A stretch of DNA of 64,000 nucleotides from Phenylobacterium sp. Root700 (lineage in GTDB: Bacteria; Pseudomonadota; Alphaproteobacteria; Caulobacterales; Caulobacteraceae), in NCBI RefSeq assembly GCF_001429025.1, contig NZ_LMHT01000022.1, positions 1 to 64,000 on the forward strand. The letters run 5' to 3'. Position numbers and translations under genes: made by a program. Under the pieces are notes generated by a model. The model saw only the letters and a program-made list of their open reading frames with translations. It searched no databases and was not told the DNA's origin. Positions 1-64,000 of the stretch are shown piece after piece. Every line of letters begins with the position of its first letter. Position 1 is the stretch's first letter.

Positions 1-46
1 CCTAGGCTTCATCCACCTCGCCGCCACACTCATCTGGATGCGCTGA
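1..46 (+). pseudogene. Possible transposase C-terminal tail (5' cut by window)
   Basis: Reading from base 2, an open frame encodes LGFIHLAATLIWMR and stops at TGA 44-46. This hydrophobic ending followed by a Trp-Met-Arg terminus resembles the C-terminus of IS5-family transposases as I remember them. Only 14 residues are visible and no terminal inverted repeat can be identified, so it could equally be the end of another gene. It lies convergent to the alkaline phosphatase gene. Whether it is an intact gene or a remnant cannot be told from this window. Confidence 0.35.
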
Positions 47-59
47 ATGTCGATTCCAC

Positions 60-1466
60 CTAGTCCGCAGGCAGGCCCAAGGCCTCGCGCATGACCTGGA
101 ACACGGCCGGGTGATCCATCAGACCGTGAACCCGCTCGGCGCCGGGGCCGGTGGCGTAGGTCGCGACGTCCTCGCCGGTGTGAGCGGCGCTGTAGAGCGG
201 CACGGCGGCGAAGTTGCGCAGGTCGGGATCGGCGGTGTCGACGTCGGTGAGGTCGGGGCGAAGCTCGCCGACCGGCGGGGCGCCGGGGCCGCTGGCGTAC
301 ATCAGGATCGGGATCGCCTTGCCGTCCATGGCCTTGGCCGGGTCGTCGTCATTGCCGGGCAACAGGCCCAGGATCGAGGTGTCGCGCATCCCGCCATTGA
401 TCGTCAGGCCATGGCTGTGGTCGGCCGTGACGATGATCAAGGTGTCCTTCGGATCGGTCATGGCCACAGCGGCGGCCACCGCCTTGGAGAGCTCGACCGT
501 CTCGGTCAGGGCTTCGTGGGCCAGGCTGAGGTGGTGGGCCTTGTCGATCAGGGCGCCTTCGACCATCAGGAAATAGCCCTGCTTGCTCTGCGACAGGATC
601 TCGATGGCCTTGACGGTCATGTCGGTCAGGCGCGGTGCGTCGGTTTGCGTGGCTCGGCGGGCGTTCTCACGCATCATGTTGCCGGGCGCGAACAGGCCGA
701 GCAGACGCTTGGTCCCCTTGGGCACGGCGGCCATCGCCGTGCCGGTCTCGACATAGGCGCCGCCTGAGGCCCGCCACTCGGCGGTCAGGTCGCGGCCGTC
801 CAGACGCTTGCCCGTACCTTCGCTGGGCGTAAAGGCGGCCTGGCCGCCGCCCAGCATGACGTCGAGTTGCAGGGCCTTGGGGCCGTCCAGCATTTGCCGG
901 GCGATGTCCTTGCAGCCTTGCGCGACCGCTTCAGGCGGCAGGTCGGCGTCCGACTGCCATTGGCGCGAGGGGGTGTGGGCGTAGAGCGAGGCCGGGGTGG
1001 CGTCGGTGATCGCGGCCGTGGAGACCACGCCGGTGGCCAGACCCTTCTTGCGCGCCATCTCCGCCAGAGTTGGAACCGACGCACCCTTGACCGAGGCGCA
1101 GTCGCCGCGCCGCACCTTGTCGTCGACGCCGAGCGCGCCGTTCAAGGTCCGGTGGCCGGTGAGGATGGCCGAGGCCCCGGCGGCGGAGTCCGTCACCAGC
1201 CCGTCGGCCGAATAGGTCTGGCTGAGGGCCAGGTGAGGGAAGGTCTCGAAGGACAGGCGATTGGAGGCGCCATCCTTGCCCCGCTGCTGACCGTCATAGA
1301 TCCGCGCCGCGGTGAGGGTCGCGACCCCCATGCCGTCGCCGATGAACAAAATTACGTTCCGGGGGCGCTCGGCGGCGGAGGCCGGAGCCCCCGCCGCGCA
1401 GATCACGCCCACCAGGGCCAGCGCGCTAGAAGCGCGCCGACACCCTGACAAAATACTCTCGCCCAT
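60..1466 (-). CDS. Exported alkaline phosphatase
   Basis: A periplasmic phosphomonoesterase of the PhoA superfamily, 468 aa. A signal peptide covers about residues 1-31, ending near ASAAE. FIGDGMG (41-47) provides a metal-ligand Asp, TDSAAGA (92-98) carries the nucleophile Ser94, and further ligands lie in EGALIDKAHH, TADHSHG and HTGED. The length fits the family. An in-frame ATG exists further upstream at 1538, but the 1466 start places a proper signal peptide at the N-terminus. That start lies inside the end of the TonB receptor gene (41-bp overlap in another frame), so the two are probably co-transcribed and translationally coupled. With the upstream receptor and nuclease it suggests phosphate release from organic phosphates. 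Confidence 0.9.
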   Translation of the reverse strand: MGESILSGCRRASSALALVGVICAAGAPASAAERPRNVILFIGDGMGVATLTAARIYDGQQRGKDGASNRLSFETFPHLALSQTYSADGLVTDSAAGASAILTGHRTLNGALGVDDKVRRGDCASVKGASVPTLAEMARKKGLATGVVSTAAITDATPASLYAHTPSRQWQSDADLPPEAVAQGCKDIARQMLDGPKALQLDVMLGGGQAAFTPSEGTGKRLDGRDLTAEWRASGGAYVETGTAMAAVPKGTKRLLGLFAPGNMMRENARRATQTDAPRLTDMTVKAIEILSQSKQGYFLMVEGALIDKAHHLSLAHEALTETVELSKAVAAAVAMTDPKDTLIIVTADHSHGLTINGGMRDTSILGLLPGNDDDPAKAMDGKAIPILMYASGPGAPPVGELRPDLTDVDTADPDLRNFAAVPLYSAAHTGEDVATYATGPGAERVHGLMDHPAVFQVMREALGLPAD

Positions 1467-3699
1467 CGACACCAAGTCCGCCTGCCTCCGTATAGGGTCG
1501 GCCGTCGTTCGAACCGACGACCTCGTCGGGGTACTCATCGGTCGCGTTGATCACACCCGCATGAAGGCTGAGCGTTTTATTGATCTCGACGGACGCGGTG
1601 AGGTCCAAGGTGATCTCGTCGCCGAACACCTGGGTCGGTCCGAGCGGCGAGGAACGGTATTTTCCAAAGCGCACGACGTCGGCCAGCAGGCTCCAGCGAC
1701 CCATGTCGAGACCCGCGTTCAGCGTGACCTTGTTGCGCGGCTGGGCGTCGGTGAGGACGCCGATCGAGGTCGGGCCGAGCAGGGCCAGCGCCGGCAGCAC
1801 CGGGTTCACGGCCAGCGATTTCACGTCGTTGTCGTAGGCGGCGTAGGCCAGGGTCAGGGTCAGCCGGCCGTCGGTGGCGATCGGCGTCGACCAGTTGACC
1901 GCGGCCTCCCAGCCTTCGGTGCGGGTGTCGGCGGCGTTGGTGAAGAACCGGACCTGCGAGGCGTTGGTGATGCCGCGTGCCGCCAGGATGGCGGTGACGG
2001 CCGGCCCCGACAGCGATTCCGACAGCGCGATGCGGTCATCGATCTCGATGCGGAAGACGTCGGCGGTGAAGCTCAGCCGAGGGATCGGCGTCAGCACCAC
2101 GCCTGCCGAGATGTTGCGCGACTTCTCGGGCTTGAGGTCGGAGGCGCCCAGCGCGCGGGCGACCGGATCGCTGACCGCGAAGGTGCCGACATTGACCAGT
2201 TGGCCGGCCGAGAGCTGGCTGGTCACGGTGGCGAAGTGCTGCTGTTGCAGGGCCGGGGCGCGGAAGCCGGTGCTGGCGGTGGCGCGAACGGCCAGCCAGT
2301 CATTCGTGCGCCAGAACAGCGAGGCCTTGCCGGTCGTTCGGTCGCCAAAGTCGCTATAGTTCTCGAACCGGGCGGCGAGCCCGAGGTCGAGCCCCTTCAC
2401 CGGCGAGATTTCCCCGTCGATGAAGGCGCTGTATGCGGTGCGGTCGACATTGACCGGGGACGGCGGATTGTAGCCGGGGAAGCCTTGCGCGCCCGCGCCC
2501 TGGTACGAGGCGGGCTCGCCGGGGACGATCTTGAAGCTCTCGAAGCGGTGCTCAAGGCCCGCCGCAAGGTTGGCCCCGGCCAGCACGTCTTCGAACCGGC
2601 GGTTGACCGTCAGGTTCACCAGGTTCTGGCCGTAGCGGGTGCCGCCGGATTCGAACCGCCTGGGGCTGGCCGCGCCGAGCGAGGTGTTGGCGCTGTTGGA
2701 GACGGCGAAGTCTCCGCGGTTGAAGCCGACCGTGTCGCTGAGGTCCCAGGACCAGCCGGCGGCCTCACCACGCACCCCGACCGCGCCGCCGAAGTCGATC
2801 ATGTCGAACTCGACCAGGGGCAGGAAGCCGAGCGGATAGAGCGCCGGCGCGACATTGGGCAGGCGGAACAGCGGCGCGCTTTCCGAGTAGCGGCGGTCGA
2901 AGGTGGCGAAGCCGTAGAGCGTGGCGCCGGGTAGCGGGACCTCGGCGTTGGCGGCGAGGTTCAGATCGAGCGATTCCGGATCGCCGTGGCGCTGGGTGAC
3001 GCGGCCGACCCGCGGATCGACGCGGGCGGAGTTGGTGAAGTTGCGATAGCGGGCCTCGGCGGCCAGGGTGAGGAAGCCGTCCTCGCCGAGTTTGAAGCCC
3101 TGGCGCGCGGTTCCGATGGCGGTCTCGCCGTCGCCGTCCTCGGTGGCGCCGATCTGGAACGTGCCGAGCCCGCCCTCGGCGTCGTCGCGCAGGACGATGT
3201 TGATCACCCCGGCGATGGCGTCGGAGCCATACTGGGCCGCGGCGCCGTCACGCAGCACCTCGACCCGGGCGATGGCCGAGGCCGGGATGGTGTTGAAGTC
3301 GATGGGCACGGTGCCGCGCCCGACATTGTTGTTGAAGTTCAGCACCGAGGACGAGTGCCGGCGACGGCCGTTCACCAGCACCAGCACCTGGTCGGGGCTC
3401 AGGCCCCGCAGACTGGCCGAGCGGGTGTTGGCGGCCGAGGGGCCGGTGGCCGAACGGGGGAAGTTGAAGGACGGCGAGACGAACTGCATGACCTTCGACA
3501 GGTCGTTGAAGCCGCGAGCCGCCAGTTCCTCGCCGGTGAACACGTCGACGGGCGATGAGGTCTCGGTGGCGAGCCGGGGCGCGCCGCGCGAGCCGACCAC
3601 CACCAGTTCGCCGAGCTCTTCGACCGGCGGAGCTTCGGCCCAAGCCTGCCCCGCCATCAGGGCCAGGCCCGCGGCTCCGCATAGAATGTTCCGACGCAT
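1426..3699 (-). CDS. TonB-dependent outer-membrane receptor
   Basis: A 757-aa ligand-gated outer-membrane beta-barrel. It has a signal peptide (residues 1-22, cleaved near AWA-EA), a TonB-box-like stretch ELGELVVVGSRG, a plug domain with LVLVNGRRR, IARVEVLRDGAAAQYGSDA and GVINIVLR, then a long barrel ending in the aromatic beta-signal YFVRVSARF. The substrate cannot be read from sequence. Its position between an S1/P1 nuclease and an alkaline phosphatase suggests uptake linked to nucleic acid or organophosphate use. A good Shine-Dalgarno sequence (AGGGGGA) precedes the ATG. A palindrome at 3780-3796, shared with the nuclease promoter, lies 81 bp upstream. Confidence 0.93.
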   Translation of the reverse strand: MRRNILCGAAGLALMAGQAWAEAPPVEELGELVVVGSRGAPRLATETSSPVDVFTGEELAARGFNDLSKVMQFVSPSFNFPRSATGPSAANTRSASLRGLSPDQVLVLVNGRRRHSSSVLNFNNNVGRGTVPIDFNTIPASAIARVEVLRDGAAAQYGSDAIAGVINIVLRDDAEGGLGTFQIGATEDGDGETAIGTARQGFKLGEDGFLTLAAEARYRNFTNSARVDPRVGRVTQRHGDPESLDLNLAANAEVPLPGATLYGFATFDRRYSESAPLFRLPNVAPALYPLGFLPLVEFDMIDFGGAVGVRGEAAGWSWDLSDTVGFNRGDFAVSNSANTSLGAASPRRFESGGTRYGQNLVNLTVNRRFEDVLAGANLAAGLEHRFESFKIVPGEPASYQGAGAQGFPGYNPPSPVNVDRTAYSAFIDGEISPVKGLDLGLAARFENYSDFGDRTTGKASLFWRTNDWLAVRATASTGFRAPALQQQHFATVTSQLSAGQLVNVGTFAVSDPVARALGASDLKPEKSRNISAGVVLTPIPRLSFTADVFRIEIDDRIALSESLSGPAVTAILAARGITNASQVRFFTNAADTRTEGWEAAVNWSTPIATDGRLTLTLAYAAYDNDVKSLAVNPVLPALALLGPTSIGVLTDAQPRNKVTLNAGLDMGRWSLLADVVRFGKYRSSPLGPTQVFGDEITLDLTASVEINKTLSLHAGVINATDEYPDEVVGSNDGRPYTEAGGLGVDGREYFVRVSARF

Positions 3700-3779
3700 G
3701 CCGATCCCCCTTCAAGAAACTTGCAGCCGGCTTCTGGCCGGGGGCGTGGGCAGGGTCGAACGCAAAGGGCGCGACGGGC

Positions 3780-3796
3780 GTTGCGTGACGCGCAAC
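3780..3796. promoter_or_regulatory. Putative operator GTTGCG-N5-CGCAAC (receptor)
   Basis: A 17-bp palindrome 81 bp upstream of the receptor ATG. CGCAAAGG lies at 3761-3768, exactly 11 bp from the palindrome. The same composite with identical spacing is found at 4824-4859, before the nuclease gene. The conserved spacing and the similar distance to both start codons make this a candidate binding site for a common regulator. The regulator is unknown, and I could not match the motif to a PhoB box. Confidence 0.5.
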
Positions 3797-3837
3797 ATCC
3801 GACATGGATGTGTCACGCGCCCGCCGCGCGCCCGGCG

Positions 3838-4764
3838 TCAGTCAGCGGCGACCAGGGCCTGGGCGATGTCGGCCAGGCGATAGCCGGCCAGGGTCAGGCG
3901 GCGCTCAGCCTGCGCCGTCACGTCGGCGACATAGGCCCCCGGAAGCTCAGGAGCCTTGTCGGCGCTGTCGGCCGAGACTAGATCGGCTCGATAGGCGAGG
4001 GGCCCCGCCAGGCGGTAGCTCTCGCCCGCCCAGGCGCTGAAGGCTGTGGCCACGGCGGGGCTGTGGCCCAGTTCCGGGAAGGAGGCGCGCGGATAGCGCG
4101 TGGTCAGGTCGCGCGCGCGGGCCAGGGCCTGCTCCGGCTCGCCGTCGCGATTGACCGAGTCGTCCCAGAACCAGTGCAGGCTGATCGGCTCGCCGGTCTT
4201 GGGATCGCGGACATGCTGCAGTCCGCCGCCCCGATCTCCGGTCGGGAAACGGCCGGAGAACAGCTGGGCGGTGTGCAGCGGCTGGTGAATGTCGCCAGCG
4301 ATGTGGAACACCCAGGCGACGGCCATGGCGCGCTCGGAGATCGGGGCCTTGGGGTCCGAGGCGACCTTCACGTTGAGGGCGAAGGCTTCGTTGGCCGCGC
4401 CCGCGCTGTCGGTGGCCGGGGTCTTGGGCGGCGGGCTGCGCGGGTCGATGACCGGCCGCAGGGCGTGGTGCCAGGTCGGGTGGTCCTGGGCGCCGCCGCG
4501 CACGTCGTCGGGCCAGCGCGCCAGCTCCATGAACAGTCGCCGGGCGCGCTCGTCCCCGGTCGCCCGGCCGACGGCGACTTCAAACGGCCCGCGGTCGGGG
4601 TGTTGAGCGGCGATGGAGAGCAGCTTCTGCAAGGCCTTGGGATCGCGGGCGGCGAGTTCGTCATAGGCGATGGCGGCCGTGACCATGTGGCCCGGCCGGG
4701 TCCAGGCCTGGGCCGGAGCGTGCAGGGTGAGCGCCAGGGCGGTGGCGAGAAGGGGCAGGCGCAT
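3838..4764 (-). CDS. S1/P1-type secreted nuclease
   Basis: A zinc-dependent single-strand nuclease/3'-nucleotidase, 308 aa. Residues 1-20 are a signal peptide ending in AQA. The mature protein starts at Trp21 (WTRPGH), as in S1/P1 nucleases, where the N-terminal Trp ligates zinc. Later ligand motifs are HIAGDIHQPLH and HWFWDD. It would act in the periplasm or outside the cell to make nucleotides for the phosphatase encoded downstream. The 138-bp gap to the receptor gene contains its own operator-like site, so the two may be separate transcripts under one regulator. Confidence 0.88.
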   Translation of the reverse strand: MRLPLLATALALTLHAPAQAWTRPGHMVTAAIAYDELAARDPKALQKLLSIAAQHPDRGPFEVAVGRATGDERARRLFMELARWPDDVRGGAQDHPTWHHALRPVIDPRSPPPKTPATDSAGAANEAFALNVKVASDPKAPISERAMAVAWVFHIAGDIHQPLHTAQLFSGRFPTGDRGGGLQHVRDPKTGEPISLHWFWDDSVNRDGEPEQALARARDLTTRYPRASFPELGHSPAVATAFSAWAGESYRLAGPLAYRADLVSADSADKAPELPGAYVADVTAQAERRLTLAGYRLADIAQALVAAD

Positions 4765-4842
4765 GATCGGGCTTCCATTGAGTGGCAGGAAACCTTGGTA
4801 GCAGCCGGGCTATCGCAGGCTGTCGCAAAGGACCGAACGCCA

Positions 4843-4859
4843 GTTGCGCGGCGCGCAAC
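4843..4859. promoter_or_regulatory. Putative operator GTTGCG-N5-CGCAAC (nuclease)
   Basis: The second copy of the palindrome seen at 3780-3796, here 79 bp upstream of the nuclease ATG and 63 bp upstream of the divergent AtuA start. CGCAAAGG at 4824-4831 is again separated by 11 bp. It could control the nuclease, the divergent gene or both. Confidence 0.5.
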
Positions 4860-4921
4860 GTGCTAGGCGCCCGCTACGGCAGGGGCCTAGCTTTGCGGCG
4901 CGTAAGTTCAGCGAGGCGGCT

Positions 4922-6730
4922 ATGGTCAAGATTGTCAGGATCGGTGGAGCCGGCGGCTTCCTGGGGGACTCCTCGGTGGCCGCGCCGCAACTGCTGAAGG
5001 GCGGCCGGCTCGACTACATGATCCTCGACTATCTGGCCGAGGCGACGATGTCGTCGCTGGGTCAACTGAAGGCGGCGCGGCCGGATCAGGGCTATGCCCG
5101 TGATTTCACCGAGTGGGTCTGGAAGGACAACCTTCAGGAGCTGAAGGCGCAGGGGGTGAAGATCGTCACCAATGCGGGCGGGCTCAACCCGCACGCCTGT
5201 CGCGCCCGGATGGAGGAACTGGCCGCGGCCGCAGGGCTCAGCTTCAAGATCGCCGTGGTCGAGGGCGACGATCTGATGGGCCGGCTGGATGATCTGGCGG
5301 CGCGCGGTCTCACCGAGATGTTCACCGACGCGGCCTTCCCCGATCCCAAGCGGGTCTTCACCGCCAACGCCTATTTCGGCGGGAGGCCCATCGCCGAGGC
5401 CCTGGCGGCCGGAGCCGACATGGTGATCACCGGGCGGGTGGTCGATAGCGCCCTGGCCTTGGGCCCGCTGATGCACGAGTTCGACTGGACGGAGGCCGAC
5501 CACGATCTGCTGTCGGCCGGCTCGCTGGCGGGGCATGTGATCGAGTGCGGCGCGCAGGCCACCGGCGGGTTGTTCACCGACTGGGAGGACGTGTCCGACT
5601 GGGCCCACATCGGCTATCCGGTGATCGAGTGCCAGGCCGATGGGACCTTCGTGGTCACCAAGCCGCCCGGCACCGGCGGGCTGGTGTCGCCGGCGGCGGT
5701 GGCCGAACAGATCCTCTATGAGGTCGGTGACCCGCAAGGCTACGCCCTGCCGGACGTGGTGTGCGATTTCACGCAGGTGAAGGTCGAGGCCGTGGGCGAG
5801 GACCGCGTGCGGGTCAGCGGCGCCAAGGGCTATCCGCCGAGCGGCGCCTACAAGGTCTGCATCACCTTCGAGGATGGCTATCGGTTCATCGGCGCCATGC
5901 CGGTCGTCGGGCGCGACGCCGTCCGCAAGGCAGAGCGTCAGGCGCAGGCGGTGCTGGAACGCCTGGGGGAGATGCTGCGGGACCGCAACCTGCCGCCGCT
6001 GCGCGATCAACGGATCGAATTGCTGGGCGCCGAGACGTCCTATGGCGCGCAGGCCCGGCCTGAAGCCCGTGCGGCGCGCGAAGTCGTGGCGCGGGTTGGG
6101 GCTGAGCACGAAAGCGCCCAGGCGCTGGGGCTGTTGGCGCGGGAGTTCGCCTCGCCGACTACGTCGATGAGCGTGGGATCGACCGGATGGTTCGGCGGCG
6201 CGCCGACCATCACCCCGGTCGCGCGGGTGTTCTCGGTCTTGCTGCCCAGGGTCGAAGTCGACGCCGTGGTGAGCCTTGGCGCCGAACGCCGTGAAATCCG
6301 CGCCGCGCCGCCCGCGGCGCTGTTCGATCCTGGCATGGTGGTGCGGCCGGTTGTTCCAGAGCCCCCGAGCACGGAGGGCGAACTTGTCCTGACGCCGCTG
6401 ATCGACCTGGCCTGGGCGCGGTCGGGCGACAAGGGCGACGCCTTCAATATCGGGGTGATCGCCCGGCGGCCTGAATACCTGCCCTGGATCCGGCGTGGCC
6501 TGAGGCCCGATGCTGTCCAGGCGTTCTTCGCCCACGAGTTCGAGGGAGCGAAGACGCCCAAGGTGCTTTGCTATGAGCTGCCGGGTTTGCAGGCGATCAA
6601 CCTGCATTGCATCCAGGCCTTGGGCGGGGGCCAGTTCTCGAGCCTGCGCCTGGATCCCTTGGCGAAGGGCAAAGCGCAGCAGCTGCTCGACATGGAGATC
6701 GAGATTCCGGCGGGCTTGCTGGGCGGGTAG
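4922..6730 (+). CDS. AtuA family protein (DUF1446 plus AtuA-like C-terminal domain)
   Basis: A 602-aa protein resembling AtuA of acyclic terpene utilisation, a family of unclear biochemistry often found near acyl-CoA carboxylases. The N-terminal ~450 residues match the DUF1446 type, with GGAGGFLGDS near the start, TNAGGLNPHACR and GADMVITGRVVDSA. The last ~105 residues (from LIDLAWARSGDKGDAFNIG) match the small ferredoxin-fold domain that in some organisms is a separate protein. The ATG at 4922 is chosen because homology begins there; upstream codons lie in the promoter region. No terpene genes are nearby, so its pathway here is unknown. Confidence 0.85.
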   Translation: MVKIVRIGGAGGFLGDSSVAAPQLLKGGRLDYMILDYLAEATMSSLGQLKAARPDQGYARDFTEWVWKDNLQELKAQGVKIVTNAGGLNPHACRARMEELAAAAGLSFKIAVVEGDDLMGRLDDLAARGLTEMFTDAAFPDPKRVFTANAYFGGRPIAEALAAGADMVITGRVVDSALALGPLMHEFDWTEADHDLLSAGSLAGHVIECGAQATGGLFTDWEDVSDWAHIGYPVIECQADGTFVVTKPPGTGGLVSPAAVAEQILYEVGDPQGYALPDVVCDFTQVKVEAVGEDRVRVSGAKGYPPSGAYKVCITFEDGYRFIGAMPVVGRDAVRKAERQAQAVLERLGEMLRDRNLPPLRDQRIELLGAETSYGAQARPEARAAREVVARVGAEHESAQALGLLAREFASPTTSMSVGSTGWFGGAPTITPVARVFSVLLPRVEVDAVVSLGAERREIRAAPPAALFDPGMVVRPVVPEPPSTEGELVLTPLIDLAWARSGDKGDAFNIGVIARRPEYLPWIRRGLRPDAVQAFFAHEFEGAKTPKVLCYELPGLQAINLHCIQALGGGQFSSLRLDPLAKGKAQQLLDMEIEIPAGLLGG

Positions 6731-6756
6731 GCGTTGGGGCTCGGCCCTTCCACCCA

Positions 6757-6793
6757 CCTCGTCATCCTAGGCACAAGGCCTAGGATGACGAGG
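6757..6793. repeat. Palindromic repeat, possible terminator
   Basis: A perfect 16-bp inverted repeat (6757-6772 and 6778-6793) with a 5-base loop, containing GTCATCCTAGG on one arm and its complement on the other. It sits between the converging AtuA and helix-hairpin-helix genes. It shares the CGTCATCC/GGATGACG outer arms with the element at 14897-14938, so it looks like a member of a dispersed repeat family that may also end transcription. Confidence 0.75.
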
Positions 6794-6834
6794 CGAGAGG
6801 CGAGAGGCGAGAGGCGAGAGGCGAGAGGTGACAG
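6793..6834. repeat. Heptamer tandem repeat (GCGAGAG)
   Basis: Five exact tandem copies of GCGAGAG (6793-6827) are followed by a degenerate sixth (GTGACAG). The tract abuts the palindrome at 6757-6793 and ends just before the stop codon of the minus-strand gene at 6844. Such short arrays vary in copy number through replication slippage. Confidence 0.85.
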
Positions 6835-6843
6835 GTGGGAGCC

Positions 6844-7098
6844 TTAAGCCCCTGCCGACGCATCCTGAGCGCGGCGGGCGGCTTGGATCGCGCCGGTGAT
6901 CGCGGCGCGGGCTTGTGGGCTGTTGCGCCAGCAGGTCGAGCCCAGGTGGGCGGAGGCGGCGACGCACAGGGCGGCGGCGTCTTGCCCCGCCAAGGTGGCG
7001 AGATCCTCGACGCCCATCTGTTCAAGGCGCAGCACGACCGTGGGGCCGACGCCCTTCACCGCGAGCAGGATGGCCCGTTCGTGTTCGGCGAAGGCCAT
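6844..7098 (-). CDS. Small helix-hairpin-helix protein
   Basis: An 84-aa protein of unknown function. LLAVKGVGPTVVLRLEQMG (about residues 10-28) is a helix-hairpin-helix-like element of the kind used for non-specific DNA binding, and LATLAGQDAAAL resembles the second half of such repeats. The tail NSPQARAAITGAIQAAR is probably helical. It has one Cys in AALCVAAS and one in STCWRNS. It starts 19 bp downstream of the ppx stop codon, so it may be the last gene of the hdaA-ppk-ppx transcript. A DNA-related role is inferred only from the motif. Confidence 0.7.
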   Translation of the reverse strand: MAFAEHERAILLAVKGVGPTVVLRLEQMGVEDLATLAGQDAAALCVAASAHLGSTCWRNSPQARAAITGAIQAARRAQDASAGA

Positions 7099-7117
7099 GA
7101 CGTCTCCTGGTTCGGGT

Positions 7118-8653
7118 CTAACCCAACTGTAGCTTGAGCCGCAGCGCCTGGGCCAGGGTCTGGGCGCGCTTGGCGGTCTGTTCGCCGAGCAGCATGTCGG
7201 ACCAGCCGTCCTGGGCGCGTAGGATCAGGCGCTCGCCTTCGATCGCCAGGGTGCAGTGGCCGAGCAGGCCCGCGTTGCGGCCCGACAGGTCGCAGCCGAG
7301 ACGGATGGCCGAGCCCAGCGCTCGGGCGCGTTGGCGGCGCTCGACCGACAACACCTTGGAGACCGTGCCAGGTTCAGGCGTCGCGGGGGCCGAGGAGTGG
7401 CGGGCGAAGGCCGCGCTGGCCAGGAAGGCGCGCTCGGGGTGGTTCATGCCGGCGATGGGGGCCCGCAACACCTGTTCGAAGGCCAGCTCGCCGCGATGGT
7501 CGGGGTGAAGTCGCGCGCCGAGATCGGCCAGTCGGCAGGCGGCGGCGATGAGCACCGGCTCGCGGGCGCCGAAGACCGGGGGCAGGCGACTGAAGGCCGG
7601 ATCGAGCCAGGCATGCAGCGCCGTGCCGAGATCGTTGGAGAGCCCGCGCACGGTCGTCAGGGCTTCGCAGCCCTCGATCAGCGGGTCCTGCGCGGCCTCT
7701 TCGGGCGCCATGGCTTCCAGCAGTAGGCCTTCGCGCAGGCCATAGGCGGAGATCACGATGCGCTCGATGCCCAGGCGCTCGATTAGGGCGTCCAGCACCA
7801 GGGCCGAATAGGGCAGGGTGTCGAAGCGCTTCTTTGACAGCCCCTGCATCCGCTCCAGCGAGCCCTTGGACTGGCGGGCGACAAAACGGGCGACGTCGAC
7901 GGCGTCGGAGCGGTTCATCTCGTACTGGTGAGCGACGCGCAGCGGGTAGTCGGCCATCTCCATGTGCAGGAGCGCCAGGTTGCGCCAGGCGCCGCCAACG
8001 GCGTGGAACTCGCGCGTGCGGAACCGCAGGCCGGCGTTTTCAATGCGGCCCTCGATCACCTTGCGCATCTTGTCGACGTCGAGCGGTTTGGGCGCTCCCA
8101 GGGCGAACGGGCCGAGGGGCAGGGTGACGCCGTCACGCGGCGCGCCCGAATCGAGGTGCACCAGTTCGAGGCTGGAACCGCCCATGTCGCCGACCACGCC
8201 GGTGGCGTCGGGCTGACCGGCCAGGACGCCGAGCGCGGCGTAGCGGGCTTCCTCGACGCCCGAGAGGACGCGCAGGCGCAGGCCGGTCTCCATCTCCACG
8301 CGGGCGAGGAAGGCCGGACCGTCAGAGGCCTCACGCACGGCGGCGGTGGCGACGGCGAAGATGTCGGCGGGAGCCCAGCCGCTGAGCGCGGCGCGGAACC
8401 GGCGCAGGGCGACCAGGGCTGTCTCGATGCCGGCCGGCGACAGGCGACCAGTGGCCGGCAGGTCGCGGCCGAGGCCGGCCAGGGCCTTTTCGTTGAAGAC
8501 CGTCCAGATCGCGCGGCCTTCCAGCCGGTAGATCACCAGGCGCACGGAGTTGGAGCCGACGTCGATGACGGCGGTCTGACGGGAACCTAGGTCCTTGAAA
8601 GCTCCAGGACCGGGATCGGGGGAAAGGGCCCGGCTATCCGCGCGGGGCCACAT
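7118..8653 (-). CDS. ppx: Exopolyphosphatase / Ppx-GppA phosphatase
   Basis: A 511-aa member of the ASKHA-fold Ppx/GppA family, which removes phosphate from polyphosphate ends or hydrolyses pppGpp. [16 protein letters not shown] near the N-terminus is the first phosphate loop, [12 protein letters not shown] and [13 protein letters not shown] follow, and [13 protein letters not shown] is the second nucleotide/phosphate loop. The C-terminal half is the helical extension seen in long Ppx proteins. The start codon lies 20 bp inside ppk, giving a coupled kinase/phosphatase pair. Ppx versus GppA specificity cannot be decided from the sequence, but the ppk linkage favours polyphosphate. Confidence 0.9.
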
Positions 8654-10853
8654 GATCGATCGCGCGCGGCATGTCCTTCACCTTCTGCCCCCGGCCCGAC
8701 AGGCTGGGATTGGTCATGAAGTACTCGTGCGCGGAGAAAGCGCCCGGGTGATCCCATGATGGATCGCGGGTATAGCGGCCGTCCGCGTCGAGCGTCCAGC
8801 TTTGCGCTTCGTCCTTGAGATTGGCCACCATGATCTGTTGCAGGACCTGCTGGTGGACAGTGGGGTTCTCGACGGGAGTGAGGCACTCCACGCGGCGGTC
8901 GAGATTGCGCGGCATCCAGTCGGCCGACGAGATGAAGACGCGGTTTTCCGCCGAGGGCATGGCCGCGCCGTTGCCGAAGGCGACGATGCGGGCGTGCTCC
9001 AGGAACCGGCCGACGATCGACTTGACCCGGATGTTCTCCGAGAGGCCGGGCACGCCGGGGCGCAGGCAGCAGATGCCGCGGATGACGAGGTCGATGGAGA
9101 CGCCGGCCTGGCTGGCCTCGTAGAGGGCGTCGATGATGACCGGATCGACCAGCGAGTTCAGCTTGGCCCAGATGGCGGCGGGCTTGCCGTCATGGGCGCT
9201 CTGCACCTCACGCATGATGTAGGTCAGCAGGTCGGCCTTCATGGTCAGCGGCGAGGGCGACAGCTTCTCCAGGCCGTCGGGGCGCGCATAGCCGGTAATG
9301 AAGTTGAAGAGGCGGGCGCTGTCGCGGCCCATGGCCGGGTCGCAGGTGAACAGCGACAGGTCGGTGTAGATCCGCGCGGTGACGGGGTGGTAGTTGCCGG
9401 TCCCGAAGTGGCAGTAGGTGCGAAGGGTGTCGCCCTCCTTGCGGACCACCATCGAGAGCTTGGCGTGGGTCTTGTACTCGACGAAGCCGAAGACGACGTG
9501 GACGCCGGCGCGCTCGAGGTCGCGCGCCCATTTCAGGTTCGCTTCCTCGTCGAAGCGGGCCTTGATCTCGACCAGGGCGGTGACGTTCTTGCCGTTCTCG
9601 GCCGCCTCGATCAGGGCGGCGATGATCGGGCTGTCGGACGAGGTCCGATAGAGGGTCTGCTTGATCGCCAGGACGTTGGGGTCGCGGGCCGCCTGACGCA
9701 GGAACTGGACCACCACGTCGAAGCTCTCGAACGGGTGGTGGACCAGGATGTCCTTGTCGCGGATGGCCGCGAAGCAGTCGCCGCCATGGTCGCGGATCCG
9801 CTCGGGGAAGCGGGCCTCGAACGGTTTGAATTTCAGGTCGGGCCGGTTGGCGGGGATCAGCTGTGACAGCTCGTCCAGGCCCAGCAGGCCGTCGATGAGG
9901 ATGATGTCGTCGTCCTTGGCGTGCAGGTTCTCGACGATGAAGGTGCGCAGTTCGGCCGACATCTCGGCCTCGATCTCGACGCGGACCACAGAGCCGAGGC
10001 GGCGCTGCTTGAGCCGCAACTCGAACTCGCGCACCAGGTCCTCGGCCTCTTCCTCGATCTCCACGTCGCTGTCGCGGATCAGGCGGAAGACGCCTTTGGC
10101 CTCGATCTCGCTGTCGGGGAACAGGTGGTCGAGGAACAGGGACGTCAGGCTTTCCAGGCTGATGAACCGACGATCTGGAAACTTTCGGCGGCTAGGCGCG
10201 GCCGGCAGCTCCCAGAACCGGGCGACCTGGGCCGGAATCGGCACCAGGGCGTAGAGCGGGCGGCCGTCCGACACCCGCTTCAGCTTCAGCACGATGCAAA
10301 AGGCGAGGTTCGGAATGAACGGGAACGGGTGAGCCGGGTCGATGGCCAGCGGTGTCAGCACCGGGAAGATCCGGGTGATGAAGGTGGCTTCCAGCGCCTG
10401 TTTCTCGGCCGCGGTGACTTGCTCCTCGCCGATCACGATGAGGCCTTCGCCGGCGAGCTCGTCGCGCAGCCGGCGCCATTGACCCTGCTGGTCGGCCATC
10501 AGGTTGGCGGCCTCGGCGTTGACGCGCACCAGCTGCTCGACGGGGGTGAGGCCGTCCTGGGACACGACCCGGAGGTCTTCGCGGGCCTGGGCCTTCAGGC
10601 CGGCCACCCGGACCATGTAGAATTCGTCGAGGTTGTTGGCCGAGATCGACAGGAACCGCAGGCGCTCCAGCAGCGGATGGCGCGGGTTCTTGCTCTCGTC
10701 CAGCACGCGCTCATTGAAGGCGAGCCAGGAGATTTCCCGGTTGAAGAAGCGTTCGGGCGAGCCGACCAGCTCAGAGTCGAGCGCCAGGGGCGTCTCGCCG
10801 GCGGGCCGCGGACCAGGGGCGGCGTAGGTCATGATTTCAGCGTCCGTAGGCAT
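8634..10853 (-). CDS. ppk: Polyphosphate kinase 1
   Basis: Makes inorganic polyphosphate reversibly from ATP; 739 aa, normal for PPK1. The N-domain begins with [17 protein letters not shown], followed by [13 protein letters not shown]. The catalytic domains include [15 protein letters not shown] and [10 protein letters not shown], whose first His is expected to be phosphorylated, and end with [13 protein letters not shown] 10853 is preferred; TTG 10871 and ATG 10832 are also in frame. The gap to hdaA is 36 bp, so hdaA-ppk-ppx is probably one transcript, linking replication control and polyphosphate metabolism. Confidence 0.95.
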
Positions 10854-10889
10854 AGGTTGGTTCTGACCCAACCCGAAATGTACCGCAAG

Positions 10890-11564
10890 TCATCCATCGA
10901 AAAGGTCAAGATTCTCGCTATCATCTTCAAGAATCTGTCGCGCAAGTATGCGCGAAATAGGGCGTTGTTCATCGTCGGCGGCTTCATCCAGCCGCTTCAC
11001 GATTTCGCGCGCATAGGGGATCGACCTCTCCATGCGGCGCAGCAGGTAGGGATAGACCTCCTTCGGCGCGCGAATGCTCCGTTCGCGGAAGAATTTCTTG
11101 AGGACGCCTTCCAGGACTTCATCGTCCGGCTCCTCGATCTCGGCCACCAGCAAGGCGTGGAGACGCGAGGGCAGGTCAGGCAGCTCGGTGCGCCAAGCGA
11201 CCGGCGCCTCGCGTGCGGTCAGCAGCAGGCCGCCGCCTTCGCGGGCGGCCATGTTGATTAGGTGGAACAGCGCCTCGTTGTCGACGCCCTGGTCGACGTC
11301 CTCCAACAACACTGGGCGACCGGCGGCGGCGGCCACGTCGGGCGCCAGGCGATCCAGGACCACGGCGTTGGCGCGCGTGGCCCATTCGCGAGCGAGATGG
11401 GTCTTGCCGATGCCGGCCGGGCCGAACAACGCCAGCGCGCCGCCGGGCCAAGCCGGCCACAGGTCCAGCGCCGCGATGGCCTGGGCGTTTGACGGGCCGG
11501 TTATGAAATCCCGGCGCGAGAAAGAGCCCGGGCGCCGGAGTTCCAGGCGCAACTGCCGTGTCAT
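10890..11564 (-). CDS. hdaA: HdaA, DnaA-related regulatory inactivator
   Basis: A 224-aa DnaA-like AAA+ protein without the DNA-binding domain IV. In Caulobacter this class stimulates hydrolysis of DnaA-bound ATP together with the sliding clamp. The N-terminus RQLRLELRR fits a beta-clamp binding motif. GPAGIGKT (48-55) is the Walker A loop, RPVLLEDVDQ the Walker B region, LLTAREAPVAW sensor 1, and LPDLPSRLHALL holds the arginine-finger region. An upstream in-frame extension to 12065 lacks homology; ATG 11564 puts the clamp motif at the N-terminus. First gene of the hdaA-ppk-ppx group. Confidence 0.9.
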   Translation of the reverse strand: MTRQLRLELRRPGSFSRRDFITGPSNAQAIAALDLWPAWPGGALALFGPAGIGKTHLAREWATRANAVVLDRLAPDVAAAAGRPVLLEDVDQGVDNEALFHLINMAAREGGGLLLTAREAPVAWRTELPDLPSRLHALLVAEIEEPDDEVLEGVLKKFFRERSIRAPKEVYPYLLRRMERSIPYAREIVKRLDEAADDEQRPISRILARQILEDDSENLDLFDG

Positions 11565-11847
11565 GCGTCTGGTCCAACCAACTGAAGCACAAGAGCGGTT
11601 TACCAAGCTGGCGGCGCCTGGTCGACGTGTTGCAACCCTGGGCTTGGGGATGACTTGGTGAATCCGAGGGACAACTCGGCGCTGGCGAGCAGCTTGGCGG
11701 GTTCCAGTCACGAACATGTGCTGCTGCGGCGCGGCGGTCACGATTGACGGGCGTTCGCGATGAGCAGTGGGTGCACGCCGCGAGGGGGGAAAGCAGCGTC
11801 CGCGCGCCCTCGATCCCGAGCAGCGGTGACGCTCAAGGGAGGATGAC
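11565..11847. other. 283-bp divergent intergenic region
   Basis: Lies between hdaA (minus) and the small plus-strand gene at 11848, so it should hold both promoters. I find no convincing small gene, tRNA or strong hairpin in it. A clear Shine-Dalgarno sequence GGGAGGA at 11837-11843 serves the plus-strand gene. Confidence 0.6.
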
Positions 11848-12156
11848 ATGATCGGTGTAGGACGCAGCGCCCAGATCATCGGAGATCCCCAGGCCGCGAT
11901 GGCGTTCGCCGCCAGCATGACCGAGCACATCAAGGGCTGGCCCGGCGTGCAGCGCGCCACTTGCTGGGCTTCGCTCGCCGGGGCGACCGGCACGGTGGCC
12001 TGGTGGCTGGAAATGACGGACTTGGCGGCCTTCGAGGCCCTGAACACCGCAATCGCCAGCGACAAGACCTACTGGGCCAAGGTCACTGAGGCGCGAGACA
12101 AGGGTTACTTCGCGCCCCAGAGCTTCCATGACAACCTGATGCGACAGGTCGCCTGA
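11848..12156 (+). CDS. Small protein of unknown function, possibly ferredoxin-like fold
   Basis: A 102-aa protein preceded by a strong Shine-Dalgarno sequence (GGGAGGA, 4 bases before ATG). The pattern of GDPQAAMAFAASMTEHIKGWPGV, a Trp-rich strand ATGTVAWWLEM, then DLAAFEALNTAIASDKTYW suggests a dimeric alpha/beta-barrel fold such as in antibiotic-monooxygenase or NIPSNAP-like proteins. That assignment is inferred from pattern alone. No signal peptide or membrane segment. It converges on bpt, 13 bp away, and may share a divergent promoter with hdaA. Confidence 0.65.
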   Translation: MIGVGRSAQIIGDPQAAMAFAASMTEHIKGWPGVQRATCWASLAGATGTVAWWLEMTDLAAFEALNTAIASDKTYWAKVTEARDKGYFAPQSFHDNLMRQVA

Positions 12157-12169
12157 TCGCGACCTGGGA

Positions 12170-12943
12170 TCAGGAGCCGGGACTGTCGATTGGCCGGACC
12201 CGGTCGCGGGCCGACATCAAGGACCAGCCCTCCGGGCGCAGCAGTTCGATGGGCGAGAAGCGGACCTTGTAGTCCATCTTCTCCGACCCCCGGACCCAGT
12301 AGCCGAGATAGACGTACGGGATGTCGGTCAGGCAGGCCTGGACGACGTGGTCGAGGATGACGAATGAACCAAGGCTGCGACGGGTCAGGCCTGGGTCGTA
12401 GAACGAATAGACCAGGCTGAGGCCGTCGCTCATCAGGTCGACCAGGGCGCAGGCGACCAGATCGCCGGGGCCGCCGTCCTTGGAACGCTGTCGGTATTCG
12501 ATGATGTGGGTGCGGACGGCGGTGTCCTCGACCATGGCGACATAGTCGGGCCAGGTCATCTCGGCCATTCCACCGTCGGCGTGACGGGTCAGCAGGTAGC
12601 GGCGGAGCAGATCGAACTGCTCCATGGTGGCCTCGGCCTCGACCAGATGGCGTTCGAGATCCTCGTTGCGCGACAGGACGCGGCGTTCGGAGCGCGAGAA
12701 GACGTAGTCCTTGGTCGGGATACGGGCCGAGACGCAGGCCGAGCAGCTTTCGCAGGCCGGGCGATAGGCGATGTTCTGCGAGCGGCGGAAACCGACCTGG
12801 GTCAGGCTGTCGTTGACGTTCGCGCCGTCCGACAGCGGCAGGTGCGCGAAGACCTTCCGTTCGTGCCGTTCCGGCAGGTACGGACACGGACTGGGCGCGG
12901 TCAGGAAAAACCTGAGTTGTCGTGTCGGAAAATGCTGCGTCAC
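12170..12943 (-). CDS. bpt: Aspartate/glutamate leucyl-tRNA-protein transferase
   Basis: Transfers leucine from Leu-tRNA to proteins with N-terminal Asp or Glu, marking them for ClpS/ClpAP degradation (N-degron pathway); 257 aa, the usual length. Diagnostic segments are CPYLPERHERKVFAHL, the Cys-rich YRPACESCSACVSARIP, YSFYDPGLTRRSLGSF and IPYVYLGYWVRGSEKMDYK. Proteins of this branch are called Bpt or Ate in different annotations; the bacterial Leu-transfer assignment is from family knowledge. It follows motB in the same direction, 95 bp apart. Confidence 0.93.
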   Translation of the reverse strand: MTQHFPTRQLRFFLTAPSPCPYLPERHERKVFAHLPLSDGANVNDSLTQVGFRRSQNIAYRPACESCSACVSARIPTKDYVFSRSERRVLSRNEDLERHLVEAEATMEQFDLLRRYLLTRHADGGMAEMTWPDYVAMVEDTAVRTHIIEYRQRSKDGGPGDLVACALVDLMSDGLSLVYSFYDPGLTRRSLGSFVILDHVVQACLTDIPYVYLGYWVRGSEKMDYKVRFSPIELLRPEGWSLMSARDRVRPIDSPGS

Positions 12944-13038
12944 GGACTTGCGATCGCTTTCGAACCACTGCGCCTGGAGAGATTAGGCGTCATGGGAAGC
13001 CCAGGCGCAAGGTCCCAAACGTCACGGAGCGAGTTACG

Positions 13039-13944
13039 TCATTGAAGCCCATGGTCAGGCGGGAGCACCGGCGCCTCGCGGAGCAGCACGATGGCGATGC
13101 GGCGATTGCCCGCCAGGGTCGGATCGTCCGGATAGAGCGGTTCGGAGCTGGCCTTGCCCGAGACTTGATAGACGCGGTCGGGGTCGACGCCGGCCGACTG
13201 CAGCACGCGGCGCGAGGCGTCGGCGCGGCCGGCCGAGAGCTGCCAGTCGCCGTCGGGCTTGGCCCCGTCGGCCGAGGCGTTGGTGTGGCCGGCGATGCTG
13301 ACCCGGTTGGGAAGCTGGTTGATGATCTTAGCCACCGCGCGCAGCAGCAGCTTGGCGCGGTCGTTGGGTTCGGTGCGGCCGGTGGCGAACATCGAGCGGC
13401 CTTCCTGGTCGACAAGCTGGATGCGCAGGCCTTCCGGGGTCTGGTCGATCAGGATGTTCTTCGACAGTTCGGCCAGCTCGGGCATGTCCTGCAGCGCCTG
13501 GCGCAGGGATTGGGCGGCGGAGGCGAAGGCGGCCTGCTCACGTTGCAAGATGGCTTCGCGCAGGGCCTCGGTGGAGGCTTCCGGGGCCATGGCCTTGGCG
13601 GCGTCTTCCTGGGCGCCGTCGCTCGGGTTGCGCGATTCGGGAGCCATCTCCTCGATGATCGATTGAGACCCCGCGCCCTTGACGCCGTCCTCGCCCAGCG
13701 CGGTGCCGCCGAGGATGCCGCCGGAGCCGGAGGTGGATTCGGAGATGCTGGCCGGAGCGAAATAGTCGGCGATGCCGCGCTTCTGCTCAGGGCTGGTGGT
13801 GTTGATCAGCCACATCAGCAGGAAGAAGGCCATCATCGCCGTGACGAAGTCGGCATAAGCGACCTTCCAGGCGCCGCCATGGTGAGCGTGCCCGCCGGCC
13901 TTCTTGACCTTCTTGATCAAGATAGGCGCTTCGCCCATCGCCAT
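13039..13944 (-). CDS. motB: Flagellar motor stator protein MotB
   Basis: A proton-channel and peptidoglycan-anchoring stator subunit, 301 aa. A basic N-terminus is followed by one transmembrane helix (about 33-48) starting with Asp32 in YADFVTAMMAFFL, the residue expected to carry protons. The C-terminal OmpA/MotB domain includes GHTNASADGAKPDGDWQLSAGRADASRR, which binds peptidoglycan. The linker is Gly/Ser-rich. motA is not adjacent; the upstream neighbour is divergent and metabolic, so motB stands alone here. Confidence 0.93.
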   Translation of the reverse strand: MAMGEAPILIKKVKKAGGHAHHGGAWKVAYADFVTAMMAFFLLMWLINTTSPEQKRGIADYFAPASISESTSGSGGILGGTALGEDGVKGAGSQSIIEEMAPESRNPSDGAQEDAAKAMAPEASTEALREAILQREQAAFASAAQSLRQALQDMPELAELSKNILIDQTPEGLRIQLVDQEGRSMFATGRTEPNDRAKLLLRAVAKIINQLPNRVSIAGHTNASADGAKPDGDWQLSAGRADASRRVLQSAGVDPDRVYQVSGKASSEPLYPDDPTLAGNRRIAIVLLREAPVLPPDHGLQ

Positions 13945-14029
13945 GGTTCAAACCCCGTTAGCCCTGATTCCGCCGCAAGATGGCGCAGGTCCCGTTAAGA
14001 TGACGTTGAGTTGAGAGAAGGACGTACGG

Positions 14030-14884
14030 ATGAAAGTCGCTTTCGTGGGCCTGGGCGTGATGGGCTTCCCCATGGCGGGCCACCTGGCCAAGGCCGGACA
14101 TGAGGTCTCGGTGTTCAACCGCAGCCCGGAGAAGGCCCAGCGTTGGGTCGCGACGCACGGCGGCCGGGCCGGGGCCAGCGTGGCGCAGGCCGCGGACGGC
14201 GCCGAAATCGTTTTCCTGTGCGTCGGCAACGACGACGACGTTCGCGGCGTCGTCACCCAGCTGCTGCCTGCGATGGCGGCGGGCGGGATCGTCGTCGATC
14301 ACACCACGACCTCGGCCAAGGTCGCCCGCGAGATGGCGGTGCTGGCCGGCGAGGGCGGGCGCTGGTTCGTCGACGCGCCGGTCTCGGGCGGCCAGGCCGG
14401 AGCGGAGAACGGCCAACTGACCGTCATGTGCGGCGGCGACGGCGGCGCCTACGCCCGGGCCGAGCCGGTGATCGCCGCCTTCGCCAAAGCCTCGCGGCTG
14501 ATGGGCGGACCTGGCGCGGGCCAGCTGACCAAGATGGTCAACCAGATCTGCATCGCCGGGATCGTTCAGGGCCTGGCCGAGGGCATGCATTTCGCCAAGC
14601 GCGCCGGGCTCGATCCGCTGGAGGTGGCCGCGGCGATCTCCAAGGGCGCGGCGCAGTCCTGGCAGATGGACAATCGCTGGGGGACGATGGCGGAAGGCAA
14701 GTTCGACTTCGGCTTCGCCGTCGACTGGATGCGCAAGGATCTGGGCCTGGTGCTGGACGAGGCCCAGGCCAACGGCTCGAGGCTCGACATGACCGCGCTG
14801 GTCGACGGCTATTACGGCGAGGTCCAGGCGCTGGGCGGCGCCCGCTGGGACACCTCGAGCCTGGTGGCGCGGTTGGAGAAATAG
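14030..14884 (+). CDS. NAD(P)-dependent beta-hydroxyacid dehydrogenase family protein
   Basis: A 284-aa member of the 3-hydroxyisobutyrate/tartronate-semialdehyde/succinic-semialdehyde reductase family. It has the Rossmann motif GLGVMGFPMAGHLAKAGH at the N-terminus, the substrate loop DAPVSGGQAGAENGQLTVM and the catalytic Lys in GAGQLTKMVNQ. Shine-Dalgarno AAGGA lies 7 bases before ATG. A second paralogue in the window (19875) sits in a valine operon and is the better 3-hydroxyisobutyrate dehydrogenase candidate, so this one probably has another hydroxyacid or semialdehyde substrate. It is divergent from motB. Confidence 0.85.
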   Translation: MKVAFVGLGVMGFPMAGHLAKAGHEVSVFNRSPEKAQRWVATHGGRAGASVAQAADGAEIVFLCVGNDDDVRGVVTQLLPAMAAGGIVVDHTTTSAKVAREMAVLAGEGGRWFVDAPVSGGQAGAENGQLTVMCGGDGGAYARAEPVIAAFAKASRLMGGPGAGQLTKMVNQICIAGIVQGLAEGMHFAKRAGLDPLEVAAAISKGAAQSWQMDNRWGTMAEGKFDFGFAVDWMRKDLGLVLDEAQANGSRLDMTALVDGYYGEVQALGGARWDTSSLVARLEK

Positions 14885-14896
14885 GCTCTCGCAACT

Positions 14897-14938
14897 CGTC
14901 ATCCCCCGGGCTCGCAAAGCGAGATCCGGGGGATGACG
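14897..14938. repeat. Palindromic repeat, probable bidirectional terminator
   Basis: Arms 14897-14909 (CGTCATCCCCCGG) and 14926-14938 are perfectly complementary, and an inner CTCGC-AAA-GCGAG forms a second stem. It lies between the converging dehydrogenase and Nudix genes. Its outer arms resemble those of the element at 6757-6793. Palindromes of this CGTCATCC type are common between genes in alphaproteobacterial genomes. Confidence 0.75.
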
Positions 14939-14947
14939 ATATTTGGT

Positions 14948-15337
14948 CTATGCGGCCGTCAAACGCGGCAGCACTTGGCGTTCCAGCAGCGGGGCAAGCC
15001 GCACGCTGGGCGGGGATTTCGGGTCGATCCAGAGCAGTTCTTCGATCTCGGCCTTGGCGACAGCCTCGCCGGCGACGACCGCCAGATAGATCGATCCGTA
15101 GACGCGGGTCTCGGGCTCATTGGCGGCCGGGGCGTCGAAGGTGCCCAGATGATCGGCGGTGATCAGGTCGCAGCCGATCTCCTCGCCCAGTTCGCGCGAG
15201 AGGGCGGTGATGTCGCTTTCGCCGGCCTCACGCTTGCCGCCGGGCAGCATGAAGGCGCTCGTGCCGCGTTTGCGGACGGTCAGGACGCGGCCGCCGGCGT
15301 CACGAATGACCCCGGCGACGATCTCTATGGCCTTCAC
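14948..15337 (-). CDS. Nudix hydrolase
   Basis: A 129-aa Nudix protein that would hydrolyse a nucleoside diphosphate linked to another group. The full Nudix box is present: G-K-R-E-A-G-E followed after seven residues by RELGEEIG (about residues 33-55). The start codon is GTG 15337, overlapping the hemB stop as GTGA, so translation is coupled to hemB. The substrate is unknown; MutT-like clean-up of oxidised nucleotides is one possibility. Confidence 0.88.
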   Translation of the reverse strand: MKAIEIVAGVIRDAGGRVLTVRKRGTSAFMLPGGKREAGESDITALSRELGEEIGCDLITADHLGTFDAPAANEPETRVYGSIYLAVVAGEAVAKAEIEELLWIDPKSPPSVRLAPLLERQVLPRLTAA

Positions 15338-16344
15338 GCGCCGAGCATTTTCGCGGCGCGCGGTGCGAAATAGGTGATGACGCCGGCGGCGCCGGCGCGC
15401 TTGAAGGCGCCCAGGCTTTCCAGGACGGCGCGTTCCTCGTCGATCCAGCCGTTCTGGGCGGCGGCCATGATCATGGCGTACTCGCCCGAGACCTGGAACG
15501 CGAAGGTCGGCATCTGGAAGGCCTCGACCACCCGGCTGACGATGTCGAGATAGGGCATACCCGGCTTGACCATGACCATGTCGGCGCCTTCGGCGATATC
15601 AAGGGCGACCTCGCGCAGGGCCTCCTCGGTGTTGGCCGAGTCCATCTGGTAGGTCTTCTTGTCGATCGGCGCGCCGCCGGTGCCGAGCTTTCCCGAGCCG
15701 ATGGCGTCGCGATAGGGGCCGTAGAAGGCCGAGGCGTACTTGGCGGCGTAGGACATGATCATGGTGTCCTGCAGGCCCGCGCCCTCCAGGGCGGCGCGTA
15801 GGGCGGCGCAGCGGCCGTCCATCATGTCGGACGGGGCCAGGATATCGCAGCCGGCCTGGGCCTGGATCAGGCCCTGCTCGACCAGGCGCTCGATGGTCGG
15901 GTCGTTGGCGATCTTGCCGTTTTCGATGACGCCGTCATGGCCATGGTCGGTGAAGGGATCGAGCGCGACGTCGCACATGATGCCGACCTCGGGGGCCGCG
16001 TCCTTCATGGCCTTGATCGCCTTGACGATGACGCCGTTCGGGTCGGCGGCTTGGGAGCCTAGGGCGTCCTTCTTGGAGCCGTCGATGTGCGGGAAGATCG
16101 CGATGGCCGGAATGCCCAGCTTGCGGGCCTCGACGGCGGCCTTGGCGCACTCCTTGACCGACAGGCGCGAGACGCCGGGCATGGAGGCGACGGGAACCTC
16201 GCCATCGCCCTCATGGACGACCATCGACCAGATCAGGTCGGCAGGGGTCAGGACGCTTTCGCGAACCAGCCGGCGAATCCAATCGGACTGGCGCAGGCGG
16301 CGAAGACGCAGGGCGGGGTAGGCGGCGAGGGGGGCGGAGCTCAT
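15334..16344 (-). CDS. hemB: Delta-aminolevulinic acid dehydratase (porphobilinogen synthase)
   Basis: Condenses two 5-aminolevulinate molecules to porphobilinogen for heme; 336 aa. The Schiff-base lysines are in MSYAAKYASAFYGP and MVKPGMPYLD. The metal region reads CDVALDPFTDHGHDG: the Cys triad of zinc enzymes is replaced by Ala, Asp and Asp, which indicates the Mg/K-type enzyme known from rhizobia. ATG 16344 is chosen because homology begins at SSAPLAAYPALRLRRLR; it overlaps the stop of the upstream membrane protein gene by 4 bp. hemA lies 4.6 kb away in a separate transcript. Confidence 0.95.
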   Translation of the reverse strand: MSSAPLAAYPALRLRRLRQSDWIRRLVRESVLTPADLIWSMVVHEGDGEVPVASMPGVSRLSVKECAKAAVEARKLGIPAIAIFPHIDGSKKDALGSQAADPNGVIVKAIKAMKDAAPEVGIMCDVALDPFTDHGHDGVIENGKIANDPTIERLVEQGLIQAQAGCDILAPSDMMDGRCAALRAALEGAGLQDTMIMSYAAKYASAFYGPYRDAIGSGKLGTGGAPIDKKTYQMDSANTEEALREVALDIAEGADMVMVKPGMPYLDIVSRVVEAFQMPTFAFQVSGEYAMIMAAAQNGWIDEERAVLESLGAFKRAGAAGVITYFAPRAAKMLGA

Positions 16345-16820
16345 AAGCGCGCGCTGTGGCCCATCCCCCGCTCGGACGCAAGCCTGACGAAGCCGTAGGC
16401 GGGCGCCAGCACCAGCCAGACGCCGCCCAGCGCCGAGAACAGCCCCGTCGACGTCAACAGGGCGACCAGGGTTCCGTCGAGGGTGACGTTCGACAGGTCC
16501 AGTTTCACATTGTCGTGGGTGTCCCAGCCGGTGATCTGCGTGAACTCGAAGACCTCCCCGGTGATGCGGATGACCACGCCCAGGAAACTCAGGCCGGCGG
16601 CGACGGCCAGGGCGAAGGCGACCCAGAAGATTCGAATCTGGAATCTGTGGTGCGAGCGGATGGTCGGCGGCGCCTCGTCCTGTTGGGAATAGGCGATGAT
16701 CGCGGCGATCAGGGCCGGCACGCCGGCGAAGAACAGCGACGCGAACAGCAGTCCGTAGTTGATGTAGGCGAGATTCCGAGCGGACTCGCTCACGCGCCCG
16801 CCAACCGCTTCGTTCGCCAT
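16341..16820 (-). CDS. DUF4870-like membrane protein
   Basis: A 159-aa integral membrane protein with three hydrophobic segments (about 18-45, 66-92 and 126-146). The first part, AYINYGLLFASLFFAGVPALIAAIIAY, followed by RSHHRFQIRIFW resembles small DUF4870-type membrane proteins, in which a conserved His-rich loop follows the first helices. Function unknown. It is first in a tightly coupled operon with hemB and the Nudix gene (4-bp overlaps). Confidence 0.75.
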   Translation of the reverse strand: MANEAVGGRVSESARNLAYINYGLLFASLFFAGVPALIAAIIAYSQQDEAPPTIRSHHRFQIRIFWVAFALAVAAGLSFLGVVIRITGEVFEFTQITGWDTHDNVKLDLSNVTLDGTLVALLTSTGLFSALGGVWLVLAPAYGFVRLASERGMGHSARL

Positions 16821-16925
16821 TCAAAGACCCCGAGAAAGGCGCGCCCCCACGCGTCGCGTCGTTGACAGGTTGCGCCAGCAGAGCGACTTGCTCAAGTCAG
16901 CCTCTTCAAACGCGGGTTCGAGCGC

Positions 16926-18065
16926 ATGGATTTCACCCTCTCCGACGATCAGCGCGCAATACAAGATGCGGCGAGAGCCTTCGCCGAGGCTGAACTTGCC
17001 CCGAACTCGGCGCGCTGGGATGAGGACAAGCACTTCCCGGCGGACGTTTTGCGCCAGGCCGCGGAGATGGGGTTCGCCGGCATCTACATTGGCGAGGACG
17101 TTGGCGGCTCGGGCCTGACCCGGCTGGACGCCTCCATCGTGTTCGAAGCGCTGAGCTATGGCGACGTCTCGGTGGCGGCCTACCTGACCATCCACAACAT
17201 GGCCTCGTGGATGATCGACCGGTTCGGGGACGATCAGCTGCGCCAGCGCTATCTGCCGCGCCTGACGACCATGGAGTTGATCGCCAGCTACTGCCTGACC
17301 GAGCCGGGTTCGGGCTCCGACGCCGCGGCGCTGCGCACTAGCGCGGTCCTGGACGGCGACCATTATGTGCTGAACGGCTCGAAGGCCTTCATCTCCGGCG
17401 GCGGGGTTTCGGACCTCTATGTGGTGATGGCGCGGACCGGAGCCGCCGGGGCCAAGGGCGTCTCGGCCTTCGTGGTCGAGAACGGCGCGCCGGGCCTGTC
17501 GTTCGGGGCCCAGGAAAAGAAGATGGGCTGGAACGCCCAGCCGACCGCCCAGGTGAACTTCGACAATCTCCGGGTCCCGGTCGCCAACCGGATCGGCGGG
17601 GAGGGCGAGGGGTTCCGCTTTGCGATGATGGGGCTGGACGGCGGGCGGCTGAACATCGCCTCCTGCTCGCTGGGCGGGGCGCAACTGGCCCTCGATACCG
17701 CCCAGGCTTACATGACCGAGCGCAAGCAGTTCGGAAAGCAGCTCGCCGACTTCCAGGCCTTGCAGTTCAAGATCGCCGACATGGCCACCGAACTGGAGGC
17801 CGCGCGCTTGATGGTGCGGCGGGCGGCCCAGGCGCTGGACGACCGCGATCCCCAGGCGACCAAATACTGCGCGATGGCCAAGCGCTTCGCGACCGACGCT
17901 GGGTTCGAGGTCGCCAACCAGGCGCTGCAACTGCACGGCGGCTACGGCTACCTGAAGGACTATCCGCTGGAGAGAATCGTCCGCGACCTGCGGGTCCACC
18001 AGATCCTCGAAGGCACCAATGAAATCATGCGGGTGATCATCGCCCGGGAGATGTTCCGGCAATGA
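16926..18065 (+). CDS. Isobutyryl-CoA dehydrogenase (acyl-CoA dehydrogenase)
   Basis: An FAD enzyme of 379 aa that oxidises isobutyryl-CoA to methacrylyl-CoA in valine breakdown. Family signatures are [34 protein letters not shown] (FAD binding), [42 protein letters not shown], and the catalytic Glu in [13 protein letters not shown]. Substrate choice rests on the operon: the next genes encode 3-hydroxyisobutyryl-CoA hydrolase and 3-hydroxyisobutyrate dehydrogenase. The stop overlaps the following start codon by 4 bp. Confidence 0.9.
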
Positions 18066-19105
18066 GCGACGTCCTGACCCGTATCGAGGGCCGTGTCGGC
18101 CGGATCACCCTGAACCGGCCCCAAGCGCTGCATGCCCTGACGACCGACATGTGCCAGGCGATGACCGATGCGTTGTTGGCCTGGCGAGAAGACCCGGCTG
18201 TCGAACTGGTGCTGCTCGACCACGCCGGCGAGCGCGGCTTCTGCGCGGGCGGCGACATCCGGATGCTGGCCGAGAGCGGCGCGGGCGACGGCAAGGCCGC
18301 GCGCGAGTTCTTCTTCATCGAGTACCGGCTGAACCACCTGCTGTTCGAGTACCCCAAGCCGGTCGCGGCGATCATGGACGGGATCACCATGGGTGGCGGC
18401 GTCGGCCTAGCCATGCCGGCCCGCTACCGGGTGGCGACCGAGAAGACCACCTTCGCCATGCCCGAGACCGGGATCGGCCTCTTCCCCGACGTCGGCGGCG
18501 GCTGGTTCCTGCCGCGGATGCCGGGCCATATCGGCCAGTGGCTGGGCCTGACCGGGGCTAGGATCAAGGCGGCCGACTGCGAATTGGTCGGGGTCGCCAC
18601 CGACTTCGTCGAAAGCGGCAAGATCGCGGAGTTGAAGGCCGCCATCGTGGCCGATCCGGCGGCCATCGAGACGCTGCTGACGCAATTCGAGGCCGACGCG
18701 GGCCGTCCGCCCATCGCCCAACATCAGGACGAGATCGACAGAATTTTCGGACAGGGCAGCCTCGAGGCGATCCTGGCGGCGCTGGAGGCGTCAGGCTCGG
18801 ACTGGGCCAAGGACCAGCTGAAGGTGCTGGCCACCAAGTCGCCCCAGACCATGAAAGTGGCGCTGCGCCAGCTGCAACTCGGCGGGCAGGCCAAGACCTT
18901 CGCCGAGAACATGGCGATGGAGTATCGGGTCGGGGCGCGCGTCGTGCAGCGGCACGACTTCCTCGAGGGCGTGCGAGCGGTGATCGTCGAGAAGGACCAT
19001 ACCCCGCGCTGGAATCCTCCGACCCCCGAAGGCGTCAGCGAGACCATGCTCGAGGCGATTTTTGCAGCTCTTCCTTCCGCCGAGGAGTGGACGCCACTAC
19101 CTTGA
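18062..19105 (+). CDS. 3-hydroxyisobutyryl-CoA hydrolase (enoyl-CoA hydratase family)
   Basis: A crotonase-fold thioesterase of 347 aa, the size of HIBCH rather than of ordinary enoyl-CoA hydratases (~260 aa). [11 protein letters not shown] and [13 protein letters not shown] form the oxyanion holes, and [20 protein letters not shown] is characteristic of hydrolases of this branch. It removes CoA from 3-hydroxyisobutyryl-CoA before oxidation by MmsB. It could be annotated as a hydratase/isomerase by general tools; the context supports the hydrolase. Confidence 0.9.
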
Positions 19106-19146
19106 ACGGAACGGCGGCCATTGAGCACGCCGATGGAGGAAGCAAG

Positions 19147-19872
19147 ATGACGCGCAATCTGTTGATGGCCGCTAGCGCGGCCCTGGTGCTCTGCGTATCG
19201 GCCGCCCACGCCGCCCCGCCGGCCAATGTGGCCGCGGCCGTCTCCGATCCAAGCCGTTCCGACGCCGACAAGGCCCGCGACGCCGCCCGCAAGCCCGCTG
19301 AGATGCTGGAGTTCGCAGGCGTGAAGCCGGGCGACAAGGTGGTCGAGCTGCTGCCAGGCGGCGGTTATTTCACCCGCGTGCTGAGCGCCGCGGTCGGCCC
19401 GACCGGCAAGGTCTACGCCGCTGTGCCCGCCAATGACGTGGAGAAGGCCAAGACCGTCCTGCAGAAGGGCAATGTCGAGGTCATCACCCTGGCCGCCAAG
19501 GACTTCAAGACGCCTGAGCCGGTCGACGTGATGTTCACCGCTCAGAACTATCACGACTTCCACCTGAAGCAGTTGGCGCTCGACGTTCCAACCGTCAACA
19601 AGACCCTGTTCAATTCGATCAAGCCGGGTGGCACGCTGCTGATCATCGACCATGCGGCGGTGACCGGCGCGCCCGTCGAGGTGGCCGACACCCTGCACCG
19701 GATCGACCCGGCCATCGTCAAGGCCGAGGTCGAGGCGGCGGGCTTCAAGTTCGTCGGCGAGGACAACGCCATCCGCAATCCGGCCGACCCCAAGACCGTC
19801 AACGTCTTCGATCCGACGATCCGCGGCAAGACCGACCAGTTCGTCTTCAAGTTCCAAAAACCCAAGGGATAG
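19147..19872 (+). CDS. Exported SAM-methyltransferase-like protein
   Basis: A 241-aa protein with a clear signal peptide (MTRNLLMAASAALVLCVSAAHA, residues 1-22) and then a class I methyltransferase-like domain. The SAM loop region is KVVELLPGGGYFTRVLSAAV, which differs from the usual D/E-x-G-x-G-x-G, and GGTLLIIDH is the strand-4/5 region. Export is puzzling because SAM is cytoplasmic, so it may bind another ligand. GGAGGA at 19135-19140 supports the ATG at 19147. It sits between two valine-catabolism genes, 2 bp before mmsB, but no role in that pathway is evident. Confidence 0.8.
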   Translation: MTRNLLMAASAALVLCVSAAHAAPPANVAAAVSDPSRSDADKARDAARKPAEMLEFAGVKPGDKVVELLPGGGYFTRVLSAAVGPTGKVYAAVPANDVEKAKTVLQKGNVEVITLAAKDFKTPEPVDVMFTAQNYHDFHLKQLALDVPTVNKTLFNSIKPGGTLLIIDHAAVTGAPVEVADTLHRIDPAIVKAEVEAAGFKFVGEDNAIRNPADPKTVNVFDPTIRGKTDQFVFKFQKPKG

Positions 19873-19874
19873 TC

Positions 19875-20768
19875 ATGCGTATCGCGTTCATCGGCCTGGG
19901 AAACATGGGCGGCGGCATGGCCGCCAACCAGGCGAAGGCCGGCCGTCAGGTCGCGGCCTTCGATCTGTCGGCCCAGGCTCTGGATCGCGCCAAGGCGGCG
20001 GGCTGCACGCCCGCCGCGACCGTGGCTGAGGCGGTCCGGGACGCCGACGTCGTCGTGACCATGCTGCCGGCCGGACCGCACGTCCGTTCGGTCTATGCCG
20101 AACACATTCTGCCGAACGCTCCCAAGACCGCGCTGCTGATCGATTGCTCGACCATCGACGTGGAGAGCGCCCGGGCGGTGGCGACGCAGGCCAAGGACCT
20201 GGGGTTCAGGTTCGCCGACGCCCCGGTCTCCGGCGGTACGACGGCGGCGGACGCGGGCACGCTGGCCTTCATGGTCGGTTGCGACGAGGCCGACTTCACC
20301 GAAGTCGAGGCCGTGATCGCGCCGATGGCGCGGGCGGTGATTCGCGCTGGCGATCACGGGGCGGGGCAGGCGGCCAAGATCTGCAACAACATGGTGCTGG
20401 GCATCTCGATGATCGGCGTGTGCGAGGCCTTCGCGCTCGCCGAGAAGCTCGGTCTCGACGGCGAGCGGTTCTTTGAAATCGCCACCAAATCCTCGGGGCA
20501 ATGTTGGTCGCTGTCGAACTACTGTCCCTGGCCGGGGCCGGTGGAGACCGCGCCGTCAAATCGCAGCTACGAAGGCGGTTTTGCCACGGCGATGATGCTC
20601 AAGGACCTGAAACTGGCCCAGCAAGCCGCAGCCGCAGCCGGGGCCGCGACGCCGATGGGGGCCCAGGCCGAGGGGCTCTACGCCCTATTTGATCGGCTGG
20701 GATATGGAACTAAGGACTTCTCCGGAATTGTGCAGATGCTCCGGGGGCGTTTGGATGAATTGGCGTAA
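19875..20768 (+). CDS. mmsB: 3-hydroxyisobutyrate dehydrogenase
   Basis: Oxidises 3-hydroxyisobutyrate to methylmalonate semialdehyde with NAD+; 297 aa. The NAD motif is GLGNMGGGMAANQAKAG, the substrate loop DAPVSGGTTAADAGTLAFMVG, the catalytic Lys is in GAGQAAKICNNMVLGI, and the C-terminal helix contains KDLKLAQQAA. It completes three consecutive steps of valine catabolism encoded from 16926. Methylmalonate-semialdehyde dehydrogenase (mmsA), the next enzyme, is not in the window. Confidence 0.92.
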   Translation: MRIAFIGLGNMGGGMAANQAKAGRQVAAFDLSAQALDRAKAAGCTPAATVAEAVRDADVVVTMLPAGPHVRSVYAEHILPNAPKTALLIDCSTIDVESARAVATQAKDLGFRFADAPVSGGTTAADAGTLAFMVGCDEADFTEVEAVIAPMARAVIRAGDHGAGQAAKICNNMVLGISMIGVCEAFALAEKLGLDGERFFEIATKSSGQCWSLSNYCPWPGPVETAPSNRSYEGGFATAMMLKDLKLAQQAAAAAGAATPMGAQAEGLYALFDRLGYGTKDFSGIVQMLRGRLDELA

Positions 20769-20823
20769 CCGATCACGAAGGTTGCACGGTCCTTAGTAAA
20801 AACTGATCGACTGTGACGTGACG

Positions 20824-20837
20824 GATTGTAGACAATC
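20824..20837. promoter_or_regulatory. Inverted repeat GATTGT-AG-ACAATC upstream of hemA
   Basis: A perfect 6-bp inverted repeat with a 2-bp spacer, 87 bp before the hemA start codon. There is no T-run, so it is more likely an operator than a terminator. It does not match the FNR/FixK consensus TTGAT-N4-ATCAA. Chance occurrence of such a short palindrome cannot be excluded. Confidence 0.3.
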
Positions 20838-20923
20838 GGCTCGGGTGGCGCGATAAGCCCGGCCATATCAAGGGACCGCCTTCGGCGTGAGATCGTCGAC
20901 CGTCCAAGGCGGAATTTGAATCG

Positions 20924-22153
20924 ATGGATTACAAGAGCGCCTTCACCTCCGCCCTCGAACAGATCCGTTCGGAAGGTCGCTATCGGGTGTTCGCTGATTT
21001 GAAGCGCCATCGCGGGCAGTTCCCGCAGGCGACCTGGACGCAGAACGACGGCACGCAGTCGGACGTCGTGGTCTGGTGTTCCAACGATTATCTCGGTCAG
21101 GGCCAGAACCCGATCGTCACCGACGCCATGCACAAGGCGATCGATGAAGCCGGCGCCGGTTCGGGCGGCACACGCAACATCTCGGGCACCACGCACTATC
21201 ACGTCGAGCTCGAGCATGAGCTCGCCGACCTGCATGGCAAGGAAGCGGCCCTGCTGTTCACGTCGGGCTATGTCTCGAACGAGGCTTCGCTCTCGACGCT
21301 CTACAAGATCCTGCCCGGCCTGATCATCTTCTCCGACGAGTTGAACCACAACTCGATGATCTCCGGCATCCGGGCCGGCGGTCGCGAGAGCCGCCGGGTC
21401 TTCCGGCACAACGATCTGGCGCATCTGGAAGAACTGCTGGCCGCCGCGCCGGCCGACGCGCCCAAGGTGATCGCCTTCGAAAGCGTCTATTCCATGGACG
21501 GCGACATGGCCGACATGGCCGGCACCGTGGCCCTGGCCAAGAAGTACGGCGCCATGACCTATCTGGACGAAGTCCATGCGGTCGGCATGTACGGTCCGCG
21601 CGGCGCGGGCGTCGCCGAGCGCGACGGCGTGATGGACCAGATCGATATCGTCGAAGGAACGCTCGGCAAGGCGTTCGGCGTGATGGGCGGCTATATCGCC
21701 GCCGACGCCCTGATCGTGGATGCGATCCGCTCCTATGCCGACGGCTTCATCTTCACCACCTCGATCCCGCCGGCCCTGGCGGCCGGGGCCGTCGCTTCGA
21801 TTCGCTGGTTGAAGGATCACAACGAGATCCGCGAAGCCCATCAGGAGCGCGCCGCGACCCTGAAGGCCCGTCTGCGCAAGGCCGGCCTGCCGGTCATGGA
21901 CTCGGTCAGCCACATCGTTCCGGTGCTGGTGGGCGACGCGGTTCACTGCAAGATGATCTCGGACATCCTGCTGGCCGATCACGGCATCTACGTGCAGCCG
22001 ATCAACTACCCGACCGTGCCGCGTGGCACTGAGCGCCTGCGCTTCACGCCGTCGCCGGCCCATACCGACGAGATGATGGACGCCCTGGCCGATGCGCTGG
22101 AAAAGCTGTGGGTCCACTGCAACATCGCCCGCGTCGGCGGCGTCGCGGCCTGA
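20924..22153 (+). CDS. hemA: 5-aminolevulinate synthase
   Basis: Condenses glycine and succinyl-CoA, the first heme step in alphaproteobacteria (C4 pathway); 409 aa. It is a PLP enzyme of the alpha-oxoamine synthase family with [13 protein letters not shown] near the N-terminus, [33 protein letters not shown], and the PLP Lys in [14 protein letters not shown]. The C-terminal [19 protein letters not shown] is typical of ALAS. It stands alone between mmsB and the opposite-strand mucR. Confidence 0.96.
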
Positions 22154-22264
22154 TCTCACTTGCCCACGAGATCACGCGGGCGCATACCCGCGTGATCTGC
22201 GATTTCTCGGAGACCCCACGGGTTCGCTAAGTCATTGAACGAAGGGGCGGCTAGGCCGCCCGCA

Positions 22265-22696
22265 TCATTTCCCTCGACGGACGCCTCGGCCCAGGCCGAT
22301 CTTTTTGGCGAAGTCGGAGCGGCGCGCCGCATAGGCCGGCGCCACCATCGGATAATCCGGCGGCAGACCCCAGCGACGACGATAGTCGTCCGGGCTCATG
22401 TCGTAGCGCGAGCGCAGATAGCGCTTGAGCATCTTGAGCTTCTTACCGTCCTCCAGGCAGACGATGAAGTCGTGCTGGATCGAGCGGTTGATCGGAACTG
22501 CCGGCTTAGGTTTCTCCTCCGGCGCAGCTACGCTGGCCTTGTTGAGGCCTTCCAGAGCGCCATAAACAGAACGGATGATATCCGGGACCGCATCAGCGGA
22601 AACGGAATTGCGGCTGACATAGGCCGAGACGATATCCGCCCCAAGCCGCATCAGTTCCTCGCCCGAACGAACCTCGGGCTCGGCTTCCATACTCAT
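22265..22696 (-). CDS. mucR: MucR/Ros family transcriptional regulator
   Basis: A 143-aa zinc-finger-like repressor/nucleoid regulator. In Caulobacter and Brucella MucR proteins bind AT-rich promoters and act with CtrA and SciP control. The DNA-binding part is [29 protein letters not shown] followed by [19 protein letters not shown]. Only one Cys of the Ros-type finger remains; the second zinc Cys is Asp and the His positions are Arg/Tyr, so zinc binding is doubtful. Starts at ATG 22696 or 22690 are both possible; AGGGGA precedes the first. It is divergent from glyA. Confidence 0.9.
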
Positions 22697-22884
22697 TCAG
22701 GATCCCCTGGCAACGCGATGACAAGCGGCGCAGGTGCACGAACACGCGCACCCCGACCTCTCACGCAACGCTGCAGACAGAAGTTCGTTCCCCGCCGTTG
22801 GATCGCAGGTCCGATGGCGCTAAAGAGCCCTCGACGAGGTGCTCGCCCGCTCTCCGCCTCAACCGTTTTCCGAAAGGCCCGGCC

Positions 22885-24174
22885 ATGACCGTTCACGCAC
22901 AAACCCCCGCCGACGCATTCTTCACGTCCAGCGTCGCGGAAACCGACAAGGACATCGCCGCTGTCCTCTCCGGCGAGCTGAAGCGTCAGCAGGATCAGAT
23001 CGAGCTGATCGCCTCGGAGAACATCGTCTCCAAGGCCGTCATGGACGCCCAGGGCTCGGTGCTCACCAACAAGTACGCCGAAGGCTATCCGGGCAAGCGC
23101 TATTACGGCGGCTGCGAAGTCGTCGACATCGCCGAGGAAATCGCCATCGCGCGGGCCAAGGAGATCTTCGGCTGCGAATACGCCAACGTGCAGCCGCACT
23201 CGGGCAGCCAGGCGAACCAGGCGGTGTTCATGGCGACCATGAGCCCCGGCGACACCTTCATGGGCATGGACCTGTCGGCCGGCGGTCACCTGACCCACGG
23301 TAAGAACGTCAACCAGTCGGGCAAGTGGTTCCGGCCGGTGGCCTATGGCGTTCGCCAGCAGGACCACCTGATCGACTACGACATGGCCGCCGAGGTGGCG
23401 CTGGCCGAGAAGCCCAAGGTGATCATCGCTGGCGGTTCGGCCTACAGCCGCGAAATCGACTTCGCTCGCTTCCGCGAAATCGCCGACAGCGTCGAAGCCA
23501 TCCTGATGGTCGATATCGCCCACTATGCGGGCCTGGTGGCCGGCGGGGTCTATCCGAACCCGTTCCCCCACGCTCACGTGGTGACGACCACGACCCACAA
23601 GACCCTGCGCGGCCCGCGCGGCGGCATGATCATGACCAACTCCAAGAAGCTGGCCAAGAAGATCGATTCGGCGGTGTTCCCCGGTCTGCAGGGCGGTCCG
23701 CTGATGCACGTGATCGCGGCCAAGGCCGTGGCCTTCGGCGAGGCCCTGCGCCCTGAGTTCAAGCAGTATGCCCGTCAGGTGGTCGATAACGCCCGCGCGC
23801 TGTCCGACAGCCTGCAGGCCGCCGGTTTCAAGATCGTCTCCAACGGCACCGACAGCCACCTGATGCTGGTCGACCTGACGCCCAAGGGCGTGAGCGGTTC
23901 GGATGCCGAGGTGGCCCTGGAGCGGGCGCTGATCACCACCAACAAGAACGGCATTCCGTTCGACCCGCTTCCCCCGATGCAGACCTCGGGCCTGCGCGTC
24001 GGCACGCCGGCCGGGACCACCCGCGGCTTCGGGACCGGTGAGTTCCGTCAGATCGGCACGTGGATCGGTGAAGTTCTCGACGGCCTGGCGACGGGCGGCG
24101 ACAACTCGGCCGTGGAAGCCAAGGTGCGTGACGAGGTATTGGCGCTGACGAAACGATTCCCCATCTACAGCTAG
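22885..24174 (+). CDS. glyA: Serine hydroxymethyltransferase
   Basis: Interconverts serine and glycine with tetrahydrofolate, supplying one-carbon units; 429 aa. [47 protein letters not shown] and the PLP-lysine motif [15 protein letters not shown] are present. ATG 22885 is chosen because homology begins there; upstream in-frame codons run into the promoter region. It heads a run of same-strand genes (nrdR, ribD, ribE, ribH, nusB, thiL) with a 42-bp gap to nrdR. Its product glycine also feeds ALA synthase. Confidence 0.97.
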
Positions 24175-24216
24175 ACCCTGTATCTGGGGGCCAAGTAGGC
24201 CAAGAGGGGCTATATT

Positions 24217-24690
24217 ATGCGGTGCCCGTTCTGCGGCCACGCCGAGAGCCAAGTGAAGGACAGCCGCCCGTCGGAAGACGGCGCGGCTATCCGTCGCCGG
24301 CGGCTCTGCCCGGAGTGCGAGGGTCGGTTCACGACCTTCGAGCGGGTGCAGTTGCGTGAACTGACAATCCTGAAGCGGTCGGGACGGCGCACGCCGTTCG
24401 ACCGTGACAAGCTGGCGCGCTCCATCGCCATCGCCACCCGCAAACGGCCGATCGAGCCGGAGCGGATCGAGAAGATGATCTCGGTCATCGTTCGCCAGCT
24501 CGAGAGCATGGGCGAAACCGAACTGCCGTCATCGGCGGTCGGCGAGATGATCATGAAGCAGCTCAAGAGCCTCGATGACGTGGCCTATGTCCGCTACGCC
24601 TCGGTCTATCGCGACTTCCGCGAAGCTGGAGAGTTCGCCACCTTCCTTGGCGAAGAGGGCCTGAACGACGGCGACGAGGATGGCCGGTAG
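24217..24690 (+). CDS. nrdR: Transcriptional repressor NrdR
   Basis: An ATP/dATP-sensing repressor of ribonucleotide reductase genes, 157 aa. An N-terminal zinc ribbon (CPFC ... CPEC, residues 3-34) is followed by an ATP-cone domain starting at [18 protein letters not shown] and ending with [13 protein letters not shown]. No NrdR box pair was recognised in its own upstream region. Its 3' end overlaps ribD by 11 bp, so the two are translationally coupled, an arrangement often seen in proteobacteria. Confidence 0.96.
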
Positions 24691-25327
24691 CGTCACCCTC
24701 AAACTCGCCACCTCGCTGGATGGCAAGATCGCCACGGCGTCGGGCGAGAGCCGCTGGATCACCGGACCGGAGGCGCGAGCCGCCGTGCACCAGCTGCGCG
24801 CCGAGCATGACGCGGTGCTGGTCGGCGTCGAGACGGCGCTGGCCGATGATCCCGAACTGACCGTGCGGCTGGACGGCTGGGCAGGTCCGCAACCGGCCCG
24901 CGTCGTGCTGGACAGTCGCCAGAGGCTGGCCGACGGTTGCAAGCTGGTCGCCACCGCCCGCGACATCCCGACCTATGTGATCTCCACCACGCCGCCCGCG
25001 TCGCGGCTGGTCGCGGCCGGCGTGCGGGTGCTGCAGGTCAAGGCGTTCGGCGACCGCCCCGAGTTGCATGACGTTGTGGAAGCCCTGGCAAAGGCTGGTC
25101 TGAACCGTCTGTTCGTCGAGGGCGGCGGGCAGGTGGCGGCGAGTTTCCTAAGCTGTGGCCTGGTTGAGCGGCTGGAATGGTTCCGGGCGGCCATGGTGAT
25201 CGGCGGGGAGGGGCGTGCGGGCGTCGGCGCCCTGGCCCTGAGCGCGCTGGCCGACGCGCCGCGCCTACGCAGAATTGAAGTCCGGGAGGTCGGAGACGAC
25301 CTCTGGGAGCGTTACGAGAGGATTTGA
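24680..25327 (+). CDS. ribD: RibD reductase domain protein (no deaminase domain)
   Basis: A 215-aa NADPH-dependent pyrimidine reductase of riboflavin synthesis. It starts directly with the RibD C-terminal domain ([24 protein letters not shown], residues 5-28) and continues with [17 protein letters not shown] and [17 protein letters not shown]. Full-length RibD is about 350 aa with an N-terminal zinc deaminase carrying HAE and PCxxxGxxPPC motifs. None of this is present, and the upstream overlap with nrdR leaves no room for it. The deaminase must be encoded elsewhere. The stop is immediately followed by the ribE start codon. Confidence 0.88.
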
Positions 25328-25918
25328 ATGTTCACCGGCATCGTCACCGACGTGGGGCGGCTCCGCGCCGTCCGTGAGACTAACCGCGACCTTCGCTTCG
25401 AGGTCGAGACCAGCTTCGACCCGTCGACGATCGACATGGGCGCCTCGATCAGCCACGCCGGTTGCTGCCTGACCATCGTCGAGAAGGGCGAGGGCTGGTT
25501 CGCGGTCGAGATTTCCGGCGAGACCATCAGCCTGACCACGCTGGGCGGCTGGAAGGAAGGCGATCCGATCAATCTGGAACGCGCCGCGCGTGTCGGCGAC
25601 GAACTGGGCGGGCACATCGTCTCGGGTCACGTCGATGGCGTCGGCGAGGTGGTCTCGATCGAATCCGAAGGCGGCTCGCATCGCGTGAAAGTGCGCGTTC
25701 CCCGGCCGCTGCACCGCTTCATCGCCCCGAAGGGCTCGATCACCGTCGATGGCGTTTCCCTGACGGTGAACGAGGTCGAGGACGACGTTTTCGGGGTCAA
25801 TCTGATCCCCCACACCTGGGATGTGACCACGCTGGGCCGGCTTCGGCCGGGGGCAAAGGTCAATCTCGAGATCGACATGTTGGCCCGCTATCTCGCCCGC
25901 TGGCGCGAAACGGCCTAA
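25328..25918 (+). CDS. ribE: Riboflavin synthase (alpha subunit)
   Basis: Dismutates two 6,7-dimethyl-8-ribityllumazines to riboflavin; 196 aa. The N-terminal [12 protein letters not shown] is the family signature. Two similar barrel domains are visible, each with a GxSxxxxGxCLT/SLT-type element: [11 protein letters not shown] in the first and [13 protein letters not shown] in the second, and the first ends in [15 protein letters not shown]. It begins at the base after the ribD stop. In many relatives ribBA follows this gene; here ribH follows after only 29 bp. Confidence 0.95.
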
Positions 25919-25947
25919 AGGGTCGGACTGAACAGAGACTGGACCCC

Positions 25948-26412
25948 ATGCTCGAAGAGAAAATCCGCATCCTCATCGTCGAGGCGCGCTTCTACGACGA
26001 CCTCGCTGACGAGTTGCTGAAGGCCGCGGCCGACGTGATCACGGCCCATGACGCCGAGTACGACGTCATCAGCGTGCCTGGCGCGCTGGAGATCCCCGGC
26101 GCCATCGCCATCGCCGAAGAGGGCGGCAGCCGTCCGACCGGCCGTCGCTATGACGGCTATGTCGCGCTTGGCACGGTGATCCGTGGCGAGACCTATCATT
26201 TCGAGATCGTCTCCAACGAGTCGGCTCGCGGGATCATGGATCTGGCGGTCGGCAAGCGCCTGGCCATCGGCAACGGTATCCTCACCGTCGAGGACGAGTC
26301 CCAAGCCTGGGCGCGGGCCAAGGCCAGCGAAGGCGACAAGGGCGGCGGCGCGGCGCGCGCGGCGCTCGACATGATCGAACTGAAGCGCCAGCTGCTCGGC
26401 CACGCCCGATGA
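25948..26412 (+). CDS. ribH: 6,7-dimethyl-8-ribityllumazine synthase
   Basis: The penultimate enzyme of riboflavin synthesis, joining the pyrimidine from RibD products to 3,4-dihydroxybutanone phosphate; 154 aa. [17 protein letters not shown] at the N-terminus, [14 protein letters not shown] and [17 protein letters not shown] (carrying the catalytic His) are typical, as is [15 protein letters not shown]. An upstream in-frame extension overlaps ribE in the wrong frame and is not real. The stop overlaps the nusB start by 4 bp. Confidence 0.95.
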
Positions 26413-26873
26413 GCCGGGTCCATAACCAGCGGTCGGTCGCGCGTCTGGCGGCCATCCAGGCCCTCTACCAGATGGAAGTCTCCGGCGTCGGCGTCGAGGC
26501 GGTGATCCGCGAGTTCGCCGACCATCGCTTCGACCGCGGCGTCGAAGGCGACGCGGCGACCGAAGGCGACATGATGGCCAGCGCCGACGAGGGCTTCTTC
26601 GCCGAGCTGGTTCGCGGCGTGGTCGAGAACCAGCGCGAGATCGACACCGCCGTGGTCAAGCGCCTGGCCTCCGGCTGGCGGCTGGAGCGGATCGACGCCA
26701 CCGTGCGGGCGATCCTGCGCTCGGGCGCCTTTGAGCTGGCCCATCGCGCCGACGTGCCGACCGAGGTCGTGATCGACGAATATGTCGAACTGACCAAGTC
26801 GTTCTTCGAAGGGCCCGAGCCCGGCTTCGTGAACGGGGCGCTGGACGCGGTGGCCCGCGATGTCCGCACCTGA
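26409..26873 (+). CDS. nusB: Transcription antitermination factor NusB
   Basis: An all-helical RNA-binding protein that forms the boxA antitermination complex with NusE/S10 on rRNA operons; 154 aa. [19 protein letters not shown] opens the domain, [16 protein letters not shown] follows, and the C-terminal core is [21 protein letters not shown] then [13 protein letters not shown] and [11 protein letters not shown]. It has a 4-bp overlap with ribH and a 14-bp overlap with thiL. The ribH-nusB-thiL order is widespread in proteobacteria. Confidence 0.95.
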
Positions 26874-27834
26874 GCAGCCCGATGGCGGGGGTTTGGACGA
26901 GTTCGGGCAGATCGCCCGGCTTTTCCGCCCCCTGACCAAGGGCGCTGCGGAAGCGCTTGGGCTGATGGACGACGCCGCGGCGATTCCCTCGCGGCCGGGT
27001 TTCGACCTGATCGTCACCAAGGACGCGATGGTCGAGGGCGTGCATTTCCTGCCCGGCGAAGCGCCTGACCTGATTGCGCGCAAGCTGCTGCGAGTGAACC
27101 TCTCCGATCTGGCGGCCAAGGGGGCCGAGCCCTACGGCTACTTCCTGGCGACCGCCTGGGCGCCGGACTTCGATTGGGCCAAGCGGCAGGCCTTCGCCGA
27201 GGGCCTGCGCGTCGATGGCGAGGCCTTCGGGCTGGTGCTGCTGGGCGGCGACACGGTGTCGACACCGGGGCCGCTGACGCTGTCCCTGACCATGCTGGGC
27301 TGGGTTCCGAGCGGCACGATGATTCGGCGGGGCGGGGCGCAGGCCGGCGATCTGATCCTGGTTTCCGGCGCCATCGGCGATGGATGGCTTGGACTGCAGG
27401 CCGCGCGCGGCGAACTGGCCGACCCAGACGGTTATCTGGCCGGCCGCTATCGTCTTCCCGAACCCCGAGTCGCCCTGCGCGAGGTCCTGCGCGCTCACGC
27501 CAACGCCGCGGCTGATGTTTCGGACGGACTGATCGCCGACGCCGGCCATCTTGGGCAAGCCAGCGGCCTGGCGGTGCATCTTGATCTCGACCGGCTGCCG
27601 CTGTCGGCGGCGGGCCGCGCCTGGCTGGAGGCGCAGCCGAATCGCGCCGAGGCGTTGCGCGCGCTGGCGTCAGGCGGCGATGACTATGAAATCGTCTGCA
27701 CCGCCCGGCCTGACGTCGCCGCCGGGCTCGGGCTGACCGTCATCGGCGTGATGGCTGAGGGCGAGGGGATCGGCGTGATGGTCGACGGACGGGCCATTGC
27801 GGCCGGGCCAGGCGGCTGGAAGCACGTGCTCTAG
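26860..27834 (+). CDS. thiL: Thiamine-monophosphate kinase
   Basis: Phosphorylates thiamine monophosphate to the active diphosphate; 324 aa. It shows the PurM/ThiL-fold metal motifs [15 protein letters not shown] and [13 protein letters not shown], then [37 protein letters not shown] and SGGDDYEIV. It is the last gene of the glyA-to-thiL run, overlapping nusB by 14 bp. Confidence 0.95.
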
Positions 27835-27879
27835 AGCCAGGCAAGCTTCCGGAAACCCTATTGCGGTAAGGCTGGGCGC

Positions 27880-28338
27880 ATGATCCGCCGCGCCTTCACG
27901 ATCTCCGCCATTCTCCTCGCCGTCGCCACCTCCGCCGGTGCGGCGGAGAAGGACGCCCCGGCGAAGCCGAACGGCCAATATGTCGACCTGGCCCCGGTGG
28001 CCTTGCCGATTGTCGTCGATGGCCAAGTGATCAACTACGTCTTCGTCTCGACGAGGCTGCAGCTCAGCGCGACCGCTGATGTGATCAAGCTCCGCGCCAA
28101 GGAACCCTACTTCCGCGACGCCCTGGTGCGGGCCGCCCACAAGGCCCCGTTCACCGATCCGAAGGACTACACCGTGGTCGATGTTCCCCGGCTCCAGGCG
28201 GTGCTGTTCCGGGAGGCCAGCGCCATCGCCGGCGGCAAGAACATCAAGGCCGCTGTGGTCACCGCGCAAACCCCGAAGCAGCGCCGGGGGCTTCCCAAGC
28301 CTTCGACGAGCGCCGCCGCGCCCCAGGTCCGACCCTAA
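27880..28338 (+). CDS. Exported protein with weak FliL resemblance
   Basis: A 152-aa protein with a signal peptide (MIRRAFTISAILLAVATSAGAA). The mature part begins YVDLAPVALPIVVDGQVINYVFVSTRLQL and continues with VIKLRAKEPYFRDALVRAAH, a pattern that recalls the periplasmic domain of FliL (a conserved beta-strand then helix). It lacks the FliL N-terminal transmembrane anchor, and the C-terminus is Pro/Ala-rich. No flagellar genes adjoin. I treat it as a conserved hypothetical with possible FliL-like fold; it may be co-transcribed with thiL (45-bp gap). Confidence 0.65.
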   Translation: MIRRAFTISAILLAVATSAGAAEKDAPAKPNGQYVDLAPVALPIVVDGQVINYVFVSTRLQLSATADVIKLRAKEPYFRDALVRAAHKAPFTDPKDYTVVDVPRLQAVLFREASAIAGGKNIKAAVVTAQTPKQRRGLPKPSTSAAAPQVRP

Positions 28339-28541
28339 CCCTAGGGGTTGACGTCCCGGCGCCTTGGTCAACGGGGCGTTGCGCGTCCCGGTTACAACTG
28401 GCAACGTCTCGACCATTAATAAGGAGCGCCGGGTTCACGGGGCTCCACCTAAGGGAAAAACGACAGGGCCTGGAGCGTCGAACACCGCCCATCCCGGGCG
28501 GCGATCGGCGGCTTCGCGCAATCGATAGGGGCGCTTAGAAC

Positions 28542-30668
28542 ATGAGTCTTACGCTTACGCTGGTGATCGCCGCCGGCTTACTGGCGGTGCTCTACGGCAT
28601 CGTCCAAACCGCATCGTTGTTGCGTGCTTCCCCGGGTAACGCCCGGATGCAGGAGATCGCTGCGGCGATCCAAGAAGGGGCGCAGGCCTATCTGCGCCGC
28701 CAATACACCGCCATCGCCATTGTTGGCGTCATCATCCTCATCGCCGTCGCGATCCTGATCGGGCCGCTGGCCGCGGCCGGCTTCCTGGTCGGCTCGGTCC
28801 TCTCGGGCCTGGCTGGCTTCGTCGGCATGCTGATCTCGGTCCGGGCCAATGTCCGCACCGCGCAAGCCGCATCGGAAGGACTGGCCCAGGGGTTGTCTCT
28901 GGCGTTCCGCTCCGGCGCGATCACCGGCATGCTGGTGGCTGGCTTCGCCCTGATCGGGGTGGCCGGCTACTACGCGGTGCTGACCGGGCCGCTCGGCCAT
29001 GAGAACACCAGCCGCGAAGTCGTCGACTCGATGGTCGCGCTTGGCTTCGGGGCTTCGCTGATCTCGATCTTCGCCCGTCTGGGCGGCGGTATCTTCACCA
29101 AGGGCGCCGACGTCGGCGGCGACATGGTCGGCAAGGTCGAGGCCGGAATTCCGGAAGACGACCCCCGCAACGCCGCCACCATCGCCGATAACGTGGGCGA
29201 CAATGTCGGCGACTGCGCCGGCATGGCCGCCGACCTGTTCGAGACCTACGCGGTGACCACGGTCGCCACCATGGTCCTGGCCGCGATCTTCTTCCGTGGA
29301 ACCGACGCGGTCAGCAACATGATGCTGCTGCCGCTGGCGATCTGCGGGGTCTGTATCCTGACCTCGATCATCGGCACCTTCGCGGTCCGCCTGGGCAAGT
29401 CCAACAACATCATGGGCGCGCTCTATCAGGGCCTGATCGTCACCGGCGTGCTGTCGGTGTTCGCGATCTACTGGGTGGTTCACCAACTGGTTCCTGGCCA
29501 GTTGACCGTGGGCGAGAAGACCTTCGACGCCATGAGCCTGTTCTGGTGCGGCATCGCCGGCCTGGTGGTCACCGCCCTGATCGTGGTGATCACCGAGTAC
29601 TACACCGGCACCGGCTTCCGTCCGGTGAAGTCGGTGGCCAAGGCCTCGGTCTCGGGCCACGGCACCAACGTCATCCAGGGCCTGGCCATGTCGCTGGAGT
29701 CCACCGCGGCTCCGGCCCTGGTCATCGTGGTCGGCATCATCGTCACCTACGGCCTGGCGGGCCTGTTCGGCATCGCCATCGCCACGACGGCGATGCTGTC
29801 GCTGGCGGGCTTTATCGTCGCCCTGGACGCCTTTGGTCCGGTCACCGACAACGCCGGCGGCATCGCGGAAATGGCCGGTCTTCCGCCGGAGGTCCGTGTC
29901 ACCACTGACGCCCTGGACGCGGTCGGCAACACCACCAAGGCCGTCACCAAGGGCTACGCCATCGGTTCGGCCGGCCTGGGCGCCCTGGTGCTGTTCGCGG
30001 CCTACACCGAAGACCTGAAGTACTTCGCCGCCAACGCCGAGCCTGGATCGTTCTTCCACGGCCTAGGCACCGTCGCCTTCGACCTCTCCAACCCCTACGT
30101 GGTGGTGGGCCTGCTGATCGGGGGGCTGCTGCCCTTCCTGTTTGGCGGGATGTCCATGACCGCCGTGGGACGTGCGGCCGAGGCGGTCGTCGAGGAAGTT
30201 CGCCGTCAGTTCCGTGAGAACCCCGGCATCATGACCGGCGAGGTGAAGCCCGAATACGGCCGCGCCGTCGATATCCTCACCAAGGCGGCGATCAAGGAGA
30301 TGATCGTGCCGTCGCTGCTGCCGGTGTTCTCGCCGATCGTGCTGTTCATCATCATCAACATGATCGCGGGCAAGGTGAACGCCTTCGCCAGTCTGGGCGC
30401 CATGCTGATGGGGGTGATCGTCACCGGCCTGTTCGTCGCCATCTCGATGACCTCGGGCGGCGGCGCCTGGGACAACGCCAAGAAGCTGATCGAAGAAGGT
30501 CACTATGGCGGCAAGGGATCGGAGGCTCACAAGGCCGCCGTGACCGGCGACACCGTCGGCGACCCCTACAAGGACACCGCGGGTCCCGCGGTGAACCCGA
30601 TGATCAAGATCACCAACATCGTGGCTCTGCTGCTGCTGGCGGTCCTGGCCAAGGGCGTCGTCGGATAG
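28542..30668 (+). CDS. hppA: Membrane-bound proton-translocating pyrophosphatase
   Basis: Couples PPi hydrolysis to proton export in the inner membrane; 708 aa and about 16 membrane helices. The substrate site is [21 protein letters not shown] and [19 protein letters not shown], with [13 protein letters not shown] and [15 protein letters not shown] towards the C-terminus. The residues after GNTTKA (Lys, and Thr three residues on) match the potassium-independent subfamily; K+-dependent enzymes have Ala there. It is a single-gene unit with a strong terminator 23 bp after the stop. Confidence 0.96.
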
Positions 30669-30690
30669 ACCGACCCGCCTGACAACGAGA

Positions 30691-30721
30691 AAACCCCGGA
30701 GAGCGATCTCCGGGGTTTTTT
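30691..30721. terminator. Rho-independent terminator after hppA
   Basis: A 12-bp perfect stem (AAACCCCGGAGA / TCTCCGGGGTTT) with a GCGA loop and a run of T. The A-run on the other side means it can also serve the converging bamE-like gene. Confidence 0.92.
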
Positions 30722-30744
30722 GATTCTGACGGCTGTCTGATCGA

Positions 30745-31233
30745 CTAGCGCTGATCGCCCGGACGGCTGCCGGGGACGCCTTCGTCCTGGTTCGGCAGCA
30801 TGCCGCCGCGGCCGACGTTGCCCAGCAGCTGCTCGAGGATGGTCAGCTCGCGACCGCGGGTCGGGGTCTCACGACCATTGAAGGCGACGACCTTGCCGTC
30901 CTTCAGGGACATGGTGTCGACGGTCTTCACGACCTCGGTGTCCTTGTCGAAGGTCACCGCCACGACGTTGCGCGAAGTGATCACCGGCCGACGAAATGCG
31001 ACCCGCTCCTTGATCTGATCGATATAGAACCAGACATTGGGGTCGAAGGTGGATGTGGCCGAGGGAGAGCCGAGGCTGGCCCTAACGGTCGACTTGGTGT
31101 CTGTGCCGACCTTGACGTCCTTCGGATTGGCCTCGATGGCCTGGAACCCAGAGTAGGTCGTGATTGGCGCGCAAGCGGCCGCTGAGGTCAGGAGACCGGC
31201 GGCGAGTGCGACATAGGCGACGCGGCGAAACAT
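30745..31233 (-). CDS. bamE: BamE/SmpA-family outer-membrane lipoprotein
   Basis: A small lipoprotein of the beta-barrel assembly machine, 162 aa. The signal peptide ends in the lipobox LTSAAAC. The SmpA/OmlA domain is visible in KDVKVGTDTKSTVRASLGSPSATSTFDPNVWFYI, where a lid-and-strand pattern around GTDTKSTVRASLGSPS is characteristic. ATG 31233 is preferred over a TTG at 31254, which would put extra residues before the basic N-region. It is divergent from the CBP3-like gene. Confidence 0.87.
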   Translation of the reverse strand: MFRRVAYVALAAGLLTSAAACAPITTYSGFQAIEANPKDVKVGTDTKSTVRASLGSPSATSTFDPNVWFYIDQIKERVAFRRPVITSRNVVAVTFDKDTEVVKTVDTMSLKDGKVVAFNGRETPTRGRELTILEQLLGNVGRGGMLPNQDEGVPGSRPGDQR

Positions 31234-31338
31234 GTGCGAACCGGACCTGTTCAATTCTTCGAGGCTTTGACCTATCTCTCGCCGCCCCTTAGTTCAATGC
31301 CGCCTGTATCTGCGCCTGAGGGCGAAATCGAGGCCGAT

Positions 31339-31869
31339 ATGTTCCTAGACCGTTTCTTCCGCCCTCGCGTCACCCAAGCCATGGGGCAAAAGCTCTATGT
31401 CGGCGTGGTCGCTCAGGCCCGAACGCCTGCGCTCTATGAGAGCTATGGCGTGCCAGACACCGTTGAGGGCCGGTTCGAGCTCTACACCGTGCACGTTTTC
31501 CTTCTGCTGGACCGGTTGAAGGGGCAGGGCGCCCGCGCGAGCGAGACCTCTCAAGCCCTGTTCGACACCTATCTCAGCGCGCTGGACGACGCTCTGCGCG
31601 AGATGGGCGTCGGCGATCTGTCGGTCGGCAAGAAGATGCGCAAGCTGGGCGAGGCCTTCTACGGTCGCGTGAAATCCTATGAGTCGGCGTTCGCCGCGCT
31701 GCCGCAGCTCGATCACCTGCAGGCGCTGTTGAGTCGCACCGTTTATGAGCAAGGCGGGGCGGAAAACGCGGCCAAGCTTGCGGATTATGTCGTTCGGCAG
31801 CGCGCGGCGCTGGCCGAGCAGAAACTGGACGCCCTGATGGACGGCCAAGTGGCCTGGAGCGCGGCGTGA
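31339..31869 (+). CDS. Ubiquinol-cytochrome c chaperone (CBP3/UQCC family)
   Basis: A 176-aa homologue of mitochondrial CBP3, which helps assemble cytochrome b of the bc1 complex. Family segments are AMGQKLYVGVVAQARTPALYESYGVPDT, FELYTVHVFLLLDRLK and DALREMGVGDLSVGKKMRKLGEAFYGR. ATG 31339, with GAGG upstream, fits the homology start; ATG 31297 is an alternative. Its stop overlaps the GTG start of the DUF177 gene by 4 bp, a pairing common in alphaproteobacteria. Confidence 0.88.
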   Translation: MFLDRFFRPRVTQAMGQKLYVGVVAQARTPALYESYGVPDTVEGRFELYTVHVFLLLDRLKGQGARASETSQALFDTYLSALDDALREMGVGDLSVGKKMRKLGEAFYGRVKSYESAFAALPQLDHLQALLSRTVYEQGGAENAAKLADYVVRQRAALAEQKLDALMDGQVAWSAA

Positions 31870-32387
31870 GCGACTGGAAACATGTGATTCGGCTCGCCGA
31901 TCTGGCGCGCGGCTCGGTGAGCGTGCGGCTGGAACCGGACGCCGAGACCCTTGGCAAGCTGGCCAAGGAGCTGAACCTCGAAGCTCTGCTGGCCTTCAGC
32001 GGCAAGCTGACGGTGCGGCCCTGGCTGGACGGCGCGGAGATCCTGGGACGCTATTCGGCGCGGGTGGTGCAGATCTGCGGCGTGACCCTGGACCCGTTCG
32101 AGGAGGAGCTGGAGGGCGAGATCGCGCTTCAGGTCGTGCCGCCGGGCAGTCCTCACGCCCTGATCGAATCGGAAGGCTCCGAGATCAGCCTTGATCTGGA
32201 CGCACCCGATCCGCCGGACGTGCTGGAGAGCGAGGAGATCGACCTGGCGCACTATCTGGTCGAACAACTGGTGCTCGATCTGGATCCCTTCCCGCGCAAG
32301 CCCGGCGTGGCGTTCGACTACACGCCCGCGGTTACGGAAGAATCGCCCTTCGCCGTCCTCAAGACGCTGAAGGGTGACGGAGAGTGA
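31866..32387 (+). CDS. DUF177 (YceD) family protein
   Basis: A 173-aa member of the DUF177/YceD family, linked in other bacteria and plants to 23S rRNA and ribosome maturation. The conserved Cys is in ARVVQICGVTLDPFEEELEG, and the acidic segment EEIDLAHYLVEQLVLDLDPFPRKPG is diagnostic. GTG start, coupled to the chaperone gene upstream. In many bacteria rpmF (L32) follows this gene; here plsX follows after 83 bp and no rpmF is present. Confidence 0.87.
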   Translation: MSDWKHVIRLADLARGSVSVRLEPDAETLGKLAKELNLEALLAFSGKLTVRPWLDGAEILGRYSARVVQICGVTLDPFEEELEGEIALQVVPPGSPHALIESEGSEISLDLDAPDPPDVLESEEIDLAHYLVEQLVLDLDPFPRKPGVAFDYTPAVTEESPFAVLKTLKGDGE

Positions 32388-32470
32388 GCACGTCCCGGTT
32401 TTCATCGACGGGCCTCGGCTGTATCTATGTGACGATTACGGCGCGACGCTGTGAGGGGTAAGGCGACGCC

Positions 32471-33523
32471 GTGACGAAGTCTCCAATCATCTCCATCGAC
32501 GCCATGGGCGGCGACCACGGTCCTTCCGTGGTGGTGCCTGGCGTCGTGCTGGCCGCGGCCGAAGCCCCGAGCCTGCGCTTCATGCTTCACGGCGACGAGG
32601 CCGCGATTTCGGCTGAGCTCGCCAAACACCCGACCCTCAAGGATCGCGTCGAGATCCGTCACGCTGACCGCGTGGTGGCCATGGATGAGAAGCCCGCCCA
32701 GGCCCTGCGCCGGGGCAAGGGCACCTCGATGTGGGCGACGCTCGAAGCTGTGAAGGCCGGCGACGCCTCCGCGGCCGTCTCGGCCGGCAACACCGGCGCT
32801 CTGATGGCGATCTCGCTACTGATTCTGCGGATGAGCGTCGACGTCGACCGGCCTTGCCTGGTGGTGGGCTGGCCCGGCGTGCGGGGCACGACCACGGTGC
32901 TGGACGTCGGAGCCAATGTGGACTGCGACGCCGAGCGGCTGGTGGAGTTCGCCATCCTCGGCGAGGCCTTCCACCGCGCGGCGCACGGCGTGGCCAAACC
33001 GACCGTCGGCCTGCTCAACGTGGGCTCCGAGGACATGAAGGGTCACGAGGAGGTCCGTCAGGCCCACGCGATCCTGCGCGGCGGCCAGTTCGATCTGGAC
33101 TATCGCGGCTTCGTCGAAGGCGATGAGCTGTTCCAGAACAAGGTCGACGTCGTGGTCACCGACGGCTTCACCGGCAATGTCGCGCTGAAGACCGCCGAGG
33201 GGGCCGCGAAGTACATTGGCGGGGAGCTGAAGGCCGCCCTCACCAGTTCGCTGATCTCCAAGCTCGGGGCGCTGCTGGCGCGCTCTGGTCTGTTGAAATT
33301 CCGTGAGAAACTTAGCCCCGACGCCGCGGCGCCCTTGCTCGGCCTCAATGGCGTGGTGGTGAAGAGCCACGGCGGCGCCTCGGCCCGGGATTTCGCCGCC
33401 GCGATCCGCATGGCGTCCAAGTTGGCGCAAAGCGACTTCGCAGCGGAGATCGAACGGAATATGACGCGGCTCACCGCCGCGGTGGCCGAACAACAGCCGC
33501 CGGCCGTGGATGGAGCCGCCTGA
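32471..33523 (+). CDS. plsX: Phosphate acyltransferase PlsX
   Basis: Converts acyl-ACP to acyl-phosphate, the donor for PlsY in phospholipid synthesis; peripheral membrane protein of 350 aa. ISIDAMGGDHGPSVVVPGV at the N-terminus, SAGNTGALMAISLLILR, VDCDAERLVEFAILGEA, LLNVGSEDMKGHEEVR and VVTDGFTGNVALKTAEGAA are family motifs. The GTG start at 32471 is at the homology start. The stop is followed directly by the fabH GTG. Confidence 0.96.
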   Translation: MTKSPIISIDAMGGDHGPSVVVPGVVLAAAEAPSLRFMLHGDEAAISAELAKHPTLKDRVEIRHADRVVAMDEKPAQALRRGKGTSMWATLEAVKAGDASAAVSAGNTGALMAISLLILRMSVDVDRPCLVVGWPGVRGTTTVLDVGANVDCDAERLVEFAILGEAFHRAAHGVAKPTVGLLNVGSEDMKGHEEVRQAHAILRGGQFDLDYRGFVEGDELFQNKVDVVVTDGFTGNVALKTAEGAAKYIGGELKAALTSSLISKLGALLARSGLLKFREKLSPDAAAPLLGLNGVVVKSHGGASARDFAAAIRMASKLAQSDFAAEIERNMTRLTAAVAEQQPPAVDGAA

Positions 33524-34504
33524 GTGACGAAAGTTCTGCGTAGCGTTGTGACCGGCGTCGGAGGCTATCTGCCCGACGAGATCGTCACCAATGACGACCT
33601 GGCCAAGGTGGTCGACACCACAGACGAATGGATCATCGAACGCACCGGCATCCGCCAGCGCCATCGCGCGGCGGAGGGGCAGGCGGTGTCCGATCTCGCC
33701 GTCGAGGCCGCGCGCCGTGCATTGGCGGCGGCAGGCAAGACGCCGGCCGATGTCGATCTGATCATTGTCGGCACTACGACGCCTGACCTGACCTTCCCGG
33801 CGACCGCCACTATCGTGCAGCGCAAGCTGGGCTGCCCGGTGGGTATCGCCTTCGACGTTCAGGCGGTCTGCTCGGGCTTCGTCTACGCTTTGTCGACCGC
33901 CGACGGCTTCGTGGCCCGCGGGCGCTCGAAGTGCGCGCTGGTCATCGGCGCCGAAACCATGACCCGCCTGATGGACTGGACCGACCGGGGCACCTGCGTG
34001 CTGTTCGGCGACGGGGCCGGGGCCGTGGTGGTGGAGCCGCGCGAAGGCGACGGTACGACCGCCGATCGCGGTCTGCTGGGCTTTGCGCTGCGCGCTGATG
34101 GCACCAAGCAGGACCTGCTCTATGTCGACGGCGGCGTTTCGACGACCGGCCAGATCGGCCATCTGCGCATGCAGGGCAACCAGGTGTTCCGCCATGCGGT
34201 CGTGAACATCTCCGAGGCGGTTTTCGCCGCGGCCGCCGACGCCGGCGTCCCGGTGGACGAGGTCGACTGGTTCATCCCCCACCAGGCCAACCAGCGGATC
34301 CTGGAGGGCGTCGCGCGGCGCGTCGGTATCCATGAGTCGAAGGTGATCTCGACGGTGGCCATACACGCCAATACGTCCGCGGCCTCCATCCCGCTGGCGT
34401 TGGCCAAGGGCGTCGAGGACGGGCGGATCAAGCCTGGGCAGATGCTCCTGCTGGAAGCCATGGGCGGGGGCCTGACCTGGGGCGCTTGCGTTCTGCGCCT
34501 CTAG
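33524..34504 (+). CDS. fabH: Beta-ketoacyl-ACP synthase III
   Basis: Starts fatty acid synthesis by condensing acetyl-CoA with malonyl-ACP; 326 aa. The catalytic triad is visible: Cys in DVQAVCSGFVYAL, His in WFIPHQANQRI and Asn in IHANTSAASIPLAL. The C-terminal MGGGLTWGACVLRL is also typical. It begins with GTG at the base after the plsX stop, so plsX-fabH are coupled. Confidence 0.96.
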   Translation: MTKVLRSVVTGVGGYLPDEIVTNDDLAKVVDTTDEWIIERTGIRQRHRAAEGQAVSDLAVEAARRALAAAGKTPADVDLIIVGTTTPDLTFPATATIVQRKLGCPVGIAFDVQAVCSGFVYALSTADGFVARGRSKCALVIGAETMTRLMDWTDRGTCVLFGDGAGAVVVEPREGDGTTADRGLLGFALRADGTKQDLLYVDGGVSTTGQIGHLRMQGNQVFRHAVVNISEAVFAAAADAGVPVDEVDWFIPHQANQRILEGVARRVGIHESKVISTVAIHANTSAASIPLALAKGVEDGRIKPGQMLLLEAMGGGLTWGACVLRL

Positions 34505-34588
34505 GCTGCACGCGAAAATCCTGGCGCTTGCGTCTTGTGCTTGTAAGCGCGAGGTTGGGCGCGGGGACAATGAATCCCTTGAAGTCTT

Positions 34589-34612
34589 TGACCTGATGCG
34601 ACAATCAGGTCA
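34589..34612. promoter_or_regulatory. Inverted repeat TGACCTGAT-N6-ATCAGGTCA
   Basis: A perfect 9-bp inverted repeat with a 6-bp spacer, 85 bp after fabH and 55 bp before ihfA. It has no T-tract, so it may be a factor-dependent terminator of fabH or an operator for ihfA. The half-site TGACCTGAT has the look of a dimeric regulator site, but no regulator can be named. Confidence 0.45.
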
Positions 34613-34666
34613 TGACGGAATGTCGATCTATTCAGTAACGGTGTTTTTTCCGGGGTAGGGGCGTTC

Positions 34667-34969
34667 ATGAAAGGCGCGACAGTAACGCGAGCCGACCTGT
34701 GTGAGGCGGTTCACGAAGAGGTGGGTCTGACTCGCCAGGACTGCTCCGAACTTGTTGAGCGGACCCTGGAGCTGATGGCCCAGGCCCTGGAACGGGGCGA
34801 GCAGGTGAAGCTTTCGGGATTCGGCGTTTTCCAGGTTCGCGCCAAGCGCGCGCGCATGGGCCGCAATCCCAAGACTGGGGAACCCGCCGCGATCGAGCCG
34901 CGCCGGGTAATCGGCTTTCGCGCCTCCCAGGTCATGAAGGCGCGGGTGGACCGCGCCCTCGCAAAGTGA
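34667..34969 (+). CDS. ihfA: Integration host factor alpha subunit
   Basis: A DNA-bending nucleoid protein of the HU/IHF family, 100 aa, acting as a heterodimer with Ihf[33 protein letters not shown] is the N-terminal helical part; [25 protein letters not shown] holds the beta-arm with the RNPKTGE tip. In Caulobacter IHF takes part in replication and flagellar promoter control. The neighbouring fabH-ihfA-merR order is common in alphaproteobacteria. Confidence 0.93.
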
Positions 34970-34982
34970 GGAAGGCGGCCGC

Positions 34983-35396
34983 GTGGCCAAGGGGCCTGAC
35001 GCCTTTCGAACGATCTCCGAAGCAGCCGATGAGCTGAACGTGCCGCAGCATGTGCTGCGGTTCTGGGAGACCAAGTTCTCCTTCATCAGACCAATGAAGC
35101 GGGCTGGCGGACGTAGGTTCTACCGCCCGCAAGACGTCGCGGTGCTGCGCGGCGTGCGCGTCCTGCTGCATGACGCCGGCTACACCATCAAGGGCGTGCA
35201 GAAGCTGCACAAGGAGCAGGGGCTGAAACGCCTGCTGGCGGCGGCCGACGGCGATGTCGGTCCGCGCTCCGAAAGCCTGGCGCTCGATCTTGCAAATAGC
35301 GACATGACCGAGGAGGGACGCGAGCGTCTGCTCTTCGCTCTGGATGATCTCCAGACCGCCAAACGCCGCCTGGATGCGTTGCTGAGCCGGGATTAG
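34983..35396 (+). CDS. MerR family transcriptional regulator
   Basis: A 137-aa regulator with an N-terminal MerR winged helix: [25 protein letters not shown] followed by [37 protein letters not shown]. The C-terminal ~60 residues show no metal- or drug-binding Cys motifs and look helical, as in the widely conserved alphaproteobacterial MerR paired with ihfA. GTG start; 13 bp after ihfA, so likely co-transcribed. Its target is unknown. Confidence 0.88.
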
Positions 35397-35507
35397 GCGA
35401 CCGGCTCGCGGGGCGCCAAGAAAACTATCCTCAGCGGTCTCGCCTGTTCCTCGAAATTCAGCTTGCCCGCCGGGCGCAAGCGGTTAGAAGGGCCGCCTTG
35501 CCGATGT

Positions 35508-35584
<77 letters not shown>

Positions 35585-35615
35585 TCGGCGGACTTCCCCA
35601 AAAAGACTATCAGAC

Positions 35616-35632
35616 GCCCTGCGGGGCAGGGC
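35616..35632 (-). terminator. Hairpin downstream of DUF2842 gene
   Basis: GCCCTG-N5-CAGGGC just after the stop of the minus-strand gene at 35636. On the minus strand TTTTT follows about a dozen bases later rather than immediately, so termination is plausible but weak. Confidence 0.35.
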
Positions 35633-35635
35633 CGC

Positions 35636-35836
35636 CTAGAGGCGGCCGCGGTTCATCCACGAGATGAGCGGCAGAATCGGGATGCCCCAGGCGAGGCCGC
35701 CGATTCCATAGAAGGCGAGCTGGGCCCACCAACGGTCAGGCAGATGTTCGCCGACCGTCGTCAACGCCCAGGCGTAGGCGCCCAGGAAAACGACAATACC
35801 AATTCCACCGATAAACTTCCGGACGCGCGCGCTCAT
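35636..35836 (-). CDS. DUF2842 small membrane protein
   Basis: A 66-aa protein with two membrane helices (about 10-27 and 37-59). RKFIGGIGIVVFLGAYAWAL, then the conserved AFYGIGGLAWGIPILPLISWM, matches the alphaproteobacterial DUF2842 family. Function unknown. It is the opposite-strand neighbour of tRNA-Pro. Confidence 0.82.
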   Translation of the reverse strand: MSARVRKFIGGIGIVVFLGAYAWALTTVGEHLPDRWWAQLAFYGIGGLAWGIPILPLISWMNRGRL

Positions 35837-35879
35837 GACGCCAGCCTATAGGCGCCTGAGCGCGCGTCGTCACTAGACG

Positions 35880-36128
35880 CTAACGTCGCTTCATCATCCC
35901 GAGCAGGAAGAGCAGCAAGATCGCGCCCAGCGAGGCGATGACAAAGCTGCCGATCCAGCCGCCGAAATTGATGCCGAGCAGGCCGGCGATGAAGCCGCCG
36001 AGTAGAGCGCCGACAACCCCGACGATGAGGTTGGTCAGCAGGCCTTGATCACGTTTCATCACCTTCTCGGCGACGAAACCGGCCGCGATGCCGATCACAA
36101 TCCAGCCGATAATTCCTACGCCTTGCAT
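35880..36128 (-). CDS. GlsB/YeaQ/YmgE family small membrane protein
   Basis: An 82-aa transglycosylase-associated (GlsB) family membrane protein, often stress-linked, with three hydrophobic segments. GWIVIGIAAGFVAEKVMKRDQGLLTNLIVGVVGALLGGFIAGLLG is the family core. ATG 36128 is chosen over an upstream start because homology begins at QGVGIIGWI and AGAGGG precedes it. The molecular role is not established. Confidence 0.88.
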   Translation of the reverse strand: MQGVGIIGWIVIGIAAGFVAEKVMKRDQGLLTNLIVGVVGALLGGFIAGLLGINFGGWIGSFVIASLGAILLLFLLGMMKRR

Positions 36129-36266
36129 TGAGCAGCCCTCTGGTTGAATCCCACTAACCAAATGCAATCAAGCTTAACCGGTTCCGTTCGCCCACCATGG
36201 ACCTTCGTTGCGATCTCCGATAGCGGATCGCCGTAAGAACGCCCTGAAGAGTACCCATTCAGAGTC

Positions 36267-37298
36267 ATGACCTCGTTCCTTCGTTCAGATCGGTCCCGTC
36301 CGGTCGCGGTTTGGTTGTTTGTCGTCGCCGCCCTGGTGCTGGCCATGATCGTGGTCGGGGGTGCGACGCGCCTCACCGACTCGGGCCTCTCGATCACCGA
36401 GTGGAAGCCCGTCACCGGGGCCTTGCCGCCGATGTCGGCCAAGGACTGGAACGACGAGTTCGCGCTGTACAAGGAGATCCCCCAGTACGCGCAGCTGAAC
36501 CAGGGCATGAGCCTGGATCAGTTCAAGACCATCTACTGGTGGGAGTGGAGCCACCGGCTGCTGGGCCGCCTGGTCGGCGCGGCCTTCGCCCTGCCGTTCG
36601 CCTACTTCCTTATTCGCCGTGAATTGCCCAAACGCCTGATCGTCCGCTGCGTCGGATTGTTCGCCCTGGGCGGCCTTCAGGGCGCGGTCGGCTGGTGGAT
36701 GGTGGCCAGCGGGCTGTCGGACCGGGTCTCGGTCGCCCCCGAGCGGCTGACGGTTCACCTAGGCCTGGCCTTCACCCTGCTGGGCGCCCTGGTCTGGACG
36801 GCGCTGGACGCCTGGAACGGCGCGCCGCGCCAGACGGTCCCTAGTCCCTGGTCGCGCCGGGCGTTGGCCTTGGTTGGCCTGATCTTCCTCCAGATTCTGC
36901 TGGGCGCGCTGGTGGCGGGCAACGACGCTGGGCTGGTTTACAACGACTGGCCGCTGATGAACGGGGCCCTGCTGCCCCAGGAATACGCCGGGGCCAACCT
37001 CTGGGCGACGATCGCTCACAGCCAGGGGGCGGTTCAGCTGCATCACCGGCTGGTGGCCTATTTGCTGACCGTGGTCGGAATCGCGGCGGCCTGGGGCGCG
37101 TCGCGCTCGCGCTACCTGCCGTTCGACGCCAAGGTCCTGGCCGTGACGGTCGGCGGCGCGATTGTGCTGCAGGCGATTCTCGGCGTGATCACCCTGGTCT
37201 TCGGCGTGCCGATCTGGCTGGGCATGGCCCACCAGATCGTCGCGGCGATTGTCCTGTCCCTGGCGGTCGCCTTCGCTTGGCGCGCTCGGCGACCCTGA
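36267..37298 (+). CDS. ctaA: Heme A synthase (COX15/CtaA)
   Basis: Oxidises heme O to heme A for cytochrome aa3 oxidase; inner-membrane protein of 343 aa with about eight helices. [21 protein letters not shown] at the N-terminus, [19 protein letters not shown] with heme-ligand His, and [16 protein letters not shown] plus [13 protein letters not shown] with the later His pair are visible. The [16 protein letters not shown] loop is typical. It converges on the PhoX-like gene, with the two stop codons one base apart. Confidence 0.95.
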
Positions 37299-37299
37299 T

Positions 37300-38736
37300 C
37301 TAGGCCTTGAAGGCGCCCCAGGGGCCGGTGATCGCCAGCGTGCAGCCTGGGCTGTAGATGTTCACGAACAGGGTCGAACCGTCCGGCGAGAAGCAGACGC
37401 CGGCCAGCTCCGAGGTGCCGCGCACCTTGGCGCCGCCCAGCATCTGGGCGTTCCGGCCCAGGGCGTAGACCTGTCCCTGGGGCGTGATCCCGCGCAGATA
37501 GTTGGTGCCGCCGATCTTATCCTCGCAGGCCACGATATGGCCCCAGGGAGCGATGGCGATGTTGTCGGCCATTTCCATGAAGCGGGTGTCCGAGGGCTCG
37601 ACGAACAGCTGCAGGCGGCCGGGCTCGTCGACCTCGCCGGTCTGGCCCTCGTGCTCGCTCGGCACGTAACGCATCACCTGGCCGTGGTGCTTGGGACCGC
37701 CGCTGGTGCAGGTGAAATAGAGCTCATCCTTGCCGAAGAAGATGCCTTCGCCGCGGGCGAACCAGGAGGCGCCGGCCGCCTTGCCGCGCTGGCGCAGATC
37801 GTTGCCTGGGTTGTCGACACCGTCGAGGTCCACCCAGCGGACGCTCTTCCAGTCGCCCTGTTTCCAGGAGTCGGAATCCCAGTTACGCGGATCGCCGCCA
37901 TCGGTGACCGCCAGGGCCTGCAGGCGTCCGCCCTTGTGCAGGCGGCGGCGATCATTGGGCAGGTAACGGTAGAACAGGCCCTTACCGTCCACCTCGTCCT
38001 CGGTCATGTAGATGACGCCGGTGCGCGGATCGACCGCGCAAGCCTCATGCTTGAAGCGGCCCATGGCGGTGATCGGCAGCGGGTCGGCCAGGCCGCGCAG
38101 GCGGGACGGGACCTCGAACACCCAGCCGTGGTCCTTCTTGGCGGTCTGCCCCGCCTTGATGAGCGTCTCCTCGCAGGTCAGCCATGAGCCCCAGGGCGTT
38201 GGGCCCCCGGCGCAGTTGACGGCGGTTCCGGCCAGACTGAGGTGCTGTGACTTCAGCTCCCGGCTCTTCAGGTCGTAGATCAGGGTCGAGGTCCCGCCGC
38301 CCAGCGGCAGGCCCGCCAGGTCGGTGTCGTAGACGCGCGCGGCCGAGACCTTGGGCGCGAGCAGCCGGTCGGCGCCGTAGGCGGTGATCTGGAGATCGCG
38401 GGGCGGGGGGCTGATCTCGTGGTTGCGGACCAGGGCGACCTTATTGCGGCCGGCCGGGAAGCAACCCATGCCGTCCATCTTGCCCGGCGCGATGAGACCG
38501 TCGTCCATCCTGTCGCCGGCCTTGGAGATCACCTGATAGGAAAAGCCCTCCGGCAGATCGAAGACCTGGGCGGGGTCGAGCCGGAGCGGGCCATAGCCTG
38601 TGACTTCGCTGGCGTAACCGGGGTTGGAATAGCCGTCTGGCCCCGTCGTGATCTGGGCGTTGGCGTACCGCGAGAGGCCTGAGAAGGCGGCGGTGGCCGC
38701 GGCGGTGCGAAGGAACTGACGACGAGAACCGATCAT
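37300..38736 (-). CDS. Tat-exported PhoX-like protein (DUF839)
   Basis: A 478-aa protein starting with the Tat motif SRRQFLRTAAA. It resembles the PhoX/DUF839 beta-propeller family: NHEISPPP, GGTSTLIYD, GTAVNCAGGPTPWGSWLTCEET, GRFKHEACAVDP, VIYMTEDE and AGVCFSPDGSTLFVNIYSPG are conserved elements. PhoX enzymes are calcium-iron phosphatases; whether this member has phosphatase activity is not certain, as many DUF839 proteins are uncharacterised. ATG 38736 is chosen because the Tat signal starts there. Confidence 0.87.
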   Translation of the reverse strand: MIGSRRQFLRTAAATAAFSGLSRYANAQITTGPDGYSNPGYASEVTGYGPLRLDPAQVFDLPEGFSYQVISKAGDRMDDGLIAPGKMDGMGCFPAGRNKVALVRNHEISPPPRDLQITAYGADRLLAPKVSAARVYDTDLAGLPLGGGTSTLIYDLKSRELKSQHLSLAGTAVNCAGGPTPWGSWLTCEETLIKAGQTAKKDHGWVFEVPSRLRGLADPLPITAMGRFKHEACAVDPRTGVIYMTEDEVDGKGLFYRYLPNDRRRLHKGGRLQALAVTDGGDPRNWDSDSWKQGDWKSVRWVDLDGVDNPGNDLRQRGKAAGASWFARGEGIFFGKDELYFTCTSGGPKHHGQVMRYVPSEHEGQTGEVDEPGRLQLFVEPSDTRFMEMADNIAIAPWGHIVACEDKIGGTNYLRGITPQGQVYALGRNAQMLGGAKVRGTSELAGVCFSPDGSTLFVNIYSPGCTLAITGPWGAFKA

Positions 38737-38871
38737 GACTCTTTCCAGCTTGGCTTTGGCGTGCTGGCGGGACCATAGAAGCGGAACTGCTGCTTTGTGC
38801 GGTATCATAATACCGAAGGCTGGAAAGCCTTATCGCGTAACGATTTGCGGCATGTACGTTGCGTTTAAGTG

Positions 38872-38900
38872 TTGACAGGCGGGCTGTGGCTGCTTACTAG
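38872..38900 (+). promoter_or_regulatory. Sigma-70-type promoter of rplM-rpsI
   Basis: TTGACA (38872-38877), a 17-bp spacer and TACTAG (38895-38900), about 50 bp upstream of rplM. Spacing is ideal and the -35 box is a perfect consensus. A small CGGGAC/GTCCCG hairpin (38913-38930) lies in the predicted leader. Confidence 0.7.
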
Positions 38901-38951
38901 CCGCCCCTTCGTCGGGACCGTTTCGTCCCGCTAACTTACGGACCCGTTCCC

Positions 38952-39425
38952 ATGATGAAGACGACGGCTTCTTTGAAGCCCGCCGACGTCGAGAAGAAGT
39001 GGATCGTGATCGACGCAGAGAACGCCGTTGTCGGCCGCCTCGCTTCGTTCATCGCCATGCGTCTTCGCGGCAAGCACCGCCCTGACTACACCCCGCACGT
39101 CGATTGCGGCGACTTCGTCGTCGTGATCAACGCCGACAAGGTGAAGTTCACCGGCAAGAAGCTGACCGACAAGGTCTACTACTGGCACACCGGTCACCCG
39201 GGCGGCATCAAGGAACGCACCGCGGACAAGATCCTCGGCGGCAAGTACCCGGAACGCATCCTGGAAAAGGCCGTTGAGCGCATGCTGCCCAAGGAAAGCC
39301 CCTTGGCCCGTAAGCAAATGACCCACCTGCGTATCTACAATGTGGGTGAACATCCGCACCAGGCGCAGAACCCCGAAGTCATCGCGTTCGCCGACCTGAA
39401 CTCCAAGAACGTGCGGAGCAAGTAA
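38952..39425 (+). CDS. rplM: 50S ribosomal protein L13
   Basis: A structural large-subunit protein, 157 aa. [50 protein letters not shown] is broken here into [16 protein letters not shown] and [17 protein letters not shown], both diagnostic, followed by [21 protein letters not shown] 38952 and ATG 38955 are adjacent. It is followed 5 bp later by rpsI in the universal L13-S9 pair. Confidence 0.96.
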
Positions 39426-39430
39426 GCCAG

Positions 39431-39901
39431 ATGTCCGAGACTCAAGGTTTCGAGGCCCTGCAAAGCCTCTCGTCCAACCCCGACGTCGCTCCGGCCGAGC
39501 CGAAGATCGACGCCCTGGGCCGCGCCTATGCCACCGGCAAGCGTAAGAACGCGATCGCCAAGGTCTGGATCAAGCCCGGTAAGGGCACGATCACGATCAA
39601 CGGCCGCGACCAGGAAGTCTATTTCGCGCGTCCCGTGCTGCGCATGATGATCGCTCAGCCGCTGCAGGTCACCGACCGCCTCGGCCAGTTCGATGTCATC
39701 ATCTCGGTCGAAGGCTCGGGCCTGTCGGGCCAAGCCGGCGCGATCCGTCACGGCCTGTCCAAGGCGCTCACCTACTACGAACCGGCCCTGCGCCCGGTCC
39801 TGAAGCCGCACGGCTTCCTGACCCGCGATAGCCGTATCGTTGAGCGTAAGAAGTACGGCAAGGCGAAAGCCCGACGCAGCTTCCAGTTCTCGAAGCGCTA
39901 A
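39431..39901 (+). CDS. rpsI: 30S ribosomal protein S9
   Basis: A small-subunit protein contacting P-site tRNA by its C-terminal tail; 156 aa. [18 protein letters not shown] is the family N-core, [17 protein letters not shown] the middle, and the tail RRSFQFSKR ends in the conserved Arg. The first ~30 residues are an alphaproteobacterial extension. Two hairpins follow the stop. Confidence 0.97.
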
Positions 39902-39928
39902 CCCGCTCACGCGAACTCGCGTTTGGAG

Positions 39929-39957
39929 GGGCGCTTCGGGCAACCGAAGCGCCCTTT
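39929..39957 (+). terminator. Rho-independent terminator after rpsI
   Basis: An 11-bp perfect stem GGGCGCTTCGG / CCGAAGCGCCC with a 4-base loop, followed by TTT. A smaller perfect palindrome ACGCGA-AC-TCGCGT (39909-39922) lies between it and the stop codon. Confidence 0.8.
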
Positions 39958-39992
39958 CTCATATCCGGTCGACAGTTTTCAGGACCCGCACC

Positions 39993-40970
39993 ATGTCCCA
40001 CACCGTGTTCATCGATGGCGAAGCCGGCACCACGGGCTTGCAGATTCGTCAGCGCCTGGAAGGCCGCAAGGATCTCGAGGTCGTCTCGATCGATCCCGCC
40101 AAGCGCAAGGACGTCGATGCGCGCGCCGAGCTGCTGAACAGCGTCGACGCGGTGATCCTGTGCCTGCCCGACGATGCGGCCAAGGAGGCCGTCGGCCTGA
40201 TCTCGTCCAACAGCGTGCGGGTGATCGACGCCTCGACCGCCTATCGGACCGCGTCCGGCTGGACCTACGGCTTCGCCGAGATGGACCGTGATCAGCGCGC
40301 GGCCATCGCCTCGTCGACCCGGGTCAGCAATCCTGGCTGCTATCCGACCGGCTTCATCGGCCTGGTGCGTCCGCTGGTGACGGCCGAACTGATCCCCAGC
40401 GACTGGCCGCTGACGCTCAACGCGATCTCCGGCTACACCGGGGGCGGGAAGGGGCTGATCGCTGAGTTCGAGGCGCCTGCGCCGGAAACCAGCAGCGACG
40501 CCTTCCGCATCTACGGCCTGCCGCTGCAGCACAAGCACATCGGCGAGATGCAGGCGCATGGCGGGCTGGATCATCCGCCGCTGTTCGCGCCCGCCGTCGG
40601 CCGCTACGCCCAAGGCATGATCGTCGAGGTGCCGCTGCAACTCTGGGCGCTGCCCGGCAAGCCGCGCCCCGCCGACCTGCGCGAGGCGTTGGCCAAGGCC
40701 TATGCGCGTGAAGCCTTCGTCGAAGTGGCCAGCGCCGAGGAATGCACGGCGCTGCAAAAGGCGCGGGCGGGCGCGGCCGGCTACAACGCCGACCTCGATC
40801 CCGAAGCGCTGAACGGCACCAATCGCATGAAGCTCTATGTCTTTGGCAACGAGGAACGCCAGCAGGCGCGCCTGGTGGCGGTGCTGGACAACCTTGGCAA
40901 GGGCGCGTCGGGGGCCGCGGTGCAGAACCTCAACATCATGCTGGGCCTGCCTGAGACGGCGGGGCTGTGA
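39993..40970 (+). CDS. argC: N-acetyl-gamma-glutamyl-phosphate reductase (type 2)
   Basis: An NADPH-dependent third step of arginine synthesis; 325 aa. FIDGEAGTTGLQIRQRLEG is the nucleotide-binding start of the shorter ArgC type 2, and the catalytic Cys is in SNPGCYPTGF. GYTGGGKGLIAEFE and PLQHKHIGEMQAH with the active-site His region follow. ATG 39993 fits; an upstream extension would run back through the terminator. The stop overlaps the GTG of the acetyltransferase gene. Confidence 0.94.
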   Translation: MSHTVFIDGEAGTTGLQIRQRLEGRKDLEVVSIDPAKRKDVDARAELLNSVDAVILCLPDDAAKEAVGLISSNSVRVIDASTAYRTASGWTYGFAEMDRDQRAAIASSTRVSNPGCYPTGFIGLVRPLVTAELIPSDWPLTLNAISGYTGGGKGLIAEFEAPAPETSSDAFRIYGLPLQHKHIGEMQAHGGLDHPPLFAPAVGRYAQGMIVEVPLQLWALPGKPRPADLREALAKAYAREAFVEVASAEECTALQKARAGAAGYNADLDPEALNGTNRMKLYVFGNEERQQARLVAVLDNLGKGASGAAVQNLNIMLGLPETAGL

Positions 40971-41407
40971 TCCTGCGCCGGGCGAGCCTGGACGACGCAG
41001 GCGCCATCGCCCGACTGCACCGCCTGACCATGCGGGAATCGTTGCCGTTCCTGCCGGAACTCCACACCGCCGAGGAAGACCTGTGGTTCTTCCGCGAGCG
41101 ATTGATGGTCGAGAACGAGGTCTGGGTTTCCGAGAGCGACGGGGAAATCTCCGGCTATGTCGCCTTCAAGCCCGGCTGGGTCAGCCACCTCTATGTCCAC
41201 CCGCAGCACCAGGGACGACGGATCGGGGACGCCTTGCTCGCCAAGGCCCTGGAGGATGGCGAGGCGCGCGAGCTCTGGACCTTCCAGCAGAACGCCCGGG
41301 CGCGGGCGTTCTATGAGGCGCGGGGGTTCACCATGGTCAAACTGACCGACGGCGCCGACAACGAAGAGAAGACGCCGGACGCGCTTTACGCCTGGGCAGG
41401 CCGCTAG
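40967..41407 (+). CDS. GNAT family N-acetyltransferase
   Basis: A 146-aa acetyltransferase. The acetyl-CoA site is SHLYVHPQHQGRRIGDALLAKA (Q/R-x-x-G-x-G/A type), and LWTFQQNARARAFYEARGF is the usual C-terminal motif. GTG start overlapping argC by 4 bp suggests co-expression, but the substrate cannot be predicted; the link to arginine synthesis is only positional. Confidence 0.85.
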   Translation: MILRRASLDDAGAIARLHRLTMRESLPFLPELHTAEEDLWFFRERLMVENEVWVSESDGEISGYVAFKPGWVSHLYVHPQHQGRRIGDALLAKALEDGEARELWTFQQNARARAFYEARGFTMVKLTDGADNEEKTPDALYAWAGR

Positions 41408-41445
41408 GCTTGCATCCAAGGCCCGAGAGGAGTCGTATCTCGGAC

Positions 41446-41928
41446 ATGAGCAAGATCGACCGCCGCGCCTTCCTGATGGGCTCCGCCCTGGCCGTCACGC
41501 CGATGACCGCCTTCGCCGCCGATGATCCCTACGCCGCCTCGCCGTGGCGTAAGATCACCGACGCGCAGTGGAAGAAGCGGCTGGATGTCGCGACCTACAA
41601 CGTCCTACGCCATGAGGCGACGGAGATGGCCGGCACCAGCCCGCTGAACAAGGAGAAGCGGCGAGGGACCTTTGTCTGCGCCGGCTGCGCCCTGCCGCTG
41701 TTCAAGTCCGATTGGAAGTTTGAGAGCGGGACGGGGTGGCCCAGCTTCTACACCGCCATCAAGGGCGCGATGGGCAAGAAGACCGATTTCGCCATCGGGG
41801 CGCCCCGCACCGAGTACCACTGCGCCCGTTGCCTGGGTCACCAGGGCCACGTCTTCCCCGACGGCCCGCCTCCTACGGGCCTACGCTACTGCAACAACGG
41901 CGACGCGTTGCGGTTCGTGCCGGCCTGA
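41446..41928 (+). CDS. msrB: Tat-exported methionine-R-sulfoxide reductase B
   Basis: Reduces Met-R-sulfoxide; 160 aa. It begins with a twin-arginine-type signal (DRRAFLMGSALAVTPMTAFAA, shown by R-R-x-F-L), so it should act in the periplasm. The MsrB domain has two zinc CxxC pairs (CAGC, CARC), SGTGWPSFY, HVFPDG, and the catalytic Cys in GLRYCNNGDALRF, where family members usually have YCxNSAALxF. The Asn-Gly-Asp variation near the active Cys is slightly unusual. ATG 41446 has GAGAGGAG upstream. Confidence 0.9.
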   Translation: MSKIDRRAFLMGSALAVTPMTAFAADDPYAASPWRKITDAQWKKRLDVATYNVLRHEATEMAGTSPLNKEKRRGTFVCAGCALPLFKSDWKFESGTGWPSFYTAIKGAMGKKTDFAIGAPRTEYHCARCLGHQGHVFPDGPPPTGLRYCNNGDALRFVPA

Positions 41929-41944
41929 TAAAGGCGAGGGAGAT

Positions 41945-42898
41945 TCACTTCGCCTGCGGGCTTGGCGGGGCGAGCGCGGCCAGGACGTGATCGACGGCCC
42001 GCAGCACCGCGCCGTTGTGCTCAAGACCAAGCAGGTTGGCGTGTTCAGCCTCCGCGACGTTTTCGTAGTAGCCGGCGCGGGAGGCCCGTTCGGGCGCTCG
42101 GCGGGCGATGTTCCATTCGCCCATGCGGGCGGCGTCGCCGGCGGTGACGACGGCCACGGGCCATTGCCGATCCAGGCTCACCTTCCCAGCCTGGATCGAT
42201 CCCTGATCCCAGGCGAGGACCTCGGCCGCAGCGGTGCGCGCATGGCGGCCGGAGACGAAGGCGTGACGCTTCTCAGCCTGGCCTTGTGGTGGAAGACCGA
42301 TGCGGTCGCCCCAATAGTAGGCGACGGGGGTCAGGCCAAGAGAGCCGGCGGCGGCGGTCGCACGGGCCACGTTGCGCACGCGGCTGAGGAACGGCTGGGC
42401 GCGCGGATCGCTGGTCATTTCCGGCGTCGTGGCTTCCAGCAGCACTAGGCCGGCGACCTGATCGGGGTGCTGGCCGGCGAACAGCCGGATGTGCTGGCCG
42501 CCCATCGAGTGGGCCATCAGGATGAAGGGGCCGCGTTCACCCGACGCCTCGATCAGCTTGGCGAGGTCGGCGGCGATGGCGGCGCTGTTACGGGGCCCTG
42601 GGCCAGGATCGGAAAAGCCCATGCCAGCCCGGTCATAGGCGCAGGAGCGAACGCCCTTCGCCGTCAGTCCCTGCTGGATGGCGGCGAAGTCGGCGGCCAG
42701 GCCCCAGGCGCCGGCCTCCATCCAGACCACTGGCTTGTCGGACTTCGGGCCGTCGCAGACCAGCCGCAGCTTGCGCCCGCCGATGTCGACGAAACGCCCG
42801 CTGGGCTCGAAGCGGCCCGACAAGGCCACGACCGCGAAGCCCGCGCCGATCCATACGGCGAGCAGGACGGCGAGGCCGCCAATCAGCAATTTGAGCAT
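41945..42898 (-). CDS. Membrane-anchored alpha/beta hydrolase
   Basis: A 317-aa protein with one N-terminal transmembrane helix (about 5-27) and an alpha/beta hydrolase domain. WMEAGAWGLAADF is the oxyanion-hole region, the nucleophile Ser is in MAHSMGGQHIRLFA, and the C-terminal EAEHANLLGLEH may supply the catalytic His. It follows phaC by 22 bp and may be co-transcribed, but it lacks features of a PHA depolymerase that I recognise. Substrate unknown. Confidence 0.85.
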   Translation of the reverse strand: MLKLLIGGLAVLLAVWIGAGFAVVALSGRFEPSGRFVDIGGRKLRLVCDGPKSDKPVVWMEAGAWGLAADFAAIQQGLTAKGVRSCAYDRAGMGFSDPGPGPRNSAAIAADLAKLIEASGERGPFILMAHSMGGQHIRLFAGQHPDQVAGLVLLEATTPEMTSDPRAQPFLSRVRNVARATAAAGSLGLTPVAYYWGDRIGLPPQGQAEKRHAFVSGRHARTAAAEVLAWDQGSIQAGKVSLDRQWPVAVVTAGDAARMGEWNIARRAPERASRAGYYENVAEAEHANLLGLEHNGAVLRAVDHVLAALAPPSPQAK

Positions 42899-42920
42899 CT
42901 ATCCCCCAGGGAGCGGTCGC

Positions 42921-44879
42921 TTACGACTTCACCTTCACATAGGAACCGGGCGCGTCCTCGATAGGCTTGAACTTGCCGTTCGCCGGATCGCGGGCCGGGA
43001 CGAGACCGCCGGACTTCTCCCGCAGCCAGGTAGCCCAGTGCGGCCACCAGGAGCCCGCCGTTTCCTTGGCGCCCTCCATCCACTGTTCGACGGAGCCGGG
43101 GAGGTCGGTGTTGGTCCAGTGCTGGTACTTGTTGGCGACCGGGGCGTTGATCACGCCGGCGATGTGCCCCGACCCCGCGAGGGTGAAGGTCACGGGGCCG
43201 CCGAACAGCCGCGCGCCGCGATAGACCGATCGCGCCGGGGCGATGTGGTCTTCCTTCGACGACTGCACGTAGACCGGGGTCTTCACGGTCGCCAGGTCGA
43301 GCTTGATATTGTCGAGAACCAGCTCGCCCTTCGCGAGGGCGTTCTCGCCGTAGAACTTGCGTAGATAGAACAGGTGCAGCGCCTTGGGCATGCGCGTCTG
43401 GTCGGAGTTCCAGAACAGCAGGTCGAAGGGCTTGGGCTCCTTGCCCATCAGATAGTTGTTCACGAAGAACGACCAGATCAGATCGTTGGCGCGCAGCGAG
43501 TTGAAGGTCTCGGCCATGGCCTGGCCCGACAGCACCCCGCCGGCCGCGTCCATCTGCTTCTCGAGATCGCCCAGCCAGTCTTCATTGGTGAACAGCAGCA
43601 GGTCGCCGGCCTCGGCGAAGTCCTGCTGGGCCGCGAAGAAGGTCGCCGAGGCGATCCGCTTGTCGTTCTTGGCCGCCATGTGGGCCAGCGTGGAGGAGAG
43701 CAGGGTGCCGCCGATGCAGTAGCCGACGGTGTTTACGCGATCGACGCCGGCCTGGGTCATGGCCGCCTCGGTCGCGGCGTAGATGCCATCGAGCATGTAG
43801 TCCTCGAAGGTCTTGGCGGCCATGGCGACGTCGGGATTGACCCACGAGGCCACGAAGACCGTGAAGCCCTGGTCCGCCAGCCAGCGGATCATCGAATTTT
43901 CCGGCCGCAGATCGAGGATGTAGAACTTGTTGATCCAGGGCGGGAAGATCAGCAGCGGGATCTCGTGGACCTGTTCGGTCGTCGGGTTGAATTGCAGCAG
44001 CTGGAGCACGTCGTTCTGGAACACGACCTTGCCCGGCGCGGTGGCGACGTTCTCGCCGATCTTGAACATCTGATAGTCGGTCTGGCTGATCGCCAGCTGA
44101 CCGCCGCCGCGCGTCAGGTCGTCGGCGAAGTTCTCCATGCCCTTCAGCAGCGAGGCGCCTTGGGTCTGCATGGCTTCGCGCAGGGCGGCCGGATTGGAGA
44201 CCAGGAAGTTCGACGGCGAGAAGGCGTCGGTGAGCATCTTCATGAAGAACTCGACCCGGCGCTTGGCCATCGGATCGACGTCCTCGACCTGGGAAACCAG
44301 CGCGTTCAGCCAGTTCGAGGTCAGCAGGTAGGATTGCTTGATCACGTCGAAGACCGGGTTTTCGGCCCAGTCGGGATCGTTGAACCGCTTGTCGCCCTTG
44401 GCGGGGCTGACCACGGGCTCGACCGTTTCGCCCCCGGCGCGGCGGGCGGCCGATTGCCAGAGCTCCAGATATTGTTGGAACAGGTCGGCCTGGGCGCGGA
44501 CCATCCGGTCGGGCTGACTGGCCAGCCGACCCATGACGTCGGTGAGGGCGGGGGCGACGTGGAAGGGATCGGGTTGCAGGGCGGCCGGACGTTCGGCCTG
44601 GCGCAGGGCGGCCTCGGCGATCGCGCCCTGGGCGGTCAGCGCCGCGCGGGCCAGATTCGCCGACAACTTCTCCATCATGTCGCGTTGGTCAGCGCTCAGG
44701 TGGTCCAGCCTCGCGGAGGTGGTCTCGCCGTTCCGCGGCGGTTCGGGGGGCGGAGCGGCCTCGAAAGCTGCGGCTTTGGCGGCGGTTTCAGCCTTATTGG
44801 CCTTGGAAACAGCCTTGTCGGCGGCCTTGGCCTTCTTTTTTCCCTTGGCCTTGGTAGGCGTCGACGGTTGTACGCTCAT
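42921..44879 (-). CDS. phaC: Class I polyhydroxyalkanoate synthase
   Basis: Polymerises 3-hydroxyacyl-CoA into storage granules. 652 aa, slightly long for class I (~590) because of an N-terminal Lys/Ala-rich extension of about 50 residues (TKAKGKKKAKAADKAVSKA). The lipase-like box GYCIGGT carries the catalytic Cys; SSKEDHIAP and GSGHIAGVINAP supply Asp and His. PPWINKFYILDLRPENS is also conserved. phaA, phaB and phasin genes are not nearby. It is divergent from the small lipoprotein gene. Confidence 0.95.
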   Translation of the reverse strand: MSVQPSTPTKAKGKKKAKAADKAVSKANKAETAAKAAAFEAAPPPEPPRNGETTSARLDHLSADQRDMMEKLSANLARAALTAQGAIAEAALRQAERPAALQPDPFHVAPALTDVMGRLASQPDRMVRAQADLFQQYLELWQSAARRAGGETVEPVVSPAKGDKRFNDPDWAENPVFDVIKQSYLLTSNWLNALVSQVEDVDPMAKRRVEFFMKMLTDAFSPSNFLVSNPAALREAMQTQGASLLKGMENFADDLTRGGGQLAISQTDYQMFKIGENVATAPGKVVFQNDVLQLLQFNPTTEQVHEIPLLIFPPWINKFYILDLRPENSMIRWLADQGFTVFVASWVNPDVAMAAKTFEDYMLDGIYAATEAAMTQAGVDRVNTVGYCIGGTLLSSTLAHMAAKNDKRIASATFFAAQQDFAEAGDLLLFTNEDWLGDLEKQMDAAGGVLSGQAMAETFNSLRANDLIWSFFVNNYLMGKEPKPFDLLFWNSDQTRMPKALHLFYLRKFYGENALAKGELVLDNIKLDLATVKTPVYVQSSKEDHIAPARSVYRGARLFGGPVTFTLAGSGHIAGVINAPVANKYQHWTNTDLPGSVEQWMEGAKETAGSWWPHWATWLREKSGGLVPARDPANGKFKPIEDAPGSYVKVKS

Positions 44880-44956
44880 CGCTCAACTTCCTCCCACACG
44901 CGCTTCCTTGAGGCTTTGGGGCGCTCGCGCCCTTTCACCTGAGGCGATCATGGCAT

Positions 44957-45436
44957 ATGACCTGGGTGAATATGAACGCGCCGCTTCGACTTTTCGCAAA
45001 AGCGCCATTCGGGGCCTCCGCTCGGGGGCTGCTGGCCTGTGTCTGCCTGGGGGCGCTGCTGGCTGGCTGCGCGACCTCCAACCCGTTTGCGACTGTCCCG
45101 GTGGATCCGGCCTCGCCGGTGGCGGCCGACGTGGCGCGCATGGCGCGAACCGGCACGGACTATCCGACCTTCGCCGACATTCCGCCGCTCCCCACCGATC
45201 AGCGACCGATCGCGCAATGGGGCAAGGAAGCCGACAAGCTCGAGACCGCCAGCGCCGATCTGGAGCGGAAGACCGCGGCCAACACCTGGACGCTGGACGG
45301 CACCGAGCGGTTCCAGGCGCGGGCCCAGGCCGAGGCCGGACCCGACAACACCGGCGCAGCCTCCAGCACAGCAGCCACCGAGGCCTTCGCGCGGCAGCTC
45401 CGGGAACGAGCTACGCCGCCTCCGTCGCCCAGATAA
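44957..45436 (+). CDS. Small lipoprotein of unknown function
   Basis: A 159-aa protein (or 154 aa from ATG 44972). The signal peptide ends in the lipobox LLAGCAT. The mature part is TDYPTFADIPPLPTDQRPIAQW then a predicted helix, with an Ala/Thr-rich tail. I recognise no domain. It is divergent from phaC and 63 bp upstream of the aminotransferase gene. Confidence 0.7.
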   Translation: MTWVNMNAPLRLFAKAPFGASARGLLACVCLGALLAGCATSNPFATVPVDPASPVAADVARMARTGTDYPTFADIPPLPTDQRPIAQWGKEADKLETASADLERKTAANTWTLDGTERFQARAQAEAGPDNTGAASSTAATEAFARQLRERATPPPSPR

Positions 45437-45499
45437 GAGGCAGGCGGGGGCATAAATGACCTTGAACCTGCTTGGCTGCGCCCCTGACGGGGGCTATCC

Positions 45500-46771
45500 A
45501 TGCGCGACTTCAGCTCCCAATCGCCGCAGGGTCCGCGGTACGAGCTCAAAATGACTCCCGAATTCCACCGTATCCGCCGCCTCCCGCCGTACGTCTTCGA
45601 GGAGGTGAACCGCATCAAGGCGCGGCTTCGCGCCGAGGGCGTGGACATCATCGACTTCGGCATGGGCAATCCGGACATGCCGACGCCCAAGCACATCGTC
45701 GACAAACTGGTCGAGACCGCCCGCGACCCGAAGGCCGGGCGCTATTCAGCTTCCAAGGGCATCGTCGGCCTGCGCAAGGCTATGGCCGGCTACTATGAGA
45801 AACGCTTCGGCGTGACCTTGAACCCCGACACCGAGGTGATCGCCACCCTGGGGTCGAAGGAGGGCTTCGCCAACCTCGCCCAGGCGCTGACCGCGCCGGG
45901 CGACGTGATCATCTGCCCGAACCCGGCCTATCCGATCCACGCCTACGGTTTCATCATGGCCGGCGGGGTGATCCGTCACGTGCCGGCGCCTTCGCCTGAA
46001 GAGTATCTGGCCGGCATCAGCCGAGCGGTGAAGCACTCGGCGCCGCCGCCGTCGGTGTTGATCCTGTCCTATCCGTCGAACCCGACGGCCCAGTGGGTCG
46101 ATCTCGACTTCTACAAGGACGCGGTCGCGCTGGCGAAGAAGCACGACATGCTGGTGCTGTCGGACATCGCCTATTCCGAGATCTATTTCGACGACAATCC
46201 GCCGCCCTCGATCCTGCAGGTCGACGGGGCCAAGGACATCGCCGTCGAGGTCAACTCGCTCTCGAAGACCTACGCCATGGCCGGTTGGCGCGTGGGCATG
46301 GTGGTCGGCAACGCGCGCATGTGCGCGGCGCTGGCGCGGGTGAAGTCGTATCTCGACTATGGCGCCTATACGCCGATCCAGGTCGCGGCGGCCGCGGCGC
46401 TGAACGGTCCGCAGGATTGTGTCGATGAGATCCGCGCGATGTACAAATCGCGCCGAGACACCCTGGTGTCGTCGATGAAGCGCGCCGGCTGGGACATTCC
46501 CGCGCCGTCCGCCTCGATGTTCGCCTGGGCGCCGCTGCCGGAACAGTTCAAGGAAGCCGGCTCGATGCTGTTTTCCAAGCTGCTGATCGAGGAAGCGGGC
46601 GTGGCTGTGGCCCCGGGCGTGGCCTTTGGCGAATATGGCGAGGGGTATGTGCGTATCGGGCTCGTGGAGAACGAGCACCGCATCCGTCAGGCCGCGCGCA
46701 ACGTGAAGAAATTTCTGGCCAATGCCGACGAAATCCTCGGCCGAGCCCACAACACCTTGGCGGTGCAATGA
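45500..46771 (+). CDS. Alanine-type class I aminotransferase (AlaC/DapL-like)
   Basis: A PLP aminotransferase of 423 aa. FGMGNPDMPTPKHIVDKL, YSASKGIVGLRKAMAGYY, ILSYPSNPTAQWV and the PLP Lys in NSLSKTYAMAGWRVG are present. It is closest to the AlaC/LL-diaminopimelate aminotransferase group; its linkage to homoserine dehydrogenase (4-bp overlap) is conserved in alphaproteobacteria. The reaction (glutamate-pyruvate transamination or another) is not certain from sequence. ATG 45551 is an alternative start. Confidence 0.88.
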   Translation: MRDFSSQSPQGPRYELKMTPEFHRIRRLPPYVFEEVNRIKARLRAEGVDIIDFGMGNPDMPTPKHIVDKLVETARDPKAGRYSASKGIVGLRKAMAGYYEKRFGVTLNPDTEVIATLGSKEGFANLAQALTAPGDVIICPNPAYPIHAYGFIMAGGVIRHVPAPSPEEYLAGISRAVKHSAPPPSVLILSYPSNPTAQWVDLDFYKDAVALAKKHDMLVLSDIAYSEIYFDDNPPPSILQVDGAKDIAVEVNSLSKTYAMAGWRVGMVVGNARMCAALARVKSYLDYGAYTPIQVAAAAALNGPQDCVDEIRAMYKSRRDTLVSSMKRAGWDIPAPSASMFAWAPLPEQFKEAGSMLFSKLLIEEAGVAVAPGVAFGEYGEGYVRIGLVENEHRIRQAARNVKKFLANADEILGRAHNTLAVQ

Positions 46772-48057
46772 GTAAAACTGAATGGCGGGTCGGCGTCGCG
46801 GGCCTCGGTACGGTCGGCGGCGGACTGCTGAACTTCCTTTCCGACCACCCGGATTTCGCTCCGGCCGGCGGCCGCGCCGTCGTGACCGGCGTTTCGGCGC
46901 GTTCGCGTTCGCGTCCGCGCGCCTTCGACATCTCGAATCTGCCCTGGTTTGATGATCCGGTGGCGCTGGCCGCCTCGCCGGACAACAACATCTTCGTCGA
47001 ACTGATCGGCGGCTCCGACGGTCCGGCCAAGGCCGCGGTCGAGGCCGCGCTGAACGCCGGCAAGCCTGTCGTCACCGCCAACAAGGCGCTGATCGCCGAG
47101 CACGGGGCCGAGCTGGCCGCGCTGGCCGAGGCCAAGGGCGTTCCGCTGCTGTTCGAGGCCGCCGTCATGGGCGGCACTCCCGCCGTCAAGATGATGCGCG
47201 AGGCGATGGTCGGCGACGAGATCAAGTCCGTCGCGGGCATTCTCAACGGCACCTGCAACTACATCCTGTCGGAAATGGACTCCGGCGGCCGGGCCTTCGC
47301 CGACGTGCTGGCCGAGGCTCAGCGCCTCGGCTACGCCGAGGCCGACCCGACCATGGACGTCGGCGGGTTCGACGCCGCGCACAAGATCTCGATCCTGGCG
47401 GCGCTGGCCTTCGGCTGCGCGCCGAACTACGCCGCCGCCGAGATCGAGGGCATCGACCAGGTGGCGCTGCTGGACATCCAGCTCGCCAAGGACCTGGGCT
47501 ACAAGATCAAGCTCATCGCTTCGGCCAACCGGTCGGACGACGGCGTGCTGGTGCGGGTGCACCCGACGTTGGTGGCCCAGAATCATCCGCTGGCCCAGGC
47601 CGGCGGGGCCTTGAACGCGCTCTTCATCGAGGGCACGCGGATCGGCCGCATCTATCTGCAGGGCCCAGGCGCCGGCGCTGCGCCGACCGCCGCGGCCGTG
47701 GCCGCCGACATCGCCGACGTGATGACCGGCGCGGCGCGCCCGGTCTTCCAGGCTCCCGCCGCCACGCTGAAGCCGTTCACCCCGATCGATCCGGCCAAGA
47801 GCATGAGCCGGGCCTATCTGCGCTTCCTGGTGAAGGACGAGCCGGGTGTGATCGCGGCGGTGTCGGAGACCTTGGCCGAGGCCGGCGTCTCCATCGAGAG
47901 CTTCCTTCAGAAGCCCGTCGAGAACGCCGACGGCGTACCGATTGTGCTTACGACGCATGCAGTTGCGGAGTCGGTGCTCACGGCGGCGATCGATCGCATC
48001 GCAAATCTGCCTTCAGTACTGGATAGACCGCGCCTCTTGCGTATCGCGCGCATATAA
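46768..48057 (+). CDS. hom: Homoserine dehydrogenase
   Basis: Reduces aspartate semialdehyde to homoserine for threonine and methionine; 429 aa. VGVAGLGTVGGGLL binds NAD(P), VVTANKALIAEHG and AAVMGGTPAVKMMRE lead to GILNGTCNYILSEM, and the catalytic Lys/Asp region is AEADPTMDVGGFDAAHKI. A C-terminal ACT domain (KDEPGVIAAVSETLAEAGVSIES) implies feedback control by threonine. Coupled to the aminotransferase; glpX follows after 44 bp. Confidence 0.96.
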   Translation: MSKTEWRVGVAGLGTVGGGLLNFLSDHPDFAPAGGRAVVTGVSARSRSRPRAFDISNLPWFDDPVALAASPDNNIFVELIGGSDGPAKAAVEAALNAGKPVVTANKALIAEHGAELAALAEAKGVPLLFEAAVMGGTPAVKMMREAMVGDEIKSVAGILNGTCNYILSEMDSGGRAFADVLAEAQRLGYAEADPTMDVGGFDAAHKISILAALAFGCAPNYAAAEIEGIDQVALLDIQLAKDLGYKIKLIASANRSDDGVLVRVHPTLVAQNHPLAQAGGALNALFIEGTRIGRIYLQGPGAGAAPTAAAVAADIADVMTGAARPVFQAPAATLKPFTPIDPAKSMSRAYLRFLVKDEPGVIAAVSETLAEAGVSIESFLQKPVENADGVPIVLTTHAVAESVLTAAIDRIANLPSVLDRPRLLRIARI

Positions 48058-48101
48058 GAGCCCAACGATAAAACGCGCCCTGGAGGCGCCGGGAGAGACT
48101 T

Positions 48102-49055
48102 ATGAGTTCGGAAAATCTGGATCGCGGCCTGGTTCTGGAAGCGGTCCGGGTGACGGAAATCGCCGCCATCGCTGCTTGGAAGCTGGTTGGACGTGGTGAC
48201 GAGAAGGCGGCCGACCAAGCCGCCGTGGACGCGATGCGCACGGCGCTGAACGACCTCGACATCGACGGCGAGATCGTCATCGGCGAGGGCGAGCGCGATG
48301 AAGCGCCCATGCTCTACATCGGCGAAAAGGTCGGCAGCGGCAAAGGTCCGGCGATCGACATCGCCCTCGACCCGCTGGAAGGCACGACGCTGACCGCGAA
48401 GGCCATGGCCAACGCGCTGGCCGTCATGGCTTGGGCGCCGAAGGGCACCCTGTTGAACGCGCCGGACACCTATATGGACAAGATCGCTTGCGGGCCGGGC
48501 TATCCGGCCGGCGTGATCGATCTCGACAAGTCGCCTGCGGAAAACGTGCAGGCGCTGGCCGAGGCCAAGGGCGTCGAGCCCTCGGAGATCACGGTCTGCA
48601 TCCTGGACCGTCCGCGTCACGCCGATCTCATCGCCAGCGTCCGTTCGGTCGGCGCGCGGGTCTATCTGATCACCGACGGCGACGTGGCCGGGGTGATGAA
48701 CACCGCCGATCCCTCGACCGGCGTCGATCTCTATGTCGGCCAGGGCGGAGCGCCCGAGGGCGTGCTGGCCTGCGCGGCGCTGAAGTGCGTCGGCGGCCAA
48801 TTCCAGGGCCGTCTGGTGTTCCGTAACGCCGATGAGAAGGCCCGGGCGGCCCGCGTCGGCATCACCGACTTCGACAAGAAGTACGACCTGCACGAGATGG
48901 TCCGCGCCGACGCGATCTTCGCGGCCACCGGCGTGACCAACGGCGCCCTGTTGGACGGCGTGCAGTACGACGACGGCTTTGTTCATACCCACACCCTGGT
49001 GATGAACTCGGCCACCCGCACCGTGCGCGAAGTGCGGATGAAGCGTCCGGTCTAG
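48102..49055 (+). CDS. glpX: Fructose-1,6-bisphosphatase class II
   Basis: A gluconeogenic phosphatase, 317 aa. ALNDLDIDGEIVIGEGERDEAPML, DIALDPLEGTTLTAKAM and VYLITDGDVAGVMNTADP are the lithium-sensitive phosphatase motifs of GlpX. It is co-directional with hom and ends in a strong terminator whose stem begins within the stop codon region. Confidence 0.95.
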   Translation: MSSENLDRGLVLEAVRVTEIAAIAAWKLVGRGDEKAADQAAVDAMRTALNDLDIDGEIVIGEGERDEAPMLYIGEKVGSGKGPAIDIALDPLEGTTLTAKAMANALAVMAWAPKGTLLNAPDTYMDKIACGPGYPAGVIDLDKSPAENVQALAEAKGVEPSEITVCILDRPRHADLIASVRSVGARVYLITDGDVAGVMNTADPSTGVDLYVGQGGAPEGVLACAALKCVGGQFQGRLVFRNADEKARAARVGITDFDKKYDLHEMVRADAIFAATGVTNGALLDGVQYDDGFVHTHTLVMNSATRTVREVRMKRPV

Positions 49056-49077
49056 AGCCAGGGGGCTCTAGATTTTT
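49051..49077 (+). terminator. Rho-independent terminator overlapping the glpX stop
   Basis: Stem TCTAGAGCC (49051-49059) / GGCTCTAGA (49064-49072), loop AGGG, then TTTTT. The TAG stop of glpX lies inside the left arm. Confidence 0.88.
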
Positions 49078-49175
49078 GATTGGAGCGCGATGGTCGCCGA
49101 AACCGGCGTCCACTTTCAGCTATCGCGCTCGGGAGTATCCTTCGTGGCGGTTCCGACTCCGACTAGGCTCGACCG

Positions 49176-50975
49176 ATGGCCGATGGAACCGCCTCCTTGG
49201 GATATCTAGGCGTCGAGCGCTCGCTGAGCGGGCGACTGTGGCGTGAACGTCCTGCTGACGCCGAGGTGGTGCGCCGTCACCAGCTCGGCCTTGGCCTCAG
49301 CGAGCCGCTGGCCCGCGCCCTGGCCTCGCGCGGCGTGACCGCCGAGGGCGGGGTCGACTACCTCAACCCGACCCTCAAGGCGCTGTTTCCCGATCCGTCG
49401 AGTTTCGTCGACATGGATCTGGCCGCCAAGATCCTGATCGACGGCCTGATCGCCGACCGTCCGATGACGGTCTTCGCCGATTACGATGTCGACGGGGCCT
49501 CCAGCGCGGCCCAGTTGGTCCGTTGGTTCCGCACCCAGGGCAAGGAATTGCCCATCTATGTTCCCGACCGCCTGACCGAGGGTTATGGCCCTTCACCCGC
49601 CGCCTTCCGGCGGATCCGCGAATCCGGCGTCGAGCTGGTGATCACGGTCGATTGCGGCGCGGCGGCCTATGAGGCCTTGGCCTGCGCCAAGGAGATTGGT
49701 CTCGACGTCGTGGTGATCGACCACCACCTGATGCGCGACGAGATCCCGGAGGTCGCGGCCCTGGTGAACCCGAACCGGCCGGGCTGCGGCTCGGGGCAGG
49801 GGGTTCTGGCCGCCGCGGGCGTCGTTTTCGTGCTGATGGCCGCCCTCAACCGCGAGGCGCGCGGTCGCGGCCTGTTCGAGGACCGCCCCGAGCCCGACCT
49901 GCGCCAATGGCTGGACCTGGCGGCGATGGGCGCGATCTGCGACGTCACCCAGCTGGTCGGTTTCAACCGCGCCCTGACGACCCAGGGGCTGAAGGTGATG
50001 TCGGCCTGGCGCAATCCAGGCCTGAAGGCCTTGCTGGAGGTCGCCAAGGGTTCGGGTCCGGCCGGCGTCTTCCATGCCGGCTTCATCCTGGGGCCGCGCA
50101 TCAACGCCGGCGGGCGGATCGGGCGTTCGGACCTCGGCGCACGTCTGCTCTCGACCGACGATCCGGAAGAGGCCGCGATGCTGGCCGCCGAGCTGGATGG
50201 CCTGAACGCCTCACGCAAGGAAGTCGAGCGCGAGATCCTGGAAGAGGCGATCCGTGTCGTCGAGCGCGAGAGCAACCAGGAGGGCGCGGCCCTGACCATG
50301 GTCGCCGCCGACGGTTGGCACCCAGGCGTCATCGGGATCGTCGCCAGCCGACTGAAGGAACGCTACCGCAAGCCGGCCCTGGTCATCGGGATTGATCGGG
50401 CGGCCAATATCGGCAAGGGCTCGGGCCGCTCGCAAACCGGGGTGAACCTGGGGCGAGCCGTCCAGGCGGCCTATGACGAGGGGCTGCTGCTGGCCGGGGG
50501 CGGGCACGCCATGGCCGCTGGCCTCTCGGTGCGCCCCGACACCATTCCGGACCTGCGGGCCTTCCTGAACGAACGCCTGGCCGACGAGGCGCAGGCCGCC
50601 GCCGAACAGGACGGTCTCGACATCGACGCCCTGATCACGACCGGCGGGGCGGACCGCGGCCTCTATCAATCATTCCAGGCCCTGGCGCCGTTCGGTCCCG
50701 GAAACCCCGAGCCGATGTTCGCCGTGGCTAATGCGCGGGTCGAGCGGCCGATGGCGCTGCGCGGCGGCCATGTCCGCGTGACCCTCACCGACGGGTCGGG
50801 CGGACGTCTGAAGGCTGTGGCCTGGCGCGCGGAAGACACCGAGGCGGGCCGGCGGCTGCTCAATGAGGGCGGCGCCATCCATGTGGCGGGCCGCCTGAAG
50901 CCCGACGACTGGCAAGGCCGCGAGAGCGTCGAGTTGGAAATCGAGGACGTCGCCGACCCGCGCCGGGTGGGCTGA
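49176..50975 (+). CDS. recJ: Single-strand DNA exonuclease RecJ
   Basis: A 5'-3' ssDNA exonuclease for recombination and mismatch repair, 599 aa. DHH-family metal motifs are VFADYDVDGASSAAQL, VITVDCGAAAYEAL and VVIDHHLMRDEIPE; DHHA1 features include GWHPGVIGIVASRLKERY, GSGRSQTGVNLG and GGGHAMAAGLSV. A C-terminal OB-fold follows PFGPGNPEPMF. It starts after the glpX terminator, so it has its own promoter. Confidence 0.96.
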   Translation: MADGTASLGYLGVERSLSGRLWRERPADAEVVRRHQLGLGLSEPLARALASRGVTAEGGVDYLNPTLKALFPDPSSFVDMDLAAKILIDGLIADRPMTVFADYDVDGASSAAQLVRWFRTQGKELPIYVPDRLTEGYGPSPAAFRRIRESGVELVITVDCGAAAYEALACAKEIGLDVVVIDHHLMRDEIPEVAALVNPNRPGCGSGQGVLAAAGVVFVLMAALNREARGRGLFEDRPEPDLRQWLDLAAMGAICDVTQLVGFNRALTTQGLKVMSAWRNPGLKALLEVAKGSGPAGVFHAGFILGPRINAGGRIGRSDLGARLLSTDDPEEAAMLAAELDGLNASRKEVEREILEEAIRVVERESNQEGAALTMVAADGWHPGVIGIVASRLKERYRKPALVIGIDRAANIGKGSGRSQTGVNLGRAVQAAYDEGLLLAGGGHAMAAGLSVRPDTIPDLRAFLNERLADEAQAAAEQDGLDIDALITTGGADRGLYQSFQALAPFGPGNPEPMFAVANARVERPMALRGGHVRVTLTDGSGGRLKAVAWRAEDTEAGRRLLNEGGAIHVAGRLKPDDWQGRESVELEIEDVADPRRVG

Positions 50976-51117
50976 GCATTTTCGCCTGGCCGCATGGCCC
51001 AGGTTTTTCGCCGATTTCGGCACTGTCCACAGGCTGCTGCGGCACTTTCGAAAAAGGTTGAGCAAGGCGCTTGCCACCCCGCGGAATCGTCAATATAGAC
51101 ACCGCTCTCGCGGACGC

Positions 51118-51192
51118 GGTCCCTTCGTCTATCGGTTAGGACGCCAGGTTTTCAACCTGGAGAGAGGGGTTCGACTCCCCTAGGGACTGCCA
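51118..51192 (+). tRNA. tRNA-Glu(TTC)
   Basis: A 75-nt cloverleaf with acceptor GGTCCCT/AGGGACT (G-U first pair), anticodon stem CCAGG/CCTGG around loop TTTTCAA (anticodon TTC), GTTCGACTC T-arm and encoded GCCA. Confidence 0.95.
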
Positions 51193-51232
51193 CCGCGAGG
51201 CTCCCCCACACGATGTTGGCGCGATAATTACG

Positions 51233-51250
51233 ACTGATGCGTGCATCAGT
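51233..51250. promoter_or_regulatory. Inverted repeat ACTGATGC-GT-GCATCAGT
   Basis: A perfect 8-bp inverted repeat, 41 bp after tRNA-Glu and 95 bp before the cold-shock gene. It may be part of tRNA 3' processing/termination or an operator for the downstream gene. There is no T-run. Confidence 0.4.
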
Positions 51251-51299
51251 TGGAAAATGCCCCATTGACGGCACTCTCCCAACGAGAACAGTGTTATAG

Positions 51300-51956
<657 letters not shown>

Positions 51957-51980
51957 GACCTAACAACTCGGAGTTCTCCG

Positions 51981-52556
51981 GTGTCCAGTTTGACGGGGCC
52001 GCAACGCGGCTTGACCGCGACATTCGTCGCGCTTGCGCTGTTGGCGGCCTGCGCCGAGCAGCCGGCCGCCCAGACCGGCTCGGCGGCCGCTCAGGCCAAG
52101 CCGACCCAGGCCCCGCCAACGGCGGCTGGCGCGCCGGCCAAGGCCGCGGCAGGGGCGGTTGGTCAGGCCCCAGCCGGGTTTGAGGTCCTGGAGGCGGTGA
52201 CGCCGTCCGGACGCACCCGGTTCTTCGTGGAAATCGCCGACAACGACGCCACGCGCGAGCGGGGCCTGATGTTCCGCAAGTCGCTGGCGCCTGATCGCGG
52301 CATGCTGTTCGACTTCCACACGCCGCGCGAGGTGGCGTTCTGGATGCGCAACACGCTGATCCCGCTCGACATCATCTACATCAAGGCGGACGGCACGGTG
52401 CTGTCGATCGCCCGCAACACCACCCCGCTGTCGGAGGCGCCGATTCCTTCCGGCGGGCCGACCCTGGGCGTTCTGGAACTGGCCGGCGGGCGTTCGGCCG
52501 AGATCGGCCTGATGCCCGGCGACCGCATCGAGCATCGGATCTTTAAGCGTGACTGA
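51981..52556 (+). CDS. DUF192 family lipoprotein
   Basis: A 191-aa protein with a lipobox LLAACAE, an Ala/Pro/Gln-rich linker (~25-65) and a DUF192 domain: ARERGLMFRKSLAPDRGMLFDF-type region (seen as TRERGLMFRKSL and RGMLFDF), FWMRNTLIPLDIIYI, and LELAGGRSAEIGLMPGD. The family function is unknown. GTG start. Often found next to cold-shock genes in alphaproteobacteria, as here (24-bp gap). Confidence 0.87.
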   Translation: MSSLTGPQRGLTATFVALALLAACAEQPAAQTGSAAAQAKPTQAPPTAAGAPAKAAAGAVGQAPAGFEVLEAVTPSGRTRFFVEIADNDATRERGLMFRKSLAPDRGMLFDFHTPREVAFWMRNTLIPLDIIYIKADGTVLSIARNTTPLSEAPIPSGGPTLGVLELAGGRSAEIGLMPGDRIEHRIFKRD

Positions 52557-52977
52557 CCGCGATGTCGTGCCGCCGCCGCCCGAGGGGTTCGTTGAATCGA
52601 GCGGGCGCGGAGCGTTCTCCAGCCATAACGGCCCATACTTCCATCGCGCGCAGATGGGAGAACTGACCGAGCAGGCCTTCTACGCCCTCCCGCGCCACGC
52701 CAACGGCCTGGGACTGGTGCATGGCGGCATGCTCAGCGCCTTCCTCGACGGTCTGATGGGGGCGACGGTGTTCCGGGCCACGCGCCAGACGGCGGTGACC
52801 ATCCACCTGTCGATCGACTTCCTGCACATGGGGCGGGTCGGCGACTGGGTGATGGGCGAGGGCAAGATCACCCGGGTGACCAAGGACGTCGCCTTCGTCG
52901 AGGCCCGCGCCCATGTCCGCGGCGTGGACGTTGTGAGGGCCACCGGGGTCTTTAAATTGATGCATAAACGCGCCTAA
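52549..52977 (+). CDS. PaaI-like hotdog thioesterase
   Basis: A 142-aa hotdog-fold acyl-CoA thioesterase. [22 protein letters not shown] contains the catalytic HGG-Asp pattern of PaaI/YdiI proteins, and [18 protein letters not shown] the second hotdog strand. GTG start inside the previous gene (8-bp overlap), so translation is coupled. Substrate unknown. Confidence 0.88.
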
Positions 52978-53049
52978 TCGCCCAAAGCGAGTTTGTTCGT
53001 TTGCGATAAAGTCCAAAGCCTTATATCGGACCCCCTCGCCGGCGTTTTT

Positions 53050-53126
<77 letters not shown>

Positions 53127-53156
53127 ACGCCGGTCAGAATTGTTTGAGGGGTCCGC

Positions 53157-53462
53157 ATGCTCGCGCGCATCTATCGTCCAGCCAAGAACGCCATGCAGTC
53201 GGGCAAGGCGAAGACCAAGGACTGGGTGCTGGAATTCGAGCCGGCCTCGGCTCTGCGCTCGGACCCGCTGATGGGCTGGACCCTCACCGCCGACATGGAC
53301 GGACAGATCCGCCTGGCCTTCGAGACCAAGGACGAGGCGGTCGCCTACGCCCAGGCTCACGGCATCGCGTTCCAGATCTCCGACCCCAAGCCCGCCAAGC
53401 GCATCATCAAGGCCTATGCCGACAACTTCGCCTTCGGCCGCAAGCAACCCTGGACGCATTAG
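53157..53462 (+). CDS. NDUFS4-like complex I accessory subunit
   Basis: A 101-aa homologue of the mitochondrial 18-kDa NDUFS4 subunit (ETC complex I conserved region), found in alphaproteobacterial NADH:quinone oxidoreductase. [57 protein letters not shown] and the C-terminal [15 protein letters not shown] are diagnostic. It sits alone between tRNA-Pro and tRNA-Arg, away from the nuo operon, a layout also common in relatives. Confidence 0.93.
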
Positions 53463-53468
53463 TCCGCG

Positions 53469-53545
53469 GCGCCCATAGCTCAACCGGATAGAGCATCCGC
53501 CTTCTAAGCGGACGGTTGCAGGTTCGAGTCCTGCTGGGCGCGCCA
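53469..53545 (+). tRNA. tRNA-Arg(TCT)
   Basis: A 77-nt cloverleaf with acceptor GCGCCCA/TGGGCGC, anticodon stem TCCGC/GCGGA around loop CTTCTAA (anticodon TCT), GTTCGAGTC T-arm and encoded GCCA. It begins 7 bases after the complex I subunit stop. Confidence 0.95.
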
Positions 53546-53562
53546 GGATTGGGCCGGGGCCC

Positions 53563-54324
53563 TCAGGCCAGGCGCTGGCCTTTTATTTCTTCTGGAAAAT
53601 TCGTCTTCCACCATGCGGCCCAGCGGCCGTGGGCTGCGTCGAACGCCGCGTCGTCCAGGCCGTAGGTGGTGACGATGACCGAGCCGCCGCCATGCGGCGG
53701 GCGGTTCTGCGCGCTGAAGTCGGTGACCAGGACCAGGCCGTCGCCGAACCCATCGACGGAGAAGGAGATCTGGCGACGGGACCGGTGCCAGACCTTGCCG
53801 GCCAGGGTGTCGCCTGGGCCGACCTTCAGGCTGTAGTGGGCGTCCTCTACCAGGTCGGCGAGGGCGTCGACGCCGAGCGCCGCGCGAGGCAGGTCGGCGT
53901 CAGCGCCCTCGGCCAGATGGCCGGCGAGATAGAAGGTGCGGCGCTCTTCCCCCGGGTGATGCTCCATGGCGAAGCGGAGTTGCTCCAGGAAGGCCTTCCA
54001 GCCCTCGGTCATGTCCTCGTTGGGGCCGTCCCAGTCGCTCTCGTCACCGGTCGCGCCCAGGCGGGTCAGGCGCAGGCGGGTTCGGCCGCCGCCCAGGTCT
54101 GTCAGTTCGAAGCGGTCAGGCATGCCCTCGAATGCGAGGATATGGGCGGCCTCATCGGGCCTGACGTGGTCGACGAAGATGTAGTCGATCTCGTCGGCCA
54201 GGGTGTCGGCGTCCCAACCGAACCAGCGGCGGATCTGGGCCGGGTCGCGCAGCGCCTCCCAGACCGTGGCGATAGGAGCCGCGATGGTGATCTCGATGAC
54301 CGGCTTGTGCTCAGACTGACTCAA
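53563..54324 (-). CDS. SRPBCC (AHSA1-like) domain protein
   Basis: A 253-aa protein of the START/SRPBCC fold, found in ligand-binding and Hsp90-co-chaperone-like proteins. [32 protein letters not shown] is the typical beginning, and [19 protein letters not shown] with [17 protein letters not shown] ends the first domain; the rest looks like a second, diverged copy. The start is taken as TTG 54324, with GGAGG 5 bases upstream; upstream in-frame ATG codons precede no homology. Function unknown. Confidence 0.8.
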
Positions 54325-54329
54325 GGAAA

Positions 54330-54334
54330 CCTCC
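54330..54334 (-). promoter_or_regulatory. Shine-Dalgarno GGAGG fixing a TTG start
   Basis: GGAGG (CCTCC on the plus strand) lies 5 bases upstream of TTG 54324 and decides the start of the SRPBCC gene, where homology begins. Confidence 0.75.
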
Positions 54335-54428
54335 CTGGCTGGCCTGGCCCATTCCGTGAGCAGGCCCCCGAACTCCGACACATCAGCGGTCCGAAGTCCA
54401 TTCGAGGCATGAGCCGGGTGGCGCGTTC

Positions 54429-55592
54429 CTAGGCCGTCGCCCGGGCGTAGGCGTCCAGGCCGCCGCGCAGGTCGGCGATCAGGTCGTCCTCGTTCTCCAG
54501 GCCGACGTGCAGGCGCATCAGCGGTCCGGCCAGATCGGGCACGAACTTGCGCTTGCCGAGCTGCGGGTCGCAAAGAATGGCCAGGCTCTCGAACCCGCCC
54601 CAGGAAAAGCCGAGGCCGAACAGGTCAAGGGCGTTGAGGAAGGCGTTAGCGCAAGCTTCGGAGCCGGGCCTCAGGACGAAGCCGAACAGGCCGCAGGCGC
54701 CGCTGTAGTCGCGCGCCCAGAGGTCGTAGTCGGCGGCGCCAGGCAGGGCGGGATGGATGACCTGCGCCACCTCGGGCTGCTCGCGCAGCCAGGCGGCGAT
54801 CTTCAGGCCAGCCTCGCCCTGGCGCTTCAGCCGGGTGGGCAGGGTGCGCAGGCCGCGCAGCATCTGGTAGGCGTCCTCGGCGGCGACCGCCCAACCGAGA
54901 TTGTGCACTCCGTCCTCAAGCTGGCGGACCAGGGCCAGGTCGCTGGCGGCCGCAGAGCCCATGAAGACGTCCGAGTGACCGCCGACATACTTGGTCAGGG
55001 CCTGGACGCTGATATCGATCCCCTGGGTCAGGGGCTTGAAGAGATAGCCGGCGCCCCAGGTGTTGTCGGCCAGGGTGAGGATGCCGCGCGCCTTGGCCAG
55101 CCGGGCGATAGCGGCGAGGTCCTGCAGTTCGAAGGTCAGCGAGCCGGGCGACTCCATGACGATCAGCCGGGTGGCGGCGGTGGCCGAGCCGACGAGGTCT
55201 TCTGGGGACTGGCGCGGATCGAAATAGCGGACCGCGACGCCGTAGCGCGCCAGCACCTGGTCGCAGAAGCGGCGGGTCGGCTTGTAGATGTTGTCGACGA
55301 CCAACACCTCGTCGCCGGCTTTCAGCACCGCCAGCATGGCGCCGGTCAGGGCCGCGAGCCCGGACGGATAGAGGTTGACGCCGGCGGCGCGCTCCATCTC
55401 GCCCAGCGCCGCCTTCAGCGCGTCATGCGCGGCTAGCCCGGCGCGGCCGTAGGTCAGATAGGCGTCGTCGTCGTACAGCGCCTCGGCGCAGGGCAGCAGC
55501 ACTGTCGATCCCCGCTGGATCGGAGGTCCGACCGTCTTGACGAGATCGCCTGACGTAGCGCCGGCGCGGATAAGACGGGTTTCTTCTGACAT
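54429..55592 (-). CDS. metC: Cystathionine beta-lyase-like PLP enzyme
   Basis: A 387-aa Cys/Met-metabolism PLP enzyme. It has LYPSGLAALTGAMLAVL, LIVMESPGSLTFELQDL, TLADNTWGAGYLFKPLTQGIDISVQALTKYVGGHSD (PLP Lys in ALTKYVGGHSDV) and FSWGGFESLAI near the C-terminus; GFSWGGFES is typical of MetC. It makes homocysteine, pyruvate and ammonia from cystathionine. Start ATG 55592. cysK and sseA lie 2 kb away, so this is a sulfur amino acid neighbourhood. Confidence 0.9.
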   Translation of the reverse strand: MSEETRLIRAGATSGDLVKTVGPPIQRGSTVLLPCAEALYDDDAYLTYGRAGLAAHDALKAALGEMERAAGVNLYPSGLAALTGAMLAVLKAGDEVLVVDNIYKPTRRFCDQVLARYGVAVRYFDPRQSPEDLVGSATAATRLIVMESPGSLTFELQDLAAIARLAKARGILTLADNTWGAGYLFKPLTQGIDISVQALTKYVGGHSDVFMGSAAASDLALVRQLEDGVHNLGWAVAAEDAYQMLRGLRTLPTRLKRQGEAGLKIAAWLREQPEVAQVIHPALPGAADYDLWARDYSGACGLFGFVLRPGSEACANAFLNALDLFGLGFSWGGFESLAILCDPQLGKRKFVPDLAGPLMRLHVGLENEDDLIADLRGGLDAYARATA

Positions 55593-55663
55593 GCGGGTTG
55601 ACGGGCCGGAACGAACTGGAGCCAAAATCAGGCGTCACTTAGGGCCTTGGCCGCTAAGCAATC

Positions 55664-55670
55664 AAGGAGG
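55664..55670 (+). promoter_or_regulatory. Strong Shine-Dalgarno AAGGAGG before an ATC codon
   Basis: A perfect AAGGAGG lies 7 bases before an in-frame ATC (55678-55680). No ATG, GTG or TTG occurs at a suitable distance, so this site points to ATC as the start codon of the following lipoprotein gene. Confidence 0.65.
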
Positions 55671-55677
55671 GCGACCA

Positions 55678-56796
55678 ATCTCCCGGCGCAGTATTTCTCG
55701 GCCAGGCCCATGGATCGCTCTGGTCGCCGCGATGGTCCTTACCGGCTGCAGCAAAGCCAAGGAGGAGGCGCCCGCGCCACCGCCGGCCGCAGCGCCCATC
55801 GCCGCCCCCGCGCCGGGCGCCTACAAACCCAAGCCCAGCCCTACCTTGGCGGCGATCAAGGCGCGGGGATGGCTGTCCTGCGGCGTCAATCCTGGACTGG
55901 CCGGGTTCGCCTACTCCGACGACCGCGGCGCCTGGCGGGGCTTTGACATCGATGTCTGCCGCGCGGTGGCCGCCGCGGTGCTGGGCGACGCCAAGGCGGT
56001 GCGGTTCACGACGGTCACGGCCCCAGAGCGCTTCACGGCCCTGAGGGGCGGCAAGATCGATATCCTGTCGCGCAACACCTCCTGGACCCTGTCACGCGAC
56101 GCGGGCGAGGGCGTTGATTTCGCGGCTGTCACCTACTACGACGGCCAAGGCTTCCTGGCGCCTAAGACGCTGTCGCTCGCCTCGGCCGACGAACTGAACG
56201 GCGCGCGAATCTGCGTCCAGAAGGGCACCGCCAGCGAGACGAACCTGGCCGACTATTTCCAGGCGCGTGGCCTGAAGTACCAGGCCGTGGTGGTGAACAA
56301 CGGGGCCGAGGCGCGAGCGCGCTACCAGGCCGAGGAATGCGACGTCTTCACCGCCGACATGGCGGCGCTGGCCTCGGCGCGTTCGCTGATGAACACGCCT
56401 AACGCCCACGTGATCCTGCCGACGGTGATCTCGAAGGAGCCGCTGGGGCCCGTGGTGCGGCAGGACGATCCCGCCTGGACCGATATCGTCCGGTGGACCG
56501 TCTACGCCACGATCCTGGCCGAGGAGCTAGGGGTGGATTCGAAGTCCGCGCCGGACCAGCTCAAGACCTCGACCGATCCCAGGGTGCGACGGCTGCTGGG
56601 CGCCCAGGACAATCTGGGGCCGATCCTGGGGCTGAAGCCTGACTGGGCCTATCAGGTCATCGTCCAGGTCGGATCCTATGATGAGATTTTCGAGCGCAAT
56701 CTGGGGCAGGGCTCGTCGCTCAAGCTGGCGCGGGGACACAACGCCCTTTGGAGCGCGGTGGAACCTGGCCTGATGTACGCCCCGCCGGTGCGCTAG
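55678..56796 (+). CDS. Amino-acid ABC transporter substrate-binding lipoprotein (likely AUC start)
   Basis: A 372-aa solute-binding protein of the AapJ/BztA type for polar amino acids. From ATC 55678 it reads SRRSISRP, then a hydrophobic stretch and lipobox MVLTGCSK, a good lipoprotein signal. The binding domain has TLAAIKARGWLSCGVNPGLAGFAY, WRGFDIDVCRAVAAAVLGD, VTAPERFTALRGGKIDILSRNTSWT and ICVQKGTASETNLADYF. ATG 55591 is in frame but would add 29 unlikely residues, include the Shine-Dalgarno, and overlap the metC start. No permease or ATPase genes adjoin. Its stop overlaps that of sseA. Confidence 0.87.
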   Translation: MSRRSISRPGPWIALVAAMVLTGCSKAKEEAPAPPPAAAPIAAPAPGAYKPKPSPTLAAIKARGWLSCGVNPGLAGFAYSDDRGAWRGFDIDVCRAVAAAVLGDAKAVRFTTVTAPERFTALRGGKIDILSRNTSWTLSRDAGEGVDFAAVTYYDGQGFLAPKTLSLASADELNGARICVQKGTASETNLADYFQARGLKYQAVVVNNGAEARARYQAEECDVFTADMAALASARSLMNTPNAHVILPTVISKEPLGPVVRQDDPAWTDIVRWTVYATILAEELGVDSKSAPDQLKTSTDPRVRRLLGAQDNLGPILGLKPDWAYQVIVQVGSYDEIFERNLGQGSSLKLARGHNALWSAVEPGLMYAPPVR

Positions 56797-57632
56797 GCGC
56801 CGATGACGACCGGGGTGTCGGTCAGCCCGCCCCATTCGGTCCAGGACCCGTCATAGACCGGGGTCCGGTCGAGACCGATCCGCGCCAGGGCCAAGGCCAG
56901 GACCGAGGCGGTGACGCCCGATCCGCAGCTGGTGACGATAGGCTTGCCGAGATCGACGCCCGCGGCCTTGAAGACCGCCTTGAGCTCATCGGCCGGTTTC
57001 AGCGTACCATCGACGGCGATGACCTGCTCCCACGGCACATTGGCCGCGCCCGGCATATGGCCCGAGCGCAGGCCGGCGCGGGGTTCGGGGGTTTCGCCGG
57101 TGAAGCGTGTCGCCGAGCGAGCGTCAACCACTCGGGCCTCGCCGGAAACCAGCAGGGCGCGCACGTCGTCGACATTGCGCACCAGGGCGGGGTCAAGGAT
57201 GGGTTCGAGCGCCGCGGCGCGCGGGAAGATCTCACCAGCTTCGACCGGCCGGCCTTCGGCGAGCCATTTCTTCAGGCCGCCGTCCAGCACGTAGACCTTC
57301 GGATAACCCATGGCCCGCAGCGTCCACCAGACGCGCGCCGCTGAGCGGATCCCATGGGTGTCATAGACCACGATGTCGGCTTCTCGCGGCAGGCCCAGCG
57401 CTCCGGCCTCTTGGGCGAAGACCTCGGGCGAGGGCAGCATGTGCGGCAGGTCGGTTGCGCGGTCGGCGATGGCGTCGATATCGAAGAACACCGCGCCCGG
57501 AATGTGGGCCTGCAGATATTCGTCGCGACCGGAACGCCTCTCGGCGGGCATGAACCAAGTTCCATCGACGACGCGGACATCCGGCGCCCGCAAGCGGTCG
57601 GCCAGCCACGCGGTGGAGACGACGGGATCCAT
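56793..57632 (-). CDS. sseA: 3-mercaptopyruvate sulfurtransferase
   Basis: A tandem-rhodanese enzyme of 279 aa. Two rhodanese domains are visible: VRVVDGTWFMP ... ARVWWTLRAMGYPKVYVLDGG, and the catalytic second one with RVVDARSATRFTGE and the active loop SCGSGVTASVLALAL, where CGSGVT marks mercaptopyruvate sulfurtransferase over thiosulfate sulfurtransferase. ATG 57632 is 2 bp after the cysK stop, so the two are coupled in cysteine metabolism. Confidence 0.93.
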   Translation of the reverse strand: MDPVVSTAWLADRLRAPDVRVVDGTWFMPAERRSGRDEYLQAHIPGAVFFDIDAIADRATDLPHMLPSPEVFAQEAGALGLPREADIVVYDTHGIRSAARVWWTLRAMGYPKVYVLDGGLKKWLAEGRPVEAGEIFPRAAALEPILDPALVRNVDDVRALLVSGEARVVDARSATRFTGETPEPRAGLRSGHMPGAANVPWEQVIAVDGTLKPADELKAVFKAAGVDLGKPIVTSCGSGVTASVLALALARIGLDRTPVYDGSWTEWGGLTDTPVVIGA

Positions 57633-57634
57633 GC

Positions 57635-58633
57635 CTACAGCCACTTCGGAATTGGGAAGCCGCGTTCCTTCAGGAACTCGGGATTGAAGATCTTGCTCTG
57701 ATAGCGTGAGCCCTGGTCGCACAAGATGGTCACGATGGTGTGGCCGGGGCCCATGTCCTTGGCCATGCGGATGGCGCCGGCGACATTGATGCCGGTGGAA
57801 CCGCCCATCACCAGGCCTTCGTGCTCGACCATGTCGTAGATGACGTTCAGCATCTCGTGGTCATCGATGCGATACGGGCGGTCGATGTTCAGGCCTTCGA
57901 GATTGGCGGTGATCCGGCCCTGGCCGATGCCCTCGCTGATCGAATTGCCTTCCGACCGCAACTCGCCGTCGGCGTACCAGGAATAGAGCGAGGCGCCGTG
58001 CGGATCGGCCAGGCCGATCTGGATGTCGGACTTCCGCGCGCGCAGAGCCTCGGCCACGCCGGCCAGGGTGCCGCCCGAGCCCACGGCTGAGATGAATCCG
58101 TCGACCTTGCCGCCGGTCTGTTCCCAGATTTCCGGCCCCGTCGTCTCCACGTGGGCCTGGCGGTTGGCGACATTGTCGAACTGGTTGGCCCAGACCGCGC
58201 CGGCCGGTTCCTTGGCGTTCAGTTCCTCGGCCAGGCGGCCGGAATAGCGGACATAGTTGTCGGGGTTGGAGTAGGGGACGGCGTCCACCTCGACCAGCTC
58301 GGCGCCGAGCAGCCGAATGGCGTCCTTCTTCTCCTGGCTCTGGGTGCGCGGGATGACGATCGTGGTGCGATAGCCGGACGCGGCGGCGACCATGGCCAGG
58401 CCGATGCCGGTGTTGCCCGCCGTGCCTTCGACGATCCGCCCGCCAGGCCGCAGCAGACCGCGTTTTTCCGCATCGCGAATGATGTAGAGCGCCGCGCGGT
58501 CCTTCACGGACTGGCCGGGGTTCATGAACTCGGCCTTGCCGAGAATTTCGCAACCCGTGGCCTCGCTTGCGCGGCGCAGGCGGATCAGGGGCGTGTTTCC
58601 GATGGCGTCGAGGACGCTCTGAGCGACGGTCAT
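57635..58633 (-). CDS. cysK: Cysteine synthase A
   Basis: O-acetylserine sulfhydrylase, a PLP enzyme of 332 aa. IGNTPLIRLRRAS, the PLP Lys in FMNPGQSVKDRAALYII, the substrate loop EGTAGNTGIGLAMVAAASGY (EGTAGNTG rather than the common EPTSGNTG), and FISAVGSGGTLAGVAEAL. The Ala/Gly changes in the loop are found in some fold-type II relatives, so other thiol synthase activity is possible. Co-transcribed with sseA; 43 bp after cfa. Confidence 0.9.
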   Translation of the reverse strand: MTVAQSVLDAIGNTPLIRLRRASEATGCEILGKAEFMNPGQSVKDRAALYIIRDAEKRGLLRPGGRIVEGTAGNTGIGLAMVAAASGYRTTIVIPRTQSQEKKDAIRLLGAELVEVDAVPYSNPDNYVRYSGRLAEELNAKEPAGAVWANQFDNVANRQAHVETTGPEIWEQTGGKVDGFISAVGSGGTLAGVAEALRARKSDIQIGLADPHGASLYSWYADGELRSEGNSISEGIGQGRITANLEGLNIDRPYRIDDHEMLNVIYDMVEHEGLVMGGSTGINVAGAIRMAKDMGPGHTIVTILCDQGSRYQSKIFNPEFLKERGFPIPKWL

Positions 58634-58676
58634 GGCCGTCTACTTAAGCGGCCAAGGCCGCCAAGAACAGGGGTCA

Positions 58677-59933
58677 TCAAGCCTTGGAGAGGCTTAGCTG
58701 CACGACATTGGTGCGGCCGGTGCGGAACCCTGCCTCGCAATAGCTGAGATAGAACCGCCAGAGTTTGCGGAACCGCTCGTCGAAGCCAAGCTGAGCGATC
58801 TCGTCCCAGGCGCCCTCAAACCGCCGGCCCCATTCGGCCAGGGTGTCGGCATAGTCCTCACCGAACCGGCTGAGACCGGTCCAATGCAGGCCGGCCCGAT
58901 CGGTGATCGGTTTTAGGCGCTCTTCGGACGGCAGCATCCCGCCCGGGAAGATGTACTTCTGGATGAAGTCGGCGCGGCGGCGATAGGCGTCGAAGATCTC
59001 GTCGCGAATGGTGATGATCTGCAAACCGGCGCGGCCGCCGGGGGCCAGGACGTCGCGAATCTTGCCGAAATAGGTCGGCCAGTAGCGTTCGCCGACCGCC
59101 TCGAACATCTCGATAGAGGCGACCCGGTCGAAGCTGCCTTCGACGTCGCGATAGTCGATCATGCGGATGTCGGCCCGCTCAGTCAGGCCCTGCTCGAACA
59201 TCCGCTTGCGGGCGAAGTCGAACTGCTCCTTGGAAATGGTGATGCCGGTGACCTTGGCCCCAACTTCCTTGGCCGCATATTCGGCGAATCCGCCCCAGCC
59301 GCAGCCGATCTCCAGCACGCTCTGATCTGGGCCAAGCCCCATGCCCAGCGCCAGCATCCGGTACTTGTTGGTCTGGGCCTGATCCAGCGCCTGACCGGAG
59401 CGTTCGTAGCGGGCCGAGGAGTAGGTCATCGTCCGGTCGAGCCAGCGCGAATAGAAGGCGTTGCCGAGATCGTAGTGGGCGTGGATGTTCTTGCGCGATC
59501 CTTCGCGGGTGTTGGCGTGCAGGGTGTGGCCGACGAAGTTGGCGGCGCGCACCAGCGGATTGCCAAGCACCACCCTGGCCAGGCGGTCGAAGTTGAGGCT
59601 CACCGCGCTGAGCACCGCCGCGAGGTCCGGCGTTTCCCATTCGCCGGCCATGTAGCCCTCTGCGAACCCGATGTCGCCAGCGGCCAGCACTCGCCGCATG
59701 AAGCGGAAGTCGTGAATGATGATCCGGGCCTCGACCCCAGGCTCGGCGCCCTTGATCTTGAGTTCGCGGCGTGAGGGCGTGACGAAGGTGAGGCCCCCGA
59801 CCCGCCAGTTCAGCGCCATCAGCCTGGCCGCGAAGCGAAACGCCGCCGGAGCTCCCGCGAGTTCGGGGAGCCTGCCGAAAGCTCTGGGCGAGGCGGCGAG
59901 CGCTCTCAACGATGGTTCATGCGCCAAGCTCAT
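58677..59933 (-). CDS. cfa: Cyclopropane-fatty-acyl-phospholipid synthase
   Basis: Adds a methylene group from SAM to unsaturated phospholipid chains; 418 aa, cytoplasmic. The N-terminal lipid-binding domain includes FMRRVLAAGDIGFAEGYMAGEW; HYDLGNAFYSRWLDRTMTYS is the family hallmark; VLEIGCGWGGFAEYAA binds SAM; and the C-terminal YCEAGFRTGRTNVVQLSL closes the enzyme. It is divergent from kdsA across a 194-bp gap in which I see no further gene. Confidence 0.95.
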   Translation of the reverse strand: MSLAHEPSLRALAASPRAFGRLPELAGAPAAFRFAARLMALNWRVGGLTFVTPSRRELKIKGAEPGVEARIIIHDFRFMRRVLAAGDIGFAEGYMAGEWETPDLAAVLSAVSLNFDRLARVVLGNPLVRAANFVGHTLHANTREGSRKNIHAHYDLGNAFYSRWLDRTMTYSSARYERSGQALDQAQTNKYRMLALGMGLGPDQSVLEIGCGWGGFAEYAAKEVGAKVTGITISKEQFDFARKRMFEQGLTERADIRMIDYRDVEGSFDRVASIEMFEAVGERYWPTYFGKIRDVLAPGGRAGLQIITIRDEIFDAYRRRADFIQKYIFPGGMLPSEERLKPITDRAGLHWTGLSRFGEDYADTLAEWGRRFEGAWDEIAQLGFDERFRKLWRFYLSYCEAGFRTGRTNVVQLSLSKA

Positions 59934-60127
59934 GGTCGCAACCCTCGATTTTCTTCAAGCTAACACTGCATTTGGGATTGAGGCGAATCAACTCCAACCC
60001 TCGCCCTACGGTTCCGCTGGTCAGGCGGATGTGTTCTGGGGCGTTTTCGCGCTTGTGAACCACGCAGACGCGCGCCACTTAGGCCCTTACGGCGCTAGAC
60101 CGCCGACGGAAAAAGCTCGGGAATGTC

Positions 60128-60973
60128 ATGACCGTACTGACGCTCAATCGCTGGAATATCTCCATCGGCGACGGCCAACCGCTGGTCGTGATCGCGGGGC
60201 TGAACGTGATCGAGGACTTGGATCTGGCGCTGGAGACCGGCCGCCATCTGAAGGCGGTGACCTCCGAGCTGGGCCTGCCCTATGTGTTCAAGGCGAGCTT
60301 CGACAAGGCCAACCGCTCTTCGATCAAGAGCTTCCGCGGGCCGGGCCTGACCGAGGGCCTCAAGATCCTCGCCGAGGTGAAGGCGCAGTTGAATGTGCCG
60401 ATCGCCACCGACCTGCATGAAGTCAGCCAGGCCGAGCCGGTGGCCGCTGTCGCCGACATCGTCCAGATCCCCGCCTTCCTGTGCCGCCAGACCGACCTGG
60501 TCGTGGCCACCGCCAAGGCCACGGCGGCGGCCGGCGGGCTGCTGCATGTGAAGAAGGGCCAGTTCCTGGCGCCTTGGGACTGCCAGAACATCCTCTCGAA
60601 GATCAAGGAAGCCGCCGACGTGGGAGTGATCCTCTGCGAGCGCGGCAACTCGTTCGGCTACAACAATCTCGTGGTCGACATGCTGGGCATTCAGGAGATG
60701 AAGAAGCTCGGCGCGCCGGTGACCATCGACGCCACCCACGCCGTGCAGCTTCCTGGCGCAGATCCGCGAACGGGCGGGGCCTCGACGGGCGGGCGACGCG
60801 AGGGCGTGGCGATCATCGCCAAGGCGGCCGTGGCCTCGGGCGCGGACGGTGTGTTCCTGGAGTTCCACCACGATCCGGACAAGGCGCTCTGCGACGGCCC
60901 GAGCTGCCTGCCGCTGGACGGCGCGCGTGATCTGCTGGCGACCTTGAAGGCCGTCCATGCGGCCGTGCGATAA
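60128..60973 (+). CDS. kdsA: 3-deoxy-8-phosphooctulonate synthase
   Basis: Makes Kdo-8-phosphate from PEP and arabinose 5-phosphate, the precursor of the LPS Kdo; 281 aa. PYVFKASFDKANRSSIKSFRGPG, VPIATDLHEVSQAEPVA, FLCRQTDLVVATAKA, VKKGQFLAPWDCQNI and ICERGNSFGYNNLVVDM are family motifs, and VTIDATHAVQLPG ends the barrel. The Asn of the ERGNSFGYNNL loop indicates the metal-independent class. hldE follows 20 bp later. Confidence 0.96.
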   Translation: MTVLTLNRWNISIGDGQPLVVIAGLNVIEDLDLALETGRHLKAVTSELGLPYVFKASFDKANRSSIKSFRGPGLTEGLKILAEVKAQLNVPIATDLHEVSQAEPVAAVADIVQIPAFLCRQTDLVVATAKATAAAGGLLHVKKGQFLAPWDCQNILSKIKEAADVGVILCERGNSFGYNNLVVDMLGIQEMKKLGAPVTIDATHAVQLPGADPRTGGASTGGRREGVAIIAKAAVASGADGVFLEFHHDPDKALCDGPSCLPLDGARDLLATLKAVHAAVR

Positions 60974-60993
60974 TCGGCGTAGTCTCTGAAATC

Positions 60994-62448
60994 ATGGACC
61001 TGTCGGCCCTTCAGCAGATTCTCTCCGCCCTCCCGGGGGCTCGTATCGCCTGTGTCGGCGACCTGATGGTCGACCGCTTCGTCTATGGCGACGTCACCCG
61101 CGTCTCGCCCGAGGCGCCGATCCCGGTCCTGGCCCGCAAGCGCGAGCTGGTGATGCTGGGCGCGGTCGGCAACGTGGCGCGCAACGCCGCGGCCCTTGGC
61201 GGTGAGGTCTGCCTGGTCGGCATGATCGGCGGCGACGCCGAGGGCGTCGAAGCCCTGCGCCTAATCAAGGCCGAGGTGGGCGTTGAAGGCTTCGTGGTCA
61301 CCGATGCCGGGCGGCCGACCACCTTGAAGACGCGGTTCGTTTCCGGCGGTCAGCAACTGCTGCGCGTCGACATGGAAACCAGCGGCCCGGCCAGCGGGGA
61401 TGTGGAGCAGCGGCTGATCCGCACCGTCCGCGACGTGGCGCGCGATGTCGGCGTTGTGCTGTTGTCCGACTACGGCAAGGGCGTGGTTACGGCCGGCGTC
61501 ATCGAGGCCTGCCGGGCCTCGGGCGCGGTGATGATCGTCGACTCCAAGGCGCGCAGCTTCGCGCGCTATGGGCAGGTCGACATCGTCAAGCCGAACGCGG
61601 CCGAACTGGCCCACGCCACCGACATGCCGACCTCGACGGACATTGAGATCGAGGCGGCGCTCATTCACGCTCTGACCCTTTGTGAAGCCAAGGCGATCTT
61701 GGTGACGCGGGCGGCGAAGGGGATTTCGCTGGCGGTGCGCGGGCAAGCCGTGCGGCACTTCCCGGGCGTTCCGCGCGAGGTGTTCGACGCCTCGGGCGCG
61801 GGCGACACCACGCTGGCGGCGCTGGGCCTGGCCCTGGCGGCCAAGGTCGAGATCGCCGACGCCATCGCCTTCGCCATGCTGGCCTCAGGCGTGGCGGTGG
61901 GCAAGGCCGGCACCGCCGTGGTGACGCCGGAAGAGATGATCGAGGCCTCGATCAGCGCCCACATGGCGCCGGCGGAGGCCAAGATCGTCACGCCGCAACG
62001 GATGGCCGACGAAATCGCCCGCTGGCGGGCCAAGGGGCTGAAGGTCGGCTTCACCAACGGCTGCTTCGACATTCTGCATAAGGGTCATGTCGCCTATCTG
62101 ACCCAGGCGCGGGCCTGGTGCGACCGGCTGATCGTCGGGGTCAATTCCGACCGGTCGGTGCGCGAACTGAAGGGCGAGGGGCGTCCAGTCAACGACCTGG
62201 AGGGCCGCGCCGTGGTGTTGGCCGGGCTGGGCTCGGTGGACCTCGTCGCGCCGTTCGACGAGGACACCCCGATGAAGCTGATCGAGGCGGCGCGGCCTGA
62301 CGTCCTGATCAAGGGCGCGGACTATGCCGAAAGCGAAGTGGTCGGCGGGGATTTCGTGAAGTCCTACGGCGGAGAGGTTAGGCTGGCGCAGATCGTCGAC
62401 GGCTATTCGACCACGGCCGCCATCGCACGGATGCAGGAGAAAGCATGA
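60994..62448 (+). CDS. hldE: Bifunctional heptose kinase/adenylyltransferase HldE
   Basis: A 484-aa fusion making ADP-heptose for the LPS core. The N-terminal PfkB kinase (about 1-320) contains CVGDLMVDRFVYGDVTRVSPEAPIPV, MLGAVGNVARNAAALGG and FDASGAGDTTLAALGLA; the C-terminal nucleotidyltransferase (about 345-484) has VGFTNGCFDILHKGHVAYL and SDRSVRELKGEGRP. The stop overlaps the hldD start by 4 bp. The other two steps (gmhA, gmhB) are not in the window. Confidence 0.96.
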   Translation: MDLSALQQILSALPGARIACVGDLMVDRFVYGDVTRVSPEAPIPVLARKRELVMLGAVGNVARNAAALGGEVCLVGMIGGDAEGVEALRLIKAEVGVEGFVVTDAGRPTTLKTRFVSGGQQLLRVDMETSGPASGDVEQRLIRTVRDVARDVGVVLLSDYGKGVVTAGVIEACRASGAVMIVDSKARSFARYGQVDIVKPNAAELAHATDMPTSTDIEIEAALIHALTLCEAKAILVTRAAKGISLAVRGQAVRHFPGVPREVFDASGAGDTTLAALGLALAAKVEIADAIAFAMLASGVAVGKAGTAVVTPEEMIEASISAHMAPAEAKIVTPQRMADEIARWRAKGLKVGFTNGCFDILHKGHVAYLTQARAWCDRLIVGVNSDRSVRELKGEGRPVNDLEGRAVVLAGLGSVDLVAPFDEDTPMKLIEAARPDVLIKGADYAESEVVGGDFVKSYGGEVRLAQIVDGYSTTAAIARMQEKA

Positions 62449-63443
62449 CCCGCCGGATCATCTTCGTCACAGGCGGGGCCGGGTTCATCGGCTCCAACAT
62501 CGTCGCCAAGCTGGCCGAGGACCCGTCGCTGGACGTCGTCGTCTGCGACTGGCTGCACGAGGCCGAGCTCGGCAAATGGCGCAACATCGCCAAACACCCG
62601 ATCGGCGACTTCGTGGCCCCGGAATCGATGTTCGAATGGCTTGAGAAGCGTTGGCGCGACGTCGAGCTGGTCGTCCATATGGGCGCGGTGTCCTCCACCA
62701 CGGAGCCGGACGCCGACAAGATCGTCCATGCGAACTTCACCCTCAGCCGCGACCTGTTCCGTTGGTGCGCCGACCATCAACGCCGGTTCGTCTACGCCTC
62801 CTCGGCGGCGACGTATGGCGACGCCGTCGACTTCCGGGACCAGGACGACGTGGATTCGCTGGCCGCGCTCCGGCCGCTGAACACCTACGGCTGGTCCAAG
62901 GCGCTGTTCGACCTGTTCGCGGCCCGCCAGGCGGCTCGGGATTACGCGCCGCCGCAATGGGCGGGGCTGAAATTCTTCAATGTCTACGGGCCGAACGAGG
63001 AACATAAGCACTCGATGAAGTCGGTGGCCTCGCAGATCTGGCCGAAGGTGCGCGACGGCCATGCGGTGCAGCTCTTCAAGTCCTATCGCGAGGGCGTCCC
63101 GGACGGCGGCCAGACCCGCGACTTCGTCTATGTGCGCGATGTCGCCGACGTGGTCGGCTGGCTGGCCAAGAACGAGCAGGTCAGCGGGATCTACAATCTC
63201 GGCTCGGGCACGGCGCGGACCTTCGAGGACATGGCCAAGGCCGTCTTCGCCGCCGTCGATCGGCCTGCCGAGATCGAGTACACGCCGATGCCGCCGGCCA
63301 TTCGCGACAAGTACCAGTACTTCACCCAGGCCCACATGGAACGCCTGCAGGCCGCCGGCTACAACCAGCCGATGACCGGGCTGGAAGAGGGTGTCGGCGA
63401 TTACGTGAAGCGTTACCTCTCTCAGCCCGACCCGTACCGGTAG
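62445..63443 (+). CDS. hldD: ADP-L-glycero-D-manno-heptose 6-epimerase
   Basis: Converts ADP-D,D-heptose to ADP-L,D-heptose; short-chain dehydrogenase-fold protein of 332 aa. FVTGGAGFIGSNIVAKL binds NADP, HMGAVSSTTEPDADKI and YASSAATYGD follow, and the catalytic Tyr-x-x-x-Lys is in LNTYGWSKALFD. FFNVYGPNEEHKHSMKSVA and VYVRDVADV are also typical. Translationally coupled to hldE, so kdsA-hldE-hldD form an LPS inner-core unit. Confidence 0.96.
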   Translation: MTRRIIFVTGGAGFIGSNIVAKLAEDPSLDVVVCDWLHEAELGKWRNIAKHPIGDFVAPESMFEWLEKRWRDVELVVHMGAVSSTTEPDADKIVHANFTLSRDLFRWCADHQRRFVYASSAATYGDAVDFRDQDDVDSLAALRPLNTYGWSKALFDLFAARQAARDYAPPQWAGLKFFNVYGPNEEHKHSMKSVASQIWPKVRDGHAVQLFKSYREGVPDGGQTRDFVYVRDVADVVGWLAKNEQVSGIYNLGSGTARTFEDMAKAVFAAVDRPAEIEYTPMPPAIRDKYQYFTQAHMERLQAAGYNQPMTGLEEGVGDYVKRYLSQPDPYR

Positions 63444-63456
63444 GGCCAGGGCGGTC

Positions 63457-64000
63457 ATGGCGGATCGTCCCAGGGGATTTCGGCGCCTGATCGCCGCTGG
63501 AGTTGTGCTGCTGGCCTTGCTGGTGGCCGCGGCGGCTTTCGTCTGGCGCGACGATATCCTGCGGACCCGGCTCGATCCCAAGGAACCGTTCCAGACCTAC
63601 GACCCGCCGCCGGCGCCGGACTATGCGACCAAGGCCGCCTGGGCCTTGCTGCCGGCCAATGCGGGGAGCCCGACGCCCAGGGATCCGCCGGCCGATGTGT
63701 TCTTCGTCGGGCCGACCACCTTTGACGGCGGCCGTCACTGGAACGCGCCGATCGATGATCCCAAGGCCGACCGGCTGTTTCGGGAGGTGATGGCGCCGAA
63801 CTATGCCGGGCCGTTCGTTCGGGTCGGCCGGATCTTCGCGCCGCGCTATCGGCAGGCCAGCCTCTACACGCTGATGACCCTGCGGGACGACGCCAAGGAG
63901 GCGCGCCGCTTCGCCTATTCCGACGTGGCGGCGGCCTTCCGGTACTATGTCGAGCACTACAACCAGGATCGGCCCTTCGTGGTTGTCGGCGTAGAGCAGG
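63457..64000 (+). CDS. DUF3089 family protein (3' cut by window)
   Basis: An incomplete gene: ATG 63457, 181 codons visible, no stop before the window edge. An N-terminal transmembrane/signal helix (about 11-28) is followed by PADVFFVGPTTFDGGRHWNAP and FAYSDVAAAFRYYVEHYNQDRPFVVVGVEQ, which match DUF3089, an alpha/beta-hydrolase-like family; the VGVEQ edge would lead into the nucleophile elbow (GHSQG in relatives). Often found in alphaproteobacteria; function unknown. 13 bp after hldD. Confidence 0.8.
   Translation, partial: MADRPRGFRRLIAAGVVLLALLVAAAAFVWRDDILRTRLDPKEPFQTYDPPPAPDYATKAAWALLPANAGSPTPRDPPADVFFVGPTTFDGGRHWNAPIDDPKADRLFREVMAPNYAGPFVRVGRIFAPRYRQASLYTLMTLRDDAKEARRFAYSDVAAAFRYYVEHYNQDRPFVVVGVEQ

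Follow-up and report, generated by a model that had tools for sequence, protein, structure and literature searches.

Why should the gene of an S1/P1 nuclease and the gene of a TonB-dependent receptor carry the same composite sequence in front of them? In the DNA considered here (a stretch of 64,000 nucleotides from Phenylobacterium sp. Root700, hereafter the window), each of these genes is preceded by a palindrome and, 11 bp away, a short block that recurs in both copies. The initial annotation suggested that a single regulator governs a nuclease-receptor-phosphatase scavenging regulon through these sites. Having compared the locus with its relatives in other genomes, we think it very probable that each composite is the two-dyad operator of a GcvA-like LysR-type regulator, which would switch on the nuclease gene and a receptor-phosphatase operon.

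The two sites in the window

Rechecking the window coordinates placed the two copies at 3761-3796 and 4824-4859, just where the initial annotation had them. The genes of the cluster lie on the minus strand, so that in gene direction the order is GTTGCG-N5-CGCAAC, N11, and then CCTTTGCG. The distances given earlier, 81 bp to the receptor ATG and 79 bp to the nuclease ATG, are right when measured from the near edge of the palindrome (3780 to 3699 and 4843 to 4764); from the far edge they are 97 and 95 bp. The description as a palindrome plus a separate block needs revision, however: both parts are present, but the octamer CGCAAAGG, at 3761-3768 and 4824-4831, makes up most of the right arm and part of the spacer of a second dyad in each copy (Table 1).

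The phosphatase ORF and the 3' end of the receptor ORF overlap, which makes co-transcription of the two likely; no separate operator for the phosphatase is present in the window. A scavenging function for the regulon may be presumed from its gene content.

Table 1. Genes, operator dyads and presumed promoters of the cluster, in window coordinates
Feature	Position	Strand	Details	Basis
Alkaline phosphatase gene	60..1538	-	492-aa ORF, PF00245; true start probably within it	
TonB-dependent receptor gene	1426..3699	-	757 aa, PF07715 and PF00593	
S1/P1 nuclease gene	3838..4764	-	308 aa, PF02265	
Receptor operator, dyad 1 (putative recognition site)	3780..3796	-	GTTGCG-CGTCA-CGCAAC; presumed centre about -63	sequence
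Receptor operator, dyad 2 (putative activation site)	3759..3775	-	GTCGCG-CCCTT-TGCGTT; offset exactly 21 bp	
Nuclease operator, dyad 1	4843..4859	-	GTTGCG-CGCCG-CGCAAC	
Nuclease operator, dyad 2	4822..4838	-	GTTCGG-TCCTT-TGCGAC	
Presumed receptor promoter	3732..3760	-	-35-like TTCGAC at 3755-3760, 17-18 bp, -10-like hexamer ending at about 3732	presumed from conservation
Presumed nuclease promoter	4795..4823	-	ACAGCC at 4818-4823, 17 bp, TACCAA at 4795-4800	presumed

Anatomy of the proposed operator

We aligned 23 sites from 16 genomes, with no gaps except one base in two sites, and the alignment resolves into two dyads rather than a palindrome and an octamer. Dyad 1 has the strong consensus GTTGC-N7-GCAAY (T-N11-A). 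It is followed by 4 bp (3 in G319 and G326), a degenerate left arm taking the forms GTTGC, GTTCG, GTCGC and variants, 6 bp, and then YGCG, mostly with TT. This second dyad is degenerate and weaker, and starts 21 bp downstream of the first (20 bp in G319 and G326); on the alignment, CGCAAAGG reads as its right arm and not as a separate octamer. Positions T2 T3 G4, G13 C14 A15 A16, T23 and G34 C35 G36 are invariant. The T-N11-A pair within the short dyad (T3 and A15) is thus invariant in 23 of 23 sites, which were partly chosen by that pattern; since many of the sites were picked out by pattern or by eye, part of the core's invariance follows from how they were chosen. Protein orthology, and not the pattern, led to seven of the receptor sites (G026, G040, G006, G361, G319, G326 and G742).

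LysR-type operators have been described as a T-N11-A recognition site near -65 together with a second site at the -35 region (in the promoters treated in PMC8407307 and PMC11739112). The two-dyad layout matches these operators. The initial annotation had recognised no named operator; by its dyad spacing, the architecture corresponds to the LysR-type layout.

Frequency and specificity of the sites

The exact composite occurs twice in the 4.58-Mb genome (4,575,332 bp) that contains the window, both times in this cluster, against a chance expectation of about 2e-5 copies on both strands; it is not a motif scattered at random sites over the genome. The exact palindrome alone occurs three times, where about 0.54 copies are expected at the window's G+C, and the third copy is inside a TonB-receptor coding sequence. 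With up to two mismatches the palindrome is not rare (8 found in the window, 5.7 expected).

A scan of 390 genomes of the family for the composite with up to two mismatches gave 21 sites, and a reversed control pattern gave 16, so that two-mismatch matches taken alone are worthless. We kept 11 sites: six with zero or one mismatch, and five with two mismatches before a receptor. The other ten (L007-L009, L059-L062, L065, L067 and L069), all with two mismatches, were set aside as chance matches; in nine cases the match overlaps a called ORF, and the 2-3 kb stretches examined for the ten contain no homologue of the receptor or the nuclease. One of the ten, at L069 1501-1536 (G376), was dropped with no receptor near; the same stretch holds a LysR-type gene whose product is 32% identical to the regulator described below. 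A match in Neomegalonema (L071), one of seven from a contig search, was likewise dropped, being inside what by eye is an apparent chemoreceptor coding sequence.

A model built on all 23 aligned sites (R1) gave 22 matches up to E 4.3e-4 over 23 genomes, all of them aligned sites, a result that is circular for the training sites; the next match came only at 0.036, and the eight genomes without the regulator clade had best E-values of 0.036-0.37. A 24th site, absent from the training set, was picked up by R1 ahead of the phosphoesterase gene in strain CCUG 60055 (L070:5729-5771). The cleaner test is a second model (R2), built on 12 sites, all from outside Phenylobacterium. In 101 Phenylobacterium genomes its top seven matches are operators of the set (two each in G069 and the window's own genome, G000, and one each in G089, G026 and G040), and the window sites take ranks 2 and 4 (E 7.0e-7 and 2.4e-6). 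R2 recovered neither of the G090 sites at E <= 0.2 (the filters of that scan were stricter), and the two sites of G006, at E 0.0021 and 0.0028, stand among matches in called coding ORFs at 0.0016-0.0088. The matches in G043, G057, G032 and G033, being within called ORFs, were rejected as chance; three of them resemble one conserved gene.

Predicted target genes and their conservation

The receptor is found at 54-100% identity in seven of the 101 Phenylobacterium genomes, its own included, and the site is upstream in all seven; the arrangement is therefore conserved before orthologous genes. Taken more broadly, receptor orthologues preceded by the site are found in Phenylobacterium, Caulobacter and two more genera of the family, and also in one genome from another part of the class. 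Sorted by the gene that follows, the 24 sites divide into 16 before a receptor, three before an S1/P1 nuclease and five before a calcineurin-like phosphoesterase. The nuclease sites belong to the own genome, a Phenylobacterium sp. MAG (G069) and G090, where the nuclease precedes the receptor and has an operator copy to itself. The order is reversed in G026, G040 and G089: there the nuclease comes directly after the receptor, and a second site was not found.

The five phosphoesterase sites, in a Phenylobacterium deserti MAG (G006), G287, Caulobacter vibrioides OR37 (G373), Caulobacter sp. AP07 (G315) and CCUG 60055, belong to a second type of locus (L093, L094, L095, L070 and L091). Here the regulator is divergent from the phosphoesterase, operators precede both phosphoesterase and receptor, and in most cases an MFS transporter and the receptor are nearby. 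Among all operator loci, an MFS transporter was identified by Pfam in G006, G373 and G742 and by eye in others. No nuclease was seen in these loci (by BLAST in G006, G315, G373 and G287, by eye in CCUG 60055), and the nuclease is thus not universal among operator loci. An adenosine deaminase gene (PF00962) follows the receptor in Caulobacter sp. AP07, and a PhoD-like phosphatase adjoins the regulator in G361. The locus elsewhere in the class (L133, G742) has regulator, operator and receptor together, along with an MFS transporter and an M20-family hydrolase, which suggests either an old system or horizontal transfer. Within the window itself, a few kb from the cluster, Ppx/GppA-like and polyphosphate-kinase-like genes (7118-10871, by eye) form another phosphorus-related pair, and a short tandem repeat of about 8 bp (GAGAGGCG, by eye) follows an AtuA-like gene at 6785-6836.

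Paralogues of the receptor differ in this respect. We sampled 23 receptor homologues of 40-45% identity (L036-L058, those with loci given), and none has the full operator when R1 is run over the whole loci at E <= 5. Within 330 bp of the called start, TTGC-N7-GCAA with at most one mismatch occurs in one of the 23 (L050), which has no second dyad at the right offset. The whole-locus scan is the better test, as several starts were called too far upstream. In many of the Phenylobacterium loci of this sample, the paralogue adjoins a ribosomal-protein-L9-like gene (by eye).

A linked LysR-type regulator

In 15 of the 16 genomes with sites, the contig of the receptor gene also carries a LysR-type gene, at a distance of 8 to about 3,100 bp. 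LysR-type regulators are often divergent from their targets, and in G006, G287, G373, G315, G261 and CCUG 60055 the regulator is divergent from its neighbour with the operator between them. All seven regulators scanned have the Pfam domains HTH_1 (PF00126) and LysR_substrate (PF03466); the own-genome protein (L085:105-1019, minus strand) scores 56.4 and 99.1 bits, compared with cut-offs of 26.6 and 28.

That protein, G000:C35:105-1019 (-), is most likely the regulator in the window's own genome, as judged by orthology. It is 90% identical to its orthologue in the sister genome G069 and is encoded about 100 bp from a contig edge, on a contig other than the window's. In G069 the regulator gene directly follows the receptor gene, in convergent orientation, so contigs C22 and C35 may adjoin; the window starts at a contig edge beside the phosphatase. 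The first bases of the window (1-60) read GFIHLAATLIWMR-stop in one frame, by eye the end of an IS5-like transposase, and CTGAATGTCGAT is common to the window's contig end and the end of C35 (G000:C35:1-110, L085). The break in the assembly between the phosphatase and the regulator may therefore be due to an insertion element.

Regulator and site occur together across genomes. At E <= 1e-35 the regulator is found in eight of 101 Phenylobacterium genomes, namely the seven with the operator and G001, whose match has 34% identity, falls outside the clade and is without the recognition-helix signature; neither receptor nor operator was found near it. In Caulobacter it is found in five of 75 genomes at the same threshold, and the operator precedes the receptor in all five. 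A tree places the 15 linked regulators in one clade (support 100/99) apart from 29 others, and the recognition-helix stretch SPxA[FL]SRR[IVL]Q is present in 15 of the 15 and in none of the 29. The CCUG 60055 regulator (L070), from outside the tree set, has the same stretch in its sequence.

A class-wide search gave matches at E <= 1e-50 in 84 of 385 genomes, mostly general GcvA-like proteins. From a longer list of its matches we took 30 loci, our own included, and of the other 29 only G742 falls in the clade. Surroundings of 14-16 kb were read for six of the class-wide loci, and flanks of up to 1.5 kb per side were scanned for 28 (L105-L132). R1 gave three weak matches in these flanks, of 14.7 bits and less, and the best (L105) is within the 3' end of the called regulator ORF.

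Site and regulator persist jointly while the flanking genes change. Taken together, the comparisons make the regulator-operator pair well supported in silico, and they support the single regulator for nuclease and receptor suggested at the outset, although site and regulator could also occur together through common inheritance of a single locus, with no regulatory link. Two further sequences were noted near the regulator gene: a GTGACA...TGTCA inverted repeat before it in G000 (L085, upstream of 1019) and G069 (L086, upstream of 6058), and a TGTCACAGTTTGAGGAC stretch between regulator and phosphoesterase in L070 and L095. Either is possibly a second control element.

Presumed promoters and mode of action

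Directly after dyad 2, abutting it, is a presumed -35 hexamer, which reads TTCGAC before five of the seven Phenylobacterium receptors. A GATAAG-like or TAGGAT-like sequence lies 17-18 bp past that hexamer in several sites. The -10-like hexamer of the receptor is weak in the window, and at that position G026, G040, G361 and G089 have GATAAG or GATAAC; for the nuclease, the hexamer at equal spacing is TACGAA in G069 and TAGGAT in G090. A consensus scan recognised no E. coli-type promoter at 3600-5000, so the promoter positions in Table 1 are presumed ones. If these hexamers are the -35 and -10 elements, dyad 1 would be centred at about -63 and dyad 2 at about -42. The presumed receptor leader contains, at 3724-3740, a hairpin that resembles a terminator and has a T-rich tail; 0.4 would be expected by chance.

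We infer from this arrangement that the regulator binds the sites and activates rather than represses. A tetramer would anchor on dyad 1, the putative T-N11-A recognition site, and reach the weaker dyad 2, two helical turns downstream. With its inducer bound, the regulator would then recruit RNA polymerase and so turn on the nuclease gene and the receptor-phosphatase operon.

Alternative explanations

Nuclease and phosphatase might instead belong to a global metal- or phosphate-supply regulon, and we considered whether the sites could be bound by Zur or PhoB. Alkaline phosphatases and S1/P1 nucleases are zinc enzymes, and phosphatases are targets of PhoB, whose box consists of TGTCA direct repeats about 11 bp apart. 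According to PMC4176598, TonB-dependent receptors are under Zur in Caulobacter crescentus and the Zur motif is GTTA-N5-TAAC. Neither that motif nor TGTCA-N6-TGTCA is present at 3600-4950 with up to one mismatch, in agreement with the initial annotation, which had not seen a PhoB box. Moreover, the exact composite is confined to this locus and not repeated at many supply genes, and its distribution tracks a local LysR-type gene present in eight of 101 Phenylobacterium genomes, whereas the sites of a global regulator would be expected more widely. Control by Zur or PhoB is therefore very unlikely. An RNA element, either the terminator of the upstream gene or a leader hairpin, is hardly credible: GTTGCG-N5-CGCAAC could pair as a hairpin of six pairs, and the receptor copy in the window lies 42 bp past the nuclease stop codon, but a terminator scan found nothing at either copy (its single match is the hairpin nearer the receptor start), sites also stand downstream of unrelated genes and between divergent genes, and a terminator would have no need of a second dyad 20-21 bp away.

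A protein of another family (of the TetR, MarR, LacI or response-regulator type) might also bind here, with the LysR gene as a travelling bystander. Many families bind inverted repeats, and linkage and co-occurrence alone do not show binding. Against this, the T-N11-A spacing, the weaker dyad two turns downstream and the presumed upstream position fit LysR-type regulators specifically, as does the divergent layout of regulator and target seen in six genomes. The constancy of site and regulator amid changing neighbours, and the recognition-helix residues common to all the linked regulators, also argue against a bystander, and we consider this explanation unlikely. The GcvA-like LysR-type regulator remains the reading that we prefer.

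Possible function and significance

The theme that recurs among the linked genes is phosphodiester and phosphomonoester hydrolysis combined with uptake. Since one branch has a nuclease and a member of the other an adenosine deaminase, our best guess is that substrate and inducer are products of nucleic acids; more loosely, the nuclease and phosphatase might release nucleosides, nucleotides or oligonucleotides that serve both as inducer and as imported substrate. It is a reasonable possibility, which we put forward tentatively, that the locus is a nucleic-acid utilisation system with a logic like that of polysaccharide utilisation loci: hydrolases, a dedicated TonB-dependent receptor and a LysR-type regulator sensing the product. 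The presumably exported nuclease and phosphatase, with adenosine deaminase in Caulobacter sp. AP07, would cut nucleic acids, the receptor would import nucleosides or oligonucleotides, and the regulator, sensing the product, would switch the set on through the two-dyad operator.

TonB-dependent receptors number in the dozens in freshwater and soil Caulobacterales, and for most of them no substrate is known. We know of no TonB-dependent receptor dedicated to nucleic-acid products, and found none in titles and abstract starts of the open-licence papers searched; if the proposal is true, these products would be a new substrate class for such receptors. The matched regulator, operator and enzyme set gives one receptor a testable substrate class, and would likely supply an inducible promoter as well. 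With its 24 predicted sites, this compact and conserved LysR-type system also offers a testing ground for rules of spacing and activation.

Comparison with known systems

In operator layout the closest comparisons are the BsrA (PMC8407307) and YhaJ (PMC11739112) promoters, which have a T-N11-A site near -65 and a weaker site in the -35 region, with 50-60 bp covered; the dyads here, at a presumed -63 and -42, would correspond to these. The present sites differ in their specific GTTGC-N7-GCAAY sequence and in a 21-bp offset (20 bp in two sites) that is kept across genera, and the predicted targets are hydrolases of nucleic acids or phosphodiesters and a receptor of the outer membrane.

The nearest functional parallel that we found is E. 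coli PunR (YdhB), which activates punC, the gene for a purine nucleoside transporter (PMC8376909). Like the regulator proposed here, it is a LysR-type activator divergent from a transporter gene, with a very small regulon and a connection to purine nucleoside use that includes adenosine deaminase. Its operator is different: the 23-bp consensus TsttwTCAAwAwwwTTGaaGGCA has TCAA...TTGA arms and not GTTGC-N7-GCAAY, and inspection of the 23 aligned sites found no such arms. The target of PunR is the punC transporter, and neither a TonB-dependent receptor nor a nuclease is mentioned in the part of PMC8376909 cited here.

Caulobacter Zur resembles the present system in having TonB-dependent receptors as targets (PMC4176598), and both Zur and PhoB differ from it in their recognition sequences, which as noted are absent here. 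By protein sequence the closest named NCBIfam subfamily is GcvA (PRK11139), and the closest solved chain for an alignment of five of our regulators is 8y6u (E 4e-47). The own-genome protein scores 163.2 bits against PRK11139, and this and two other members (182.4 and 216.3 bits) do not reach the cut-off of 288 bits; the regulator is thus GcvA-like but under the curated GcvA cut-off, and its predicted targets are unrelated to glycine cleavage. We found no earlier report of this operator, regulator or regulon in the open-licence papers searched. The kind of system is a known one, while the regulator, its operator and its set of targets appear to be new.
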